Notes: generated from the letters alone by a model not told the origin. Positions 1 to 64,000 are shown, counted from the first letter of the stretch. The stretch is 64,000 bases of DNA from Bacillota bacterium (GCA_017543265.1 JAFYGI010000047.1:1-64000), one strand, 5' to 3'. Program-made: numbers and translations.

Positions 1-213
1 AAAAAGAAAATAAAAAATAAAAAAATTTTGAATAATTCTCTTGCGCCAAACGAAAAATTGGTTTATGATTGTATAGATTTGGTCCCGCAGTCCGTGGAAG
101 AACTGGCTGTACGCACGGGACTTGCCGCGGGCGAGCTGCAAAGCACGCTGGCCATTCTGGAGATAGAAGGCCATATACAGCGTTTAAGCGGCCAGCGGTA
201 TAAAAGAATTTGA
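1..213 (+). CDS. dprA: DNA processing protein DprA, C-terminal end (partial)
   Basis: The reading frame is open from the first base, so this is the 3' end of a gene that begins outside the window; the TTG at 28 is an internal leucine codon and not a start. The visible 70 residues begin with a lysine-rich linker and then form a small winged-helix domain (the stretch around SVEELAVRTGLAAGELQS is the helix-turn-helix, followed by a strand ending GHIQRLSGQRY). This is the DprA/Smf C-terminal winged-helix (DprA_WH) pattern, and dprA directly upstream of topA is a common Firmicutes arrangement. DprA loads RecA on incoming single-stranded DNA in transformation. The Rossmann domain is not in view, so the assignment rests on this tail and its neighbour topA. 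Confidence 0.8.
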   Translation, partial: KKKIKNKKILNNSLAPNEKLVYDCIDLVPQSVEELAVRTGLAAGELQSTLAILEIEGHIQRLSGQRYKRI

Positions 214-245
214 TGTTTTATTTCTAAGGGGGATATCATAGTATT

Positions 246-2342
246 ATGAGTAAATATCTTGTTATAGTGGAGTCACCCGCAAAGGCGAAGACTCTTAAAA
301 AATTTCTCGGCAGCAATTATAAGGTCGAGGCATCCGTGGGTCATGTAAGGGATCTGCCCAAAAGTGAACTGGGCATAAATATAGAAAACGATTTTGAGCC
401 CAAGTATATCACCATACGCGGCAAGGGCGAGCTGTTGGCAAAGCTCAGGAAAGAGGCCAAGGCGGCCGAAAAAGTATATCTGGCTACCGACCCCGACCGC
501 GAGGGCGAGGCAATAAGCTGGCATCTGCTTTTTGCACTTAAAATAGACCCGTCAAAGGCCTACAGGATCACCTTTAACGAGATAACAAAAACCGCGGTAA
601 AGCGCTCTATAAAAGAGGCACGCGAGATAGATATGGATCTTGTGGATGCCCAGCAGGCAAGACGTGCGCTTGACAGGATAGTGGGCTACAAGATAAGCCC
701 GCTGCTGTGGAGAAAGGTCAAAAAGGGTCTTTCCGCGGGACGTGTGCAGTCGGTCGCTCTGCGCCTTATCTGCGACAGGGACGAGGAGATAGAAAACTTT
801 GTCCCCGTGGAATACTGGAGCATCGAGGCCGACCTTAAGGCAGGACGCGGCAAGGCGTTAAAGGCTAAATTTTACGGCACAGACAAGGCCAAAACCGAGC
901 TTGGGTCAAAGGAAGACACCCAAAAGGTATTAAAGGCCGTAAAGGATAAGGCATTTAAGGTAACAAACGTAAAAACGGGCACACGCACCAAAAACCCCGT
1001 GCCGCCGTTTACCACAAGTACGCTCCAGCAGGAGGCATCAAAGCTTTTGGGCTATGCGGCGCAAAAGACCATGCGTATAGCGCAGATGCTCTATGAGGGT
1101 GTTGATATAGCGGGTGAGGGCACCGTGGGTCTGGTATCTTATATCCGTACCGACAGCGTGCGTATATCCGACGAGGCATACGAGGATGCAAAGGCATATA
1201 TCCTTGAAAACTTCGGCGAGGAAAACCTGCGCGAAAAGAGCCAGTACAAGACCGACAGCCGTGCACAGGATGCGCATGAGGCCATACGCCCCACATCCGC
1301 GGCAAGGGACCCCGAAAAAATAAAGGACAGCCTTTCAAGGGAGCAGTATAAGCTTTACAAGCTTATCTGGTCGCGCTTTATTGCAAGCCAGATGGCACCT
1401 GCGCAGTACAAGACCATGAGTGTCAAGCTTATGCCCGAGGGCACCGATTACGAGTTCAGGACATCGGGCAGTCTGCTGGAATTTGAGGGTTATCTTCTTG
1501 TTTACAAGAAAAACGAGGAGAAGGAGGAGGACGAGAGCAAGTCCATGCCCGAGGTAAAAGAGGGCGACAGCCTCAAGCTTGAAAAGCTGACGGATCAGCA
1601 GCATTTCACACAGCCGCCCGCAAGATATACGGAGGCTATGCTTATAAAAACGCTGGAGGATATCGGTGTAGGCCGCCCCAGCACATATGCGCCCACAATT
1701 ACCACGATACAGGCGCGAAATTACGTTACCAAGGAAAACAAGCTTTTCTATACGACAGAGCTTGGCGAGATAGTAAACCAGATAATAAAGGATAATTTTG
1801 ATGCCGTTATAAACATGGATTTCACCGCCGATATGGAGTCCGCGCTGGACAGGATAGAGGAAGGCGATATGGAGTGGAAGGATATTTTAAGAAACTTCTA
1901 TCCGCTTTTCTCCGACCTGCTCGAAGAGGCTGAGCAAAAGGTGGAAAACGTGGAGATAGCAGACGAGCAGACGGATGTTGTCTGCGAGGAATGCGGCAGA
2001 AACATGGTAATAAAGTACGGACGTTTCGGCAAATTCCTTGCCTGCCCCGGCTTCCCGGAGTGCAGGAATACAAAGCCGCTGTTTGAGGATGCGGGCGTTG
2101 CCTGCCCCAAGTGCGGCGGAAAGGTCTATATAAGAAAGACCAAAAAGGGAAGAAAGTATTACGGCTGCGAAAACAATCCGGAATGTGACCTTATGCTTTG
2201 GAACAAGCCAACAGGCAGCCTTTGCCCCAAGTGCGGCGGCGTGCTTGTGGAAAAGGGCACCAAAAACAGGCATATCGCCTGCACAAATCCGGAGTGCAGC
2301 TATACGGCGGAAATACCGGAGGAACTTCAGGAGAACGCATGA
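246..2342 (+). CDS. topA: DNA topoisomerase I (type IA)
   Basis: This 698-residue protein relaxes negatively supercoiled DNA by cutting one strand through a 5'-phosphotyrosine link. The TOPRIM domain opens the protein (YLVIVESPAKAKTL, with the acidic DPDREGE motif near residue 80). The catalytic tyrosine is Tyr299 in the motif YIRTDS. The C-terminus carries three four-cysteine zinc ribbons of the CxxC...C...C type between about residues 580 and 690. The length matches Firmicutes TopA. The ATG at 246 follows an AAGGGGG ribosome site. It sits 32 bases after dprA and is followed one base after its stop by the DUF402 gene, so the three probably share a transcript. Confidence 0.98.
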   Translation: MSKYLVIVESPAKAKTLKKFLGSNYKVEASVGHVRDLPKSELGINIENDFEPKYITIRGKGELLAKLRKEAKAAEKVYLATDPDREGEAISWHLLFALKIDPSKAYRITFNEITKTAVKRSIKEAREIDMDLVDAQQARRALDRIVGYKISPLLWRKVKKGLSAGRVQSVALRLICDRDEEIENFVPVEYWSIEADLKAGRGKALKAKFYGTDKAKTELGSKEDTQKVLKAVKDKAFKVTNVKTGTRTKNPVPPFTTSTLQQEASKLLGYAAQKTMRIAQMLYEGVDIAGEGTVGLVSYIRTDSVRISDEAYEDAKAYILENFGEENLREKSQYKTDSRAQDAHEAIRPTSAARDPEKIKDSLSREQYKLYKLIWSRFIASQMAPAQYKTMSVKLMPEGTDYEFRTSGSLLEFEGYLLVYKKNEEKEEDESKSMPEVKEGDSLKLEKLTDQQHFTQPPARYTEAMLIKTLEDIGVGRPSTYAPTITTIQARNYVTKENKLFYTTELGEIVNQIIKDNFDAVINMDFTADMESALDRIEEGDMEWKDILRNFYPLFSDLLEEAEQKVENVEIADEQTDVVCEECGRNMVIKYGRFGKFLACPGFPECRNTKPLFEDAGVACPKCGGKVYIRKTKKGRKYYGCENNPECDLMLWNKPTGSLCPKCGGVLVEKGTKNRHIACTNPECSYTAEIPEELQENA

Positions 2343-2343
2343 T

Positions 2344-2811
2344 ATGACAAAGCTATACCGAAGAAGATATATACCGGACGAAAAAATCTTGCTTAAAGAC
2401 GATATTATCGTCGAAGCAAGCGAAGAAAGGGTCGTTACAAAATGGAAGGTATTAAGCCCTGTGCATCCCTTTACGCACGGCGCATCCTGCTATTTTATAA
2501 AGGACGGGTTCAAGGTCAGCAAGTTTCTTGACGACAATGACGATCTTGTATACTGGTACTGCGATATTATCGAGACCGACCGCGACACCGCGGAGGACAG
2601 CTATACCTTCAACGATCTTTTGATAGATGTTATAATAGAAAAGGACGGCACCGTAAAGGTGGTGGATCTGGACGAGATCGCCGAGGCGCTTGAAAAAAAG
2701 ATACTTGACGAGGCAACGGTCATAAAGGCTGTAAGACGTGCGGGCAGACTGCTTGACATTATTTACGGCGGACGGTTTGACGAGTATAAAAAAATTGTAG
2801 AGCGGGTATGA
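2344..2811 (+). CDS. DUF402 family protein
   Basis: This 155-residue protein of the DUF402 fold has the typical acidic, tyrosine-rich core (DDNDDLVYWYCDI, TFNDLLIDVIIEKDG) and a helical C-terminus. Characterised relatives (YgaC/Ntdp group) are nucleoside tri- and diphosphate phosphatases, and other members are fused to RNA-binding domains; which activity applies here is unknown. The ATG at 2344 is chosen because it lies one base after the topA stop and has an AGGAG site inside the end of topA. A longer reading back to 2185 would overlap topA and encodes no family sequence. radC follows after three bases, so translational coupling is likely. Confidence 0.8.
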   Translation: MTKLYRRRYIPDEKILLKDDIIVEASEERVVTKWKVLSPVHPFTHGASCYFIKDGFKVSKFLDDNDDLVYWYCDIIETDRDTAEDSYTFNDLLIDVIIEKDGTVKVVDLDEIAEALEKKILDEATVIKAVRRAGRLLDIIYGGRFDEYKKIVERV

Positions 2812-2814
2812 TAA

Positions 2815-3498
2815 ATGAAAGCTAACAGCCATTCGGGGCACAGAGAGCGTATGCGCAGCCGTTATCTCAACGAGGGCGGCCTTGACAGCTTTGAGGATCA
2901 TCAGATACTGGAAATGCTGCTGTTTTACGCCATACCGCGCAGGGATACGAATGAACTGGCACACAAAATGATACGGGAGTTCGGCAGCTTAGAGGCACTG
3001 GTTAATTCGAGGGCCGAGGCAATAGCTGCCCGCACGGGCGTAAGCCTGAATACCGCTGTGCTCGTTTCGATGATAGGCAGTATACAAAAACGGCGCGGTT
3101 CGCTTGCAAGGCGGGGTATCTGCCTTAAAGAAAGGGAAGAAGTCAAAAAATACTGTATGCAGCTTTTCCGCGGTAGGCAGGAAGAGGTGCTGTATGTGTT
3201 GTGCCTTGACAAAAATATGCGCCTGATAGCTCCCGTTGAAGTGGCGGAGGGCGGCGATAAACAGGTATATGCCAGACTTAACCGCGTTTTGGCGCAGATA
3301 GGCACTATGGGTGCGGTGTATGCCATATGTACACATAACCACCCAAGCGGGACAAATACCTTTTCTGTCGATGACATCAGCTCGACAATAAAAATAAGGA
3401 CGGGTCTTGCACAGCACAACATAAAACTTATGGATCATATACTGGTCTGCGGCGACGAGGCCGTATCTTTATCGGAAACAAAAAAATTTAAGTTCTAA
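2815..3498 (+). CDS. radC: RadC-family JAB/MPN+ protein
   Basis: This is a RadC-family protein of 227 residues. An N-terminal helix-hairpin-helix-like region (GHRERMRSRY, FGSLEAL) is followed by the JAB1/MPN metalloprotease-like fold with its zinc motif HNHPSG...SVDD at about residues 174-187. Despite its name, RadC's cellular role is unresolved; the fold suggests a metal-dependent hydrolase, and a DNA-repair role was not upheld in several bacteria. All metal ligands are present. It starts three bases after the DUF402 gene and is followed by a small PspC gene with its own AAGGAGG site. Confidence 0.92.
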   Translation: MKANSHSGHRERMRSRYLNEGGLDSFEDHQILEMLLFYAIPRRDTNELAHKMIREFGSLEALVNSRAEAIAARTGVSLNTAVLVSMIGSIQKRRGSLARRGICLKEREEVKKYCMQLFRGRQEEVLYVLCLDKNMRLIAPVEVAEGGDKQVYARLNRVLAQIGTMGAVYAICTHNHPSGTNTFSVDDISSTIKIRTGLAQHNIKLMDHILVCGDEAVSLSETKKFKF

Positions 3499-3514
3499 TA
3501 AAGGAGGAAATATC

Positions 3515-3715
3515 ATGAAAAAGCTTTACAGGTCAAAAGATGCAATGATAGGCGGCGTTTGTGCCGGTATCGCCGAGTATCTCGGCATAGACAAAACGGT
3601 GGTAAGGGTGGGCTACGCCATTCTTACGCTTATAACCGGCGGGGTGCTGGGTATTCTTGCATATATTATCTGTATGTTTGTAATGCCGTTGGACGATGAT
3701 ATAATCGACGGCTGA
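3515..3715 (+). CDS. PspC-domain small membrane protein
   Basis: This 66-residue protein is nearly all PspC domain. It begins [25 protein letters not shown], a charged start plus the GVCAGIA signature, and ends in a hydrophobic segment (residues about 33-57) that should span the membrane. PspC proteins act in envelope-stress responses. In Firmicutes, stand-alone single-domain copies are common and their partner is usually unknown. The ATG at 3515 follows a perfect AAGGAGG. It lies between radC and glyS with short gaps and is probably in the same transcription unit. Confidence 0.9.
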
Positions 3716-3740
3716 AATTTATAAAAAAGGAGAAACTAAA

Positions 3741-5123
3741 ATGGAAAAGACAATGGATAAGATCGTTGCGCTGGCAAAATCAAGGGGCTTTGTTTACGCA
3801 GGCTCCGAAATTTACGGCGGCCTTGCAAATACATGGGATTACGGCCCTCTCGGCGTGGAGCTTAAAAACAATGTCAAAAAGGCATGGTGGAGCAAGTTTG
3901 TACAGCAGAACCCCTCTAACGTGGGTGTTGACTGCGCTATACTCATGAACCCAGAGGTATGGGTGGCAAGCGGCCATGTAGGCGGCTTCAACGACCCTCT
4001 TATGGACTGCAAGGACTGTAAGGAGCGTTTCCGTGCCGACAACATAATCGAGGACTATATGAAGGCAAACGGCATTCAGGACAGTCCCGACGGCTGGACA
4101 AACGAGCAGATGACAAACTACATAAACGAAAAGAACATCCCCTGTCCGAGCTGCGGCGCACATAACTTTACCGATATACGTCAGTTCAACCTTATGTTCA
4201 AGACCCACGCAGGCGTTACCGAGGATGCAAAAAATGTTGTTTATATGCGTCCCGAGACTGCACAGGGCATATTTGTAAACTTTAAAAACGTACAGCGTAC
4301 CACAAGAAAGAAGATACCCTTCGGTATCGGTCAGATAGGCAAGTCCTTCCGCAACGAGATAACACCGGGTAACTTCACCTTCCGTACACGCGAGTTTGAG
4401 CAGATGGAGCTGGAATTCTTCTGCAAGCCCGGCACGGAGCTTGAATGGTTCAAATACTGGAAGGATTTCTGCTACAACTGGTTAAAGAGCCTTAATATCA
4501 ACGAGAAAAACCTTGTTATGCGCGACCACGAGCAGGCGGAGCTTGCACATTACAGCAACGCCACAACGGATATCGAGTATATGTTCCCCTTTGGCAAGGG
4601 CGAGCTTTGGGGCATTGCATCCAGAACGGACTTTGACCTTAAGGCGCATACCAACCACAGCGGCGAAACACTTGACTACTTCGACCCGACCACAAACGAA
4701 AAATATATCCCTTACTGCGTAGAGCCTTCGCTCGGCGCAGACCGTGTGACACTTGCCTTCCTTTGCGAGGCTTACGACGAGGAGGAGATAGAGGGCGGCG
4801 ACGTAAGGACCGTGCTTCATTTCCACCCCGCACTTGCGCCCATCAAGGCAGCCGTGCTTCCGCTGTCCAAAAAGCTTTCCGAGCAGGCAACGGAGGTTTA
4901 TGCTATGCTTTCCGAGGAGTTCAACTGCGAGTTTGACGATGCACAGAGCATCGGTAAGCGCTATCGCCGTCAGGACGAGATAGGTACGCCTTACTGCATT
5001 ACTTATGACTTTGAGTCCGCAGAGGACGGCGCAGTTACCGTCCGTGACAGAGACACCATGCAGCAGGAAAGAATTAAGATAGCCGACCTTAAAGACTACC
5101 TTAAGGACAAAATGAAATTTTAA
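3741..5123 (+). CDS. glyS: Glycine--tRNA ligase, homodimeric class II type
   Basis: This 460-residue class II aminoacyl-tRNA synthetase charges tRNA-Gly with glycine. It is the one-gene dimeric type (also called glyQS), not the separate alpha and beta chains of many bacteria. Visible class II motifs include [21 protein letters not shown] (motif 2 region) and [16 protein letters not shown] (motif 3), and a C-terminal anticodon-binding domain with [16 protein letters not shown]. The N-terminal insertion carries two CxxC pairs (DCKDC and CPSC) likely to bind zinc. A GGAG site precedes the ATG, and a strong hairpin terminator follows the stop. Confidence 0.97.
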
Positions 5124-5136
5124 AATATACACAACG

Positions 5137-5168
5137 GAGAGAACGTGTTCGGCGTTCTCTCTTTTTTT
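5137..5168 (+). terminator. Rho-independent terminator after glyS
   Basis: A perfect 9-base-pair stem (GAGAGAACG with CGTTCTCTC) has a 7-base loop and is followed by seven Ts. It starts 14 bases after the glyS stop and should end the topA-glyS transcript. Confidence 0.9.
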
Positions 5169-5287
5169 GCGGCGGCAAAATTTGGGCAAAAGTTTCGGGG
5201 TCGAAAAAAAGGATTTCTTGTATTTTTGGCGTATATTATAAATAGAGGTTCACGAACGGAAGCTTTAAAAGGAAGAAGGTGATGCCG

Positions 5288-6268
5288 ATGAACATAAGGG
5301 AACGAAATGAGGAAACGGAGTTGGCCATGCTGGCACCTTATGCGTGTATGAGCCGTTTCAGCAAGGGGCGCGAGACAGACGAGGAATTGTGCGATATGCG
5401 TACCTGTTTCCAGCGCGACAGGGACCGTATAATACACAGCAAGGCTTTCAGGCGGCTGATGCACAAAACTCAGGTATTTATATCGCCCGAAGGGGACCAT
5501 TACCGCACAAGGCTCACGCACACGCTTGAGGTGTCCCAGATAGCCAGGACTATCGCCGTTTCCTTAAAGCTTAACGAAGATCTGACCGAGGCAATAGCAT
5601 TGGGCCACGATCTCGGACATACACCTTTCGGCCACCTTGGCGAAGAGGATCTTGACAGGGTGGTGCCGGGCGGCTTTCATCATAACGAGCAGAGTGTAAG
5701 GGTGGTAAAGTACGTTGAAAAGGACGGAAAGGGCCTTAATCTTACCTATGAAGTTATGGACGGCATCCTTAACCACAGGGGTGCGTGTCTGCCGTATACG
5801 CTTGAGGGCAAAATAGTGCAGATATCCGATAAAATTGCATATATAAACCATGATATTGACGATGCGCTGCGCGCAGATATAATCTCGGAGGACGATATTC
5901 CGCGGAAATGTACGGATATTTTGGGCGAAACACCGCGTAAAAGAATAGATTTTCTAATTCGTGACATAGTAAATAACAGTATGGATAAGCCCGATATCAT
6001 TATGACACCGTATATTAAGGAGGCAATGTACGAGCTGCGCCGCTTCTTGTTTGACAATGTTTACAACGCAAAACAGCTTGCATTTGAAAGAAAAAAGTAC
6101 GGCAGCTGCCTCAGCCGCATTTACAGCTATTATCTGGAAAACTTCGATAAGGTGCCCGCGGAGTTTAAAAACAATGAGGGCATCACGCGCGAGCAGGCAA
6201 CGGCGGATTATACCGCAGGCATGACGGACAGATTTGCACTTAAATTATATGACGAATTGGGTTTGTAA
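5288..6268 (+). CDS. dgt: Deoxyguanosinetriphosphate triphosphohydrolase-like protein
   Basis: This 326-residue HD-domain phosphohydrolase is of the dGTPase type, which splits dNTPs to nucleosides and triphosphate. The family signature RDRIIHSKAFRRL.HKTQV is present around residues 46-65, then the metal site THTLEV and HDLGHTPFGH (the HD motif) followed by HHNEQS. All expected metal ligands are visible. Three candidate starts lie close together (GTG 5279, ATG 5282, ATG 5288). I chose 5288 because the family usually begins MNIRE and an AGAAGG site is eight bases upstream. It precedes dnaG, as in many Clostridia, with about 100 bases between. Confidence 0.93.
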   Translation: MNIRERNEETELAMLAPYACMSRFSKGRETDEELCDMRTCFQRDRDRIIHSKAFRRLMHKTQVFISPEGDHYRTRLTHTLEVSQIARTIAVSLKLNEDLTEAIALGHDLGHTPFGHLGEEDLDRVVPGGFHHNEQSVRVVKYVEKDGKGLNLTYEVMDGILNHRGACLPYTLEGKIVQISDKIAYINHDIDDALRADIISEDDIPRKCTDILGETPRKRIDFLIRDIVNNSMDKPDIIMTPYIKEAMYELRRFLFDNVYNAKQLAFERKKYGSCLSRIYSYYLENFDKVPAEFKNNEGITREQATADYTAGMTDRFALKLYDELGL

Positions 6269-6371
6269 AAAAATAAAAAAGGGTTTTTGACAATTCTGTC
6301 GAATTTAAAAAAAGACGGGTTTTCGTAAGATATTTTTTTAAGACAAATTTTGCGGGTCAAGAGGTGTGGAT

Positions 6372-8129
6372 ATGTTCTATTCCGACGAGGTGCTGATGGA
6401 TGTCAGGCTTGGCAACGATATCGTTGATGTGATAAGTGAATATGTCAAGCTTAAAAAAAGCGGGGCCAACTACTTTGGCCTGTGTCCGTTCCACAACGAA
6501 AAGACCGCATCGTTTTCCGTAAATCCCGAAAAACAGATCTACCGCTGCTTTGGCTGCGGTGCGGGCGGAAACGTATTCAAATTTATTCAGCAGAAGGAAA
6601 ACCTCAGCTTTCCGGAATCGGTAGAGTATCTGGCAAAGCGTATAAACTACCAATTGCCCCAAAAGCAGACAGACGAGGGTAAGCGCCGCTTGAAGCAGCA
6701 GCTGTATGACATACACAAAACAGCGGCAAGGTTTTATTATGACTGTCTTAACGCCGATATGGGCAGGGCTGCATCAAAATACCTCGACAAACGCGGTATA
6801 GAGCCAGGTATCAGAAAAAAATTCGGCCTTGGCTATTCGCCCGACAGTTGGAGTATGCTGTATGACCATTTGCTTGAAAAGGGCTTTGACACGGAGAGCA
6901 TACTTAAAAGCGGGCTGGTCAATGCAGGCAAAAGCGGCAAATATTACGACAATTTCAGGAACAGGCTCATGTTTCCGATAATAGACGTATACGGCAATAT
7001 AATTGCATTTGGCGCAAGGAAGCTGCGCGAGGAGGACTACGGCGGCAAGTACCTTAATTCCTCCGACACGGAGATATTCAATAAGGGTTACAACCTTTAC
7101 AATATCAACTATGCAAGGCTTGCGCGCAAGAATGAGCTGATAATAGTAGAGGGTTATATGGATGTTATAACCATGTACCAGGCGGGCTTTAAAAATGTTA
7201 TCGCCGCGCTGGGTACAGCCTTTACACGCAATCAGGCGGCTGCCATAGGCCGCTTTGCAAAAAATGTTACGGTTTTGTTTGACAGTGATGAGGCGGGCGT
7301 AAGCGCCGTGCTCAGGGCACTGCCCGTACTGCGTGATGCGGGGATATCCGCAAAGGTTCTTCAGGTGAGGGATGCAAAGGACCCCGATGAGTATATAAAA
7401 AGCTACGGCGCGGAGGCATTTGCAAAGCTTATGTCCACGTCGTCGGTAAATGCGACCATATTCAGGATAGAAACGGAAAAGAAAAAGTTCGACCTTGGCG
7501 ATACCGACGGCAAGATAGCATTTACAAATGCAGCGGTACACATACTGGCCGAGACCGAAAATCCCGTGGAGCTTGATATATACATCAAACGCATCGCAGA
7601 GGATATGGGTATCTCACGCGAGGCACTTTTAAAGGAAGTAAACAGGGTGCAGGGCGTGGAGAACGACAAAAAGGAAAACGTGGAATTAAGCCGAAGGGTG
7701 AAAAGCGTACAGGCAAACAACGCATTGGATGAAGCAAAAAGCGGCCTGCTCAACATAGTTGCATCGGACAAAAAAATGTACGAGCGTGTGGAGCGCGTAT
7801 TTGACAAAAAGGAATTTGCGGATGAGCTTTATATACGCCTTTACGAGATAATAGGCACTATGCATTCACAAAACAGGCCCGTGCACGAGGCTGATGTGGT
7901 AACATATCTGGAGGATGCGTCTGACGACCTGCAGTCGCAGGCAGCAAGGATATTTATGACACAGCTTAGCTGTGATACCGACGAACAGCGGTACAGGGCA
8001 TTGGCCGACGATCTTAAGATAATAAAAAACAGCTACATTGACAAACTGATGGAAGAGGCAGATGACGACCAGTTTTTGCAGCTTGTACAGCAGAAGAAAA
8101 ATGTAGACAACATAATCAAAGGCTTATAG
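6372..8129 (+). CDS. dnaG: DNA primase
   Basis: This 585-residue primase makes RNA primers at the replication fork. The CHC2 zinc-binding domain has Cys38, His41, Cys59 and Cys62. The TOPRIM catalytic core follows, with IIVEGYMDVI and the acidic LFDSDEAG motif. The C-terminus is the helicase-binding region, weakly conserved as usual. The start at 6372 (MFYSDEV) matches the family and is six bases from an AGAGGT site; the GTG at 6366 falls within the spacer. It is followed after 33 bases by the primary sigma factor gene, the classical macromolecular-synthesis arrangement. Confidence 0.97.
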   Translation: MFYSDEVLMDVRLGNDIVDVISEYVKLKKSGANYFGLCPFHNEKTASFSVNPEKQIYRCFGCGAGGNVFKFIQQKENLSFPESVEYLAKRINYQLPQKQTDEGKRRLKQQLYDIHKTAARFYYDCLNADMGRAASKYLDKRGIEPGIRKKFGLGYSPDSWSMLYDHLLEKGFDTESILKSGLVNAGKSGKYYDNFRNRLMFPIIDVYGNIIAFGARKLREEDYGGKYLNSSDTEIFNKGYNLYNINYARLARKNELIIVEGYMDVITMYQAGFKNVIAALGTAFTRNQAAAIGRFAKNVTVLFDSDEAGVSAVLRALPVLRDAGISAKVLQVRDAKDPDEYIKSYGAEAFAKLMSTSSVNATIFRIETEKKKFDLGDTDGKIAFTNAAVHILAETENPVELDIYIKRIAEDMGISREALLKEVNRVQGVENDKKENVELSRRVKSVQANNALDEAKSGLLNIVASDKKMYERVERVFDKKEFADELYIRLYEIIGTMHSQNRPVHEADVVTYLEDASDDLQSQAARIFMTQLSCDTDEQRYRALADDLKIIKNSYIDKLMEEADDDQFLQLVQQKKNVDNIIKGL

Positions 8130-8162
8130 GATGGGTACCTGTAGGCGGAAAGGGAGATAGTC

Positions 8163-9251
8163 TTGAAAGCTACAGAAGATATGACGACCATATTTGCCCA
8201 GCGTATGAAGGAGCTTCTTGCGCTGGCAAAGAAGAAAAAGAATGTTCTTGAATATAAGGAGATACTGGATTTCTTTTCGGATGTGGATCTGCAGCCGGAG
8301 CAGCTTGATAAGGTAGAGGAATTTCTGGAGAGCCAGGGTATTGACATACTCGGCGCGATAGAGCTTGAAGATGACGACGATGAAGACAAGGATCTGGACC
8401 TGTCCATCGCCGAGGCAAGTGTAAATACAGACGACCATATGCGTATGTATTTAAAGGAAATAGGCAAGGTACCGCTGCTCAGCGCGGAGGAAGAAACGGA
8501 GCTGGCAAAGAGAATAGAAGAGGGCGATGAGGCAGCCAAAAGCAGACTTGCAGAGGCAAACCTTCGTCTGGTGGTCAGCATAGCAAAGCGTTATGTTGGG
8601 CGCGGTATGCTTTTTCTGGACCTTATTCAGGAGGGAAATCTGGGACTTATAAAGGCCGTTGAAAAGTTTGACTATCGAAAAGGCTACAAATTTTCAACTT
8701 ATGCTACATGGTGGATCAGGCAGGCCATTACCAGGGCAATTGCCGATCAGGCGCGTACTATCCGTATCCCCGTACACATGGTGGAAACGATAAACAAGCT
8801 TATAAGGCTGTCACGTCAGCTGCTGCAGGAAAACGGACGCGAGCCCACCGACAAGGAGCTTGCGGAAAGTATGCAGATGTCGGAGGAAAAGGTGCGTGAG
8901 ATAAGAAAAATATCTCTTGAACCCGTTTCCCTCGAGACCCCTATCGGCGAGGAAGAGGACAGCCACCTTGGCGACTTTATCCCCGACGAGGATATCCCCG
9001 CCCCTGCGGAGGCGGCGGCATCGACACTGCTTAAGGAACAGCTTATGGATGTGCTCGATACACTTACCGACAGGGAGAAAAAGGTGCTCATGCTGCGCTT
9101 TGGCCTGAAGGACGGACGATCCAGAACACTTGAAGAAGTGGGCAAGGAATTTAAGGTAACGCGAGAGCGTATACGACAGATAGAGGCAAAGGCGCTGCGC
9201 AAATTAAGACACCCCAGCAGAAGCAAAAAGCTGAGAGATTATCTTGAGTGA
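8163..9251 (+). CDS. rpoD: RNA polymerase primary sigma factor (SigA/RpoD)
   Basis: This 362-residue sigma-70 factor directs RNA polymerase to housekeeping promoters. A short acidic region 1.1 (with [11 protein letters not shown]) comes first, then region 1.2/2 ([12 protein letters not shown], the core-binding and -10 recognition segment with [10 protein letters not shown]), region 3, and region 4 ([24 protein letters not shown]) for -35 recognition. The size equals other Firmicutes SigA proteins. The start is TTG 8163, six bases after AGGGAG; the next in-frame ATG (8181) lacks such a site. The TTGACA/TATAAT promoters visible elsewhere in the window fit this factor. Confidence 0.97.
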
Positions 9252-9261
9252 GAATGTTTTG

Positions 9262-9290
9262 GGAGACCGCTTTTTAAGCGGTCTCCTTTA
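9262..9290 (+). terminator. Rho-independent terminator after rpoD
   Basis: An 11-base-pair stem (GGAGACCGCTT with AAGCGGTCTCC) closes a three-T loop and is followed by a short T-rich tail, 10 bases past the rpoD stop. Confidence 0.85.
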
Positions 9291-9531
9291 ATTATGTGCA
9301 TAATGCTTGCCAAAAATTTGCGGTTTTTTTGTTGTCCGCGTGCGTATTGATATATTGTCACAATTTTTGTAAAAAATAGTTTAAAATTTTTACAAAAAAA
9401 AGCTTTTAAATTTGGTGATTTTATAGTATAATGGAATATGTATAGGAATGTGCAGCCATATACACAAAAAGTGTCGGGAAGCATTTTTGTATATTTACTT
9501 GTGTTCACCATTATTTTATGAGGTATAAGGT

Positions 9532-10410
9532 ATGAAAAGTATGACAGGCTACGGCAGGGGCGAGGCCCTGCAGTATGACAGAAAATTTGTTGTTGAGATA
9601 AAGTCGGTCAACCACCGCTACAACGATGTTACCGTTAAAATGCCGCGAGCAATGCTTATGTACGAGGATGCCGTTAAAAAGCTTATCGGCAGGCGCGTAT
9701 TCCGCGGCAAGACAGATGTTTTTGTAAACTTTGAAAGCTACTCCGACGAGGATGTTTCCATCACATTCAATGCACCGCTTGCCGATGCCTATGTGGATGT
9801 TGTGGAGATGATAAGAAAGCGCTACAATATCGAGCAGCCTGTAAGGCTTGACCTTATAGCCAAGTTTCCCGATATAGTAAGTGTCGAGAAAAATATAGAC
9901 CCCGACAGCAACGACAAAATATGGAAATGCCTTGAAACGGCACTTAACGAGGCCGTGGATAACTTTGTTTCCATGCGCGAGACCGAGGGTGAGGCGCTTA
10001 AAAAGGATATTGCGGAAAAGCTTAACGGCATAAAAAATACCGTGCAGAAGATAGAGGCGCGTGCGCCCATGGTGGCCGAGGACTACAGACAAAGGCTGCT
10101 TGCAAGGCTTGCCGAGGTGGAGGAGCTTAATATCGACGAGGCAAGGATAGTGACCGAGGTCACGATATTTGCCGATAAGGCCTGCATAGACGAGGAGATA
10201 ACACGTCTTTACAGCCATATAGAGCAGATGAAAAGCATAATATGCGAAACACAGCCCGTCGGAAGAAAGCTTGATTTCCTTGTGCAGGAGATGAACCGCG
10301 AGGTCAACACGATAGGCTCCAAGTCAAACGATCTGGAGATAACGAACTGCGCCGTGGACCTTAAAAGCGAGATAGAGAAAATAAGAGAACAGGTACAGAA
10401 TATAGAATAG
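9532..10410 (+). CDS. yicC: YicC/YloC family endoribonuclease
   Basis: This 292-residue member of the YicC-like family starts with the signature MKSMTGYGRGEA and VEIKSVNHRY and ends with the conserved VQEMNREVNTIGSKSNDLEI, followed by the terminal amphipathic helix EIEKIREQVQNIE. YicC proteins are metal-dependent endoribonucleases involved in RNA turnover. An upstream TATAAT at 9427 may mark its promoter, but no good -35 is visible. It heads a yicC-remA-gmk-rpoZ unit, a conserved Firmicutes order. Confidence 0.93.
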   Translation: MKSMTGYGRGEALQYDRKFVVEIKSVNHRYNDVTVKMPRAMLMYEDAVKKLIGRRVFRGKTDVFVNFESYSDEDVSITFNAPLADAYVDVVEMIRKRYNIEQPVRLDLIAKFPDIVSVEKNIDPDSNDKIWKCLETALNEAVDNFVSMRETEGEALKKDIAEKLNGIKNTVQKIEARAPMVAEDYRQRLLARLAEVEELNIDEARIVTEVTIFADKACIDEEITRLYSHIEQMKSIICETQPVGRKLDFLVQEMNREVNTIGSKSNDLEITNCAVDLKSEIEKIREQVQNIE

Positions 10411-10419
10411 GCCGAAGTG

Positions 10420-10689
10420 ATGGATATGAAGGGATTTAGACCTGTAAACATAGGTTTTGGCAATATTGTTATCGCACAGCGTATAGTGGCCGTTGTCAGC
10501 CCCGAATCGGCGCCCGTCAAGCGCATGATACAGGAGGCGAGGGAAAACGGTACGGTGATAGATGCTACCTACGGCAGAAAGACCAAGGCGGTCATTGTGA
10601 CCGACAGCGGACATACGGTGCTTTCGGCGCTTCTGCCCGAGACCATCAGCAGCAGGATAAATACGGATGACGATACAGAACAAAGATAA
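10420..10689 (+). CDS. remA: Extracellular matrix regulator RemA (DUF370)
   Basis: This small protein (89 residues) has the RemA/DUF370 signature [29 protein letters not shown]. RemA is a DNA-binding regulator that controls matrix and osmoprotection genes in Bacillus. Three in-frame starts lie at 10417 (GTG), 10420 (ATG) and 10426 (ATG) without a clear ribosome site, so the exact start is uncertain; translation is probably coupled to yicC six bases upstream. The C-terminal tail is acidic (NTDDDTEQ). It lies directly before gmk, as in Bacillus and many Clostridia. Confidence 0.92.
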
Positions 10690-10701
10690 GGAGCGATAAT
10701 T

Positions 10702-11256
10702 ATGAAAAAAGGCAGATTGATTGTTATATCAGGGCCTGCGGGCACAGGCAAGGGTACAGTGGTAAACGGCCTGATGGAAAGAGAAAGATATGCGCTTTCC
10801 GTTTCGGCAACAACACGCGCACCGCGCGGGTTTGAACAGGACGGCATAAATTATTTTTTCAAGACCGTTGAGGAATTTGAGGAAATGATAAAAAACGGCG
10901 AGTTTCTGGAATATGCCAAATTTGTTGACAACTATTACGGCACACCCAAAAAATATGTGCTGGATAAGCTTGAGGAAGGCAAAAACGTACTGCTTGAAAT
11001 AGAGGTGCAGGGTGCATTGCAGGTAAAGAAAAACTACCCCGATGCAACGCTTATCTTCCTGCTTCCCCCCTCTATGGACGAGTTGGAGAGCCGTCTGCGC
11101 GGCAGGGCTACCGACAGCGAGGAGACCATTTTAAAGCGTCTTGCCCGTGCGGAGGAAGAAATGTCGTACAAGGACAAGTACGATTATCAGGTCGTAAACC
11201 TGGAGGTAGAGCAGGCAGTGGAAGAAATAGAGAATATTATCAACAATCTTAAATAA
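10702..11256 (+). CDS. gmk: Guanylate kinase
   Basis: This 184-residue kinase converts GMP to GDP with ATP in nucleotide synthesis. The P-loop is GPAGTGKGT near residue 11. The GMP-binding signature with SVSATTRAPR and DGINYFF follows, and the lid region holds RLRGRATDSEE. The size is slightly shorter than typical (about 200) but complete. The ATG at 10702 has an AAGGAG site upstream. rpoZ follows 12 bases after its stop. Confidence 0.97.
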   Translation: MKKGRLIVISGPAGTGKGTVVNGLMERERYALSVSATTRAPRGFEQDGINYFFKTVEEFEEMIKNGEFLEYAKFVDNYYGTPKKYVLDKLEEGKNVLLEIEVQGALQVKKNYPDATLIFLLPPSMDELESRLRGRATDSEETILKRLARAEEEMSYKDKYDYQVVNLEVEQAVEEIENIINNLK

Positions 11257-11268
11257 AGGAGAATGGAA

Positions 11269-11706
11269 ATGTTAAGACCGTCTTATGCAGAGTTAATGGA
11301 TGTTTTAAATAAGGATACGGAGGGCAGCAACGTAAAAAGCCGTTATACTGTCGTTATTGCGGCAGCGAAGCGTGCAAGACAGCTGACCGAGGGACATGAG
11401 CCCCTTATCGACGAAAGCGAGATAAAGGTGGACAAGCCCATGTCTATTGCCGTACAGGAAATGTACAAGGGCAAAATAGAGGTCGTTCCCGAGGGTCAGG
11501 GCACGGTGCTCAAGCTTAAAAAGCCCGTTGTTGAGGAGGAGATCAAGCCCGAGGAGGACGACGATCTGGATGATGAGTTCGACGATGAGGCAGAGGACGG
11601 CGATTTTGACGAGGATGACGAGAGCTTCGGCGACGAGGACGAGGATCTGATCGCAAGCATTACAAAAAGCCTCTTGGACGAGGAAACCGTGGAAGGCGAG
11701 GAATAA
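11269..11706 (+). CDS. rpoZ: RNA polymerase omega subunit with long acidic tail
   Basis: The first 70 residues are a standard omega subunit: MLRPSYAELMDVLN, SRYTVVIAAAKRARQL and the helix DKPMSIAVQEMYKGKIEV. Omega helps fold and stabilise the beta-prime subunit. The remaining half (from about residue 88) is a low-complexity tail made almost entirely of Asp and Glu with a few Gly, Phe and Ser, roughly doubling the usual length; it ends in a helix-like IASITKSLLDEE. The start at 11269 is chosen because the AAGGAG site leaves seven bases to it; the ATG at 11263 would leave only one. Confidence 0.9.
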   Translation: MLRPSYAELMDVLNKDTEGSNVKSRYTVVIAAAKRARQLTEGHEPLIDESEIKVDKPMSIAVQEMYKGKIEVVPEGQGTVLKLKKPVVEEEIKPEEDDDLDDEFDDEAEDGDFDEDDESFGDEDEDLIASITKSLLDEETVEGEE

Positions 11707-11712
11707 AAATGC

Positions 11713-11740
11713 GGGCTGTTGTTTTGCAACAGCCCTTAAA
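11713..11740 (+). terminator. Possible terminator or attenuator between rpoZ and priA
   Basis: A perfect 9-base-pair stem (GGGCTGTTG with CAACAGCCC) has a five-base loop but is followed by only two Ts and then TAAATA, so termination may be partial. Confidence 0.5.
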
Positions 11741-11790
11741 TATAATCCGGACTGTCGATTTTTGACGATAATGCTTTGGGAGGTGGTATT

Positions 11791-14004
11791 ATGAGATACG
11801 CGCTTGTAGTCATTTCCGTTCCGGTAAGGGCGCTCGACCGTATCTTTACATACCGTATACCCGATGAGATGCAGGGCAGGATAGATGCGGGCATGCGTGT
11901 AAATGTGCCGTTCGGGGCAGGCAACAGGGTGATAGAGGCCTATGTTCTCGGCCTTGGCGATACCGCACCCATTGAGGAGGAAAAGATAAAGCCCATTGCG
12001 GCTTTGCTCGAAAGTTATCCCGTTATCAGCCGCCGCCGCATAGAGCTTGCGCATTGGATGCAAAAGGAGTATTATTCCACCCTTGGCGAGTGCATACAGT
12101 GCATAATACCCAAAAAAGTAAAAAGCAAGACCTATAAATGTGTTTATCTGGATTACGAAAACACCGATATTTCGGTCATCGACGGCATTATTGCAAAAAA
12201 CAACAAGCAGTCAAAGGTGCTGGATATGCTTATAAACGGCGACAGCATACCTATAAGCCATATCAGGGCGTTTCTGGGCATTGATACCGCGCCCGTGAAT
12301 GCTCTTGTAAAAAAAGGCATTTTAAAAATCGAAGAAAACGAGATATACCGCGGAAATTACAATGCGGCAAGGGCGGTCAAAAGCTCGCCCTTTACCCTGA
12401 ACCGTGAGCAGAAGGCTGCGCTTGATGCCATCCTTTCGGACGATACGCGCCCCGTTTTGCTGCAGGGCGTTACGGGCAGCGGCAAAACAGAGGTATATCT
12501 TCAGGCAATAGAAAATGTGATAAAGGCGGGCAAGCAGGCAATAGTGCTGGTGCCCGAAATATCGCTGACACCGCAGACGGTGGATCGCTTCGTGTCGCGT
12601 TTTGGCGATGCGGTGGCGGTAACGCATTCGCGTATGTCGGACGGCGAGCGCTACGACCAATGGCGCAGGGCGGCGGGCAATGAGATATCCGTAATGATAG
12701 GCCCCCGTTCCGCAATATTTACGCCGTTTGAAAATCTGGGCATGATAATAATCGACGAGGAGCACGAGGCAGCGTATAAGGCCGATGTGCAGTCCCCGAA
12801 ATACGATGCGCGTGAGGTGGCGGAAAAGCTTTCCGCGCTTTACGGATGCAGGCTGGTGCTGGGCAGCGCAACACCGTCCGTTGCAAGCTATTATGCGGCG
12901 GAAAACGGGAAATACCGCCTTATACAGATGCGTGAGCGCATTAACCTTATGCCGCCCGAGATAATACTTACGGATATGCGCAGTGAGCTGGAAGAGGGCA
13001 ACAGAAGCATATTCGGCAGGGAACTTCTGGCCGCGGTCGGCAAAAATCTTGAAAACAAAAAGCAGACCATACTGTTTTTGAACAGACGCGGGTATTCCAC
13101 CTTCGTATCATGCCGAAAATGCGGCTATGTCATGACGTGCGCAAACTGCAATGTAAACTATACCTATCATAAATACAGCAACAGCCTTATGTGCCATTAC
13201 TGCGGTGCGGCTGCCCCCGTGCCCGAGCTTTGCCCTGCGTGCGGGTCAAAGCATATAAGATATTTTGGCACGGGTACGCAGAAAATAGAGCAGGAGATAA
13301 ACGAATATTTCCCTCGGGCGCGTGTTATGCGCATGGATGCCGACACCACGGCGGCAAAAAATTCCCATGCGGAGATACTGGATATTTTCAGGCGCGGAGG
13401 GGCGGATATACTTGTCGGTACACAGATGATAGCAAAGGGACTGGATTTTCCCAATGTTACACTGGTCGGCGTTATTGCGGCCGACCTGTCGCTTAATTTG
13501 AACGACTATCACTCCGGCGAGGTAACGTATCAGCTTATCACTCAGGTCGCAGGCCGTGCGGGCAGGGCAGATACGCCGGGCAAGGTGTATGTGCAGACCT
13601 ATCAGCCGTCGCATTACAGCATACAGGCGGCGGTAAACGGCAGCTACGAGGACTTTTACAGGCAGGAAAGAGAGTTCCGCAGCCTTATGTGCTATCCGCC
13701 GTTTACAAATGTGTTTTTTGTGCTTATATCGGGCGAGGACGAGGAAAAGGTGTACCGCACGATAATGACACTTTACGAGATAATGCAGCACTACAACAAA
13801 AACGGTGCTTTTAAGCTGTATGCGCCGACACCTGCCGCCTTATACAAGATAAAACGCAAGTTTCGCAGGCATATCATGCTTAAATGCGATGACAGCGACA
13901 AGATAAAAAGCTTTGTGCTTTACACAATAGAAAAGCTGCGTGCATATATGCCCGTGGACGATGTGAGCATTATTATATCGCTCAACCCCAACTACAGTTT
14001 CTGA
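11791..14004 (+). CDS. priA: Primosomal protein N' (PriA helicase)
   Basis: This 737-residue replication-restart helicase reloads the replisome at stalled forks. After an N-terminal 3'-end-binding domain (YALVVISVPVRALDRIF) come the Walker A motif GVTGSGKTEVYL, the DEEH box IIDEEHEAAYK, the zinc-binding region with four CxxC pairs (CRKCG, CANCN, CHYCG, CPACG) and the helicase motifs GTQMIAKGLDF and TQVAGRAGR. The start at 11791 follows GGGAGG by five bases; an upstream in-frame TTG lies in the spacer itself. The next small gene starts 13 bases after its stop. Confidence 0.97.
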   Translation: MRYALVVISVPVRALDRIFTYRIPDEMQGRIDAGMRVNVPFGAGNRVIEAYVLGLGDTAPIEEEKIKPIAALLESYPVISRRRIELAHWMQKEYYSTLGECIQCIIPKKVKSKTYKCVYLDYENTDISVIDGIIAKNNKQSKVLDMLINGDSIPISHIRAFLGIDTAPVNALVKKGILKIEENEIYRGNYNAARAVKSSPFTLNREQKAALDAILSDDTRPVLLQGVTGSGKTEVYLQAIENVIKAGKQAIVLVPEISLTPQTVDRFVSRFGDAVAVTHSRMSDGERYDQWRRAAGNEISVMIGPRSAIFTPFENLGMIIIDEEHEAAYKADVQSPKYDAREVAEKLSALYGCRLVLGSATPSVASYYAAENGKYRLIQMRERINLMPPEIILTDMRSELEEGNRSIFGRELLAAVGKNLENKKQTILFLNRRGYSTFVSCRKCGYVMTCANCNVNYTYHKYSNSLMCHYCGAAAPVPELCPACGSKHIRYFGTGTQKIEQEINEYFPRARVMRMDADTTAAKNSHAEILDIFRRGGADILVGTQMIAKGLDFPNVTLVGVIAADLSLNLNDYHSGEVTYQLITQVAGRAGRADTPGKVYVQTYQPSHYSIQAAVNGSYEDFYRQEREFRSLMCYPPFTNVFFVLISGEDEEKVYRTIMTLYEIMQHYNKNGAFKLYAPTPAALYKIKRKFRRHIMLKCDDSDKIKSFVLYTIEKLRAYMPVDDVSIIISLNPNYSF

Positions 14005-14017
14005 AAAGAGGATATAC

Positions 14018-14416
14018 ATGAATTTATTTGATGTCAAAAGAATAAAGTGGTACAAATATATGGATAACACGATAGAAAATGTCAAGCTGTCCAAAATATC
14101 ATTTTTGGCTGATAATGAGATCGTGTTTTCCTTTCTTAACTCAAACGACGGCGGACCCTGCGGCGATCTTCGCTGCAGCGGCACCCTTAAATGCAATATA
14201 GAATACGACAGCGAAAATGCCAAAATGCCGTATTTTATACTGGATGTGCGTGTGAAAAAGCTTTCGGGAGAGGAACTTGAGGATGCACTCAAGTATTTCT
14301 GCTACGGCTTTGGCAGCAGGTACGACAGTATACGCGCAAGACAGTACAACCTCGTCAGCGTTATAGGCAGCGAGGTCTGTATAGATGTTTTGTGCGAAAG
14401 GTATGAATTATCGTGA
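14018..14416 (+). CDS. Hypothetical protein, 132 residues
   Basis: I do not recognise this protein. It has an AGAGG site before the ATG, codon use like its neighbours and no signal peptide or membrane segment, so it is probably a real cytoplasmic protein. It contains five cysteines, four of them spaced in a CGDLRC pair, a lone CNIEY and a late CIDVLCER, with no clear metal motif. The sequence looks like a single alpha/beta domain. It sits 13 bases after priA and may share its transcript. No function can be proposed. Confidence 0.65.
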   Translation: MNLFDVKRIKWYKYMDNTIENVKLSKISFLADNEIVFSFLNSNDGGPCGDLRCSGTLKCNIEYDSENAKMPYFILDVRVKKLSGEELEDALKYFCYGFGSRYDSIRARQYNLVSVIGSEVCIDVLCERYELS

Positions 14417-14547
14417 ATGTCAAAATGCATTATCACGGGGCCGATAAATTATTTGGCTTAAAAAATGTTGAAAAAATGTGACCGTTTGGATAAATATCTG
14501 TCTTTATAGATAAGAATATAAAATTCTGTCATAAGGAGGAAAAACTA

Positions 14548-16536
14548 ATGAAAAAATTTATTGCATCGGTTCTTACGCTGGCGCTTATGGCGGCATCATT
14601 GCCCGTTATGGCGCAAAATGAAAAAAAGGATTACGAAAGCTACATAGACAGGATAAGGGTATGCTTTGACCTGCCCGAGGATCTGCCTGATGTGAACATC
14701 AACAGCTACGGTGAAAATACACAGATATCGTGGCGCAGTGAGGACGGCAGCACAAACTGCAGCGCCTCCGTTGACGAGCATGGCTGTATAAAAAGCTTTT
14801 ACAGCTATTCGGACCATGATGATGAGGAAACGGCCGACAAGCTTACAAAGCAGCAGGCTATAGACAAGGCCGAAAATGTGCTTAAGGCGGTATACGGCGA
14901 CAAAGCAGGATATTTTGAGCGCGTGAATTTAAGCATAAGCGCACAGGATGTAAACCTTTATTACAGGTATACGCAAAACGGCATTCCCGTTGATGCGGGC
15001 GTGGATATCAGTATCAGCCGTGCGGACGGCAGGGTGCAGAATTTCGGCGGCCTTTGCGCAAATGTGCTGGATTATTCCTATGCAAAGCCCGAAAGCATCA
15101 AACTGCTTACCGATGACGAGATATACCAAAACTATTTAAAGACCGAAAATATAGGCCTTTACTACAATATTTTCTATAACGGCGAGGACGGCAAAAGGTT
15201 TGTAAAGCCCGTATACATCCTCAGACCCAAGACCATAAACGCATCCACAGGCGAGGAGATAACCGCGCAGAGCATGGACGATTATGTAGAAAACGATGAG
15301 GCTGCAATGGAGACGGCGGCGGATAGCGGCACGGGTGCGGAGTCAAAGCGCGTTACCGAATATGAAAAAAAGGCGATAAAGGAATTTAACGACCTTATAT
15401 CAAAGGAGGAAGCGGATGCGGCAGTCAGGAAAAACTTCCCGCAGATAAAGTCGTATAAGCTTTCCAACTCAAGTGTCACCACCTACGGCGAATATCCGGT
15501 GATAAGCGTCAGATATGACGCAGACGGCGAACGCGGCTATGCAAATGCGGAGCTTAACGCCCAGACGGGTGAGATACTTCACTTTGGCAATTACAGGTAC
15601 GGCAGCAGGGACAGCAGGGTCGATATAAAAAAGGCGGAACCGATCGCGGACGAGCTTTTCAAGAGCCTTGCACCCGATATATATAAAGGCGGCGAATACA
15701 AAAAACAGACCGATGCGGAGCGCGAATGCGTGACCTACGGACGTTTGCATGACGGCATAAAGGTAAACGGGCAGTATGTTTCGGTAAGCTTTAATTACGA
15801 CCTTTCAATAAGGGATTACAGCAAAAACTGGGATAAATTTGATTTCCCGTCGGCAAAGAATGCCGTACCGCAGCGTACTGTATTTGAAAACAGCAAGGCA
15901 GAGGGCTTTGGCCTTAAATATATCATAACCGACAATGCGGCAGTGCTGTCCTACGGCTTTATGACAAGCGGCGGCGGATATTACCGCTGCTGGCACAGCG
16001 ACAGCTTCTATGACGCACTTACGGGTGAAAAAATTAACCAATACACGGGTACGCCGCAGATAGAAAACGAATACGGCGAGTACACCGACCTTGAGGGCAG
16101 CCCGTACAAGCAGGTCATAGAGACCCTTGCGGAATATGGTTATACCCTGCCTTACAGCGAGTTTAAGCCAAACGAGCCAATAACCGTAGAGGATTTTTAT
16201 TCCTTTATAGGCATGAATATCATTTATGCCGACAGCAAGCGTTATTACGGCAGCTCCACGCTTTACAGCAAGGAAGAGGCCAAGGCTGTGCTTACAAAAT
16301 ACGATATTGCAAAGATATTTGTAAGCGAGAGAGGCTATGACGAGCTGGCGGCCAAGGACATTTTCAAATCGGATTTTACCGACGTAAGCGCGGAAAATAC
16401 GGGCTATGTTGTAATTGCCTCCGCAATGGGATTTATCCCCGAAAAGGGCGGCGAGTTCAACGGCGCAAAACAAATAACAAGGGGCGAAGCGGCAGAGTAT
16501 CTATACAAATGCCTTGAAGCAAATAACGCCCTGTAA
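14548..16536 (+). CDS. Secreted YcdB/YcdC-repeat protein with S-layer homology domains
   Basis: This 662-residue exported protein starts with a typical signal peptide cleaved near MAQN (residue 22). The middle has two PepSY-like YcdB/YcdC repeats (LTKQQAIDKAENVLKA... and KEEADAAVRKNFPQI..., with NAQTGEILHFG as the repeat end). The C-terminus has two S-layer homology segments ending PNEPITVEDFYSFI and AKQITRGEAAEYLYKCL, which should anchor it to secondary cell-wall polymer. Function is unknown; related proteins are thought to inhibit or guide proteases. The AAGGAGG site before ATG 14548 is strong. It is followed 24 bases later by an L,D-transpeptidase, so both are cell-wall genes. Confidence 0.88.
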   Translation: MKKFIASVLTLALMAASLPVMAQNEKKDYESYIDRIRVCFDLPEDLPDVNINSYGENTQISWRSEDGSTNCSASVDEHGCIKSFYSYSDHDDEETADKLTKQQAIDKAENVLKAVYGDKAGYFERVNLSISAQDVNLYYRYTQNGIPVDAGVDISISRADGRVQNFGGLCANVLDYSYAKPESIKLLTDDEIYQNYLKTENIGLYYNIFYNGEDGKRFVKPVYILRPKTINASTGEEITAQSMDDYVENDEAAMETAADSGTGAESKRVTEYEKKAIKEFNDLISKEEADAAVRKNFPQIKSYKLSNSSVTTYGEYPVISVRYDADGERGYANAELNAQTGEILHFGNYRYGSRDSRVDIKKAEPIADELFKSLAPDIYKGGEYKKQTDAERECVTYGRLHDGIKVNGQYVSVSFNYDLSIRDYSKNWDKFDFPSAKNAVPQRTVFENSKAEGFGLKYIITDNAAVLSYGFMTSGGGYYRCWHSDSFYDALTGEKINQYTGTPQIENEYGEYTDLEGSPYKQVIETLAEYGYTLPYSEFKPNEPITVEDFYSFIGMNIIYADSKRYYGSSTLYSKEEAKAVLTKYDIAKIFVSERGYDELAAKDIFKSDFTDVSAENTGYVVIASAMGFIPEKGGEFNGAKQITRGEAAEYLYKCLEANNAL

Positions 16537-16560
16537 AAAACACAGGAGAAAGTAACATTT

Positions 16561-17253
16561 ATGAAAGCAGCAAAAAAAGTAACAGCATTATTATCGGCAC
16601 TCATCGTGCTTATCTCGGCGGCGCAGGTACAGGCGCAGGATTATCCCTACTATATCAAGATAAACCGCCAGACACAGGTAACGACCGTTTATACAAAGGA
16701 TGACAGCGGTAAATACACCGTGCCCTACAAGGCAATGATATGTGCGCCGGGCGCGGGCGGAAACACCCCCCTGGGCATATACAAAACACCCGAAAAATAC
16801 CGCTGGAAGGAGCTTTTGGGCGGTGTCTGGGGTCAGTATTCCACACGTTTTGCGGGCGGTTGTCTTTTCCACAGCGCCTGCTACAGACGACCCGACGAGA
16901 GCACGCTTATCACAAAGACCTTCAACTCCCTCGGAAGAAAGGAATCCCTGGGCTGCGTAAGGCTTAGTGTTGCCGATGCAAAGTGGATATACGACAATTG
17001 TCCGCTGGGCACTACCGTAGAGGTGTACGACTCATCTACGGATCCGCTTCCGAGACCCGTGCCTATCAAGCTTACGGCAAATTCCACCTATCCCAACTGG
17101 GACCCCACGGATCCCAACCCCAACAACCCTTGGAAGAAGGAACAGGTGAAGATCATAATCAAGGAGCCCAAAAAGTTTGTTAAAAAGGCGATCAGTATGC
17201 ATATAACAACCTTGCGGAGATACTGCATGACGGCGTTACGGCCTACGATATAG
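16561..17253 (+). CDS. L,D-transpeptidase (YkuD fold), C-terminus out of frame
   Basis: This 230-residue exported enzyme crosslinks peptidoglycan through 3-3 links or attaches proteins to the wall. After a signal peptide (cleavage near VQAQ, residue 26), the catalytic domain covers about residues 30-157. The active site shows FHSACY with His104 and the SLGCVRLS motif with catalytic Cys132. A Pro/Asn-rich linker follows (DPTDPNPNNP). After codon 209 the frame yields an unconvincing tail (MHITTLRRYCMTALRP), while the next frame continues a good domain, so a one-base lesion near 17182 is likely. The catalytic part is intact, so the enzyme may still work. Confidence 0.88.
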   Translation: MKAAKKVTALLSALIVLISAAQVQAQDYPYYIKINRQTQVTTVYTKDDSGKYTVPYKAMICAPGAGGNTPLGIYKTPEKYRWKELLGGVWGQYSTRFAGGCLFHSACYRRPDESTLITKTFNSLGRKESLGCVRLSVADAKWIYDNCPLGTTVEVYDSSTDPLPRPVPIKLTANSTYPNWDPTDPNPNNPWKKEQVKIIIKEPKKFVKKAISMHITTLRRYCMTALRPTI

Positions 17254-17390
17254 CAAATAATGTTATCCACTATGATATAAGCTGCTGTGTTGATGTGAAC
17301 ACTCCGGGCGAATATATTATAAAATACTTTGCGACCGACAGCCTTGGCAACTATAACGAAAATCTTGCAAGGCTTGTCGTGTTGGAATAA
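17187..17390 (+). pseudogene. Displaced C-terminal Ig-like domain of the L,D-transpeptidase
   Basis: Reading from 17187 in the frame shifted by minus one gives 67 codons of clearly protein-like sequence that ends in TAA at 17388. Motifs VDVNTPGEYIIKYFATDSLGN and NENLARLVVLE are those of the DUF5011/HYR immunoglobulin-like wall-binding repeat. It joins the upstream gene if the A-run at 17182-17186 has lost one A. It lies 11 bases before the TM1266-type gene. Confidence 0.8.
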
Positions 17391-17401
17391 GGGGCAGTAA
17401 T

Positions 17402-17647
17402 ATGGATACAAGAGTAGCGCTTATTGCCATTATAGTAGAGCAGGGTGCATCCGTGCAGGGGATAAACACCATACTGCATGAGCACGCCGACAGGATAATC
17501 GGCAGAATGGGTGTACCGTATAAAGCAAAAAATGTTAATATAATAAGCATAGCGATCGATGCGCCGCAGGACGAGATAAACGACATTGCGGGCAAGATCG
17601 GCCGCCTTGCGGGTGTGTCCGCAAAGACGGTATATGCCGCGGTGTAA
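17402..17647 (+). CDS. TM1266-family regulator of the iron-only hydrogenase system
   Basis: This 81-residue ACT-like/NikR-C-like ferredoxin-fold protein (DTRVALIAIIVEQGASVQ at the start, DRIIGRMGVPYKAKNVNIISIAIDAP in the core, LAGVSAKTVYAAV at the end) matches the TM1266 family. Members are found next to hydE, hydF and hydG and are assumed to regulate [FeFe]-hydrogenase maturation, though no mechanism is proven. It has no DNA-binding domain of its own. Here it precedes hydF and hydE after a 240-base leader with hairpins. It starts 11 bases after the broken transpeptidase tail. Confidence 0.85.
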   Translation: MDTRVALIAIIVEQGASVQGINTILHEHADRIIGRMGVPYKAKNVNIISIAIDAPQDEINDIAGKIGRLAGVSAKTVYAAV

Positions 17648-17770
17648 ATACGTTGGTATCAAGCTCTTTTGACCTTTATACCGACCTTGATACATTGGCG
17701 GACAACAGTTTTTCCTGACGCCGAAATCATTTCAGGCGAAAGCAAAAATGCAGGGTGATATTGTAATGAT
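17648..17770 (+). promoter_or_regulatory. Hairpin-rich leader before hydF
   Basis: The 241 bases between the TM1266-type gene and hydF carry no convincing gene. A perfect 8-base-pair stem (GTATCAAG at 17656 with CTTGATAC at 17686) is followed by a second short stem (CCTGA at 17714 with TCAGG at 17732) that competes with CGCC/GGCG pairing (17719-17722 with 17735-17738). AAAATGCA near 17746 can also pair with TGCATTTT near 17786, overlapping the terminator loop. This resembles an attenuator or riboswitch layout, but it does not match a riboswitch class I can name. Confidence 0.4.
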
Positions 17771-17810
17771 AACAGTCGCGTTTTTGCATTTTGCAGGCGC
17801 GGCTGTTTTT
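17771..17810 (+). terminator. Terminator upstream of hydF
   Basis: A 10-base-pair stem with one G-T pair (AACAGTCGCG with CGCGGCTGTT) encloses a 17-base loop and is followed by Ts. It lies between the TM1266-type gene and hydF; a TATAAT at about 17855 beyond it could restart transcription. Confidence 0.65.
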
Positions 17811-17888
17811 GTATTGCACTAATATAAAACGCTCGGTCGGACCCTGCAGGCAGTATAATTTAAAAGTTGACCGTAAGGAGAGAAATTT

Positions 17889-19088
17889 ATGGGAATGAAC
17901 GATACGCCCTCGGGTGAGAGGATACACATAGGCTTTTTCGGCAGGCGCAACGCGGGCAAATCAAGCGTTGTAAATGCCTTTACAAATCAGGAGCTTTCGG
18001 TGGTTTCCGACACGGCGGGCACCACCACCGACCCCGTTTACAAATCAATGGAGCTTTTGCCCCTCGGCCCCGTAATGATAATAGACACCCCGGGCTATGA
18101 CGACGAGGGTGCTTTGGGCGAACTGCGTGTAAAAAAGACAAAGCAGGTTTTAAACAAGACTGACTGCGCCGTGCTTGTGACCGACTGCACCAAAAGCATG
18201 GGCGAGTGTGAAACGCAGCTTATAGGCCTTTTCAAACAGAAAAAAATACCCTATATCATAGTTAAAAACAAAACAGACCTGCTTAATGCCGTACCCGAAA
18301 ACACGGATACCGAGTTTTATGTAAGTGCCCTTAAAAACCAAAATATAAACGAATTAAGACAGCGTATAGCGGGGCTTGTGGACATAAGGGAAAGCGCCAA
18401 GCGCCTTGTGGGCGACCTTTTAAAGCCAAATGACGGCGTTATTCTGGTAATACCTATCGACAAGGCGGCACCGAAGGGCAGGCTTATCCTGCCGCAGCAG
18501 CAGACCATAAGGGATATACTGGAGTCGGGGGCGGCGGCGCTGACCGTAAGGGAAACAGAGCTTGAATATTTTTTGAAAAATACGCTTAAAAAGCCCGATC
18601 TGGTCATAACCGACAGTCAGGTGTTCGGTCTTGTAAATAAAATCGTGCCAAGGGATATAAAACTTACCTCGTTTTCTATTTTAATGGCCAGATACAAGGG
18701 CTTTCTGGAAACGGCGGTAAGGGGTGCGGCAGCTATAGAAAGCCTTAAAGACGGCGATAGGATAATGATATCCGAGGGCTGTACCCACCACCGCCAATGC
18801 GGCGATATAGGCAGCGTAAAACTGCCGAATATGCTTAAAAAATATACGGGCAAAAATTTTGATATTACGCTGACCTCGGGGCGCGAATTTCCCGAGGAGC
18901 TTTCGGAGTATAAATTGGTCATCCATTGCGGCGGGTGTATGCTTAATTCGCGCGAAATGGTGTACAGGATGAATACCGCCATCGATGCGGGCGTACCGTT
19001 TACAAATTACGGCGTGGCGCTGGCGTATATGCAGGGTATCCTGAAACGAACGACCGAAATGCTGCCCGAGGTGGAAGGAATACTGTGA
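17889..19088 (+). CDS. hydF: [FeFe]-hydrogenase maturation GTPase HydF
   Basis: This 399-residue protein is the scaffold that carries the diiron precursor of the H-cluster and delivers it to apo-HydA. The GTPase domain shows the P-loop GRRNAGKSS, switch AGTTTDP, DTPGYDD and NKTD. A dimerisation domain follows. The [4Fe-4S] site at the end has Cys298 (CTHH), Cys347 and Cys350 (HCGGC), the spacing known for HydF. All key residues are present. It is translated from ATG 17889 after AAGGAG and is followed 13 bases later by hydE. No hydG or hydrogenase gene lies in the window. Confidence 0.95.
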   Translation: MGMNDTPSGERIHIGFFGRRNAGKSSVVNAFTNQELSVVSDTAGTTTDPVYKSMELLPLGPVMIIDTPGYDDEGALGELRVKKTKQVLNKTDCAVLVTDCTKSMGECETQLIGLFKQKKIPYIIVKNKTDLLNAVPENTDTEFYVSALKNQNINELRQRIAGLVDIRESAKRLVGDLLKPNDGVILVIPIDKAAPKGRLILPQQQTIRDILESGAAALTVRETELEYFLKNTLKKPDLVITDSQVFGLVNKIVPRDIKLTSFSILMARYKGFLETAVRGAAAIESLKDGDRIMISEGCTHHRQCGDIGSVKLPNMLKKYTGKNFDITLTSGREFPEELSEYKLVIHCGGCMLNSREMVYRMNTAIDAGVPFTNYGVALAYMQGILKRTTEMLPEVEGIL

Positions 19089-19101
19089 TCCGGTGATAAA
19101 A

Positions 19102-20160
19102 ATGAACAATAAAGCCTTGATAGATAAACTTAATACAGAAAAACATCTCTCAAAAGACGAGTGGATGACCTTGTTTGACACTTGGGACGAGGACGACCGC
19201 AAATATGCGGCGAGTATTGCAAAAACCATAGCGCAGAGGATATACGGCAATAAGATCTACATCCGCGGCATAGTGGAGTTTTCCAATATCTGCCGAAACG
19301 ACTGCTATTACTGCGGTATACGCAGATCAAATACCGATGTTTCAAGGTATTGTCTGACGGAGGACGAGATACTCGGCTGCTGTGACGAGGGCTACGGGCT
19401 TGGCTTTCGTACCTTTGTACTGCAAAGCGGCGAGCATATTTTAAAACCCGAACAGGTGGCAGATGTCGTTAAAAAAATAAAAAAGGCGCACCCCGACTGT
19501 GCCGTTACGCTTTCGCTTGGCGAGGAGGAGTACGAGACCTATAAGCTTTGGCGCGAGGCGGGGGCGGACAGATATTTGTTAAGGCACGAAACGGCCAACG
19601 AGGCGCATTATAAAAAGCTGCACCCCGAAAATATGTCGTGGCAGCACCGCATGGACTGCCTTAAAAACCTGAAAAAGCTGGGTTATCAGACGGGTGCGGG
19701 CATCATGGTCGGCTCACCGTACCAAACAAACGAATGTCTGGCGGACGATATGCGGTTTTTTGAGTCCTTCAAGCCCGAAATGATAGGTATAGGCCCGTTT
19801 TTGCCCCATAAGGACACGCCCTTTAAGGACGAGCCGAAGGGCAGCTATGAGCTTACCCTGTTTTTGTTAAGCCTTTGCAGGATATTGCTGCCGTCCGTGC
19901 TTTTGCCTGCGACAACGGCGCTTGGCACCATCCATCTCAAAGGCCGCGAGGAGGGCGTTTTGGCGGGTGCGAATGTTATTATGCCAAACCTTTCGCCTAC
20001 TGCGGTAAGAAAAAAATATATGCTTTACGACAATAAGATCTGCACGGGGGACGAGTCCGCACAATGCCGCGGCTGTCTGGAACGCAGAATGAAAGCTATA
20101 GGCTATGAGATAGAAATTTCAAGGGGAGATCACAATGATAAAATTTGCGATATACGGTAA
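19102..20160 (+). CDS. hydE: [FeFe]-hydrogenase maturation radical SAM enzyme HydE
   Basis: This 352-residue radical SAM enzyme is known to act on the HydG-made Fe(CO)2CN-cysteine complex on the way to the diiron unit. The SAM-cluster motif CRNDCYYCG uses Cys64, Cys68 and Cys71. Family features include LQSGE, LSLGEEE, RYLLRHETAN, GPFLPHKDTPF and ANVIMPNLSP. A second cysteine motif of CX7CX2C form near the C-terminus (CTGDESAQCRGC) is kept, as in Thermotoga HydE. This fits HydE better than PylB or BioB. ATG 19102 is taken; a GTG at 19093 is possible. Its last 26 bases overlap the first nifH-like gene, so the two are coupled. Confidence 0.94.
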   Translation: MNNKALIDKLNTEKHLSKDEWMTLFDTWDEDDRKYAASIAKTIAQRIYGNKIYIRGIVEFSNICRNDCYYCGIRRSNTDVSRYCLTEDEILGCCDEGYGLGFRTFVLQSGEHILKPEQVADVVKKIKKAHPDCAVTLSLGEEEYETYKLWREAGADRYLLRHETANEAHYKKLHPENMSWQHRMDCLKNLKKLGYQTGAGIMVGSPYQTNECLADDMRFFESFKPEMIGIGPFLPHKDTPFKDEPKGSYELTLFLLSLCRILLPSVLLPATTALGTIHLKGREEGVLAGANVIMPNLSPTAVRKKYMLYDNKICTGDESAQCRGCLERRMKAIGYEIEISRGDHNDKICDIR

Positions 20161-20899
20161 GGGCGGTATAGGGAAATCCACGGCTGCCTGCAATATTTCG
20201 GCGGCGCTTGCCAAAAAGGGGCTTAAGGTAATGCAGATAGGCTGTGACCCAAAGGCCGACTCCACCGCGCTTTTACGCGGCGATAAGGCAATACCGACCG
20301 TGCTTGACGGTATCAGGGACAAGGGAAACGACATGAAACTGTCGGATGTGGTTTTTGAAAACGGCAGCGGCATAGTCTGTGTTGAAGCGGGCGGCCCCGT
20401 GCCCGGGCTCGGCTGTGCGGGACGCGGTATTATAAATGCGCTTGAAAGGCTTGAAGCCATGGGTGCTTACGATGTTTACAAGCCCGATGTCGTTATTTAT
20501 GATGTACTTGGCGATGTGGTCTGCGGCGGCTTTTCAATGCCTATGCGAAAGGGCTTTGCCGACAAGGTGTTTGTAATTACCTCGGGTGAGAAAATGTCGC
20601 GCTATGCGGCGGGAAATATCTGCCTTGCGGTGGAAAATTTCAAGGGCAGGGGCTATGCCTCGCTTGGCGGCATTATTTTGAACAGACGAAATGTCAAAAA
20701 CGAGGATGCGCTTGTTCGGGCGCTTGCCGAGGATTTTAATACCGAGATAACAGGCAGTATAGATCTGAGTGAGGATATACGCCTTGCGGAGGAAAAGGCT
20801 GTGCCCGTTTTGGATATTGCCCCCGAAAGTGCTGCTTCAAGGCAGCTTACGGAGCTTGCCTACAGGATATACGAAATTTGCGGAGGTAAAAAATGCTGA
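20135..20899 (+). CDS. Nitrogenase iron protein-like ATPase, first copy
   Basis: This 254-residue Fe protein homologue belongs to the NifH/BchL/CfbC superfamily of ATP-driven one-electron donors. The P-loop is GKGGIGKST (residues 8-16). The [4Fe-4S] ligands of the dimer are Cys94 (GLGCAGRG) and Cys130 (VVCGG), and switch sequence [11 protein letters not shown] is present. It is shorter than NifH (about 275-295). It overlaps hydE upstream and the component-1-like gene downstream by seven bases. Partner genes suggest it donates electrons to the short D and K homologues next to it. Nitrogen fixation itself is unlikely because no nifB, nifE or nifN is nearby. Confidence 0.93.
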   Translation: MIKFAIYGKGGIGKSTAACNISAALAKKGLKVMQIGCDPKADSTALLRGDKAIPTVLDGIRDKGNDMKLSDVVFENGSGIVCVEAGGPVPGLGCAGRGIINALERLEAMGAYDVYKPDVVIYDVLGDVVCGGFSMPMRKGFADKVFVITSGEKMSRYAAGNICLAVENFKGRGYASLGGIILNRRNVKNEDALVRALAEDFNTEITGSIDLSEDIRLAEEKAVPVLDIAPESAASRQLTELAYRIYEICGGKKC

Positions 20900-22212
20900 G
20901 GGCTGTTGAGTTTGAAAGACCGCGCAGCGTGAAGATAGGCTGTGCGCAAAAGGGCGCGTTTTTTATAGGCGGCCTTGAATACAATCCCCCTGCAAGGGGC
21001 GGCTGGAATATCGTGCATACGGGTATGCTTATCCCCGAGGCACACCAGATTTTTGCCTGTGCGCAGGGCTGTTTGCGCGGCGTTATTCTTACCGCTGCGG
21101 AGATGAACGCCCACGACAGGATGAGCTGGATATCGGTGTCCGAAAACGATATGTTTGACGGCAGCCTTGAAAGCGATGTTGTGGACGGGGTCTGCGATAT
21201 ACTTGAAAGGCTTGATAAAAAGCCCCGTGCCATACTTTTGTATTTAAGCTGCATACATCTTTTTGCGGGCTGTGATTTCGGCGCGATAATTGACGAGCTG
21301 CGGGGAAGATACCCCGATGTGGATTTTACGGATTGTTATATGACGCCTACCATGCGCACCACGGTAACGCCCGATGTCAAGATGCGCACGCAGCTTTACT
21401 CGCTTTTAAGGAAAATGCCGCTTGATAAAAAAAGCGTAAGCATTTTAGGCAACGATATGTACCCCGATACCGAAAGTGAGCTGTTTGAAATACTGAAAAA
21501 CGGCGGCTTTGTGATAAGAGATATACATTTTTGCAAAACCTATGACGAATATCTCGATATGGCAAAAAGCGGGTACAATATCACCACAAGACCCACCGCA
21601 AAGGCGGGCGGAGAGATACTTTCCGACAGATTGGGTGCGGAGCATATTTATATCCCCGCGGCCTTTGATTTTGACGAAATAGAAAATAATTATAAATTGC
21701 TTTGCGAAAGGCTTGGCGCGGAAAAGCCCGACCTTTCAAAATACCGCAAAAAGGCGGAGACAATGCTGAAAAAAGCCCAAAATATTATCGGCGATACGCC
21801 TATAGCAATAGATTTTCTGGCTGTGGCAAGGCAGTTTCAGCTTGCAAGGCTTTTACTTGAATACGGTTTTAACGTAAAATATATTATTGCCGATACCCTT
21901 AATTTTGAGGAGGAGCGGGAATTTGACTTTTTGGCGAAGAATTATCCCGATATTGAGATTTATTCCTCCGTGAATGTAAATATGCTCGGCATAGCCGACG
22001 AGCCGCACAAAAAGGTGCTGTCCATAGGGCAAAAGGGCGCGTTTTACTTTGCAAGCGACTTTTTTGTAAATTTGGTATCGGGCAACGGCTTATACGGATA
22101 CAAGGGGATAGAACAGCTTGCGGAAATGATGTCAGAAGCCTTTGAAAACCCAAAGGACAGAAAGGCTGTGCTTAAATTAAAGGGACACACCTGCGAAAGC
22201 TGTTTGGTATAA
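20893..22212 (+). CDS. Nitrogenase component 1-like protein, D-type, first copy
   Basis: This 439-residue oxidoreductase/nitrogenase-fold protein is shorter than NifD (about 480-490). Cysteines that may bind a cluster are Cys17 (IGCAQKG), Cys56 and Cys60 (a CAQGC pair), and Cys120 and Cys127 (LSCIHLFAGCD), roughly where NifD has its three P-cluster cysteines. A C-terminal CESC follows in the last seven residues. No obvious counterparts of NifD Cys275 and His442, the FeMo-cofactor ligands, can be seen. GGAGG precedes the ATG by six bases. It is paired with the next K-type gene. The substrate is unknown. Confidence 0.85.
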   Translation: MLRAVEFERPRSVKIGCAQKGAFFIGGLEYNPPARGGWNIVHTGMLIPEAHQIFACAQGCLRGVILTAAEMNAHDRMSWISVSENDMFDGSLESDVVDGVCDILERLDKKPRAILLYLSCIHLFAGCDFGAIIDELRGRYPDVDFTDCYMTPTMRTTVTPDVKMRTQLYSLLRKMPLDKKSVSILGNDMYPDTESELFEILKNGGFVIRDIHFCKTYDEYLDMAKSGYNITTRPTAKAGGEILSDRLGAEHIYIPAAFDFDEIENNYKLLCERLGAEKPDLSKYRKKAETMLKKAQNIIGDTPIAIDFLAVARQFQLARLLLEYGFNVKYIIADTLNFEEEREFDFLAKNYPDIEIYSSVNVNMLGIADEPHKKVLSIGQKGAFYFASDFFVNLVSGNGLYGYKGIEQLAEMMSEAFENPKDRKAVLKLKGHTCESCLV

Positions 22213-22256
22213 AGAATTTATTCAACACCCAATAAAAATTAATAACGGGAGAAAAA

Positions 22257-23399
22257 ATGAAAAACGCAACAAAGATAATAAGCTGCTATTCGGCGGATAC
22301 GGCGGGAGTATGCTCCGCCTTATACGAACTTGGCGGTATGGTAGTGGTACATGATGCATCGGGCTGCAACTCGACCTATTCCACCCATGACGAGCCGCGG
22401 TGGTACGACAAACGCTCCAAAATATATATTTCCGCCCTTACCGAAATGGATGCGATAATGGGCAACGACAAAAAGCTGATAAGCGACATCGTATCGGCGG
22501 CAGCCGACCAAAACCCCGCGTTTATTGCGGTCTGCGGCTCGCCTATGCCAATGATGACGGGCGTTGACTTTGGTGCTGTGGCACAGGAGATAGAACGGCG
22601 CACGGGCATTTTTACCTTTGCTGTTGATATAAACGGCACGCATAATTACTTAAAGGGTGCATCCGATGCACTTTTGACGATAGTTGAAAAATATACGCAA
22701 AAAACCGACAGGATAAAAAACGGCGTTAATATCCTCGGCGCGACCCCGCTTGATATACCGCTTAACGGCAACTTGAATTCGATTAAAAATTGCCTGAAAG
22801 ATTCGGGCTTTGAGGTCATCGCTTCAATGACGATGGACTGTACGCTTGGGGATATAAAAAGGTCTGCGGCGGCGGAAGTGAATTTGGTAGTGTCCTACAG
22901 CGGCATAGCGGCGGCGGAATTTATGCTTAGGGAATATAATATACCCTATGTGTGCGGCGTGCCTGTCGGCGGGGAGTTTTCAAAAATTCTGGCTGACAGC
23001 TTAAAAAACGTAAAAGAAAAAGCCTATCCCTGCTCCGAAAGACAGACCGCCGAAAACGGCATTTATATAATAGGCGAGGGCATATCCGCAGGCTCGCTTG
23101 CAAGTGCAATAACGCTTGAAACGGGCGAAAAAACAAGGGTAGTCTGTCCGCTTGACCATAATAAAGATATGCTTGCACAGGGGGATAGCGATATTTACGC
23201 CGAGGAGGATATAGAAAAGCTGCTTGTGCAAAATAAGCCAAAAGCGGTTATCGCCGACCCCTTGTATAAATTTATCGTGCCAAAGGACATTAAATTTATT
23301 GATCTGCCGCATTTTGCTTTTTCGGGCAGATGCTATGAAAGGTTTATGCCCAATTTGGCGGATGATACATTCATTTACACAGTAAGGAGAAAATTATGA
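22257..23399 (+). CDS. Nitrogenase component 1-like protein, K-type, first copy
   Basis: This 380-residue protein resembles NifK and related beta-type subunits at its N-terminus: Cys10, then [14 protein letters not shown] with Cys19, HDASGC with Cys37, and DEPRW, which parallel the NifK Cys70-Cys95 region. [10 protein letters not shown] matches the NifK stretch after that. AVCGSP near residue 94 could be the third P-cluster-type cysteine. The protein is far shorter than NifK (about 510-520). It starts 44 bases after the D-type gene and its stop overlaps the second nifH-like start by four bases. Role is unknown; it probably forms a heteromer with the D-type protein. Confidence 0.85.
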
Positions 23400-24160
23400 T
23401 AAAAATTGCAATTTACGGCAAGGGCGGTATTGGCAAATCCACCTGTACCGCCAACCTTGCGGCGGCGTTTGCCATGCTTGGCAAGCGTGTTATACAGATA
23501 GGCTGCGACCCAAAGGCCGATTCTACCATAAATCTTTTGGGCGGCATCCCCGTTATGCCCGTTATGAACTACCTGCGCGAGCACGACGACGAGCCCGACG
23601 ACATAAACGAGATATCAAAAATCGGCTTCGGAAACATACTCTGCATAGAAACGGGCGGTCCGACCCCGGGGCTTGGCTGTGCGGGCAGGGGCATTATAAA
23701 CACCTTTTCGCTTTTGGAGGAGCTGGAGCTTTTTGAGACCTACAAGCCCGATGTGGTATTGTACGATGTTCTTGGTGACGTGGTCTGCGGCGGTTTTGCA
23801 GCACCAATACGCGAGGGCTACGCTTCGCAGGTGCTTATAGTTACATCGGGCGAGAAAATGGCGCTTTACGCGGCAAACAATATCAACAGCGCCGTAAAAA
23901 ATTTTGAGGACAGAAGCTATGCAAGGGTGCGCGGTATCATTATGAACCGCCGCAGCGTTGAAAACGAGGAAGAAAAGGTCCGTGCCTTTGCCGACGGCGC
24001 GGGGCTTGAGATAGTGGCGGATATACCGCGCTCAAACGATATTATAAAGTACGAGGATATGGGAAAGACCGTGATAGAGGGCGACCCGAACTGCGAAACC
24101 GCAAAGTGCTTTTTTGCGCTTGCACAAAGGCTGATAGACGAGGACAACGAAAATGAGTGA
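23396..24160 (+). CDS. Nitrogenase iron protein-like ATPase, second copy
   Basis: A second 254-residue Fe protein homologue, clearly related to the first copy but not recently duplicated. P-loop GKGGIGKST, Cys95 (GLGCAGRG) and Cys131 (VVCGG) are all present, so it should bind ATP and a [4Fe-4S] cluster between two subunits. Differences from copy 1 lie in the insert after residue 48 ([11 protein letters not shown]) and in the C-terminal helices. It overlaps the genes on both sides (4 bases upstream, 8 downstream). A separate Fe protein for each component-1 pair suggests two distinct reductions. Confidence 0.93.
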
Positions 24161-25439
24161 GGCATTTTATATAACGGTGGGGGAGCTGGCGGCACAGGGT
24201 GCCGACAATATCCCGGAGGAGCTTGTTTCATCAAAGCATCTTATATACAGCTCTCCCGCGACCCTTGATTTTAACTCTCCGGGCGCAAAGGGCTTTGGCG
24301 TAAAGCGTGCGGGGCTTGCAATACCGGGCTCGGTGATGCTGCTTGTTGCGCCTGCCTGCTGCGGCAGAAATACGGCGCTTTTAAACGAGCTTGGCTACTC
24401 CGAAAGATTTTTTTATCTTTTATTGGACGATACCGACATAGTGACGGGCAGGCACCTTACAAAGATACCCAAGGCGGTAAAGGAGCTTTGCGGCGAGCTT
24501 GACTACACCCCCTCTGCGGTGATGATATGTATTACCTGCGTGGATGCACTTTTGGGCACGGATATGGAGCGTGTCTGTCGTAAGTGCGAGGAGGCGGCGG
24601 GCGTGCCGACCGTTCCCGCCTATATGTATGCCCTGACGCGCGAAAAACGCCTGCCGCCTATGGCAGCGGTGCGAAAGTCGGTCTATTCGCTTTTAAAGCC
24701 GCAAAAAAGAATATCCAACGAGTGCAATATACTCGGCCATTTTGCGCCGCTTTTTGACGACTGCGAGCTTTACGATATTTTAAAGTCTGCGGGGATAAAA
24801 AAAGTACGCGAGCTTTCGCGCTGCAAGACCTTTGAAGAATATGAAGAACTTTCAAGGGCAAATTTCAATATAATTATCAATTCCGAGGCACGCTATGCCG
24901 CACAGGATATGGAAAAAAAGCTGGGCATACCGTCAATAGAGCTTGCAAGGCTTTACAGGCTTGACAAGATACAAAACCAGTACAGGCTTCTGGGTCGGGC
25001 GATAGGAGCCGAAACGGACGATACAAAGTATTACGGAGAAACACTAAAGGTTATAGAGGATTTTAAAACCAAGCATGGCAGTCTTACCTTTGCAATCGGT
25101 GAGTGCGTAAATGCGGACAGCTTTGAACTGGCGCTTGCTATGACGGAATACGGACACAGGGTAAGCGAAATTTACGGCACGGCGGGCGAGAGAAACTTTG
25201 TTTTTATAAAAAAATTGGCCGAGGTCTCGCCCGAAACAAGGATATTTTCAAACCTTTCGCCGACTATGCTCAATTACGAAAGAAAAACAAAAATAGATGC
25301 GGTGATCGGCGTTGATGCGCTTTATTATCACAGCGATATTAAGGGTATAGAATTTAACGACGAGATACAGCCCTTTGGCTACCGGGGCGTAAAGTTGCTG
25401 TTTGAAAGACTGGACAGGGCATTGGAGGAAAGGCTATGA
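24153..25439 (+). CDS. Nitrogenase component 1-like protein, D-type, second copy
   Basis: This 428-residue protein matches NifD more closely than copy 1. VAPACCG (Cys69, Cys70) stands where NifD has [18 protein letters not shown] where NifD has DIVFGGDKKL, and [13 protein letters not shown] (about Cys126, Cys129) where NifD has CPIGLIGDD. Two more cysteines follow (RVCRKC). The N-terminal 50 residues are unlike NifD. The C-terminal part has YYHSDIKG and [11 protein letters not shown]. No FeMo-cofactor ligand pattern is visible. It overlaps the preceding nifH-like gene by eight bases and the next K-type gene by four, so all three are probably made together. Confidence 0.85.
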
Positions 25440-26452
25440 AAAAACTTTTAAAACATATTTCACCGCTTGCACCCGATGATTCGGGCGCCTGCTCCGTGCT
25501 TTACGAGCTTGGCGGCATTGTCGTTATCTGCGATGCGGGCGGCTGTGCGGGCAATGTCTGCGGCTTTGACGAGCCAAGGTGGTTTATGAAAAAATCGGCG
25601 CTTTTCAGCGCGGGCTTAAGAGATATGGATGCCATTTTAGGTCGTGACGACAGGCTTGTGTCAAAGCTTGCAAAGACAACGGAGCAGATAAGCGGCAGAT
25701 TTACCGCGATCGTGGGTACGCCTGTTCCCGCCGTTATTGCGACCGATTACAAGGCGCTTAAAAAAATGGCCGAGAAAAAAACGGGCATTCCCTGCATAAC
25801 CGTTGAAACAACGGGTACTCATCTTTACGACAGGGGCGAGGAGGCGGCTTATCTTGCACTTTTTAAGGAATTTGCAAAAGAAAAAAAGCAGGTCAAAAGG
25901 GGCAAGGTCGGCATAATAGGCGCTACACCTTTAAATACGGGGCTTGCAAAAGCGAATAAGATAATCGAAAAGTACGAAAATGCCGTGTGCTTCGGTATGG
26001 ACAGCGGCCTTGACGAAATTATAAATGTGTCCGAGTGCGAAAAGATAATAGTTATATCCAATTCGGGCATAAAGGCGGCGGAATATTTAAAAGAGAAATT
26101 CGGTATCGAGTATGAATTTGATTTTCCCTGCATCCCAGAAAATGTACTTGAAAGTGCAAAAATACTTGACGGCAAAAGGGTGCTGATAATCCATCAGCAA
26201 ATAGCCGCCAACGCTTTAAGGGATAAGATAAACGGCTGCGATGTGGATTGTGCGACCTGGTTTGACCTTGATAAAAATATTGCAATGGAAAACGATATCC
26301 AAATCAAAAACGAGGACGACCTTGCGGATATCGCAGATAATTACGATGTTATAATAGGGGATATTGCTTTTAAAAAGATAATCCCAATATTTAAGGGCGA
26401 GTATATTGATTTTCCGCATTTTGCGGCATCGGGAAGAATGTATGGACAATAA
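25436..26452 (+). CDS. Nitrogenase component 1-like protein, K-type, second copy
   Basis: At 338 residues this is the shortest of the four component-1 homologues. The N-terminus repeats the copy 1 pattern: DDSGACSVLYELGG (Cys19), CDAGGC (Cys32, Cys37), then an extra Cys42 and DEPRW. The position that is Cys in copy 1 (AVCGSP) is Thr here (IVGTPVP), so the cluster environment differs between the two pairs. The end (IDFPHFAASGRMYGQ) aligns with copy 1 ([16 protein letters not shown]) but stops early. It starts inside the last codon of the D-type gene. hypF follows after 56 bases. Confidence 0.84.
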   Translation: MKKLLKHISPLAPDDSGACSVLYELGGIVVICDAGGCAGNVCGFDEPRWFMKKSALFSAGLRDMDAILGRDDRLVSKLAKTTEQISGRFTAIVGTPVPAVIATDYKALKKMAEKKTGIPCITVETTGTHLYDRGEEAAYLALFKEFAKEKKQVKRGKVGIIGATPLNTGLAKANKIIEKYENAVCFGMDSGLDEIINVSECEKIIVISNSGIKAAEYLKEKFGIEYEFDFPCIPENVLESAKILDGKRVLIIHQQIAANALRDKINGCDVDCATWFDLDKNIAMENDIQIKNEDDLADIADNYDVIIGDIAFKKIIPIFKGEYIDFPHFAASGRMYGQ

Positions 26453-26508
26453 GTGAAAAACTCTGCTGCAAAATTATTTGAAATATCGGACTGAACGGGG
26501 GTGAAGCC

Positions 26509-28815
26509 TTGAAAACAATAAACATACACATATACGGCATAGTGCAGGGGGTAGGCTTTCGCCCCTTTGTCTCGCGTGTGGCTGATGCGGCGGGGGTAGT
26601 GGGAACGGTGGCAAACCGCGGCTCCTATGTTGATGTATTTGCAAAGGGTAGTGATGAGCAGCTTAATAATTTTATAGATACAATAAAAAACGACCCGCCC
26701 GAACGCTCGGTGATACTTGAAATTGATGTGACAAACTGCGGGGAAGAGTATGATTTTACCTCATTTGAGATAATAGAAAGCGAAAAGGAATACGGCGATA
26801 TTTTTGTGTCGCCCGATATTGCCACCTGCGACAAATGCCGCGAAGAGCTTTTTAACAAAGGCAACAAAAGGTATCTGCACCCCTTTATAAACTGTACCCA
26901 ATGCGGCCCGAGGCTTACAATTATGGACACAATGCCCTACGACCGCGAGCGCACGACTATGGGCGAATTTCCAATGTGTCCCGATTGTGCGGCGGAGTAT
27001 ACCGACCCTGCGACAAGGCGTTATGATGCACAGCCTGTTTGCTGCAACGATTGCGGGCCGAGGGTCTATATTGTCGGCACGGATATCAAGGACGGGGCGG
27101 CGATAACCGAAACAAGAAAGGCAATAATGTCGGGCAAAATAGCGGCTATAAAGGGCATAGGCGGCTTTCATTTATGCTGTGATGCTAAAAACGAGGAAGC
27201 TGTAAGGCGTTTAAGAGAACTGAAAAAACGCCCTATGAAGCCCTTTGCGCTGATGATGCGAGACCTTGAAACGGTAAAAAGGGAATGTTTGATAAAAAGC
27301 GGGCAGGAGTCTTATTTAAAAGGCTGGCAAAAGCCGATAATGCTGCTTGAAAAGCGCGGGGACACTTCTTTGAGCGAGCTTATTGCGCCCGACAATATCA
27401 CGGTAGGCGTTATGCTGCCCTACGCGCCCGTGCAGATGCTTTTATTTGACTATCCCGATAATATCAAAATGAGCGACTGCCTTGTTATGACCAGCGGAAA
27501 TGTGCGCGGTGCGCCTATCTGCCGCAGCGATGAGGATGCTTTAAGGGAAATTGCGGGCTTTTGCGATATAATTCTATCCCATGACCGTAAAATTTTATTA
27601 AGGGCCGATGATTCGGTCACGGACTGGCTGTTTGACAAACCCTACATGATACGCCGTTCACGCGGCTTTGCGCCCCTGCCCTTTATGATAAAGCACGGCG
27701 GGGACAAGCAGGTGCTTGCCATAGGCGGCGAGCTTAAAAATTCCTTCTGTATTGCAAAAAACGGGCTTTTATATCCCTCGCCCTATATCGGTGATATGGC
27801 GGATATACGGACGGTGCAGGCATTGAGGGAGTCGGTGGAGCGTATGTGCGGCCTGCTTGAATGTGAGCCGCAGCTTATTGTCTGCGACACTCATCCGCTG
27901 TACAATACGGTCGCCTTTGCGGAAGAGCTTGCAAAGGAAAAAAATATTCCCCTGATAAAAATCCGGCACCATTATGCGCATATACTTTCGTGTATGGCCG
28001 AAAACGGCTGTGAGGACAGGGTAATAGGCGTTTCCTTTGACGGCACAGGCTACGGCGGGGACGGCACTATCTGGGGCGGCGAGCTTCTTGTATGCGATAA
28101 TACCGGCTTTGAGCGTGTGGGCAGCATAGCACCATTTATCCAGTCGGGCGGTGATATTTCCGCAAAAGAGGGCTGGAGGATAGCGGCGGCAATACTTCGC
28201 GACAGCTGTGAAAATGCAGAACGGCTGTGTGAGGGGCTTGAACTTTGCACCGAAAAGGAGTATAATTTGCAAAGGGTAATGGCCGAAAAGAAAATAAACA
28301 GCGTTTTGTCCACAAGCTGCGGCAGGCTGTTTGATGCGGTCTCGGCGATACTTGGCATAAGACGTGCCTCGACCTTTGAGGGTGAGGCCTCGACAGCGTT
28401 AATGTATCACGCCGAGGTCTATGAAAGAGAACACGGCGGCGCTGTGACAAACTATAAAAAACACGACAAAATGTTAAAAACAGAGGACGGCTTTATTGGG
28501 CTTGATACCTCGGCCTATGCGGCGGATATTGCAAAAAGGTGCTTAAACGGTGAAGATATCGGCGCTCTGGCGTATGAGTTCCATGCTGTGCTTGCCGATA
28601 TGACGGCGGCGGCCTGCTCGGAGATAAGAAATAAAACGGGTATTGATATCTGCGCCTTAAGCGGCGGAGTTTTCCAGAACAAACTGCTGGTAAGGCTTTG
28701 CAAAAAACGTCTTGAAAATATGGGCTTTGAGGTGCTTCTGCACAGCCTTGTACCGCCCAATGACGGCGGTATTGCGCTTGGACAAGCCGCCGCGGGCGTG
28801 TTTTATAAAAAATAA
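26509..28815 (+). CDS. hypF: Carbamoyltransferase HypF
   Basis: This 768-residue enzyme turns carbamoyl phosphate and ATP into a carbamoyl adenylate and passes the carbamoyl group to HypE, the first step to the cyanide ligands of [NiFe]-hydrogenase. Domains in order are acylphosphatase (GIVQGVGFRPF), two zinc fingers with CxxC pairs between about residues 105 and 185 (CDKC, CTQC, CPDC, CNDC), a YrdC-like domain (KGIGGFHLCCDA, RPMKPFALM) and a Kae1-like domain (HHYAHILS, FDGTGYGGDG, LSGGVFQN). All appear intact. The start is TTG 26509, six bases after GGGGGTG. It follows the second K-type gene. Confidence 0.96.
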   Translation: MKTINIHIYGIVQGVGFRPFVSRVADAAGVVGTVANRGSYVDVFAKGSDEQLNNFIDTIKNDPPERSVILEIDVTNCGEEYDFTSFEIIESEKEYGDIFVSPDIATCDKCREELFNKGNKRYLHPFINCTQCGPRLTIMDTMPYDRERTTMGEFPMCPDCAAEYTDPATRRYDAQPVCCNDCGPRVYIVGTDIKDGAAITETRKAIMSGKIAAIKGIGGFHLCCDAKNEEAVRRLRELKKRPMKPFALMMRDLETVKRECLIKSGQESYLKGWQKPIMLLEKRGDTSLSELIAPDNITVGVMLPYAPVQMLLFDYPDNIKMSDCLVMTSGNVRGAPICRSDEDALREIAGFCDIILSHDRKILLRADDSVTDWLFDKPYMIRRSRGFAPLPFMIKHGGDKQVLAIGGELKNSFCIAKNGLLYPSPYIGDMADIRTVQALRESVERMCGLLECEPQLIVCDTHPLYNTVAFAEELAKEKNIPLIKIRHHYAHILSCMAENGCEDRVIGVSFDGTGYGGDGTIWGGELLVCDNTGFERVGSIAPFIQSGGDISAKEGWRIAAAILRDSCENAERLCEGLELCTEKEYNLQRVMAEKKINSVLSTSCGRLFDAVSAILGIRRASTFEGEASTALMYHAEVYEREHGGAVTNYKKHDKMLKTEDGFIGLDTSAYAADIAKRCLNGEDIGALAYEFHAVLADMTAAACSEIRNKTGIDICALSGGVFQNKLLVRLCKKRLENMGFEVLLHSLVPPNDGGIALGQAAAGVFYKK

Positions 28816-28832
28816 CGAAAAGAGGGGTATTT

Positions 28833-29153
28833 ATGGCATCAAGCAAGGAATATCTTGACTTTATACTTGACGGCCTGTCGCTTTTGGACGGAATAACGTA
28901 CAGAGCGATGATGGGCGAATATATTTTATACTGCAATGACAGGATCCTTGGCGGTATTTACGACAACAGGCTTTTGGTCAAGCCCGTAAAGGCGGCAAAG
29001 GCGCTTATGCCGAATGCGGCGTTGGAGCTGCCCTATGAGGGCGCAAAACAGATGCTTTTGGTCGAGGATGTCGAGGACAAGGAATTTTTAAAGGAATTGG
29101 TGCAGGCCATGTATGAGGAACTGCCGAAACCTAAAAAGAAAAAGGAGAAATAA
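28833..29153 (+). CDS. TfoX N-terminal domain-like protein
   Basis: This 106-residue protein shows the TfoX_N pattern: an early helix, then MMGEYILYCNDRILGGIYDNRLLVKP and a C-terminal helix region with LKELVQAMYEELP. It ends in a lysine tail (PKKKKEK). TfoX is a competence regulator in Gammaproteobacteria, but single-domain relatives are widespread and mostly uncharacterised, so a link to competence should not be assumed. Its place between hypF and hypC, with 17 and 2 bases of spacing, means it is expressed with the maturation genes. Role unknown. Confidence 0.8.
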   Translation: MASSKEYLDFILDGLSLLDGITYRAMMGEYILYCNDRILGGIYDNRLLVKPVKAAKALMPNAALELPYEGAKQMLLVEDVEDKEFLKELVQAMYEELPKPKKKKEK

Positions 29154-29155
29154 TT

Positions 29156-29365
29156 ATGTGTGTGGGTTTATCTGCAAAGGTGGTAAGTGTTAAGGACGGC
29201 ACGGCCGTTATAGATGCAAGCGGGGCAAAGCGTGAGGTAAGCGCACAGCTTCTGGACGAGCTGGAGCCCGGCGATTATGTTATGGTACACGCGGGCGTAG
29301 CTATTGCGAAGATAACGCAGAGCGAGGACGACGAGGCCGAAAATGTAATGGAGAATATAATATGA
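29156..29365 (+). CDS. hypC: Hydrogenase maturation chaperone HypC
   Basis: This 69-residue HypC/HupF family protein starts MCVGLSAKVV. Cys2 becomes the N-terminal residue after methionine removal and is the iron ligand that holds the Fe(CN)2CO unit with HypD. The small OB-like beta barrel follows (DGTAVIDASGAKREVS, GDYVMVHAGVAIAKI). The tail is acidic. The motif CVGLS is a variant of the usual CLAIP. It overlaps hypD by four bases (ATGA), as in many hyp operons. No hydrogenase large subunit is in the window to act as its client. Confidence 0.93.
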   Translation: MCVGLSAKVVSVKDGTAVIDASGAKREVSAQLLDELEPGDYVMVHAGVAIAKITQSEDDEAENVMENII

Positions 29366-30405
29366 ATGAGAATGTAAAGGCGGCAAAGGATATAATCACG
29401 GGCTACAGCGGCAGGCCGCTTAGGATAATGGAGGTCTGCGGCACCCATACGCACGAGATATTCAGGCTTGGCATAAGAAATTTAATGCCGAAAAATGCAG
29501 AGATAATCTCGGGACCCGGCTGTCCCGTCTGCGTTACGCCCGTGGGCTTTATCGACGAGGCCTGTTATTTGGCGCTTGAAAAAAACTGTACCGTCTGTAC
29601 CTTCGGCGACCTTATAAGGGTGCCGGGTACGGAAATGAGCCTTGCGGGGGCAAGGGCAAAGGGCGCAAAGGTACGCCCCGTGTATTCGCCGCTTGATGCG
29701 GTAGAGCTTGCAAAGCAAAATCCGGACGAAAATGTGGTCTTTCTGGCCGTGGGCTTTGAAACCACCACGCCGTCGGCCTGTCTTGCGGCGGAGACCGCCA
29801 AAAGCGAGGGGCTTAAAAACTTTTCTCTTTTGACTGCAAACAAAACTATGCCAAACGCCTATAAGGCGCTTATGGGCAGCGCGGATGCCTTTATATATCC
29901 GGGTCACGTAAATGCCATAACGGGCAACAAGACCTGTATGGAGCTTTGTGAAAAATACGGGGTTTCGGGTGTTGTTGCGGGCTTTACCGCAAACGAGCTT
30001 TTAACGGCCATTGCCGTGACCCTGACGCTTGCGGATAAGGGCGAGCCGTTTTTCAAAAATTGCTATCCCCGTGTTGTCAAGGACGAGGGCAACCCCGCGG
30101 CTATCCGCATAATGGAAAGGGTAATGCAGCCCTGTGACAGCGAGTGGCGCGGCCTTGGCGTTATCCCGATGTCGGGTATGGAATTAAGGGACGAGTTTGC
30201 CGATCTTGACGCGCGCAAAAAGTACGATATGCCCGAAATAAAGGGCAAGCCCAATCCTGCCTGCCGCTGCGGTGATGTATTGCAGGGCAAGTGCAAGCCG
30301 TGCGACTGCAAGGTGTTCGGTACGGGCTGTACCCCGCAGCATCCTATCGGCGCGTGTATGGTCAGCGGCGAGGGGGCTTGCTCGGCATATTATCAATACA
30401 GCTGA
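29362..30405 (+). CDS. hypD: Hydrogenase maturation protein HypD
   Basis: This 347-residue iron-sulfur protein, with HypC, is the platform on which iron receives its cyanide and carbonyl ligands. Conserved motifs are MEVCGTHTHEI with the iron-ligand cysteine, SGPGCPVCVTP with the redox-active CxxC, GFETTTP and PGHVNAI. The [4Fe-4S] cluster cysteines appear near the end (CRCGDVLQGKCKPCDCKVFG and CTPQHPIGACMVSGEG). All are intact and the length is normal, so the HypCD complex should be functional. hypE follows after 41 bases. Confidence 0.96.
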   Translation: MNENVKAAKDIITGYSGRPLRIMEVCGTHTHEIFRLGIRNLMPKNAEIISGPGCPVCVTPVGFIDEACYLALEKNCTVCTFGDLIRVPGTEMSLAGARAKGAKVRPVYSPLDAVELAKQNPDENVVFLAVGFETTTPSACLAAETAKSEGLKNFSLLTANKTMPNAYKALMGSADAFIYPGHVNAITGNKTCMELCEKYGVSGVVAGFTANELLTAIAVTLTLADKGEPFFKNCYPRVVKDEGNPAAIRIMERVMQPCDSEWRGLGVIPMSGMELRDEFADLDARKKYDMPEIKGKPNPACRCGDVLQGKCKPCDCKVFGTGCTPQHPIGACMVSGEGACSAYYQYS

Positions 30406-30446
30406 AAACTCTATGCTTTATAAACAAACTAAGGAAGGATAAATAA

Positions 30447-31454
30447 ATGAGTGAAAATACGGTAACGCTTGCGCACGGTGCGGGCGGCAAACAGACAAGT
30501 GAATTGATAGAAAAGGTATTTAAGGCGCATTTTTCAAACCCCGAATTTACGGCGGATGATGCGGCTGTATTAAATATGGAGGCGGGCAGGCTGGCATTTA
30601 CCACGGACGGCTTTATCGTGTCGCCCTTTGAGTTTAACGGCGGAAATATCGGTAAATTAAGTATTTGCGGTACGGTAAACGATCTGGCGTGTATGGGCGC
30701 AAAGCCTTTGTATATGACCTGCGCCTTTGTTATAGAGGAGGGCTTTCCCCTTGACAAGCTGGAGGAAATTGCCGCCGCTATGGAAAAGACCGCGAAAGAG
30801 GCGGGTGTCAAGATAGTTGCGGGCGATACCAAGGTCGCGGGCAAGGGTCAGGCGGACAAGGTATTTATAACCACGACGGGCATAGGCCGTATTATGGATA
30901 AGGCGCATACCTCGGGCAAATTTGCAAAGCCCGGCGATGCGATAATAGTTACGGGCGATGTGGGCAGACACGGCTGTACCATTTTGCTTGCCCGTGACGA
31001 ATTTGGTATTGAGGCCGATGTTTCAAGCGACTGTGCGCCTTTATGGGGTACGGTGGAGAGTATTTTTGATGTGACAAACGACATCCACGTTATCCGCGAT
31101 GCCACCAGGGGCGGCGTGGGTACGGTCTTATACGAGATAGCCGAGCAGAGCAATGTGGGCATAACGCTCGACCGCGAGTCTATCCCCGTTGACGACGGCG
31201 TAAGGGGCGTTTGCGGTATGCTTGGGCTGGAGCCCTTATATCTTGCCTGCGAGGGTCGTCTGGTGATATTTGCGCCCGAAAGCGAGGCGGAAAAGATAGT
31301 CGAAACGCTCAAAAAGGGCAGATATTCGCAGAATGCGGCTATAATAGGCAAGGTCACCGATGACAACAAGGGCAAGGTGATAATGGAGACCGAGATAGGC
31401 TCCAAGACCGTTTTGCCGCAGCCGGGCGGCGAGCTTTTGCCGAGAATTTGCTGA
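30447..31454 (+). CDS. hypE: Carbamoyl dehydratase HypE
   Basis: This 335-residue AIR synthase-like enzyme dehydrates the carbamoyl group on its C-terminal cysteine to a thiocyanate, the CN donor. The start HGAGGKQTSELI, the ATP-site segment TVNDLACMGAKPLYM, RDATRGGVGTVLYEIA and the terminal PRIC (Cys335) are all present; the cysteine is the last residue, as required. It ends the hyp run. hypA and hypB, needed for nickel insertion into [NiFe]-hydrogenase, are not adjacent. A gap and a new promoter separate it from the EF-G-like gene. Confidence 0.96.
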   Translation: MSENTVTLAHGAGGKQTSELIEKVFKAHFSNPEFTADDAAVLNMEAGRLAFTTDGFIVSPFEFNGGNIGKLSICGTVNDLACMGAKPLYMTCAFVIEEGFPLDKLEEIAAAMEKTAKEAGVKIVAGDTKVAGKGQADKVFITTTGIGRIMDKAHTSGKFAKPGDAIIVTGDVGRHGCTILLARDEFGIEADVSSDCAPLWGTVESIFDVTNDIHVIRDATRGGVGTVLYEIAEQSNVGITLDRESIPVDDGVRGVCGMLGLEPLYLACEGRLVIFAPESEAEKIVETLKKGRYSQNAAIIGKVTDDNKGKVIMETEIGSKTVLPQPGGELLPRIC

Positions 31455-31563
31455 TAAAGCACCTTTTGTGTGAATTGTATAAAAAATCCAAAATATTTAC
31501 AAAAAAATAAAGGATTTTAAACAAAGACGCAGAATATTTTATTTTATAGGCTTGGTTTATGTT

Positions 31564-31593
31564 TTGACATATTCCGCAAAGAGCGAAAATAAT
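31564..31593 (+). promoter_or_regulatory. Predicted SigA promoter for the EF-G-like gene
   Basis: TTGACA at 31564 and AATAAT at 31588 are separated by 18 bases. It is 33 bases upstream of the EF-G-like start and lies in the AT-rich gap after hypE. Confidence 0.6.
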
Positions 31594-31625
31594 TCAGCAA
31601 ATTTTTATAAGAGGTGATCTATTTT

Positions 31626-33716
31626 ATGAAAAGCTATTCAGCAAAACAAATCAGAAATGTCGCTATCATGGGACACAGCGGCTGCGGCAAAACGACTATA
31701 GCGGAGTCTGCTCTGTTTATAAGCGGGGCTATCAAACGACGCGGCCGCGTTGAAGAAGGTAATACAGTCAGCGATTACGATCCCGAGGAGATCAAGCGCA
31801 AGGTTTCCATAAATGCTTCGCTTATCCCTGTTGAATTCGCGGACGAAAAGATCAACTTTATCGACACACCCGGTTACTTTGACTTTGAGGGTGAGGTAAG
31901 ACAGGCACTTTCGGTAGCCGATCTTGCACTTATCGTTGTAAACGGCAAGTCAGGTATTGAAGTGGGTACGGAAAAAGCGTGGGAGCTTGCGGAAGAAATG
32001 CGTGTACCGAAGATGATCTTCGTAAACGGCATGGATGACGAAAATGCCAATTTCGATAACCTGGTAGAAAGCCTTAAGCAGCATTTCGGCAAGTCTATTG
32101 CGCCCATCCAGGCACCCTGGAGAGAGGATGGCAAGTTTGTCGGCTTTGTAAATACTATCAGACGCAAGGCGCGTAAGTTTGAAAACGGTGAGATAATCAC
32201 CTGCGATATGCCCGCTTCCATGGAAGACGAGGCTGCCGTTATACGCAATATGCTTGAAGAGGCTGTTGCGGAGACCAGCGACGAGCTGATGGAGAAATTC
32301 TTTGCAGAGGAAAGCTTTACGGAGGATGAGGTTTTCGGCGGTATCAGAAAAGGTATCGTTGACGGCGAGGTAACACCCGTTATTATGGGTGCCGCTACCA
32401 TGAATCTCGGTATCCGTATCATGATAGAAAATGTTATCAAGTTCCTTCCGCCCACATCGGAGGTCAAGCCCACGATTGAGGCCGTTAATCCCAAGACGGA
32501 CGATCCCGTTGAGATAAACTGCGACGAAAGCGAGCCTTTCTCCGCATTTGTTTTCAAGACCATCGCCGACCCGTATGTAGGCCGTCTGAGCATATTCAAG
32601 GTAACATCGGGCGTACTTAAAAAGGACGCAATGGTCAGAAACGTAAACAAGAATATTGCAGAAAAGATAGGTCACATATATGTACTGCGCGGCAAGGAGC
32701 AGATAGAGGTAGACGAGCTTAAGGCCGGTGATATCGGTGCTGTTGCAAAGCTGCAGAACACAGGTACAAACGATACGCTTGCGGATGCTTCAAGACCCGT
32801 TGAGCTTCCCGCTACCGTATATCCGCAGTCGCTGCTTAAAATGGCTGTCAAGCCTAAGGCAAAGGGCGATGAGGACAAGCTTGCGGGCGCTGTTGCAAAG
32901 ATAATGGAGGAGGACAAGACTATCCTCTTTACAGTTGATAAGGAAACAAAGCAGTCTGTTGTTTCGGGTGTCGGCGATACACATATAGATGTATTTGTAA
33001 ACAAGCTTAAAAATAAATACAAGATAGATGTTGAGCTTTCGGAGCCCATTATTCCTTACAGAGAAAAGATAAGAGGAAAGGTATCTATCCGCAGCAAGTA
33101 TAAAAAGCAATCGGGCGGTCACGGTCAGTACGGTGATGTTGCCATCGACTTCGAGCCCTCGGGCGATCTTACTGTGCCTTATGTATTCGAGGAGAAGATC
33201 TTCGGCGGTTCCGTACCCAAGCAATACTTCCCCGCAGTTGAAAAGGGTCTTCAGGACAGCGTAAAGGCAGGTCCTATCGCGGGTTATCCCGTTGTTGGCC
33301 TTAAGGCAACACTTGTTGACGGTTCCTACCATCCGGTAGACTCTTCGGAAATGGCGTTCAAGACGGCAACCGTTATGGCTGTTAAGGATGCCTTTAACGA
33401 CCCCGCATCAAAGCCTTGCATTATGGAGCCTATCGCTTCCGTTACGGTTATCGTTCCCGATGACTATACGGGTGATGTAATGGGCGATATGAACAAGCGC
33501 CGCGGCCGTATACTCGGTATGGAAAAGGACGACAAGGGCAAGCAGAACATCATAGTTGAGGTGCCCATAGGCGAAATGGCAAACTATTCCACAGACCTTC
33601 GCAGCATGACACAGGGCAGAGGCAGATACACAATGGAATTTGCACGCTATGAGGAAGCACCCAAGGATGTACAGGATAAGGTTATTGCCGCAAGAAAGGC
33701 AGAACAGGAAAAATAA
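31626..33716 (+). CDS. Elongation factor G-like GTPase
   Basis: This 696-residue protein has the full EF-G layout: GTP-binding domain (GHSGCGKTT, DTPGYFDF), domain II, III, IV (GGHGQYGDV and GSVPKQYFPAVEKGLQ) and V (NKRRGRILGM). It belongs to the EF-G-like/FusA2 side branch and not to the main translocation factor: the G4 motif reads NGMD where canonical EF-G has NKMD, and the usual switch histidine-glycine context differs (GHSGCGKTT for GHIDAGKTT). Such paralogues may act in ribosome rescue or recycling. Start ATG 31626 follows AGAGGTG; an upstream GTG at 31614 falls in the ribosome site. It is monocistronic. Confidence 0.9.
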   Translation: MKSYSAKQIRNVAIMGHSGCGKTTIAESALFISGAIKRRGRVEEGNTVSDYDPEEIKRKVSINASLIPVEFADEKINFIDTPGYFDFEGEVRQALSVADLALIVVNGKSGIEVGTEKAWELAEEMRVPKMIFVNGMDDENANFDNLVESLKQHFGKSIAPIQAPWREDGKFVGFVNTIRRKARKFENGEIITCDMPASMEDEAAVIRNMLEEAVAETSDELMEKFFAEESFTEDEVFGGIRKGIVDGEVTPVIMGAATMNLGIRIMIENVIKFLPPTSEVKPTIEAVNPKTDDPVEINCDESEPFSAFVFKTIADPYVGRLSIFKVTSGVLKKDAMVRNVNKNIAEKIGHIYVLRGKEQIEVDELKAGDIGAVAKLQNTGTNDTLADASRPVELPATVYPQSLLKMAVKPKAKGDEDKLAGAVAKIMEEDKTILFTVDKETKQSVVSGVGDTHIDVFVNKLKNKYKIDVELSEPIIPYREKIRGKVSIRSKYKKQSGGHGQYGDVAIDFEPSGDLTVPYVFEEKIFGGSVPKQYFPAVEKGLQDSVKAGPIAGYPVVGLKATLVDGSYHPVDSSEMAFKTATVMAVKDAFNDPASKPCIMEPIASVTVIVPDDYTGDVMGDMNKRRGRILGMEKDDKGKQNIIVEVPIGEMANYSTDLRSMTQGRGRYTMEFARYEEAPKDVQDKVIAARKAEQEK

Positions 33717-33746
33717 TTAAAAGGGACTGATACAGTCATATGGCAT

Positions 33747-33809
33747 AAACGCGCAAATGCTCTTTGTTAAAAGTGGGAAACACTCTCACAGGGACGTTTG
33801 CGCGTTTTG
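33747..33809. terminator. Bidirectional terminator between the EF-G-like gene and the DUF6465 gene
   Basis: AAACGCGCAAA (33747) pairs perfectly with TTTGCGCGTTT (33797) around a 39-base loop that holds a small AGTG/CACT hairpin. Ts follow on the plus strand and As precede it, so it may stop both convergent genes. Confidence 0.65.
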
Positions 33810-33883
33810 TTTTGGTCGTTTTTTGCGCAAAAAAAGACCCATACCGCGTGGGAATGAGTCCTTCTTGTTTTTATCGGCAGATA

Positions 33884-34087
33884 TTAAACACCGAAATAGC
33901 TGTCGGAAGAGCCTTCGCCGTTAAATACATAATAGCACTTGCTCTCCTCGGGCTTGTAGTAAAGCTCTACAGTCTGAAGATCCTTTACCTTGTTGCCGTC
34001 ATTTTTCCATATCTCTTTTGCTGTTTCAAAAAGCGCAGCCGTATCGACTTGCTTGTCGGAAAATTCCACAAAAAGATTTGCTTTCAT
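33884..34087 (-). CDS. DUF6465 family small protein
   Basis: This 67-residue protein on the minus strand has its own AAGGGGG ribosome site upstream of ATG. The core KVKDLQTVELYYKPEESKCYYVFNGE is the DUF6465 pattern, a small beta-hairpin family found widely in Clostridia, often as the C-terminus of larger proteins. Here the N-terminus (MKANLFVEFSDKQVDTAALFETAKEIWKN) is short. The function of the family is unknown. It is divergent from nothing close and convergent with the EF-G-like gene. Confidence 0.8.
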   Translation of the reverse strand: MKANLFVEFSDKQVDTAALFETAKEIWKNDGNKVKDLQTVELYYKPEESKCYYVFNGEGSSDSYFGV

Positions 34088-34205
34088 CAGTAGTGATCCC
34101 CCTTATTATATTATAGCTTTTGTTTTTACAGATAAAAACTTTATCTATTGACACTTTACTAAATTTTTTTTATTTTGTCAATAACTACATATAAAACTCA
34201 TTTTT

Positions 34206-34835
34206 TTACACGGGAGCATTGCCGCCGTCATATAAAATTTCCGCCTTTGATATGGATACCTCGTAGGCCGTCCTTTCAACGGTCTCGGTCTCGGAAAGCC
34301 TTTTTTGATAGATGCGCGACTGCATACGTCCCGATATAAGTATATTGTCGCCTATATTAAGTCTGCCCGCAAATACGGCATTTCTTCCCCAACAGATGCA
34401 GGGTATGTAGTCGGATTTGTTGTAGCTGCGGTTGACGGCAAGCAAAATATCGGCTATCCTGCGGCCAAACGGAGTGGTGCGGCAGACACAGGGCTTACAG
34501 ATAAAGCCGTTTAGCTCGATAATGTTTTTATGTACGGTATCTTCGTCGATGCGGCATATGTCGCGTGCAAACACGGTAAGTATAAGCTTTGTCCTGCCCT
34601 CACAGTAACTGTTGTACGAGCGTATCTGTCCGTTTATCTCCACATAGTCGCCGCGTTGGTATTCGCCGCCCGTCAGCCGCTCCGAAACGGTCACGGGCAG
34701 TATGTCGCTTGTGCTGCTCAGTCTTTTACATTCAAGAAAAAAGGTGTAGAACTTTTCGCCGTAGGCCTCGTGGCTGTACTCGGGTACGCTTGCTATTTTT
34801 CCGCTTACAACTGCATTGTTTGTAGTAATTTCCAT
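34206..34835 (-). CDS. Single-stranded DNA-binding protein-like, two OB folds
   Basis: This 209-residue protein contains two SSB/PriB-type OB domains in tandem: residues about 5-95 (NNAVVSGKIASVPEYSHE, GDYVEINGQIRSY) and 100-195 (IIELNGFICKPCVCRTTPFGRRIADILLAVNR, IPCICWGRNAVFAGRL, ILISGRMQSRIYQK). The second is the better match to SSB. It lacks the usual acidic C-terminal peptide that recruits partner proteins, so it is not the main replicative SSB; similar two-domain proteins occur across Clostridia with unproven roles in DNA metabolism. GAGGGGAG precedes its ATG. Minus strand, divergent from the CdaR-type gene. Confidence 0.82.
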   Translation of the reverse strand: MEITTNNAVVSGKIASVPEYSHEAYGEKFYTFFLECKRLSSTSDILPVTVSERLTGGEYQRGDYVEINGQIRSYNSYCEGRTKLILTVFARDICRIDEDTVHKNIIELNGFICKPCVCRTTPFGRRIADILLAVNRSYNKSDYIPCICWGRNAVFAGRLNIGDNILISGRMQSRIYQKRLSETETVERTAYEVSISKAEILYDGGNAPV

Positions 34836-35194
34836 TAAAATACTCCCCTCGTAAATTTATGTTGCTCTTTTAATTGTATTCCCGGGGGCGGGTGATTATG
34901 TCGCGGGGGAAAATATTAAATTTGCGATTTTTCGGAATGTTACAAAACAAAAAAAGGTATTTTTTAAAAGAAATGCCTGAAATATGCGGGTTTGAGGGCG
35001 GTTTTTAACTATCGAAAAAACGAAAATATAACCAATAAATATTACGAAAATATTACATTTTCCTTAAATTTGATTTTTTTCACAAAAAATATGTAAATTT
35101 CTCTTTTATTTTTTTGTATTTTGTTGTACAATAATATCAGACAACTTTGGTGACAGTATTACCGGTAATAATTTACGAGAAGGAGCTGGGGAAA
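34836..35194. other. AT-rich divergent intergenic region
   Basis: These 359 bases separate the minus-strand SSB-like gene from the plus-strand regulator gene. I see no gene or RNA. The sequence is very AT-rich with many A and T tracts. A TACAAT at 35127-35132 may be the -10 of the regulator's promoter, with only a weak TTTTAT at the -35 position. No palindrome long enough to call an operator is evident. Confidence 0.5.
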
Positions 35195-36286
35195 ATGATC
35201 TCAAACCAAATACTGCAAAACACAATAGACGGACTTAAAAACATTACAAGGCGAGAACTCAGCGTTGTGGAGCGCGAGGGCAAGATAGTTGCGACCACCG
35301 AGGAGGAAATGGTCAATGCCACTATCGACAATCTTGGCATCTTTGTTGCCAGTCCCGCGGAAAATCAGCTTGTACAGGGCTATCAGTATTTCAAGGTCTT
35401 TGATAACGGGGCTACGGAATATATAGTCATGATAAAGGGCGAGGACGAGGAGACCTACCGTATCGGCAAGATAACGGCCTTCCAGATACAAAATCTGCTT
35501 GTGGCATACAAGGAAAGATACGACAGGGACAATTTTATCAAAAACCTGCTGCTTGACAATCTTTTGCTGGTAGATATTTATTCGCGTGCAAAGAAGCTTC
35601 GTATAGAAAACAATGTACGCCGTATAGTTTATCTTATAGAGACGGAGATAGACAAGGATCTTAATGTTGTTGAGATAGTACGAGGTATTTTCCCGACAAA
35701 GCAAAAGGACTTTGTTACCGCCGTTGACGAAAAGAGCATCATCCTTGTAAAGGAACTTAAAATGAAGGATACCCGCGAGGATATCGAAAATACGGCAAGG
35801 GCTATATACGATACACTTGTTGCGGAAACAATGAGCAATGTTTATATTGCAATAGGCACCGCCGTAATGGATCTTAAAAATGTGTCCGCATCTTACAAGG
35901 AAGCAAAGATGGCGCTTGAGGTAGGCAAAATATTCGAGGAGAGCCAGAATGTCGTAAATTACGAGCAGCTCGGTATAGGCCGCCTTATCTATCAGCTGCC
36001 GATACCGCTTTGCCGTATGTTCATAAACGAGGTGCTTCACGGTCTTTCCATGGATCAGTTTGATGATGAAACGCTTACGACCGTAAACAAGTTCTTTGAA
36101 TACAACCTTAACGTTTCCGAGACCTCGCGTCAGCTGTACATCCACAGAAATACGCTGGTTTACAGACTTGACAAGCTGCAGAAGATGACAGGCCTCGACC
36201 TCAGAAACTTTGACGATGCCATCATCTTCAAGGTTATGCTTATGGTAAGCAAGTACATGAACAATAAGGACAATTTTATATACTAA
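35195..36286 (+). CDS. CdaR/PucR-type transcriptional regulator
   Basis: This 363-residue protein ends in the PucR helix-turn-helix (NLNVSETSRQLYIHRNTLVYRLDKLQKMTGLDLRNFDDAI, in the last 60 residues). Before it lies the GGDEF-like middle domain typical of CdaR/PucR proteins (NVYIAIGTAVMDLKNVSASYKEAKMALEVG). The N-terminal sensor is helical with ATTEEEMVNATIDN. Such regulators respond to sugar diacids, purines or stress, but the signal cannot be told here. The position just before ftsE is seen in many Clostridia and suggests a link with division or envelope state. Start ATG 35195 follows AAGGAG; 16 extra upstream codons are possible but lack a site. Confidence 0.88.
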   Translation: MISNQILQNTIDGLKNITRRELSVVEREGKIVATTEEEMVNATIDNLGIFVASPAENQLVQGYQYFKVFDNGATEYIVMIKGEDEETYRIGKITAFQIQNLLVAYKERYDRDNFIKNLLLDNLLLVDIYSRAKKLRIENNVRRIVYLIETEIDKDLNVVEIVRGIFPTKQKDFVTAVDEKSIILVKELKMKDTREDIENTARAIYDTLVAETMSNVYIAIGTAVMDLKNVSASYKEAKMALEVGKIFEESQNVVNYEQLGIGRLIYQLPIPLCRMFINEVLHGLSMDQFDDETLTTVNKFFEYNLNVSETSRQLYIHRNTLVYRLDKLQKMTGLDLRNFDDAIIFKVMLMVSKYMNNKDNFIY

Positions 36287-36330
36287 AAAGCAAATGTCGG
36301 ATGTCTGTCTTGTTAAAAGGCAGGCATTTG

Positions 36331-36382
36331 ACATCTGTGAACAGTTTGCAAAATGCGATGTTTGCAGGCTGTTCAGAGATGT
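36331..36382 (+). promoter_or_regulatory. Long imperfect palindrome before ftsE
   Basis: A 22-base arm beginning ACATCTGTGAACAG pairs with an arm ending CTGTTCAGAGATGT across an 8-base loop, with one mismatch and two T-G pairs. No T-run follows, so it is not a simple terminator. It lies 45 bases before ftsE in the transcript and a second weaker hairpin precedes it (about 36303-36326). It may be an RNA structure, an attenuator or an operator. Confidence 0.55.
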
Positions 36383-36427
36383 TTGGCTATGGAAGTATTG
36401 GTTTTGCTTTATGAAAGGAAGATAAAA

Positions 36428-37114
36428 TTGATAACGATAGACAATGTTACAAAAATTTATGAAAATGGTGCTATCGGCGTCAAGGAAATGAATTTGCACA
36501 TCGAAAAGGGCGAGTTTGTCTTTGTTGTCGGCACATCGGGTTCGGGCAAGTCTACCTTTATGCGTATGCTTTTAAAAGAGGTGGACCCAACAACGGGCAG
36601 CATAATTGTTGACGGACAGGATATAACAACACTCAAACGCCGTGAGATACCGCTTTTCAGGCGCAAGATCGGTGTCGTGTTCCAGGATTTCAGGCTTTTG
36701 CCGTCAAAAACCGTGTATGAAAACGTTGCCTTTGCCATGCAGGTAGTGGAGGCACCGCCCAAGCTTATCAGACGTACCGTGCCGCAGGTGTTGAGCATGG
36801 TGGGCTTACATAAAAAGGCCAAGGCCTATCCCAATCAGCTTTCGGGCGGCGAGCAGCAGAGAGTTGCGCTTGCGCGTGCGATAATCAACAAACCGCCTAT
36901 TTTGCTTGCGGACGAGCCTACGGGTAATCTCGACCCCGATACCGCATGGGAGATAATGGAGCTTCTGGAGGATATCAATATGCGCGGTACGACCCTTGTT
37001 GTCGCGACCCACGCAAAGGATATCGTGGACAGGATGCAAAAACGTGTTGTAACTATCAAAAAGGGCGTTGTTCAGCGCGATGTACAGGAAGGCGGTTACA
37101 GCGATGAAATTTAG
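36428..37114 (+). CDS. ftsE: Cell division ATP-binding protein FtsE
   Basis: This 228-residue ABC-type ATPase works with FtsX to activate a cell-wall hydrolase during division or elongation. Walker A is GTSGSGKST, the signature is LSGGEQQRVALARA and Walker B is ILLADEPTGNLD. The length is exactly the usual 228 when TTG 36428 is used; that TTG is six bases from AAGGAAG. Longer reading to 36353 adds residues unlike the family. The gene overlaps ftsX by 11 bases, so they are translationally coupled. The M23 hydrolase downstream is the likely FtsEX target. Confidence 0.96.
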   Translation: MITIDNVTKIYENGAIGVKEMNLHIEKGEFVFVVGTSGSGKSTFMRMLLKEVDPTTGSIIVDGQDITTLKRREIPLFRRKIGVVFQDFRLLPSKTVYENVAFAMQVVEAPPKLIRRTVPQVLSMVGLHKKAKAYPNQLSGGEQQRVALARAIINKPPILLADEPTGNLDPDTAWEIMELLEDINMRGTTLVVATHAKDIVDRMQKRVVTIKKGVVQRDVQEGGYSDEI

Positions 37115-38255
37115 GACATTTCAGTTTCACCTGGAGCAGGGCATCAGGGGCCTTTTGAAAAACGGCATCATGTCCCTTGCATCCATAGGTATAGTTGGTG
37201 CCTGTATTTTTATTGTTATAATCTCGCTGTGTGTGGCGTTTAATATAGACTCTATTTTACAGCAGATAGAAAACAATATAGGTATAGAGATATTCTTCGG
37301 CAACGAGCCCACGGAGGAGCAGATAGCGGGGCTGGAGGAGGACATAAAGCAGCAGCCGCACGTTGTGGAGGTGACCTACAACTCATACGACGATGCGCTT
37401 GACCGCGCCAAGGAAAAGCTCAACATGGAGTCTCTGGAAAGCCTGCGTGACGATAATCCCCTGCCGCGTTCGTTCTATATCAGTCTTGACAGTATAAAGG
37501 CACAAAAAAGCTTTATAGAATACCTTGAAGGCCTGCAGATATCGTTTGAGCAGAAATTCCTTGCCGAAAAGCAGGCTGCCGACGAGCAGGCGGCAAAGGA
37601 AGCCGCACAGGAGGCGGAAAAAGAGGCTGCGACACAGACCACCGAGGCGGTACAGGCCGAAACGGCGGCAGAGGGCGCAACGGCAGCGGTGCAGGCCGAC
37701 ATTTCCGTTGAAAAGGCATCGGAGCAGGTGCAGGAAGTAACTACGCAGGATGTAAATGCGGGTCTGAGCATCGGTGACAGCGGCTATACCTTCCGCGGCA
37801 TAGAAAAAATAATGCACGCCCAGGGTGCAACAAGCACGCTTGCGGCGCTTGATACGGTGGTGCGTATAGTAAGCCTTATCCTTGTGATACTGCTTTGCGT
37901 GGTATCCGTCGGTATTATTATGAACACGATAAAGCTGACTGTGTTTATCAGGAAAAACGAGATAAGCATAATGAAATATGTCGGTGCGACAGACTGGTTC
38001 ATACGCTGGCCGTTTATTATAGAGGGTCTTCTTATCGGTATTATCGGTGCGGCTCTGCCGTGTATCATATCGTGGTACAGCTACGACAAAATGGTGGATG
38101 TCATATATGACAAGGCACCTATAGTAAAAACCTTGTTCAGGTTTGTTGCGGGCGGCGATATTTTTGCCGCTGTAGTGCCCATCTGTCTTTTGATAGGTGC
38201 TATGCTTGGCGTTTTGGGCAGTGCCAACGCCATAAGAAAATATCTTAATGTGTAA
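37104..38255 (+). CDS. ftsX: Cell division protein FtsX with low-complexity insert
   Basis: This membrane partner of FtsE has 383 residues, against about 300 normally. One membrane segment lies near residues 25-45 and three near the C-terminus ([59 protein letters not shown]). The extracellular domain ([22 protein letters not shown]...) holds an extra 65-70 residues at about 153-220 made mainly of Ala, Glu, Gln and Thr. This domain normally binds the wall hydrolase or its adaptor, so the insert may serve as a spacer. Start ATG 37104 inside ftsE follows AGGAAGG. Confidence 0.93.
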
Positions 38256-38275
38256 ATGTGAAAGGGAGTAATTTC

Positions 38276-39487
38276 TTGAACAGGAAAATATTGTCCTATG
38301 CGGCGATCATGGCGGTCACTGCGGCTTTTGTCGTTGACCCTGCGGGCGCGGAGACGATAAGCGAGCTGCAAAATCAAAGAAACGGCATAAGAAGCCAGAT
38401 AAGCGATGCGCAGTCCAGGCTTAACAGCACGCTCAGCCGTAAGGAGGATACTCAAAGTGAGATAAGACAGCTTGACAGCGAGCTTGCCGATGTGCAGGCG
38501 GAGCTTGACAGGCTTATAAAGGAATATACCGAAACGCTGGCGCGTCTTGACCTTACGCAGGAAGAGCTTGAAAAAGCGACCGAGCAAAAGCAACAGCAGT
38601 ACGAAACGCTCAAACAGCGTGTGCGCGTAATGTATGAAAACGGCACGGCGGGTTATCTGGAGACCATACTCAGCGCCGAAAATATGTCGGACTTTTTGCA
38701 GCGCATGGAGTATACCAACCGTATAATGGACTATGACAAGCATCTGCTGGAAAGCTTTTCGCAGATGGAAACGCTTATTTCCGACAGCGTTACAAGGATA
38801 GAGCAGGATAAGGCAAGGCTTGAGGTACTGCAAAAGGAGCAGGAAGAGGAGCAGGAGCTTTTAAACGACAAAATTGCGCAGAAAAATGAGCTTGTTAAGG
38901 AGCTTGACAGCGATGCCGAGACCTACAAGGCGCAAATTTCGGAGCTGGAGAGCCAGGATGCGGATATCCAGGCGATGATAAAGAAAAAGCAGGCTGCGGC
39001 GGCAGCGCAGTCGTCACGCAGCAGGGGTGCATCCCGCTCGGGCGGCTACAGCAGCTATCAGCCCAGCAATGTGGTATACGCCTCAAACGGCGCAAACTTT
39101 ATGTACCCCGTGCCCGCATATTCGGGCTATAAGCCCAATTCGGGCTACGGCTACCGTTCAAGCCCCATAAGCGGCGGTTCGGAGTTCCATACGGGTCTCG
39201 ACCTTAAGGCAACGCTCAATACCGATGTTGTTGCGGCCGAAAGCGGCACCGTTATTTATGCGGGCTGGCGCGGCGGCTACGGCAACTGCGTTATTATAGA
39301 CCACGGCGGCGGGATAAGTACGCTTTATGCGCATAATAACGTGCTTTGCGTTACAAACGGCCAGAGCGTCTCAAAGGGCCAGGTAATTTCAAAGGCGGGT
39401 ACAACGGGCTATTCCACGGGTGTACATCTGCATTTTGAGGTGCGTATAAACGGTGCGCATACCAACCCGACACCTTATATATATTGA
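38276..39487 (+). CDS. Secreted M23 peptidoglycan endopeptidase with coiled coil (EnvC/PcsB type)
   Basis: This 403-residue protein cuts peptidoglycan peptide bridges. It starts with a signal peptide (to about AGAE, residue 25), then a long coiled coil of two segments (about residues 28-110 and 150-245), a Ser/Gly-rich linker and a C-terminal M23 LytM domain with zinc motifs HTGLD and HLHFE, both intact. The layout equals EnvC and PcsB, whose coiled coils interact with FtsX. Its gene follows ftsX by 20 bases, which supports the same control. The start is TTG 38276 after AAGGGAG. Confidence 0.93.
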
Positions 39488-39540
39488 CGATAAAAGGCTC
39501 GATAAAAAGTTTTTGAAATACTGCAAAAAGGAGAATGAAA

Positions 39541-40008
39541 ATGAAGCTTCCGATAGCAAACGGCGAATGTCCGTACTGCCACAAAAAAATACCTATGTAT
39601 AACGAGCGTGAGTATAAATACGGCTCGCCAATAGTGCATTGCGCGGGCTGCGGGGAAAAGTATCTTGATACGCGCTATCATGAGCTGGCGTGTGAGGGTA
39701 TGCCGCAGTCGGAGCTTAATACAAGGCGTTATAAGCTGTTTGCGCTTATATGTCTCGGGATAAGTGTGGTTTTTGGCGCGGGCTGCTGGTTTTATTTAAA
39801 AATGACGGGCAGACTTGTGCTTGAATTGGCCTTTATCGCGCCTATCTCGGCGATAGCCGCGCTGTTTAACCTTATAGAGTATATAAGGGTCAAAACGGGT
39901 GCAAAGCAGAAACGTCTGGAGGCATATATGCGTGAATCGTCGGAGAGACTGCGTGACAGCGTTTATGCGGCGGAGCTGGAAGAAAACGGATATAATGTCC
40001 CGAAATAG
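39541..40008 (+). CDS. Zinc-ribbon membrane protein, function unknown
   Basis: This 155-residue protein begins with a cytoplasmic zinc ribbon (CPYCHKK and CAGCGEKY, two CxxC knuckles at about residues 10 and 35) and then has two membrane segments (about 68-86 and 95-112), followed by a charged helix. It has no enzyme motif. It starts seven bases after AAGGAG at 39541; the ATG at 39535 is too close to that site. It is the last gene of the ftsE-ftsX-M23 run and ends at a strong terminator. Confidence 0.75.
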   Translation: MKLPIANGECPYCHKKIPMYNEREYKYGSPIVHCAGCGEKYLDTRYHELACEGMPQSELNTRRYKLFALICLGISVVFGAGCWFYLKMTGRLVLELAFIAPISAIAALFNLIEYIRVKTGAKQKRLEAYMRESSERLRDSVYAAELEENGYNVPK

Positions 40009-40016
40009 AAACTTAT

Positions 40017-40046
40017 GCGGGGAGCGTGCAGACTCCCCGCTTTTTT
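40017..40046 (+). terminator. Rho-independent terminator at the end of the ftsEX operon
   Basis: An 8-base-pair stem (GCGGGGAG with CTCCCCGC) with an eight-base loop is followed by six Ts, nine bases past the stop. Confidence 0.9.
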
Positions 40047-40071
40047 AGTGTAAACTAAAGCTTTAAACATA

Positions 40072-40100
40072 TTGATTTTTGCGTTTGGATATGCTATAAT
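40072..40100 (+). promoter_or_regulatory. SigA promoter for the beta-propeller gene
   Basis: TTGATT at 40072 and TATAAT at 40095 are separated by 17 bases, 55 bases before the start codon. Confidence 0.75.
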
Positions 40101-40154
40101 GCAGACAGCAGGAAACCATATTTTGTAAAACACTAATTATCGGGAAGAAACGCT

Positions 40155-42347
40155 ATGAAAAACAAAATCATTTTAAACATAATCCTCGTTTACTTTATCG
40201 TGGTCAGCATAGTGCTTGTACTGCAGCTGTATTCGGGAAGTGAAGATAAAGATATGCCCATTACGGAAACGGTAAAGCTGGTGGACAAGCTCAACAACTC
40301 CGTTGTGCTGTGTGCGGACAGCCCCGTGATGCTGGTAAACAAACGTCAGGTAATAATGGGAGATCAGACACCGTTTAAGGACAAGGGCAGCTGTTATGTG
40401 CCGCTGGGCTTTTTTGAGACAGCATACGGTGCGGCGGTAGAGGACGATTTTGACAAAAAGCAGGCCACACTGCGTCTGGATAATACGGCGGTGGTGTTTA
40501 CCGCGGCGGAGGCAAGGGTCATAAGCAACTCCAACGAAAAGAGTATACCCCTCGAATCGCCTGTTATTTACCGCAATACCTATGCTTATATCCCGGTGGA
40601 GGCCTTTTGTGATATATTCGACAAGGAAATATTCGATTTTGACGGCAAAATGCTTATTATCAGTCCCAAGTCGGAAAACGTGGCCTTTGACCCCGCGCTG
40701 GAGTCGGAAATGCTGGAGGATATAGAGCAGCAGGTCAATAATCTGCCGCTTGTTATGAGTGAGAGCAATCTGCGCAAGCTTATCGGCGCAAAGTCGGCTA
40801 TTTTCGGCATCGGCGGTGAGCACAGCGTAACGCAGACAAGCGCAGGCAAGGCGGAAAGGCCTGTTATAAGCAATTCTCAAAGCGACAGGATCGCAGTTGC
40901 GGACGACCACGTTTACGCTGTGTGCGGCGGAAAACTCCTTGTTTCGGACGGAAGCGTTATAAAGGAGGCCGAGCTGCCTTACGGCTTTTCGGCGGATTTT
41001 GTTACCGTGTACGACGGCAGGCTGTTTGTGGCGGGACAGGGCGAAAATGCCATAATGCCCGTAACGGAAATGACCTTTGACGAAAACGATGCGGAGCAGA
41101 CGCGCACACAGAGCAGCGTCGTTGCCAAGGGGACGAAGTTTTGCCTGCTTTACTGCGATCTGGAGGACAAAATGCAGCCGCGGGTAAGACGCTGGTTCTA
41201 TGCCGACGGTGAGGCGGTGCAAAAGCAGCTTTTTGAAAACTCTCTTTCCATAACGGTCAAAAAGAGCGTGTCGGAGCTTTTAAACGGTGATGTTTACAGT
41301 GCGCCCGAATACTGCGACCTTAACAAAACAACGGCCTTTGGGTTTGACGAGATAAAGTATATGACGCAGATGCTTGACAGCGCGTATACGGTGATATACA
41401 GGTTCGACCTTGCGGATGTGTCCAAAAAGGCCGATGCCGATGCCTTTCTCGGTGTGGGCGATGATATAACGCTTGCGCAGAACTCGGCTGTGTTTTATGC
41501 ACAGGGCACTATGCCATCGGAAAACGGCGTTGTTGTCAATAAGGTGACGGACCTTTACAAGATAAATCTTATAAACGGTGCCTATGCGCACGAAAAGCTT
41601 AACGGCGTGCTGCTTGCGCTTAACCGCATAAAGGAGTACGGCGGTTATGCCGCACTTGCGGAAAACAGCGGCCGCAGCATACTTTATACGCTGAGCGACA
41701 GCCTTTCTGCCGATAACAAGCTCGATCTGTCGGTGCAGGGGCTTGTAAATGCCAGCTGTGAGGGCGGCAGCGTATATCTTACGGATGCATCCAAGGGAAA
41801 TATGCTTATTGCGACACTTTCGCAGGTGTATGAGGAGGACGAAAGCAGCGAAGAGCCGCGCACCGTTATTTCCGCACAAGAAAAGGGCGTTATAGCGCTG
41901 GACGGTGTGGAGTATATAAGACCCTATGAAACAACGGCAGTAGGTCTCGGCAAAAACAAAGAGCTTGACAATGCCGAAATAAGTATGTGGGCATTAAAGG
42001 ACAGCGCGGTAAAGACCGCCGCCGACAGCATTGGCGAGGCGGGCAGCAGTATCAGCCCCGTCCGCACCAAAAATATCGCAGACGGCGAAATGCTCTTTGA
42101 CCTCAGCCTTTTTGTAAAGGAAAATGACGTGCCCGCGGAAAAATACAACGGAGTATATATCTACAACGTAAGCGAAAACAATACCCCCGTATTTAAGGGC
42201 AGGATAACGCATAATGACGAGGGCAGGACAGATGTGACCATAACCGATGCGGCATACCTTAACGAAAGGTATTTTACGCTTTCGGAAAATAAATTTGCTG
42301 TAAATGCGGATGATGCCGAAATGACACGCATAGCATCATATCCGTAA
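40155..42347 (+). CDS. Secreted beta-propeller protein with copper amine oxidase N-like domain
   Basis: This 730-residue protein has an N-terminal signal anchor (residues 5-25), a copper amine oxidase N-terminal type domain (SPVMLVNKRQVIMGDQTPF... YVPLGFFETAYGAAVEDD, residues about 55-180) and a large C-terminal region that matches the secreted beta-propeller family distantly related to WD40 repeats (SQSDRIAVADDHVYAVCGGKLLVSDGS..., residues about 245-720). Copper is not needed by this domain; it acts as a wall-binding or packing module in Clostridia. No enzyme motif is seen. It has its own promoter and terminator. Function unknown. Confidence 0.8.
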   Translation: MKNKIILNIILVYFIVVSIVLVLQLYSGSEDKDMPITETVKLVDKLNNSVVLCADSPVMLVNKRQVIMGDQTPFKDKGSCYVPLGFFETAYGAAVEDDFDKKQATLRLDNTAVVFTAAEARVISNSNEKSIPLESPVIYRNTYAYIPVEAFCDIFDKEIFDFDGKMLIISPKSENVAFDPALESEMLEDIEQQVNNLPLVMSESNLRKLIGAKSAIFGIGGEHSVTQTSAGKAERPVISNSQSDRIAVADDHVYAVCGGKLLVSDGSVIKEAELPYGFSADFVTVYDGRLFVAGQGENAIMPVTEMTFDENDAEQTRTQSSVVAKGTKFCLLYCDLEDKMQPRVRRWFYADGEAVQKQLFENSLSITVKKSVSELLNGDVYSAPEYCDLNKTTAFGFDEIKYMTQMLDSAYTVIYRFDLADVSKKADADAFLGVGDDITLAQNSAVFYAQGTMPSENGVVVNKVTDLYKINLINGAYAHEKLNGVLLALNRIKEYGGYAALAENSGRSILYTLSDSLSADNKLDLSVQGLVNASCEGGSVYLTDASKGNMLIATLSQVYEEDESSEEPRTVISAQEKGVIALDGVEYIRPYETTAVGLGKNKELDNAEISMWALKDSAVKTAADSIGEAGSSISPVRTKNIADGEMLFDLSLFVKENDVPAEKYNGVYIYNVSENNTPVFKGRITHNDEGRTDVTITDAAYLNERYFTLSENKFAVNADDAEMTRIASYP

Positions 42348-42359
42348 ACGGCGGACTGT

Positions 42360-42395
42360 ACGGGCGGGAGCGCGGCTTTCGCCCGTGATTTTTTT
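42360..42395 (+). terminator. Rho-independent terminator after the beta-propeller gene
   Basis: ACGGGCG (42360) pairs with CGCCCGT (42380) across a 13-base loop and is followed by GA and seven Ts. Confidence 0.8.
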
Positions 42396-42410
42396 GATGA
42401 AAACAAAATA

Positions 42411-42439
42411 TTGACAACCGTTTTGTGATATGGTACAAT
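42411..42439 (+). promoter_or_regulatory. SigA promoter for tRNA-Arg
   Basis: TTGACA at 42411 and TACAAT at 42434 are separated by 17 bases, 12 bases before the tRNA starts. Confidence 0.85.
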
Positions 42440-42450
42440 ATTTTAGTCGG

Positions 42451-42522
42451 GCACCCATAGTTAAACGGATATAACAAACCCCTCCTAAGGGTTAGTTGTG
42501 GGTTCGATTCCCGCTGGGTGTA
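42451..42522 (+). tRNA. tRNA-Arg, anticodon CCU
   Basis: The sequence folds into a cloverleaf. The acceptor stem is GCACCCA with TGGGTGT (one G-T end pair) plus discriminator A. The D stem is GTTA/TAAC. The anticodon stem AACCC/GGGTT closes the loop CTCCTAA with anticodon CCT at 42484-42486, reading AGG arginine codons. The T stem GTGGG/CCCGC closes TTCGATT. CCA is not encoded. A hairpin terminator follows, so it is a single-gene transcript. Confidence 0.96.
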
Positions 42523-42527
42523 TTTGG

Positions 42528-42554
42528 CCGTCACTTATTGTGGCGGTTTTTTTT
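42528..42554 (+). terminator. Rho-independent terminator after tRNA-Arg
   Basis: A 7-base-pair stem (CCGTCAC with GTGGCGG, one G-T pair) has a five-base loop and eight Ts, six bases after the tRNA. Confidence 0.85.
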
Positions 42555-42653
42555 GTGGAAATTTCGAAAAAGGTATGGAAAAAATTTTTAATTTATGTTA
42601 AAATAAATCAATAATATGTGTTGATTTTATTTTATATAAAGGGAGGGCTATTT

Positions 42654-43013
42654 ATGTCTGCTGAAATAAAGACGGAACTGGGCAATATCACCTTGACGGA
42701 GACTGTTATTGCGCGTATTGCGGGGCTTGCCGCAACGGAATGCTACGGTGTTATAGGCATGGCCGCTAAAAGCGTAAAAGACGGTATTGTAATGCTGCTT
42801 AAAAAGGACAGCCTTACGCGCGGAGTCATCGTGCGTGTGACGGAAAATGTCATCTCCGTCGATCTGCACGTTATTATGGAATACGGTATCAATATACCCG
42901 CAATTTCCGAGACGATATCATCGACCGTCAAGTATAAGGTGCAGGAATTTACGGGCTTTGATGTGGATGTTGTAAATATTTATGTGGAAGGCATCCGTGT
43001 GGATGATAAATAA
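42654..43013 (+). CDS. Asp23/Gls24 family protein
   Basis: This 119-residue protein is of the Asp23/Gls24 family: IKTELGNITLTETVIARIAGLAATE at the start, then DLHVIMEYGINIPAISETI and a C-terminal VDVVNIYVEGIRV. In Firmicutes, the homologue before fakA (YloU) is an envelope-linked protein of unclear function. A GGGAGGG site precedes ATG 42654; an in-frame ATG at 42618 lacks a site. fakA follows after 19 bases, the conserved pairing. Confidence 0.92.
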   Translation: MSAEIKTELGNITLTETVIARIAGLAATECYGVIGMAAKSVKDGIVMLLKKDSLTRGVIVRVTENVISVDLHVIMEYGINIPAISETISSTVKYKVQEFTGFDVDVVNIYVEGIRVDDK

Positions 43014-43032
43014 AAGTTCGGAGGATATCAAC

Positions 43033-44658
43033 TTGAATTATATAAAAATTGACGGATATATGCTGCGCCGCTTTGTAATAAACGGGGCAAATAAGCTTTC
43101 AAAAAACAGAGAATACGTTAATTCGCTGAATGTCTTTCCGGTGCCTGACGGCGATACGGGTACAAATATGTCCATGACGGCTGCCGCTGCGGCCGCAGAG
43201 GCGGAAAAGCTCAATTCTCCCAATTTTTCGGAGGTAGCGCAGGCTGTTGCCAAGGGTGCGTTAAAGGGCGCAAGAGGAAACTCGGGCGTTATCCTTTCGC
43301 AGATATACCGCGGTATTTTCAAGGCTGCGGAGGGCAAGGCCGTGATAACCGTGCCCGAGCTTGCGGACTGCTTTATGGGCGCTATGGAGACCGCATATAA
43401 GGCGGTTATGAAGCCCAAGGAGGGTACTATACTCACCATTATAAAGGCACTTGCGGAAAAGTCGGCAGAGGTGGTGTTTGACAATGATGATGCCACTATA
43501 GAGCTTATTTTCAGCGAAATGATAGCCTACGCAAACGAAATGCTTGACAAGACAACGGATATGCTGCCGCAGTTAAAGCAGGCGGGCGTTGTTGATGCGG
43601 GCGGACGCGGCCTTTTGTACATAATAGAGGGCGGCTTTGAAAATCTGGGCGTGGACAGCGGCCTTGAAGGCGCGGACGGTACCGTAAAGCCCGTACAGAC
43701 GGCGGCACAGGCAAATGCGGATATAAAATTCGGCTACTGCACGGAGTTTTTTGTAAATGCCGAAAACGGCAGGACAAGCAACAAAGCGGAGCTTGTGGAG
43801 TTTCTGGAGGAAATAGGCGACAGCATTGTTGCCGTAGAGACCGAGGACCTTATAAAGGTCCATGTACACACCAACCATCCGGGCAAGGTGCTTGAACGTG
43901 CGCTTAAAATAGGTGCGCTCGAGAATATAAAAATAGAAAATATGCGCCTGCAGCATACCAATCTTATCAGCTTTTCGGAGCAGCTTAAGCCCGAAAAATA
44001 CGGCTTTGCGGCTGTGGCGATGGGTGACGGCATAGGCGATATATTCAAGGAATTCGGCGTTAATACGATAATAAAGGGCGGCAATACCATGAATCCCAGC
44101 ACGGAGGAGATACTTAATGCCGTGGAGCGCGTAAATGCGCAGACCGTTTTTGTACTGCCGAACAACAAAAATATAATAATGGCCGCAGAGCAGGCCGCAC
44201 GCATTTGCGAAAGCAAAAAGGTCATTGTTATCAAGACCACCTCGATACCCAAGGGCATCGGTGCCATGGTGGGCTTTATAAACGATAATTCAGCCGAGGA
44301 GAACGAGGCGGCAATGACGGAAAATATGGACGGCGTTATCGGCGGTCAGATAACCTTTGCCGTAAAGGACACCGTCATAGACGACAAGGTGATAAACGAG
44401 GGCGACTATTTAAGTCTGGTCGAGGATAAGCTTACGGGAGTATCAAAGAACCTTGACGAGGCGCTGGAGGCACTTGCGGACGATATGATATCGCGCAATG
44501 AGGACACCTCGCTTGTGTGCCTTTACTACGGCGCAGATGTGACGGAGGAGGCCGCACAGGCCAATCTGGACAAACTAAGTGAAAAGTACCCCGATGTGGA
44601 GTTTGAATGCCGCAGCGGTGGACAGCCGCTTTATTATTATATAGTTTCGGCCGAGTAA
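43033..44658 (+). CDS. fakA: DAK2/DegV-type fatty acid kinase FakA-like protein
   Basis: This 541-residue protein has an N-terminal DhaL/DAK2 ATP-binding domain (FPVPDGDTGTNMSMT, ARGNSGVILSQIYRG; the first supplies Asp ligands for Mg-ATP), a middle domain, and a C-terminal DegV-like domain. FakA phosphorylates fatty acids held by FakB proteins to feed phospholipid synthesis. No fakB is in view. The start is TTG 43033, seven bases after GGAGGAT; the family N-terminus (YIKIDGYMLRRFVINGANKL) begins right there. recG follows after 15 bases, the typical order. Confidence 0.93.
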   Translation: MNYIKIDGYMLRRFVINGANKLSKNREYVNSLNVFPVPDGDTGTNMSMTAAAAAAEAEKLNSPNFSEVAQAVAKGALKGARGNSGVILSQIYRGIFKAAEGKAVITVPELADCFMGAMETAYKAVMKPKEGTILTIIKALAEKSAEVVFDNDDATIELIFSEMIAYANEMLDKTTDMLPQLKQAGVVDAGGRGLLYIIEGGFENLGVDSGLEGADGTVKPVQTAAQANADIKFGYCTEFFVNAENGRTSNKAELVEFLEEIGDSIVAVETEDLIKVHVHTNHPGKVLERALKIGALENIKIENMRLQHTNLISFSEQLKPEKYGFAAVAMGDGIGDIFKEFGVNTIIKGGNTMNPSTEEILNAVERVNAQTVFVLPNNKNIIMAAEQAARICESKKVIVIKTTSIPKGIGAMVGFINDNSAEENEAAMTENMDGVIGGQITFAVKDTVIDDKVINEGDYLSLVEDKLTGVSKNLDEALEALADDMISRNEDTSLVCLYYGADVTEEAAQANLDKLSEKYPDVEFECRSGGQPLYYYIVSAE

Positions 44659-44673
44659 AGAGGGTTTTTAAAT

Positions 44674-46728
44674 ATGCTTTTGACCGACGATATAGGCAAT
44701 ATCAAAAACATCGGCACGGAGCGCCGCAGCCGCCTTAACAAAATGGGCGTGTATACGGTGCTGGATATGCTTGAATATTTCCCGCGTGATTACGAGGACA
44801 GAAGTGTTGTAACGCCCGTGGCGGAGATAACGCCGGGCAGTACCTTCGGTTTTGTTGCAAAGCTTGACGACAAGCCGACGCTTTCCGTAAGGGGGCGGCT
44901 TAAACTGGTCAGGGCAAGGGTCAGCGACGGCACGGGACAGATAGATGTGATATGGTATAATCAGCCGTATTTAAAAAACAGCCTGCAAACGGGCAAAAAT
45001 TACTGGTTTTTCGGGAAAGCGGCCGAGAAATTCGGCGTTTTGCAGGTGGAGTCGCCCGAATGGGAACCATACTCCGCCGATAAGGTAAGCCTGTCAAACG
45101 GCAGGATAATACCCGTTTACCCGCTTACACAGGGGCTGACGCAAAAGGTGCTGCGCGGTGTTATAAAGCAGACGCTTGACGATACCACGCAGGAGATAAC
45201 CGACCACCTGCCCGCGGACATTATAAAAAAATACGGTTTTATCGGCAGAAGAGAAGCGGTAAAGAGCATACATTTTCCCGAAAGCGACGAAATGTTTTTC
45301 AAGGCAAGGCAAAGACTTGTTTTTGATGAGCTTTTTCTTTTGCAGATGCGGCTTTTGCAGCTGAAGGGAAATATCAAGAAAAAACATAACGCATTTGAGA
45401 TAAAAAATACCGATATTTCTCCGGTACTCGATGTACTGGGGTTTGAGCTTACGGCCGCGCAGAAAAAGGTGTTGGACGAGATACGCGCCGACATTGAAAG
45501 CGGCTTTGTGATGAACCGCCTTATACAGGGCGATGTCGGCAGCGGCAAAACGGCCGTTGCGCTGGCAGCGGCATATATGCTTATTTCAAACGGCTATCAG
45601 GTGGCGCTGATGGCACCGACGGACGTGCTGGCAAGTCAGCATTACGAGAGTATAAGCAGGCTGTTTGCAAAGCTTGGCATAAGGACGGAGCTGCTTAAAA
45701 GCGGCATGAAAAAAAGTGAAAAGGACAGTGCCTGCGAAAATATCAGACTGGGGCTGTCAAAAATGATAATAGGCACTCACGCGCTTATACAGGACAGGGT
45801 GGAGTACCGAAGCCTTGCGCTGGTAATAACCGACGAGCAGCACCGCTTCGGGGTGGAGCAGCGCAGGCAGCTTGAAGCAAAGGGCGAGACGCCGCACGTT
45901 CTTGTAATGACGGCAACGCCGATACCGCGCACGCTCGGGCTGATACTTTACGGCGACCTTGATATAAGCACCATAGACCATCTGCCGCCCGGCAGACAAA
46001 AAATAGACACCTACGCGGTAAATACGCAGTATCACGAGCGTTTGTATGCGTTTATAAAAAAGCTTGCCGCTCAGGGCAGGCAATGCTACATGATATGCCC
46101 GATGATAGAGGAAAACGAGAAAAACGACATGAGGGCGGCGGTGGAGTATACCGACGAGCTGAAAAGCGTTTTCCCCGAGCTGGAGGTGGCCTGTCTTCAC
46201 GGCAAAATGAAGGCGGCGGAGAAACAGGCCGTTATGGACGGCTTTTACAGCGGCAAAACGGACGTGCTTGTGGCGACCACCGTTATAGAGGTGGGTGTGA
46301 ATGTGCCCAACGCAACGATAATGGTGGTGGAAAATGCGGAGCGTTTCGGGCTTTCCGCCCTGCATCAGCTTCGCGGACGTGTGGGCAGAGGCAGCGAAAA
46401 AAGCTACTGCATACTTGTAAGCGACAGCAAAAACAAGCTTTCCAAGGAACGCCTGCAAATAATGTGCAGCACCGACAACGGCTTTGAAATAAGCGAAAAG
46501 GACCTTCAGCTGCGCGGTCCGGGTGATTTTTTCGGCACCAGACAGCACGGTCTGCCCGAAATGAAGATCGCAAACCTCTACAAGGATATACCTGTGCTTA
46601 AACAGGTGCAGGAGGCGGCGACACAGCTTTATTTAAAAGATCCGATGCTGATTTTGCCCGAAAATCGTATGCTTAAACAAAAAATATTGGATATTTTCGA
46701 TAAAAATGAAAAAAATTTGGGTTTATAG
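44674..46728 (+). CDS. recG: ATP-dependent DNA helicase RecG
   Basis: This 684-residue helicase reverses stalled forks and branch-migrates Holliday junctions. The N-terminal wedge/OB domain is recognisable (PRDYEDRS, GTGQIDVIWYNQPYL). Helicase motifs are LIQGDVGSGKTAVA (Walker A), TDEQHRFG (the DEQH box), TATPIPRT, TTVIEVGVNVPNAT and QLRGRVGRG. The length is normal. It sits after fakA and before rsmD and coaD. Confidence 0.97.
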   Translation: MLLTDDIGNIKNIGTERRSRLNKMGVYTVLDMLEYFPRDYEDRSVVTPVAEITPGSTFGFVAKLDDKPTLSVRGRLKLVRARVSDGTGQIDVIWYNQPYLKNSLQTGKNYWFFGKAAEKFGVLQVESPEWEPYSADKVSLSNGRIIPVYPLTQGLTQKVLRGVIKQTLDDTTQEITDHLPADIIKKYGFIGRREAVKSIHFPESDEMFFKARQRLVFDELFLLQMRLLQLKGNIKKKHNAFEIKNTDISPVLDVLGFELTAAQKKVLDEIRADIESGFVMNRLIQGDVGSGKTAVALAAAYMLISNGYQVALMAPTDVLASQHYESISRLFAKLGIRTELLKSGMKKSEKDSACENIRLGLSKMIIGTHALIQDRVEYRSLALVITDEQHRFGVEQRRQLEAKGETPHVLVMTATPIPRTLGLILYGDLDISTIDHLPPGRQKIDTYAVNTQYHERLYAFIKKLAAQGRQCYMICPMIEENEKNDMRAAVEYTDELKSVFPELEVACLHGKMKAAEKQAVMDGFYSGKTDVLVATTVIEVGVNVPNATIMVVENAERFGLSALHQLRGRVGRGSEKSYCILVSDSKNKLSKERLQIMCSTDNGFEISEKDLQLRGPGDFFGTRQHGLPEMKIANLYKDIPVLKQVQEAATQLYLKDPMLILPENRMLKQKILDIFDKNEKNLGL

Positions 46729-46739
46729 TAAATTTGGTG

Positions 46740-46768
46740 TTTACTTATTGCCCTTTTTTATGTATAAT
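46740..46768 (+). promoter_or_regulatory. Predicted promoter for rsmD-coaD
   Basis: TTTACT at 46740 and TATAAT at 46763 are separated by 17 bases, about 70 bases before the rsmD start. Confidence 0.5.
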
Positions 46769-46836
46769 GTAAGTTAAGGGAATTGTGAAGAATTGTATTT
46801 CTTTGCAATTTGTCAAGAAAGAAGGGTAGGTCTGTT

Positions 46837-47388
46837 ATGCGTGTTATTTCCGGTACAGCGCGCGGGCTAAAGCTTAAAGCGCCCGAAGGGATGAATACGC
46901 GGCCTACGACAGACCGCATAAAAGAATCGCTTTTTAATATCATTGCGCCCGATCTTTATGATATATGTTTTGCCGACTTGTTTGCGGGCAGCGGTGCCAT
47001 CGGCATCGAGGCTTTGTCACGGGGGGCGCGCAAGGCGTATTTTTCCGATACAAGCAGGGAAAGCATCGGGGTCATAAATGACAACCTTTCACGCGCAAGG
47101 CTCGGTGACAGGGCAGCGGTAATGTGCTGCGACTGTATAAGGGCGCTTGAACGGATAAGGGCAAACGGCGAGAAAATAGATATTGCGTTTCTTGACCCGC
47201 CTTATAACAAGGGGCTGGCGGTCACGGTGCTTGAAAGTATCGTAAGGCTGGATCTGCTGGCCGATGACGGCTACATCATAGTCGAGCAGGCGGCGCAGGA
47301 GGCTGCGATAAATGTCGCAGGGCTTAAAACGACAAGGGTCAAGGATTATAAAACGACCAAAATGACCTACTTATGTAAGGAGATATAA
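46837..47388 (+). CDS. rsmD: 16S rRNA (guanine-966-N2)-methyltransferase RsmD
   Basis: This 183-residue SAM-dependent methyltransferase modifies G966 of 16S r[15 protein letters not shown] opens the protein, [12 protein letters not shown] follows, the SAM-binding glycine motif is [17 protein letters not shown] and the catalytic motif is DPPYNKG. The start ATG 46837 follows AAGGGTAGG, and the family begins RVISG, so nine upstream codons are excluded. coaD begins one base after the stop, the standard rsmD-coaD pair. Confidence 0.95.
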
Positions 47389-47389
47389 A

Positions 47390-47878
47390 ATGAATATTGC
47401 AGTTTACCCGGGCAGCTTTGACCCGACGACAAACGGCCACCTTGATGTTATCGAGCGCGCCGCAAAGATCGTGGACAAGCTGATAGTCGGCGTACTGATA
47501 AACCCAAACAAAAAAGGGCTTTTTACCGTGGAGGAAAGGGTGGAGCAGCTTAAAAGCCTGACCCAATCCCTTCCTAATGTGGAGGTAAGGTCTTTTTCGG
47601 GGCTTTTGGTGGATTTTGCCAGAAGTGTCGATGCCCGCATAGTTATAAGGGGATTAAGGGCTGTTACGGACTTTGAATACGAGTTTCAGATGGCGCTTAC
47701 CAACCGCAGCCTTGCAGGCGAGATAGAGACGTTGTTTATACCGACAAGCGCACATTATATGTATGTGAGCAGCAGCATGGTAAAAGAGGTGGCATCCTTT
47801 GGCAAAAGTGTCGAGGGCATGGTGCCGGAGTCCATACAAAAACAGATGGACGAAAAATACAAAAATATTGCAAAATAA
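47390..47878 (+). CDS. coaD: Phosphopantetheine adenylyltransferase
   Basis: This 162-residue nucleotidyltransferase makes dephospho-CoA from 4'-phosphopantetheine and ATP. The HIGH-like motif is in [16 protein letters not shown], and the second signature is the ISSSMVKEV-like stretch [12 protein letters not shown], with [20 protein letters not shown] between them. The length is typical and all key residues are visible. AAGGAG lies before ATG 47390. Confidence 0.97.
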
Positions 47879-47957
47879 TTCCGCTATGCGGTGATTTATA
47901 AAGCAAATTCAGATCAAAACCGCTTTTGCGGCGGGGAAAATCGGGGAGGAAATAAAA

Positions 47958-48479
47958 ATGATCTACAGCTTATTGGACGAACTTGACGATATTCTTGAAG
48001 AGAGTAAGGCGGTGCCTTTTTCAAACAAGGTCTCTGTATCCAAGGAACAGATATCTGACCTTCTTGAAGAAATACGCCTTAACTTGCCCAGCGTTATCAA
48101 GCAGTCACAGCGTATTGCCGATAATGTTGAAAAAATAGTGGGCGAGGCAAAGCAAAAGGGCGAGGATATCATCAAAGAGGCTGAGGAGACAGCGGAGAGA
48201 ATGGCATCCGAGCACGAGATAACAAAGCGTGCCAAGGAGCAGGCAGAGACTATACTTGAGGATGCAAAGGCAACCGCAAGAGAACTCAGGATAGGCGCTA
48301 TTGAATATGCTGACGGTATACTTGCCGATGCGGAGCAGACACTGCGTGACAGCCTGGAGGTATATGTAAAGCAGGCAGGCGGCGTGGAGGATTTCCTTGC
48401 AAGAGAATGTGACATCCTTTACGAAAACAGAAAGGAATTAAGAAACACCAATAAGGGTGACGTTTCCGAGGACGAATAA
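47958..48479 (+). CDS. Coiled-coil protein conserved after coaD
   Basis: This 173-residue protein begins with a short motif (YSLLDELDDILEESKAVPF) and is then mainly one coiled coil rich in Glu, Ala and Lys (EKIVGEAKQKGEDIIKEAEETAERMASE). Such proteins are often mislabelled as ATPase or V-type subunits; they look like DivIVA-like cytoplasmic scaffolds, and the position after coaD is widely conserved in Clostridia. No enzymatic motif is seen. The GGGGAGG site before ATG 47958 is strong. Confidence 0.75.
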   Translation: MIYSLLDELDDILEESKAVPFSNKVSVSKEQISDLLEEIRLNLPSVIKQSQRIADNVEKIVGEAKQKGEDIIKEAEETAERMASEHEITKRAKEQAETILEDAKATARELRIGAIEYADGILADAEQTLRDSLEVYVKQAGGVEDFLARECDILYENRKELRNTNKGDVSEDE

Positions 48480-48494
48480 GTGATAAATAATACA

Positions 48495-48525
48495 GGGGAC
48501 GGCACAAAAGCGTGCCGCCCCTTTT
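48495..48525 (+). terminator. Terminator after the coiled-coil gene
   Basis: GGGGACGGCAC pairs with GTGCCGCCCC with one bulged A; four Ts follow. Confidence 0.75.
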
Positions 48526-48540
48526 GCTTTTCAACAAAAA

Positions 48541-48570
48541 AACAGCGGATATGCACATCCGCTGTTTTTG
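48541..48570. terminator. Bidirectional terminator between the coiled-coil gene and prs
   Basis: A perfect 10-base-pair stem (AACAGCGGAT with ATCCGCTGTT) with a six-base loop has A tracts on one side and Ts on the other, so it can end both convergent transcripts. Confidence 0.85.
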
Positions 48571-48573
48571 TTA

Positions 48574-48816
48574 TTATAATTTTTTGTATTCTTTATTGTT
48601 CTTGTCAAGGAAGGAGTATATCCTCTGAACGGGGTCAAGAAGATCGCTCATGGTCTTATCCTTGTAAAGTGTGTTGATTATAAGTGCGATATATTTTGAC
48701 ATATCGGCTGTAACGTACCAATCCCTGTCTTTAAGTGCGGGGTTGTTATATACAAGGTTTGTGGAGAATATCTTCTCAAAATAGCCTTCCTCGTATGCCT
48801 TGTCAAATTTTTCAAG
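48574..48816 (-). pseudogene. prs: C-terminal part of the phosphoribosyl-pyrophosphate synthetase, beyond an in-frame TGA
   Basis: In the same frame as the upstream part and with no frameshift, 80 further sense codons follow the TGA at 48817-48819 and end at a TAA (48574-48576). The sequence (LEKFDKAYEEGYF, DWYVTADMSKYIALIIN, LLDPVQRIYSFLDKN) is normal for the C-terminus of this Prs type. In relatives as I recall them, a glycine stands at the TGA position, so GGA to TGA is a one-base change. The rest of the frame is intact, so the lesion is recent, read through, or a sequence error. Confidence 0.85.
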
Positions 48817-49716
48817 TCAGTCAACAAACAGCGCAAAGGTAACAAACACAAATATACGTCTTGCGCCGCGCTCCTTAAGCTTCTTTGCAACGTCTATTAT
48901 ACTTTCGCCCGAAGCTATCATGTCGTCTACTACCACACAGTCCATGCCCTCTACGCTGTCGCCGAGGAAATCATGGCTGATGATGGGGTTGTGACCGTTG
49001 ATAACAACGGAATAATCGCGCCTTTTGTAGAACATACCCATTTCAAGGCCAAGGATGGACGAATAGTAGATGCTCCTGCCCATACCGCCCTCGTCGGGGG
49101 ATATCATCATAAGCTTGTGCTTGTCAAACTCGATATCGGGTACATTACGCACGATAGCCTTTATAAACTGGTAGTAGGGCTGAGCGTTTTCAAAGCCCGA
49201 AAGGGGTATCGCGTTTTGTACGCGCGGGTCGTGTGCATCAAAGGTGATTATATTGTCAACACCCATGTTTGTAAGCTCCTGCAATGCAAGTGCGCAGTCA
49301 AGCGACTCTCTTGCGTTGCGCTTGTGCTGACGGCCCTCGTAAAGCATGGGCATGATAACGGTCACACGCTTTGCCTTGCCGCCGATAGCAGCAACCACAC
49401 GCTTAAGGTCGGCATAGTGGTCATCGGGGCTCATCGGCATCTCCATACCGTACATTTTGTATGTCTTGCCGTAGTTGAACACATCACAGATTATGTAGAT
49501 GTCAAAACCGCGCACCGACTCGTAAATGACGGATTTTGCCTCGCCCGAGCTGAAACGGGGACACGCATAGTTTATTTTAAATGTGTCGATATCCTCGTCA
49601 AATTCCTCTTTAAACCATTGCTTGAGATATTCGTCTATGCGGTTGGTCTTGTCCTCGCAGCCGCGCATACCTATCAATCCAAGCTTTCCCACAGGGTGTT
49701 TACGAATACTGTTCAT
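48817..49716 (-). CDS. prs: Ribose-phosphate pyrophosphokinase, cut short by TGA at codon 300
   Basis: This is the PRPP synthetase that transfers pyrophosphate from ATP to ribose-5-phosphate. Family motifs present are the flexible FDAHDPRVQNA region and the PRPP loop VVVDDMIASGESIIDVAKKL. It belongs to the longer branch (about 380 residues) seen in Clostridia beside the classic 315-residue enzyme. The frame stops after 299 residues (RRIFVFVTFALFVD) with TGA, while the normal end lies directly beyond. Start ATG 49716 follows AAAGGAG. A 12-codon longer start has no site. A second prs elsewhere would be expected if this copy is dead. Confidence 0.85.
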   Translation of the reverse strand: MNSIRKHPVGKLGLIGMRGCEDKTNRIDEYLKQWFKEEFDEDIDTFKINYACPRFSSGEAKSVIYESVRGFDIYIICDVFNYGKTYKMYGMEMPMSPDDHYADLKRVVAAIGGKAKRVTVIMPMLYEGRQHKRNARESLDCALALQELTNMGVDNIITFDAHDPRVQNAIPLSGFENAQPYYQFIKAIVRNVPDIEFDKHKLMMISPDEGGMGRSIYYSSILGLEMGMFYKRRDYSVVINGHNPIISHDFLGDSVEGMDCVVVDDMIASGESIIDVAKKLKERGARRIFVFVTFALFVD

Positions 49717-49835
49717 TATAGTTCTCCTTTTTGAGGTTTGATTTTTGGTCATCTGCCAAAACCGCTGTTTTGCCCTATATACTCTTGTCCGACACCGATC
49801 TTGCAGATCCCCTTATGAAAAACTTCCCTATATAC

Positions 49836-49863
49836 AGTATACCATTATCACGGAATTTTTCAA
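49836..49863 (-). promoter_or_regulatory. SigA promoter for prs
   Basis: On the minus strand, TTGAAA (plus 49858-49863) and TATACT (plus 49836-49841) are 16 bases apart, 120 bases before the prs start. Confidence 0.6.
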
Positions 49864-49956
49864 TTTGGGATTTTCAATAAAAATTTTGTCGGAAACAGGG
49901 GTTTTATTGTTAAAAAAATAAAACCTTGTTTTTTAATAAAATTTTAATAAATTTTA

Positions 49957-49985
49957 TTGACAAAATTTGTGTTTTTAGTTATAAT
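49957..49985 (+). promoter_or_regulatory. Strong SigA promoter for the four-helix membrane protein
   Basis: TTGACA (49957) and TATAAT (49980) have the ideal 17-base spacing, about 80 bases before the start. Confidence 0.85.
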
Positions 49986-50067
49986 TATGGTGTGAGATTG
50001 TAGTGGTTTTTGGGTTATATTTTTAAACCATTACGGAATAATATGTAGTTATAAGGAGGAAACTATA

Positions 50068-50595
50068 ATGGATTTCAGAAAAACTATCAAAGTTATTGCT
50101 ATCCTGGCAATAATCGGCGGCGTGCTTAACATCATTGTAGGCGGCCTTGCACTTATCGGCGGCGGCGCTGCAACAGCAGTAAGCCAGAACGAAGAGATCA
50201 TGGCAGAGCTCAACAATGATGCCGAATTTGCTGATGCAATGAGCCAGTTCAGTAACGCAGCAGGCACAGAGGTAGACGCTCAGGCCGCAACAGCAGGTGT
50301 TGGCGTTATTGTTATCGTTGCAGGTATTATTTCACTTGTTCTCGGTATTATCCAGATAATACAGGGCAAGTCGGGTCTTAATGCCGCAAAGGGTCTCGGT
50401 GCCGAAAAGGCGTTCAAGTGGGGCATTGTTGTACTGGTTATCGGCGTTATCAATGCAATCGTTGGTATGTCAGGCGGCAAAGGCAGCATTGTCGGTTATA
50501 TCGTTAACCTTGCCATTACAGCACTTTTCATTTACTGCGCAAAGTCCATCAGGGACGAAGAAGCAGGCGGTGCTTCAACAGACATTACAGAATAA
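50068..50595 (+). CDS. Small membrane protein, four predicted helices
   Basis: This 175-residue protein has four hydrophobic segments (about residues 8-32, 73-95, 112-132 and 140-155). Between the first two lies a soluble acidic loop (NEEIMAELNNDAEFADAMSQF). The second and later segments are rich in Gly, Val and Ile. I do not recognise a family. The strong promoter, AAGGAGG site and terminator indicate good expression as a single gene. Function unknown. Confidence 0.75.
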   Translation: MDFRKTIKVIAILAIIGGVLNIIVGGLALIGGGAATAVSQNEEIMAELNNDAEFADAMSQFSNAAGTEVDAQAATAGVGVIVIVAGIISLVLGIIQIIQGKSGLNAAKGLGAEKAFKWGIVVLVIGVINAIVGMSGGKGSIVGYIVNLAITALFIYCAKSIRDEEAGGASTDITE

Positions 50596-50609
50596 TAACG
50601 TCTGTCAAT

Positions 50610-50668
50610 GCGGATATATCTCTCGAAACGGTTTTCCCGTCAAAAAGAGGTATATCCGCTTTTTTTTT
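50610..50668 (+). terminator. Terminator after the four-helix membrane protein
   Basis: A long stem (GCGGATATATCTCT with AGAGGTATATCCGC, one G-T pair) is followed by nine Ts. Confidence 0.85.
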
Positions 50669-50836
50669 CGCCAAAGCGGTGTGAACGGATATATAAATAT
50701 ATTGCTTTTGCACCAAAAGTATGGTATTATTATAATATGTAAGTCAACCGCAAAGATAGATGCGGAGCAGTTGGCTTTTGGCTTTGCCAAAAGTTTTTAA
50801 TTCGGACTTTATTCTGCAAACGAAAGGAGGGGGCTC

Positions 50837-52198
50837 ATGGATCTGAAAAGCTTTGTGGATACCTTTGATTCCTGTGCCTGCATAGTCTCGGTAGAGCTTT
50901 GCGGTGACGGCACCCGCGGCGATATCCGCGTTGAAGAGGGCAACACACAATTTTATGATTCTTTGAAAAGAATAGGCAAGGACTTTCGGGCGGGCTGTCT
51001 TTATACGGATGTGCTTAGCAAGGATCTCAGCTTTGAGGATTTTTGTTACCGCTGTGCGGTCTTGAAGCGTCCCCTGCATTCCTATGTGGATTGGCGTGAG
51101 CTGGGCTTTTGGGTAAATACGTTTATGCTGCCCGTGGCATCGGACAAGGAAAATACCGCTTACTGCGTTTATGTCTACGAGGCATCACGCACGCCTGATT
51201 TTGACAAGCTTACCGATATTTCGATGGTCACCTCCGCTTATGTGTTAAAAACCATGATAAAGCTCAGCGACGGCAACAACTATCAGGAGTCGATGGACTC
51301 CATAATAAAGGATATACGCGCTTTGTGCAATGCAAACCGCTGCTGTATAACGCTTACGGATTTTACGGCGCAGACCTGCTCGGTGCTGTGCGAGGACCAT
51401 GCCCCCGGTGTTCCCGATCTGGATATACCACAGTTTTCGGGTGCGGCCTTTTATCCCGTTGTAAAAACATGGCCTGCTACCGTGGCGGGCAGCAACGGCG
51501 TGATAGCCAAGGACAGAAACGAGATAGAAAAAATACGCTACCGCAATCCCGTCTGGTTCGACTCCCTTACAAGCAAGGGCGTAAAAAGCGTTATTTTATT
51601 CCCGCTTAAAACCGACAAGGAAACGATAGGCTTTATCTGGGCAACAAATTTCGAGGTGGAGGATGCCGTGACAATAAAAGAGGTGCTGGAGCTTACAGCC
51701 TTTCTTATTGCACCCAAGATCGCAAACCACGAGCTTATGTGCCGTCTGCGGGAAATGAGTATGACGGATATACTGACGGGGCTGAAAAACCGAAACGCCA
51801 TGAACACCGTGCTTGACACTATGGATGCAAGCAAGCCGTATGGCGTTATTTATGCGGATATAAACGGTCTTAAAAGGACAAATGACAGTCTGGGTCATGC
51901 GGCGGGCGATAAGCTGCTGCGTGAGGCGGCAGCGGTGCTGCGCGAGGCTTTCCCCGATACGGATGTATTCCGCACGGGTGGGGACGAATTTGTGGTGATA
52001 CTGCGGGATATTTCAAAAGAGGATTTTTATGCCCGCTTAGAGAGTATAAAGGGCAAATCGCAGACACATCCGTCGGTGGATTTTGCGGCGGGCGGTTTTT
52101 ACGATGACGAGATACATAATCTCGGTGCCGCAATGCAAAAGGCAGATGAAAGGATGTATGCCGATAAGGCCGAATTCTATAAAAAATCAGGGATATAA
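50837..52198 (+). CDS. GGDEF diguanylate cyclase with GAF-like sensor
   Basis: This 453-residue protein has an N-terminal sensory region (residues about 1-130), a GAF-like middle domain (about 150-290) and a C-terminal GGDEF domain. The active site is FRTGGDEFVVIL with the canonical GGDEF, and DILTGLKNRNAMN and YADINGLKRTND mark the domain start. An RxxD-type inhibitory site is not obvious. It should make cyclic di-GMP from GTP. GAAAGGAGGGGG precedes the ATG at 50837. It is followed after 20 bases by an AraD homologue, which may be chance neighbours. Confidence 0.9.
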   Translation: MDLKSFVDTFDSCACIVSVELCGDGTRGDIRVEEGNTQFYDSLKRIGKDFRAGCLYTDVLSKDLSFEDFCYRCAVLKRPLHSYVDWRELGFWVNTFMLPVASDKENTAYCVYVYEASRTPDFDKLTDISMVTSAYVLKTMIKLSDGNNYQESMDSIIKDIRALCNANRCCITLTDFTAQTCSVLCEDHAPGVPDLDIPQFSGAAFYPVVKTWPATVAGSNGVIAKDRNEIEKIRYRNPVWFDSLTSKGVKSVILFPLKTDKETIGFIWATNFEVEDAVTIKEVLELTAFLIAPKIANHELMCRLREMSMTDILTGLKNRNAMNTVLDTMDASKPYGVIYADINGLKRTNDSLGHAAGDKLLREAAAVLREAFPDTDVFRTGGDEFVVILRDISKEDFYARLESIKGKSQTHPSVDFAAGGFYDDEIHNLGAAMQKADERMYADKAEFYKKSGI

Positions 52199-52218
52199 CA
52201 CAAAGGAGATGACACACC

Positions 52219-52914
52219 ATGCTCGATGAACTTAAAAAGGCGGTGTGCAATGCAAATCTTGAATTGGTAAGGCACAAGGTCGTTATATATACATGGGGCA
52301 ATGTAAGCGGTATAGACCGTGAAAAGGGTCTTGTTGTTATAAAACCATCCGGTGTTGACTATGCAAATATGGCTCCGGAGGATATGGTCACGGTGGAGCT
52401 TGATAGCGGCAAACCTGTGGAAGGGAAGTGGAAGCCGTCCTCGGATACGCAGACACATCTTGCTCTTTACCGTGCATTTCCGTCGTTGGGCGGCATTACG
52501 CATACGCATTCCGTAAATGCGGTCGCCTTTGCACAGGCGGGTCTTCCGATACCTGCGCTCGGCACTACCCATGCGGATTATTTTTACGGTGATATACCCT
52601 GTACACCGTCGCTTACCGAGGCGCAGACTGCCGATGATTATGAGCTGAATACAGGTCTCGCCATTGAAAAATGCTTTAAGGATATGGGCATAAACCCTGT
52701 TGCAATTCCCGCTGTGTTGGTGAAAAATCACGGCCCGTTCACTTTTGGCAAAACGCCGGATGAGTCCGTTTATCACGCTGTGGTGCTGGAAACCGTGGCG
52801 GAGATGGCTATGAAAACACTTGCGCTGTCGTCTGATGCGGCGCTGCCGCAGTACATATTGGACAAGCATTATCAAAGAAAGCACGGCCCCAACGCATATT
52901 ACGGCCAAAAATAA
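52219..52914 (+). CDS. araD: L-ribulose-5-phosphate 4-epimerase
   Basis: This 231-residue class II aldolase-like enzyme interconverts L-ribulose-5-phosphate and D-xylulose-5-phosphate. Visible motifs are TWGNVSGIDR, VIKPSGVDY, SSDTQTHLALYRAF and the zinc site HTHSVNAVAFAQ, with a third metal histidine in KNHGPFTFG. The size equals AraD/UlaF. No arabinose kinase or isomerase is adjacent, so its pathway context is missing; it may serve the sugar genes next to it. AAGGAGA precedes the start. Confidence 0.93.
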   Translation: MLDELKKAVCNANLELVRHKVVIYTWGNVSGIDREKGLVVIKPSGVDYANMAPEDMVTVELDSGKPVEGKWKPSSDTQTHLALYRAFPSLGGITHTHSVNAVAFAQAGLPIPALGTTHADYFYGDIPCTPSLTEAQTADDYELNTGLAIEKCFKDMGINPVAIPAVLVKNHGPFTFGKTPDESVYHAVVLETVAEMAMKTLALSSDAALPQYILDKHYQRKHGPNAYYGQK

Positions 52915-52932
52915 GCAAAGAGGGATGGGAGC

Positions 52933-53829
52933 ATGAAGGTACTGGTTTTGGGTGGTACCCGTTTTTTCGGCGTGGAAACGGTGCGGCGGCTGATAGCCGA
53001 CGGACACGAGGTCACGCTTGCAACACGCGGCCTTACGCCCGATACGTTTGGCAATGATGTTTTGCGCATAAAGTTCGATCACCTTGATAAAGAAAGTGTA
53101 TGCGCGGCGCTCGGCGGCAAATACTACGATGCGGTCGTCGATAAAATTGCATTTTCGTCAAATGATGTTAAAAGAATACTTGATGCGGTAGAGTGCAAAA
53201 AATATGTCCTTATGTCCACAAGCGGCGTTTATCCGCCCTGCGGTACGGATATAAAGGAAACCGCTTTTGATCCGCTGGCACATTCTCTGAAATGGGGCGA
53301 ACGTGACTGGAGCAGATACGGGCACCCGGGCATCTTTGACTATGACGAGGGTAAAAAACAGGCGGAGGCGGCACTTGCACAGGCCTATCCGCACATAAAC
53401 GGCATTATGCTGCGCTATTCGGTGGTAATAGGCGAAAACGACTATACAAAAAGACTGCTTTTTTATGTTGAGCACGTTTTATACGGTACATCTATGTACA
53501 TATCAAATCCCGATACAAAAATATGCTTCTATGACGAAAAGGGGGCAGGGGGACTGATAGCCGATGTGCTTAAAACGGATATAACGGGGCCTTTTAATGC
53601 CTGCTGTGACGGCTGCGTTTCTCTGTCGGAGATCACAGCCTATATAGAAAAAAAGACCGGAAAGCGTGCCGTACTTGATAAAGACGGCGATCCCGCACCG
53701 TATAACGGCTTTACGGGGGATTATACCCTATGTACGCAAAAGGCAAAGGATGCAGGATTGCATTTTGTCGATATAAACGACAGGCTGTGGGAGCTTTTGG
53801 ATAAATATATTTATTCGCTGAAAAAGTAA
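52933..53829 (+). CDS. NAD-dependent epimerase/dehydratase family protein
   Basis: This 298-residue SDR-type protein has the Rossmann NAD-binding motif VLVLGGTRFFGVETVRRL at the start. The catalytic area shows MSTSGVYPPCG with a serine-threonine pair and a DYDEGKKQAE stretch in the place of the Tyr-x-x-x-Lys motif (YDEGKKQ). This resembles the atypical SDR branch of sugar epimerases and mRNA-binding homologues, so the activity is uncertain. It lies between araD and a GT2 gene and probably acts on a sugar nucleotide. Confidence 0.85.
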   Translation: MKVLVLGGTRFFGVETVRRLIADGHEVTLATRGLTPDTFGNDVLRIKFDHLDKESVCAALGGKYYDAVVDKIAFSSNDVKRILDAVECKKYVLMSTSGVYPPCGTDIKETAFDPLAHSLKWGERDWSRYGHPGIFDYDEGKKQAEAALAQAYPHINGIMLRYSVVIGENDYTKRLLFYVEHVLYGTSMYISNPDTKICFYDEKGAGGLIADVLKTDITGPFNACCDGCVSLSEITAYIEKKTGKRAVLDKDGDPAPYNGFTGDYTLCTQKAKDAGLHFVDINDRLWELLDKYIYSLKK

Positions 53830-53839
53830 AGGAGCAAAA

Positions 53840-54820
53840 ATGGAAAATAACAAAAAGGAAAAGCTTTCGTTTGTAATTCCCTGCTACCGCTCTGAGCAGA
53901 CTATAGAAAGCGTTGCCAAGGAAATAAATGATACCGTGCTTTCGGACGGGCGCTACGAATATGAGATGATCTGCGTAAACGATTCTTCGCCCGATGATAC
54001 GATAAGTGTGCTTAACAGAATGGCCGAGAAAGACGAAAGGATAACGGTAGTTGATCTTGCACGAAACTTCGGTCAGCACGCCGCGATAATGGCAGGCTTT
54101 AATTATGTTACGGGTGATATAGTGGTGGTAATGGACGACGACGGACAGACACCGCCCAACGAGGTGTTCAAGATTGTGGACAAGCTTAACGAGGGCTATG
54201 ATATGGTATCTGCAAAATACCCCGTTAAAAGGGAGTCGCTGTTCAGGCGTTTCGGCTCGTGGACATCGACCGTTATGGGCGAGATACTTGCAAGCAAGCC
54301 GAAAAATGTGGAAATAAACAGCTACTACGCCGTGCGCAGGTTTGTCGTGGACGAGGTTATAAAATACCGCAATCCCTATCCCAATGTGCAGGGGCTTATT
54401 TTCCGCGTGACCCGCAGAATAACCGACACCGAAATAAATCACCGCGCCCGTGAGGTGGGCACATCGGGCTACAGCATTACAAAGCTTATTGCGCTGTGGA
54501 TGAACAGCTTTACATCGTTCTCCGAAAAACCGCTGCGTATGGCATCGCTTCTGGGCGTTTTAAGCTCTGCCTGCGGCTTTATATTCGGCATCGTTATAAT
54601 TATAAGAAAGCTGCTTAACCCCGCTGTACCGCTGGGCTACAGCTCCACAATGGCTGTAATGCTGTTTATGTTTGGCATAGTGCTGCTTGTGCTTGGTCTT
54701 TTGGGCGAGTACATAGGGCGTATGTATATTTGTATAAATAACGCACCGCAGTTTGTTGTAAGGGATGAAAAAAATGCAAAAAAGAAAACCGCCGCTTCAT
54801 CCGAAAACGACGGTAATTAA
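53840..54820 (+). CDS. Family 2 glycosyltransferase, membrane-bound (DPM1/GtrB-like)
   Basis: This 326-residue enzyme has an N-terminal GT-A domain with FVIPCYRSEQTI, the DDDGQ nucleotide-binding site and a C-terminal pair of membrane helices (about residues 232-260 and 272-295). It ends in a lysine-rich tail. Such proteins load a sugar from UDP- or GDP-sugar onto undecaprenyl phosphate for surface glycans. It lies at the end of the plus-strand sugar genes facing the Kdo-like operon, which suggests a common glycan. Confidence 0.92.
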   Translation: MENNKKEKLSFVIPCYRSEQTIESVAKEINDTVLSDGRYEYEMICVNDSSPDDTISVLNRMAEKDERITVVDLARNFGQHAAIMAGFNYVTGDIVVVMDDDGQTPPNEVFKIVDKLNEGYDMVSAKYPVKRESLFRRFGSWTSTVMGEILASKPKNVEINSYYAVRRFVVDEVIKYRNPYPNVQGLIFRVTRRITDTEINHRAREVGTSGYSITKLIALWMNSFTSFSEKPLRMASLLGVLSSACGFIFGIVIIIRKLLNPAVPLGYSSTMAVMLFMFGIVLLVLGLLGEYIGRMYICINNAPQFVVRDEKNAKKKTAASSENDGN

Positions 54821-54827
54821 GGCTCAT

Positions 54828-54854
54828 AAAAGCACTGTGAAAACGGTGCTTTTT
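54828..54854. terminator. Bidirectional terminator between the GT2 and FkbM genes
   Basis: AAAAGCACTG pairs with CGGTGCTTTT (one T-G pair) across a 6-base loop, with Ts on the plus side and As on the other. Confidence 0.8.
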
Positions 54855-55914
54855 ATATTGCGTAAAGAACGGTTTCCACACCCGCAGGAGCATAATTCCT
54901 TAAATAAAGCTTATAATCGGGGTGCAGGCTCAGAAGATACTCGGGTATCCTTACAAGGTCATCCTCTTTGTGGTAAACGCAAACGGCAATTTGGGGTCTG
55001 TGTTTTAAAATGGTTTCTCTTGCACCCAAAAGTGCGGAAAATTCCGCGCCTTCAATGTCCATTTTGATATATGATACCTCTGCGCCGTTAAGTACATTAT
55101 CAATAGAGTCTACATCTATTTTTGTACTTCCGCAGTCGGATATAGACGAACTTACCGTGCTTTTTTCGTCAAAGAACAGGGTGTCCTTTTTGTCGGAGAC
55201 ACCTATGCAAAGACATTCGATATTTTCGTAATGCTTTGTGTTTGAGCACAGTTTTTCATAGTTTTTCGGATCCGGCTCCAGTGCATAGCACTTTTTGTAA
55301 GAAGAAATATTATTGTGTCTTAAAAAGTCAATAAAACCAAAGACGGTATCCCCGTCATAGGCTCCGCAGTCAAGAAAAGTCATATTTTTCTGGGGGTGGG
55401 GTAGGATTTCACTGTCATAATACTGTATTTTATCGGAGTACGTTTTTTCATAGTTTCCGTCATATTTTTGCGCGATAAACGAAAGCATTGCCGCACGCGA
55501 GCGGTCGTCCACAAGTCGTGTGAACAGGTCAAAAAGTTTTTCCTTGTGTTTCGACATAAATTCATCGCTGTATGCACCAAATTGAATATAGGACGAAAAA
55601 TCACGCTTATAAACTTTTTTAATCATATCATGTTGGAGCGAATATGCGCCTTTTCCATTAACATCAAGATAGACCGCGGGGATAACAGCGGCAGGATTTT
55701 GCAGCTCCTCGGGGCAGATCATAGGCTTACCGTCAACAAAACGCTCGGATGCTTTTTCGGGCAGATATTTTTTGTCTACCATATAGCCTTTAAAATCTAT
55801 TTTTCGCTGCTTAAAAAGCGTGCGCAGGTGCTTTGCAACAACTCCGGCTCCGTAAAAATAAATGTCATTTTTTTCTTTTGATATCTCGTCAAAAAAACGA
55901 TCCATGTAATCCAT
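54853..55914 (-). CDS. FkbM-family methyltransferase
   Basis: This 353-residue protein carries an N-terminal Rossmann-like part (DIYFYGAGVVAKHL) and the FkbM methyltransferase domain (TFLDCGAYDGDTVFGF, EPDPKNYEKL, IKMDIEGAEFSALLGA). FkbM enzymes O-methylate sugars and other hydroxyls using SAM. Gene order makes it the last gene of the Kdo-like operon, starting at the stop of the ATP-grasp gene (TAATG overlap). The substrate is probably a glycan sugar; this is inference. Confidence 0.88.
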   Translation of the reverse strand: MDYMDRFFDEISKEKNDIYFYGAGVVAKHLRTLFKQRKIDFKGYMVDKKYLPEKASERFVDGKPMICPEELQNPAAVIPAVYLDVNGKGAYSLQHDMIKKVYKRDFSSYIQFGAYSDEFMSKHKEKLFDLFTRLVDDRSRAAMLSFIAQKYDGNYEKTYSDKIQYYDSEILPHPQKNMTFLDCGAYDGDTVFGFIDFLRHNNISSYKKCYALEPDPKNYEKLCSNTKHYENIECLCIGVSDKKDTLFFDEKSTVSSSISDCGSTKIDVDSIDNVLNGAEVSYIKMDIEGAEFSALLGARETILKHRPQIAVCVYHKEDDLVRIPEYLLSLHPDYKLYLRNYAPAGVETVLYAI

Positions 55915-57098
55915 TACTGTTCCTCCATTTCAACAACGACTCTGTCGTTATAGTGTAGTATCTCGCTGTTCATTGTCTGCATATCCTCGTAGGTGAAGTA
56001 TATATGGGCTATCTTTTCGTTAAGGTGGTTATGTACGATGCCGCCGTCGGGGATATTGACAAGCGTTTTAAAGGTGCGTGCCCGTATATCATCGGGTATG
56101 CTCCAGCCCTTTAATATGCCGTCGGTATCGGCCATAATACCGTAGTGCCCGCAAAAATCCACCTGCGGGCCTTTGCATTCAAGGCCGTCAAGCGGCATAT
56201 TGAGTGCCGCCATGATATAGGCCTCCTCGAACGGAAAGCCTGTGCGCAGCACAGAAAGCTGCAGCGTTTCGTTGCCGAAGCAGCGGCGCATCATATCAAT
56301 AACATACGGCTTGCCGTCCTTTACGATATACTGAAAGGACAGTATGCCGTCCGCCAGATCCAAAAGCTCCGCCATTTTGTGTATCACTTCGTGAAGCCTG
56401 TCTTTTACTGCATCAAAGTTTTCGGCAGGGTAGGTCTCCGCCTGTACAAGATACGGGTTTTTCATGCAGTAAACATTGCTTGACGAGGTGGCAACTATCT
56501 TTTTGTTTATCAAAAATACAACAATAGACTGCTGAACGCCTTCCATATACTGCTCTATCAGGACCTGTTTCGTGCGCGACATTTCAAAGGCGGTATCTAT
56601 GGCCTTATCGGCCTCGGCCTTGTTGTCCGCACGGTGTATACCCTTGCCGCCCGTAAGGTCGGCAGCCTTTACGATGATCGGGTATTCACAAACCGCACAG
56701 TAGCTTTTTGCCTCGTCCGCGCTGCCGAAAGTTTTGTAAAAAGGTGTGGGCAGGCCGTTTGCAAGAAAATAATCTTTAAATTCGTTTTTTCTGTGCATCA
56801 TAACCGCATTTTTAAATGTGTCATGACCCTTCCAGCCCATTTGCTCGGCAACATAGGCGGATGTAATAACGCCAAAGTCGTTTGCGCAGCTTATTATGCC
56901 TTCTATGCCGTTTTCCTTTACAAGTTCAAGTATAGCCTTGTAGTCGGAGTAATCCTCGGGGATATACTCGTCTGCGACCTTGTGTCCGGGAAGATCGGGC
57001 ATATTGCCGCTTGTCACAACATAAAAACCCATTGCCTGTGCCTTTTTTATTATAGGTATCTCGCTTATTGTCCCGTTTAAGATAAGTATTTTTTTCAT
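55914..57098 (-). CDS. ATP-grasp family ligase
   Basis: This 394-residue enzyme has a pre-ATP-grasp fold (KKILILNGTISEIPIIKKAQAMG) and an ATP-grasp fold with VKAADLTGGKGI as the ATP loop and IDMMRRCFGNETL as the metal-binding segment. It resembles PurK/PurT-like and carbamoyl phosphate-like ligases that form a carboxyl-amine or carboxyl-phosphate bond. In a sugar-acid operon it may join an amino acid or other group to the ulosonic acid carboxylate, but that is a guess. The start at 57098 is preferred over 57128, whose extra residues lie inside the upstream gene. Confidence 0.85.
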   Translation of the reverse strand: MKKILILNGTISEIPIIKKAQAMGFYVVTSGNMPDLPGHKVADEYIPEDYSDYKAILELVKENGIEGIISCANDFGVITSAYVAEQMGWKGHDTFKNAVMMHRKNEFKDYFLANGLPTPFYKTFGSADEAKSYCAVCEYPIIVKAADLTGGKGIHRADNKAEADKAIDTAFEMSRTKQVLIEQYMEGVQQSIVVFLINKKIVATSSSNVYCMKNPYLVQAETYPAENFDAVKDRLHEVIHKMAELLDLADGILSFQYIVKDGKPYVIDMMRRCFGNETLQLSVLRTGFPFEEAYIMAALNMPLDGLECKGPQVDFCGHYGIMADTDGILKGWSIPDDIRARTFKTLVNIPDGGIVHNHLNEKIAHIYFTYEDMQTMNSEILHYNDRVVVEMEEQ

Positions 57099-57112
57099 TA
57101 CAGTTTCCGTCC

Positions 57113-57583
57113 TTATGAAATTATCCATTCTATAAATTCTCTGACCGCGCCTCTGCCGCCGTCATAGGAAGAAATAAAATCCGCCGCTTCTTTTGCCGCT
57201 TTTACGGCATCGCGCGGACAGCCTGCAAGGCCTGCGGCACGCATACATTCCACATCGTTTATATCATCGCCAATATAGGCAGTTTCGGCAAGAGTAATGC
57301 CGTACTCGGAAAGTATTTTTTCAAGCGCGGATATTTTATTCTGACAGCCCTGTACAAGCACCTTTATATCCAGCTCCTCGCAGCGTTTTGCGGTTATTGC
57401 GGAGCTGCGTCCCGTGATAACGACAGGTATTATGCCATGTTCTGGCAAAATATGTTTTATGGCAAGACCGTCGCGCACATAAAATCTTTTCATGCACTCG
57501 CCGTCATTGCCGATATATATGCCGCCATCGGTCATGGTGCCGTCTATATCCAGCACCAGCGCCTTTATATTTTTTTTATCCAT
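57113..57583 (-). CDS. KdsC-type HAD phosphatase
   Basis: This 156-residue HAD phosphatase of class C0 type has LVLDIDGTMTDGG with the nucleophile Asp, ITGRSS and YIGDDINDVECM, the family's full set of motifs, and is as short as KdsC, which has no cap domain. KdsC removes the phosphate from Kdo-8-phosphate or Neu5Ac-9-phosphate-like products. In this operon it follows the cytidylyltransferase and overlaps it by eight bases. Confidence 0.92.
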   Translation of the reverse strand: MDKKNIKALVLDIDGTMTDGGIYIGNDGECMKRFYVRDGLAIKHILPEHGIIPVVITGRSSAITAKRCEELDIKVLVQGCQNKISALEKILSEYGITLAETAYIGDDINDVECMRAAGLAGCPRDAVKAAKEAADFISSYDGGRGAVREFIEWIIS

Positions 57584-58241
57584 TTTCTTTACCCCTGTAA
57601 TGCCCGTATATCACCTGTGCAAGCTCCCAATCGTCCTCGGTATCGATGTCTACGGTGGGGTTGTAGGCATCATACCAGAACGGTTTTTCGCCGACCATAT
57701 ATTTTACATTTTCCACGCAGGAGCGTGACAATATTTCATTTGCCCAGCTTATTTGGTAAGTGGGAGGTATAAACTGCGAATACTTGTGCCAATATCCAAA
57801 GCCGAAGCCTATCGGATCGTGGTTTTGTGTAAGAAAATATTTTTTCAGCGGATATACCACATTAAGTGAATCATGGGTGCCCTTTACATCCTCCCATGTG
57901 CTGAACATATTCCCGTAATCGTCAAAAAGCGGATCCATGCACGAGCAGTAGAGTATATCATCATCACCCGGCACATCCTTGCATACGCCCTGAACAACAT
58001 CAACGGTGTTGGTATCCAAAAGGGTATATTTTATATCACGGTGGATAAACTGTATGCCCCATTTGTCAGCGACTGCCTTTATGTCGGCATTTTCGCTTGA
58101 AAGAAAAATGTCGGATGCGTCCAGATGCTTTAAAAGCTTTTCAACAAGGATATCTGTAAGGCTCATACCGTTGTAAAACGGTCTGTAATTTTTCATTTCT
58201 ATTCGTCTGGAATTTGATTTTCCGAGTATAACGGCTTTCAC
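57576..58241 (-). CDS. Acylneuraminate/Kdo cytidylyltransferase-like protein
   Basis: This 221-residue nucleotidyltransferase-fold protein begins KAVILGKSNSRRI, a variant of the NTP-binding start, and contains the acidic residues of a sugar-nucleotide transferase (SSENADIKAVADKWG). It looks like the NeuA/PseF branch more than KdsB. It should activate the free ulosonic acid as CMP-sugar. The start is GTG with four bases of overlap to kdsA and an AAGGAGG site upstream. The distant sequence lowers certainty on the exact sugar. Confidence 0.82.
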   Translation of the reverse strand: MKAVILGKSNSRRIEMKNYRPFYNGMSLTDILVEKLLKHLDASDIFLSSENADIKAVADKWGIQFIHRDIKYTLLDTNTVDVVQGVCKDVPGDDDILYCSCMDPLFDDYGNMFSTWEDVKGTHDSLNVVYPLKKYFLTQNHDPIGFGFGYWHKYSQFIPPTYQISWANEILSRSCVENVKYMVGEKPFWYDAYNPTVDIDTEDDWELAQVIYGHYRGKENG

Positions 58242-59083
58242 TGTATATCAAGCCTCCTTGTAAGGTCGTCATACTGCTTTGCAACACGCAGTATATCGGC
58301 AATTTTATCAAGTTTTATCTGGCTCGGTCCGTCCGATACGGCATGGTCGGGGTCGGGATGGACCTCTGCAAAAATACCGTCTACGCCCACGGCAAGACCC
58401 GCATTCATCATATAGGGCGCAAATTCTCTGTTGCCTGCCGTAAATTCCTTGCCGCTGCCGGGGGTCTGTACGGAATGCGTTGCATCAAGAAAAACGGGAT
58501 AACCCAGTCTTCTCATGTCCAGAAGTCCCTGCATATCCACCACAAGACGGTTGTAGCCAAAGGTGGTGCCGCGTTCGCAAAGTATGATGCGCTTGTTGTC
58601 AACGGAAAGCATCTTGTCCACAACATTGTCCATGTTCCAGGGTGCCATAAACTGCCCTTTTTTGATATTAACGGCTCTTCCTGTTTTTGCACAGCCTACA
58701 ATAAGGTCTGTCTGGCGGCAAAGATAAGCGGGTATCTGTAAAATATCACATACCTTTGCGACTTCCTCGCACTGGTAGGTCTCGTGTACGTCAGTTGTAA
58801 CGGGCACATGGTACTTTGCTTTTATGTCGCTTAATATCCTAAGTCCCTTTTCCATGCCGACACCGCGGCCTGCATGAAGATTGGAGCGGTTCGCCTTGTC
58901 AAACGAGCCCTTGAATATATAGTTTATATCAAGCTCTTTACAAACATCAACAAGCACCGATGCAACTTCGTCGCACATCTGCGCACTTTCGATAGAGCAC
59001 GGGCCTGCGATAAGCGTCATTTTGCCGCCGCCTATAACTATGTCATCCCATTCGTCCAAAGTAAAAGAATTAACTTTAAGCAT
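58238..59083 (-). CDS. kdsA: 3-deoxy-8-phosphooctulonate synthase (KdsA-type)
   Basis: This 281-residue class I aldolase-type synthase shows the KdsA pattern in full: LIAGPCSIES, FKGSFDKANRSN, HAGRGVGMEKGL, TTDVHETYQ, QIPAYLCRQTDL, KKGQFMAPWNM, LCERGTTFGYN and DATHSVQ. It condenses arabinose-5-phosphate (or a close pentose) with phosphoenolpyruvate to Kdo-8-phosphate. The metal-independent or metal-dependent subtype cannot be told by eye. It overlaps the cupin gene by eight bases and the cytidylyltransferase gene by four. Confidence 0.94.
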   Translation of the reverse strand: MLKVNSFTLDEWDDIVIGGGKMTLIAGPCSIESAQMCDEVASVLVDVCKELDINYIFKGSFDKANRSNLHAGRGVGMEKGLRILSDIKAKYHVPVTTDVHETYQCEEVAKVCDILQIPAYLCRQTDLIVGCAKTGRAVNIKKGQFMAPWNMDNVVDKMLSVDNKRIILCERGTTFGYNRLVVDMQGLLDMRRLGYPVFLDATHSVQTPGSGKEFTAGNREFAPYMMNAGLAVGVDGIFAEVHPDPDHAVSDGPSQIKLDKIADILRVAKQYDDLTRRLDIQ

Positions 59084-59585
59084 TTTCTATTATCTCCTTC
59101 CATTCGTCTGCTGATATGGTAGTCCTGCGTATTGCGTAGCCGGCCTTCGCTATCTCGCTGTCAAGGTATATCGAGTCGTTCGGCACATACATTGTGGATA
59201 TTTCCTCAAACACTACGCCTTTTTCGGTTGAAAAGGCATGGTCCTGGCCTCTTTCTATGTGAAGCATCTCACCGGGCAGTATGTAGTGGTTTTCGCCCTC
59301 AAGCGTTACGCACAGCGTACCGTCAAGCCCGTAAAAAGACTCTGTCTTTATCCTGTGGTAGTGGTTGGGATATACCTGTCCCGGCAGCATAACAACAATG
59401 CTTTTGCAGTAGTCCCTGTTTACGACGTTTATAAACATTGCGCCTGTTTCGCTGAGTTTATCAAGGCCTCTGTGGTGATATATATTTACCGTTGCGGCCT
59501 TGGGCAAAACGATATGCGCACGTTTCATCAGTGAAATTGCGTTTTGTGTATATTCCCTTATCGTTAAGTTATCCATAGCTGACAT
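59076..59585 (-). CDS. Cupin-fold sugar isomerase-like protein (D-lyxose isomerase type)
   Basis: This 169-residue cupin has the metal-binding set in NHYHRIKTESFYGLDG (two His and one Glu) and a later His in LHIERGQDHAFS. The pattern resembles D-lyxose ketol-isomerases. Standing first in a kdsA operon, it may make the pentose phosphate substrate, replacing KdsD; this is inference from position. The start at 59585 leaves eight bases from AAAGGGG; GTG 59594 is too close to the site. Confidence 0.8.
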   Translation of the reverse strand: MSAMDNLTIREYTQNAISLMKRAHIVLPKAATVNIYHHRGLDKLSETGAMFINVVNRDYCKSIVVMLPGQVYPNHYHRIKTESFYGLDGTLCVTLEGENHYILPGEMLHIERGQDHAFSTEKGVVFEEISTMYVPNDSIYLDSEIAKAGYAIRRTTISADEWKEIIENA

Positions 59586-59594
59586 TTTACGCAC

Positions 59595-59971
59595 CCCTTT
59601 ATTATCCCGCAGAAAATGCTTTTGCCGTTTTGCAAAGCGGCAAGATACTGCATTATCCGCGTTAATATCCTATATCTATACTTTATCATCAATAAAAGCG
59701 TATGTCAAGGATGATATGGGGTTTATTAACGGCAATTGGGCACAATTTTATAAAATAATGCCGATGTTTTTGTACGGGGGAAAAGCAGTCGAATATTTTA
59801 CAAATAAATCGATTTTGGGTTTAAAAAAATTGGTAAAACCGCTGAAATTTTAAAATTTGTGCAAAACAAATTAAAATTGTATGCGTAAGGTGGTATAATA
59901 GCGTATGTATATAAACGGCACATCCGAAAGCCTGCGGTTTTCGGATGCAGACCGCAAAAGGAGAATTGATC
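59595..59971. other. Divergent intergenic region with promoter and leader hairpin
   Basis: These 377 bases separate the minus-strand Kdo-like operon from the plus-strand secreted protein. I see no convincing gene. A TATAAT at 59894 with TTAAAA at 59871 (17-base spacing) is a possible weak promoter for the plus-strand gene. A perfect 9-base-pair hairpin (CATCCGAAA at 59921 with TTTCGGATG at 59939) lies in the leader just before the AAAGGAG site. Operon promoters for the minus-strand genes should lie near 59600-59700 but I cannot pick one with confidence. Confidence 0.5.
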
Positions 59972-61282
59972 ATGAAGAAAAAATTAACGGCGGTATTGAC
60001 TGCGATTATAGCTGTGGGCGGTGCAGGCTCGGTATTTGCATCTGATGTACTTTCCCAAAAGTATGCGGAGCTTGAAAAGACAGACCTTGACGGCAAGGAA
60101 AATCACTACATCATCGAAGAGGGAGATTATGTCCACGCAGAGCCCGCGGCGTTTGAGTTCAAGTCGGGCGTTTTAAGCGGCAAAACGGGGGATTTCGACG
60201 GTGACGGCGCGGAGGAGCTTCTTACCGTTTATGCCGAAAACACCGATAAACAGGACACCTTTTATGTACAGATGTACGAGGAACAGGACGGCAAGGCGGT
60301 GCTTGCGGCGGAGTCCGACAGGATAACAAACTTTATGACGGGCGAAAAGGGCGGTGCCTGTGTCTTTGTAAAAGAAATCGACGGCAAAAACCGTATCTTT
60401 ATGCAGTACACGGGTGAGATAAACAGCTATGCCGACGGCGCGGATGTACAGATAAAGGGCTTTGACTATGACGGCAGGGATTTTAAGACCGTGCTTGATG
60501 TTGAAACGGGCGGCAGCGCAGCAGATCTCGGCGAAAAAGAGGCAAAGCAGTTCAAGACTGCCGGCCTTGAAGATACCTTTGCATTTTTCGTTCCCGATGA
60601 AGAGGACGGCGAGATGAGATACCATTTCAGTCCCTATTACAGCGGCCTTAATATAGGCAAGCTTGAAAAGGACAAGGCTGTTGTTGCGGATATTACCGTA
60701 AGTACAAATATATTTGATATATACGAAAAAATAGATTGGGATAAGACCGAGGAAAGAAACGAGGCAGCCAAAAAGGACGGCAAGATCACGGTCAAGGTAA
60801 ATATTTCCTCCGATGCTTCGGCAGAGACCGTGAAGGAGACGGAGCCCAAGGCACCCGTTACAAAGAACCCCAACGAGATAGTGGTATTCCTTAACGGCGA
60901 AAGGATGAGCTTTGACTCCGACCCGTATATCGAAAAGGGTACCACCCGTGTACCGATGCGTGCCATTTTTGAGGGTCTCGGTGCAAAGGTGGACTGGGAT
61001 AACGACAAAAGGCTTGTTACGGCCGAAAAAGACGGCATTGAGATAAAGCTTACCATAGGCGAGGAGACCGCGCTTGTAAACGGCGAAGAAAACAAACTGC
61101 TTGTTCCCGCGGAAATAAAAAACAGCCGTACAATGGTACCGTTAAGATTTGTTTCCGAGGCACTCGGTGCAAAGGTGGACTGGGACGGCGAAACAAAGAC
61201 TATCACCATAACCGATGAAACAAAGGTGCAAAGCGATGCACAGGAAAACATTGCAGGTGTCTATGAAAAAACCTTTAAGTAA
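59972..61282 (+). CDS. Secreted protein with two copper amine oxidase N-like domains, cut by TAA
   Basis: This 436-residue exported protein has a signal peptide (to FASD, residue 24), a region with FDGDGAEELLTVYAE like an FG-GAP/VCBS repeat and two copper amine oxidase N-type segments at the C-terminal half (VFLNGERMSFDSDPYIEKGTT.RVPMRAIFEGLGAKVDWD and the matching MVPLRFVSEALGAKVDWD). These domains often bind cell wall. The frame halts at TAA 61280-61282 after YEKTFK, though the same frame continues with a lipocalin-like domain. Start ATG 59972 follows AAAAGGAG. Function unknown. Confidence 0.82.
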   Translation: MKKKLTAVLTAIIAVGGAGSVFASDVLSQKYAELEKTDLDGKENHYIIEEGDYVHAEPAAFEFKSGVLSGKTGDFDGDGAEELLTVYAENTDKQDTFYVQMYEEQDGKAVLAAESDRITNFMTGEKGGACVFVKEIDGKNRIFMQYTGEINSYADGADVQIKGFDYDGRDFKTVLDVETGGSAADLGEKEAKQFKTAGLEDTFAFFVPDEEDGEMRYHFSPYYSGLNIGKLEKDKAVVADITVSTNIFDIYEKIDWDKTEERNEAAKKDGKITVKVNISSDASAETVKETEPKAPVTKNPNEIVVFLNGERMSFDSDPYIEKGTTRVPMRAIFEGLGAKVDWDNDKRLVTAEKDGIEIKLTIGEETALVNGEENKLLVPAEIKNSRTMVPLRFVSEALGAKVDWDGETKTITITDETKVQSDAQENIAGVYEKTFK

Positions 61283-61525
61283 GAAATAGGCGGCGAGGTT
61301 GTCGAGAATACATATTTTGTACAGTTAAATGACGACAATACAGGCGTTATAAGCTTCCAGGACGTGGCAAAGATAACATGGGGCAACGGTGAAATAAAGA
61401 CCGATTACGATACGGTTTACAAATATACCGTTAAAGACGGCAAGCTTACGCTTGAAATGGACGGCATAACAGACGAATTTTTCTTGAAAACGCAGGACAA
61501 AAAAGACGTAAGCAGCGTAAAATAG
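61283..61525 (+). pseudogene. Lipocalin-like domain beyond the in-frame TAA
   Basis: After TAA 61280-61282 the same frame runs 80 more sense codons to TAG at 61523. The sequence (EIGGEVVENTYFVQLNDDN, TGVISFQDVAKITWGN, YKYTVKDGKLTLEMDG) is typical of the small lipocalin-like domain in clostridial secreted proteins, whose start usually reads like TYTKTxxEEIxGE. A one-base change (GAA to TAA) explains the stop. Thus the upstream protein was probably one chain with this domain. Confidence 0.75.
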
Positions 61526-61560
61526 ACTACGGCAAGTCCGATATCTACACAAAGGAGGAT

Positions 61561-61851
61561 ATGGACAAGGCTATCGAGGCCATTAAAAAGGAGTTTTCCA
61601 CATGGGAGGGCTGTGAGCTCCACGCGATAAAGTATACCTCCGATGACTGCAGCAGCAAGGAAAATATCAAGTATGTAAACGAGCTTGACGAAGAAAAGGA
61701 CTTTACACAAGCCATTATATTTGTGTCGGATTTCCATTCGCCCAAGGAAGCGATCGGTGCATGGGAGGAAGACAAGAAATACGAGGACTGGAACTGGATA
61801 CTTGCACGCACCGACGGCGGTGAGTGGCAGCTTCTGACCTGGGGCTATTGA
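61561..61851 (+). CDS. C-terminal domain of the broken secreted protein, or small separate protein
   Basis: The frame encodes 96 residues from ATG 61561 (KAIEAIKKEFSTWEGCELHAIKYTSDD ... SDFHSPKEAIGAWEEDKKYEDWNWILARTDGGEWQLLTWGY). Sequence upstream in this frame (IDYGKSDIYTKED) is also protein-like, which suggests it belonged to the preceding gene before an A was lost near 61519-61522. The AAAGGAGG just before the ATG also codes for TKED and sits too close for ideal use, so an independent start is doubtful. The family is common in Clostridia as a secreted domain; function unknown. Confidence 0.6.
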   Translation: MDKAIEAIKKEFSTWEGCELHAIKYTSDDCSSKENIKYVNELDEEKDFTQAIIFVSDFHSPKEAIGAWEEDKKYEDWNWILARTDGGEWQLLTWGY

Positions 61852-61879
61852 TCTGCAAAATAGTTGTCAAATGCACGGG

Positions 61880-61915
61880 AGCGCCGCTTTTGTAACAAGG
61901 AAGCGGCGCTTTTTT
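61880..61915 (+). terminator. Terminator after the secreted-protein locus
   Basis: AGCGCCGCTT pairs perfectly with AAGCGGCGCT across an 11-base loop and is followed by Ts. Confidence 0.85.
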
Positions 61916-61945
61916 AAAATAACGCAATAAACGGAGAATAATATC

Positions 61946-62476
61946 ATGCGCATATACATAAAAGGACCCGACGGCAAGCCTTTGATGCCACAGAAAAAGG
62001 AAGATGTCGGGAAAGAGGAAATACGGGAGCATATACGCGAGATACTTGAATGTGTCGTGGAGCTGATACCGTCGGAATGGTCAAAAACGGCACTTTATGC
62101 GGAAGTGGTTGAAAAAAGCGTATCCTTCCAGATAGTTTACACCTCGGACGGCTATGCGGGGCGTGTGTCGAGGGCTGCGGAAAAAAATCTCTACAGCGGC
62201 AAAATATACGAGCAGAGAAAAACACGGCTCGTGGATGCGGTAAAACGCCTGTACGAAAAATATGCCGCCTTGGGCGGACGATGGGAGGCAATGTCTGTTG
62301 TTTTCGCGGGCGACGGGGAGTACACGGCGGAGTTTTTTGAAAGTGTCAGGAAAGACCTGACACCGCAGGAGCGTATAGAAAAATGGAAAAAGGACACGCT
62401 CAAAGTACGTCAAAAGACCGAAAAAAACAATGTTTCCGCCAGATCTATAGAGATACACAGAAGGGATGATGACTGA
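61946..62476 (+). CDS. YezG-family immunity protein-like (DUF600)
   Basis: This 176-residue protein has the YezG/DUF600 pattern: ILECVVELIPSEWSKTALYAEVV near the start (compare LIPEEWEKVYLYAEV-type cores), a middle strand region with VSFQIVYTSDG, the helix RLVDAVKRLYEKYAALG, then WEAMSVVFAGDGEYTAEF and PQERIEKWKKDTL. YezG-type proteins neutralise the C-terminal toxin of polymorphic LXG or similar toxins. No toxin gene is next to it in the window, so it looks like an orphan. It overlaps the following gene by one base, so they are coupled. Confidence 0.7.
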   Translation: MRIYIKGPDGKPLMPQKKEDVGKEEIREHIREILECVVELIPSEWSKTALYAEVVEKSVSFQIVYTSDGYAGRVSRAAEKNLYSGKIYEQRKTRLVDAVKRLYEKYAALGGRWEAMSVVFAGDGEYTAEFFESVRKDLTPQERIEKWKKDTLKVRQKTEKNNVSARSIEIHRRDDD

Positions 62477-64000
62477 TGAGAAGGCTTATCGCACTTGCCG
62501 CGGCTGTGGCTGTGGCCGTTTTTTCGGCAGTAAACTGCCATGCGTCCGAATGTGTGCAGACACTTGGCTATACGGACAGCCTTGACGATATAAATTGCCC
62601 GGGCACGGGCTTTTACAGGCCGATATGTATCAGTCTTTCGCAAAACGGCAATAAGGCGCGGGATTACAATGTTGACCTTGTGCATCTGCGCTTTGACATA
62701 GCGGCTTTTTCGTCAAATGCGCTCACGGATAAGCAAAATAACGTTTACGGCCAAAGTTTGCCCATAAGCGAGGATGCGTTAAAGGCGGCGGGCGAGACCC
62801 TTGACAATGTGAAAAAGCGCGGGCATATGGCGGTGGTGCGCTTTTGCTATGACAAAAATTACGGCGGCAGCGCCGACTGCGAGCCCGATATGGATACCCT
62901 GCTTTTGCATATCGGCCAGATAGGCGGGCTTTATACCGAACACGCCGATGCCATAGCCTATATAGAGCTTGGTATGTTCGGCCCGTGGGGCGAGATGCAC
63001 ACAAGCAAATGCTGTACCGACGAAAATGTGGCCGCGGCGCTCGATGCCATGCTTAAAGCAACGCCCGACAGCCTTTGCGTAGGCGTAAGACGGCCGCGGT
63101 TTATTGCAGAGTGGATGGGCATAAAGGGCAGCGAATTTGATACGGAAAACGAAAACTTCAAGGCGGCTGCCGTCCGAAAGGGCGGGGATATGTACAGGGT
63201 AGGCATATTCAACGACGGCTATCTCGGCTCGTCCACGGATCTGGGCACCTATGACAACGGCATAAGCCGCGATATGTGCGTAAGGTTTCTTGAAAAGTAC
63301 GGCAAAAACACTCCCTACGGCGGTGAGGCCATAGGCGGCACCGAGGTAAACGGGCAAAACAGCGTGACCTTTGTATCGAAAGAGGCTTTTTTAACGCATA
63401 CCAGCTATCTGAATTGGGAGTGGAACTACAACCTTACGCAGACTGCGTGGAAAAATGAAATTTATAACGGCGGCGGTGAATATAACGGGCAAACGGCGCA
63501 AAAATATATAAAAGACCATCTTGGCAGCCGCTTGGTGTTAAGAAACAGTATTTTGCCGTATGCGGCCGAAAAGGGCAGCACGGTGCTGTCGGATGTGCGG
63601 CTTGAAAATGTGGGCTTTGGCAATATCACAACGCCTGCGGTGCTTACCTATATTTTAAAGGATGAGGACGGCAATGTGTTTGAGCTTGCGCCGAAAAATG
63701 CCGCCGATCCAAAAACATTTCTGTCGGGGGAAACGGCGATACTTTCGGGTATTGAACTGCCAAAGGACATTTCTGTCGGCGAATGCAGGGTGTATATGCG
63801 TATATCGCGGTACGGCGACTTTAAGACCGACAATAACTTCGGCTGTATACGCTTTGCCAATGCCGCAGAGCAATGGGACGGCGAAACGGGCGCAAACTAT
63901 ATCGGCAGCTTTAAAATAGCACAAAAGGGTGCGGGTACGGCGCTTTTAAAGCATTTTTCAAGCCTTATCCCGCTCTCTCTGGCACAGCAGTACGGCAGGG
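62476..64000 (+). CDS. Secreted DUF4832/DUF4874-type protein, N-terminal part (runs off the window)
   Basis: The frame is open from ATG 62476 to the end of the window (508 codons visible). It begins with a signal peptide (cleavage near CHAS, residue 23). The N-terminal domain reads PGTGFYRPICISLSQ, YNVDLVHLRFDIAAFS, VVRFCYDKN and IELGMFGPWGEMHTSKC, the pattern of DUF4874 (TIM-barrel-like), followed by a DUF4832-type region (HTSYLNWEWNYN and beyond). Members are probable glycoside-active or surface proteins with no proven function. The start overlaps the YezG-like stop (TGATG). Confidence 0.75.
   Translation, partial: MRRLIALAAAVAVAVFSAVNCHASECVQTLGYTDSLDDINCPGTGFYRPICISLSQNGNKARDYNVDLVHLRFDIAAFSSNALTDKQNNVYGQSLPISEDALKAAGETLDNVKKRGHMAVVRFCYDKNYGGSADCEPDMDTLLLHIGQIGGLYTEHADAIAYIELGMFGPWGEMHTSKCCTDENVAAALDAMLKATPDSLCVGVRRPRFIAEWMGIKGSEFDTENENFKAAAVRKGGDMYRVGIFNDGYLGSSTDLGTYDNGISRDMCVRFLEKYGKNTPYGGEAIGGTEVNGQNSVTFVSKEAFLTHTSYLNWEWNYNLTQTAWKNEIYNGGGEYNGQTAQKYIKDHLGSRLVLRNSILPYAAEKGSTVLSDVRLENVGFGNITTPAVLTYILKDEDGNVFELAPKNAADPKTFLSGETAILSGIELPKDISVGECRVYMRISRYGDFKTDNNFGCIRFANAAEQWDGETGANYIGSFKIAQKGAGTALLKHFSSLIPLSLAQQYGR

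Follow-up and report, generated by a model that had tools for sequence, protein, structure and literature searches.

A six-gene operon in a clostridial genome without LPS machinery probably makes a CMP-activated 3-deoxy-octulosonic acid of the Kdo type, with a cupin protein replacing the isomerase KdsD; the probability of this reading is put at roughly 0.6. The operon is located in a 64,000-nucleotide stretch of DNA, here called the window. Its gene content and protein families, the predicted fold of the cupin with its catalytic residues, the absence of KdsD and KdsB, and the pattern in which KdsD and the cupin are swapped were computed. New here are the cupin in the place of KdsD and its tie to NeuB fusions. 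A search of open-licence papers, itself weak evidence of novelty, found no cupin arabinose-5-phosphate isomerase, NeuB-cupin fusion, Kdo in monoderm Clostridia or operon of this type. Ulosonic acids as a class are already known in Gram-positive walls (teichulosonic acids).

If the proposal is correct, the operon would be a second way, with an unrelated enzyme, of reaching arabinose-5-phosphate for Kdo synthesis, or else would lead to an octulosonic acid not seen before. It would also mean that bacteria lacking LPS machinery can have a sugar of the Kdo type. KdsA in metagenomes is readily taken as a sign of LPS, and loci of this type would mislead.

Organization of the Operon

The six genes are all on the minus strand and encode a cupin (59076–59594), KdsA (3-deoxy-octulosonate-8-phosphate synthase; 58238–59083), a cytidylyltransferase, here called CMPt (57576–58241, with a GTG start), a KdsC-like HAD phosphatase (57113–57583), an ATP-grasp ligase (55914–57128) and an FkbM-family methyltransferase (54853–55914). 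Every open reading frame is intact, and the tightly packed neighbouring frames are adjacent or overlap by a few bases. The run from the cupin to FkbM thus has the layout expected of one transcription unit, and the overlapping minus-strand operon described in the sequence-only reading is borne out. The start of the cupin could alternatively be at 59585 or 59579. A promoter-like site is seen upstream of it at 59708–59680, and such sites are no commoner here than in shuffled sequence. The ATP-grasp protein exceeds the general ATP-grasp Pfam models and matches no specific family; its start is probably an internal ATG near 57098, judged by homology. The FkbM protein scores 72.7 bits against TIGR01444, whose cut-off is 37.7.

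Three plus-strand genes run convergently to the operon. The nearest encodes a GT2 protein of the ArnC/PgfS type, similar to polyprenyl-phosphate glycosyltransferases (53840–54820), and 32 bases separate its end from that of the FkbM gene. It is preceded by an SDR gene (NAD-dependent epimerase/dehydratase, Pfam Epimerase; 52933–53829), and both are possibly linked to the operon. The link is uncertain for the third gene, which encodes an AraD-like L-ribulose-5-phosphate 4-epimerase (52219–52914). Its product scores 349 bits against NF006047 (cut-off 257) and 322 bits against TIGR00760, under the cut-off of 389.

The Cupin as a Predicted Sugar Isomerase

The cupin passes both Pfam Cupin_2 and Lyx_isomer (PF07385), and its AlphaFold model has a pLDDT of 94.6. 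In the fold search of this model against the PDB, the top ten matches are D-lyxose/D-mannose isomerases, of which the best has an E of 3.4e-11 over 165 columns; phosphomannose isomerases come next. In the D-lyxose isomerase of Thermofilum, the residues K62, H75, H77, K86, E88, H143, E156 and D163 hold the sugar and the metal (PMC8378251). Activity is lost when a residue matching K86, E156 or D163 is mutated (PMC8378251). By profile alignment, these eight residues correspond to K59, H73, H75, K78, E80, H114, E126 and D135 of the cupin. All eight are invariant in an alignment of 16 cupin members, with the exception of H73, which is Gln in most members fused to NeuB.

The cupin therefore combines the features of the D-lyxose isomerase superfamily, namely a full-length structural match, the metal ligands and the essential Lys, Glu and Asp, and it is predicted to be a metal-dependent aldose-ketose isomerase of this superfamily. 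This agrees with the earlier assignment of the cupin to the isomerase step, which gains support from the predicted fold and the conserved catalytic residues. The predicted full-length fold and the eight residues are shared with the enzymes of B. subtilis (2y0o), Thermofilum (7nzo) and E. coli (3kmh), whereas the sequence identity is only about 25%, and the gene linkage suggests a biosynthetic sugar-phosphate substrate rather than the catabolism of a free sugar. By sequence alone, the best PDB match is quercetin dioxygenase. A dioxygenase function was rejected because the sequence matches span the core cupin motif only; over its full length the predicted fold agrees with sugar isomerases, and so do the catalytic residues.

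KdsA, KdsC and the Cytidylyltransferase

KdsA reaches 364 bits against TIGR01362 (cut-off 314), and its PDB matches are Kdo8P synthases (E 4e-82). It was rejected as a DAHP synthase, since the best DAHP model gives 132 bits. KdsC scores 145.6 bits against TIGR01670 (cut-off 107). With both proteins over curated cut-offs, the idea that a Gram-positive genome encodes a ulosonate pathway of the Kdo type is supported. A phylogeny of KdsA had been proposed as a check on it, and in the tree the window KdsA falls among Kdo8P synthases from diderm Bacillota.

In this tree, the six KdsA sequences linked to a cupin form one clade (support 100/100), which is placed beside the KdsD-linked clostridial pair (96/86) and falls inside the other Bacillota KdsA. 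The stem of the clade is long (1.0). Its members carry F120Y and N254S at sites which are otherwise invariant or nearly so, and together with the long stem these could mark a changed substrate. The motif KANR, which we take to be the substrate motif, and the Cys, His, Glu and Asp presumed to bind the metal are invariant throughout the alignment, cupin-linked sequences included. These features are compatible with an unchanged as well as with a somewhat changed substrate.

CMPt is the sole candidate activating enzyme in the window operon. No curated cut-off is reached by its scores, which are 22.4 for Pfam (cut-off 22.6) and 34 for PseF (cut-off 206). Its model has a pLDDT of 85.5 with two poorly predicted segments, and the best folds are NeuA and the CMP-Kdn synthetase PpNeuA, with KdsB ranking lower. 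K17, N18, D198 and D200, the conserved KN and DxD residues, are invariant. Based on the model, CMPt is proposed to be a CMP-ulosonate synthetase of the NeuA type. It shares the predicted fold and the KN and DxD residues with CMP-sialic acid and CMP-Kdn synthetases (NeuA; 1eyr, 9t4z), but is about 20% identical to them and is linked to an octulosonate synthase, not to a nonulosonate synthase. The gene had been read as CMP-transferase-like, and the predicted fold points to the NeuA type rather than to KdsB.

Related Operons and the Replacement of KdsD

A scan for the cupin in about 85,000 species genomes yielded 16 loci. When a search of the window's order is added, there are five further Clostridia (L037, L038, L049, L050 and L051) in which the cupin adjoins KdsA and CMPt. 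L051 lies on record JHWR01000004.1 of Lachnospiraceae bacterium YSB2008. The recurrence of the block excludes a chance grouping of the three genes, which are the core common to all six operons. L037 shares a contig with another of the loci, L061, and L038 with L052. ATP-grasp and FkbM genes are common to the window, L049, L050 and L051; the ATP-grasp homologues in the latter three show 59–76% identity, and across these four clostridial genomes the cupin, KdsA, CMPt and ATP-grasp proteins are 59–85% identical. KdsC is present in the operons of the window, L037 and L038, and is missing from those of L049–L051. A KdsB-like gene, barely over the kdsB cut-off, is beside the block only in L037 and L038.

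The convergent genes are conserved to different degrees. SDR homologues (47–53%) lie within the operons of L049 and L051, and the AraD-like gene was not found in the related operons. In L051, a GT2 homologue (45%) is located beside the operon, after a WecE-type aminotransferase and two small EmrE-like proteins, the latter recognised by eye and matching no family. The suggestion that the GT2 protein uses a related product is favoured by this conserved neighbourhood of GT2 and SDR in one relative, and by nothing else found.

Among 32 other Bacillota KdsA loci, KdsD is next to KdsA in 30 and the cupin in none. The two exceptions (L085 and L096) have no KdsD within the short stretch examined. Conversely, KdsD is absent from all six cupin loci, and none is above the cut-off in the five related genomes. 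The chance of this swap pattern is about 1e-5 (28 in 2.76 million) if the loci are treated as independent; since they share ancestry, this value overstates the case. The cupin thus appears to replace KdsD. In the window's order, L122 and L123 contain KdsA with KdsD and KdsC, which indicates that both isomerase solutions occur in this order.

The Host Genome

The window genome comprises 2.49 Mb in 63 contigs and is 98% complete. The host is inferred to be a Lachnospirales-like member of the Clostridia, in the order which includes Lachnospiraceae, and is presumably monoderm. A profile search of this genome found no match to TIGR00393 (KpsF/KdsD), a single KdsB match of 23 bits outside the operon (cut-off 155), and no match for a WaaA-type Kdo transferase, for KpsC/KpsS or for a polysialyltransferase. 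A canonical LPS or capsule pathway was rejected for this genome on these grounds. The absence of any transferase had been named beforehand as a point against the pathway; it applies to the recognised Kdo transferases, and a transferase of another family may act instead.

KdsA exceeds the cut-off in the window genome alone among the 61 genomes searched as relatives, and in a sample of 391 genomes of the class it does so in just 3. From this rarity, the operon was probably acquired.

Proposed Pathway and Alternatives

From these data, we infer the substrate, the product, the order of the steps and the fate of the sugar. The cupin would convert a ketopentose phosphate, most likely ribulose-5-phosphate, to a 2S aldopentose phosphate, most likely arabinose-5-phosphate. 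KdsA would join the latter with phosphoenolpyruvate into Kdo8P, KdsC would remove the phosphate, and CMPt would use CTP to activate the acid to its CMP form. The activated sugar could then enter a surface glycan, while the ATP-grasp and FkbM proteins, and perhaps the SDR, might tailor the sugar or its carrier. Nothing was found in support of methylation or ATP-grasp coupling of the sugar, as envisaged in the sequence-only reading, and both remain guesses.

Among Firmicutes, the canonical CMP-Kdo pathway of LPS and capsule is found in Negativicutes and Halanaerobiales (PMC5007114). Like that pathway (KdsD-KdsA-KdsC-KdsB), the window has KdsA and KdsC family members and a CMP-sugar synthetase in one operon. 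It differs in having the cupin for the SIS-type KdsD and a NeuA-type enzyme for KdsB, and in having no WaaA or KpsC/S. The lack of a recognised Kdo transferase in the genome and of KdsC in the operons of L049–L051 speaks against the proposed Kdo-type pathway.

It is possible, if doubtful, that the cupin makes another aldopentose phosphate, either by turning xylulose-5-phosphate into D-lyxose-5-phosphate or, with the help of AraD, by forming an L-pentose phosphate, and that KdsA forms a non-Kdo octulosonic acid, such as a C6 epimer, which is activated by the NeuA-type enzyme. The known D-lyxose isomerases, to which the cupin is closest, prefer 3S ketoses, while ribulose-5-phosphate is 3R; given this preference, xylulose-5-phosphate may be the starting ketose and a C6 epimer of Kdo the product. 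The long stem and the two clade-specific substitutions of KdsA, the genome without KdsB and the AraD-like gene nearby fit such a product as well. The coexistence of CMPt with KdsB in L037 and L038, together with its NeuA-like, sub-cut-off character, also suggests that the substrate of CMPt may not be Kdo. However, the KANR motif and the metal residues of KdsA are retained, AraD does not belong to the related operons, and the KdsB-like genes accompanying the block in L037 and L038 fit Kdo as the product. It can tentatively be speculated that an undescribed cupin isomerase family specifically serves ulosonate synthases which use PEP, its members standing next to KdsA in Clostridia and being joined to NeuB in viral contigs and many phyla. 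The window cupin would then supply a KdsA whose product is an octulosonic acid other than Kdo, and this acid, once activated, would be a sugar new to monoderm envelopes.

The constant company of PEP-dependent synthases would fit equally a cupin which acts after the synthase, as an epimerase or ring-opening enzyme on the ulosonate, or which is a binding or regulatory partner. The first metal His, which is Gln in the majority of cellular members fused to NeuB, points in the same direction. This role is unlikely, as the KdsA-linked members keep the full isomerase active site, KdgF-type cupins rank well below the D-lyxose isomerases in the fold search, and the loss of KdsD would be left without explanation. 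Even less probable is that the operon arrived recently, is silent or in decay, and yields no product used by the cell. The restriction of above-cut-off KdsA to the window genome among the 61 searched as relatives and the lack of a known Kdo transferase would fit that case, but none of the six closely packed frames is broken, and the block is maintained at the identities given above across four clostridial genomes.

Cupin-NeuB Fusions

In nine cellular loci of other phyla, a protein some 500 residues long ends in the cupin and has NeuB as its N-terminal part, as confirmed by Pfam in one of the nine. In L056, the frame upstream of the cupin is broken or unrelated. All 54 cupin relatives found in viral contigs are fused to NeuB, with misassigned host DNA possibly among them; phage and plasmid collections gave distant partial cupin matches only. 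Of the viral relatives, a single sequence, selected on the DYCK motif, is represented in the cupin tree.

In almost every resolved locus, a member of the cupin family occurs together with a sugar-acid synthase that uses PEP, and these synthases are of two kinds. The simplest shared role would be the supply of an aldose phosphate to the synthase, and if this is true, it would provide a testable function for the cupin domain that viral contigs and several phyla carry on NeuB-type synthases. The cupin domains of these synthases (L053–L063 and the viral contigs) are 35–41% identical to the window cupin and agree with it at the catalytic positions, except for the first metal His, which is often Gln. 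They are attached to NeuB, whereas the window cupin stands beside KdsA.

The cytidylyltransferase of the cupin-KdsA operon (CMPt) has a homologue in L039 (9793–12575, genome G061), with 46% identity to the protein in the window. Neither KdsA nor the cupin gene is present beside this homologue, and thus the CMPt family may activate other acids as well. Its neighbours are a GAPDH-like gene and a dehydrogenase-like gene.

A group of genes without KdsA is also seen in L101 (G299:C48, 8420–12250), a locus of a genome in the same order as that of the window. It contains a second KdsB-like gene, KdsC, and two NeuA-like genes, and is adjoined by an aldolase-like gene. The start of this KdsC is almost identical to that of KdsC in the cupin-KdsA locus on a different contig of the same genome.

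The NeuB-cupin fusions in L053, L055, L058, and L060 are accompanied by glucose-1-phosphate cytidylyltransferase-like, CDP-glucose dehydratase-like, and thiamine-diphosphate-enzyme-like genes; the identity of the last was confirmed by Pfam in L058. This cluster, conserved across distant phyla, is a putative gene set for a branched or acidic sugar.

In the window, AraD, SDR, and GT2 genes (52219–54820) are separated by 18 bases (AraD-SDR) and 10 bases (SDR-GT2), and are probably a single transcription unit convergent to the operon. In L049 (12886–15875), the ATP-grasp gene is followed by panB-like and panC-like genes. The remaining related loci lack this arrangement, indicating that the neighbourhood is probably due to chance.

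The gene at 415–2961 of L037, near the cupin-KdsA operon of that locus, encodes a pectinesterase domain and a long C-terminal part. Its product is a candidate transferase in this genome. The C-terminal part contains a KPHP motif resembling that of CMP-sugar transferases.
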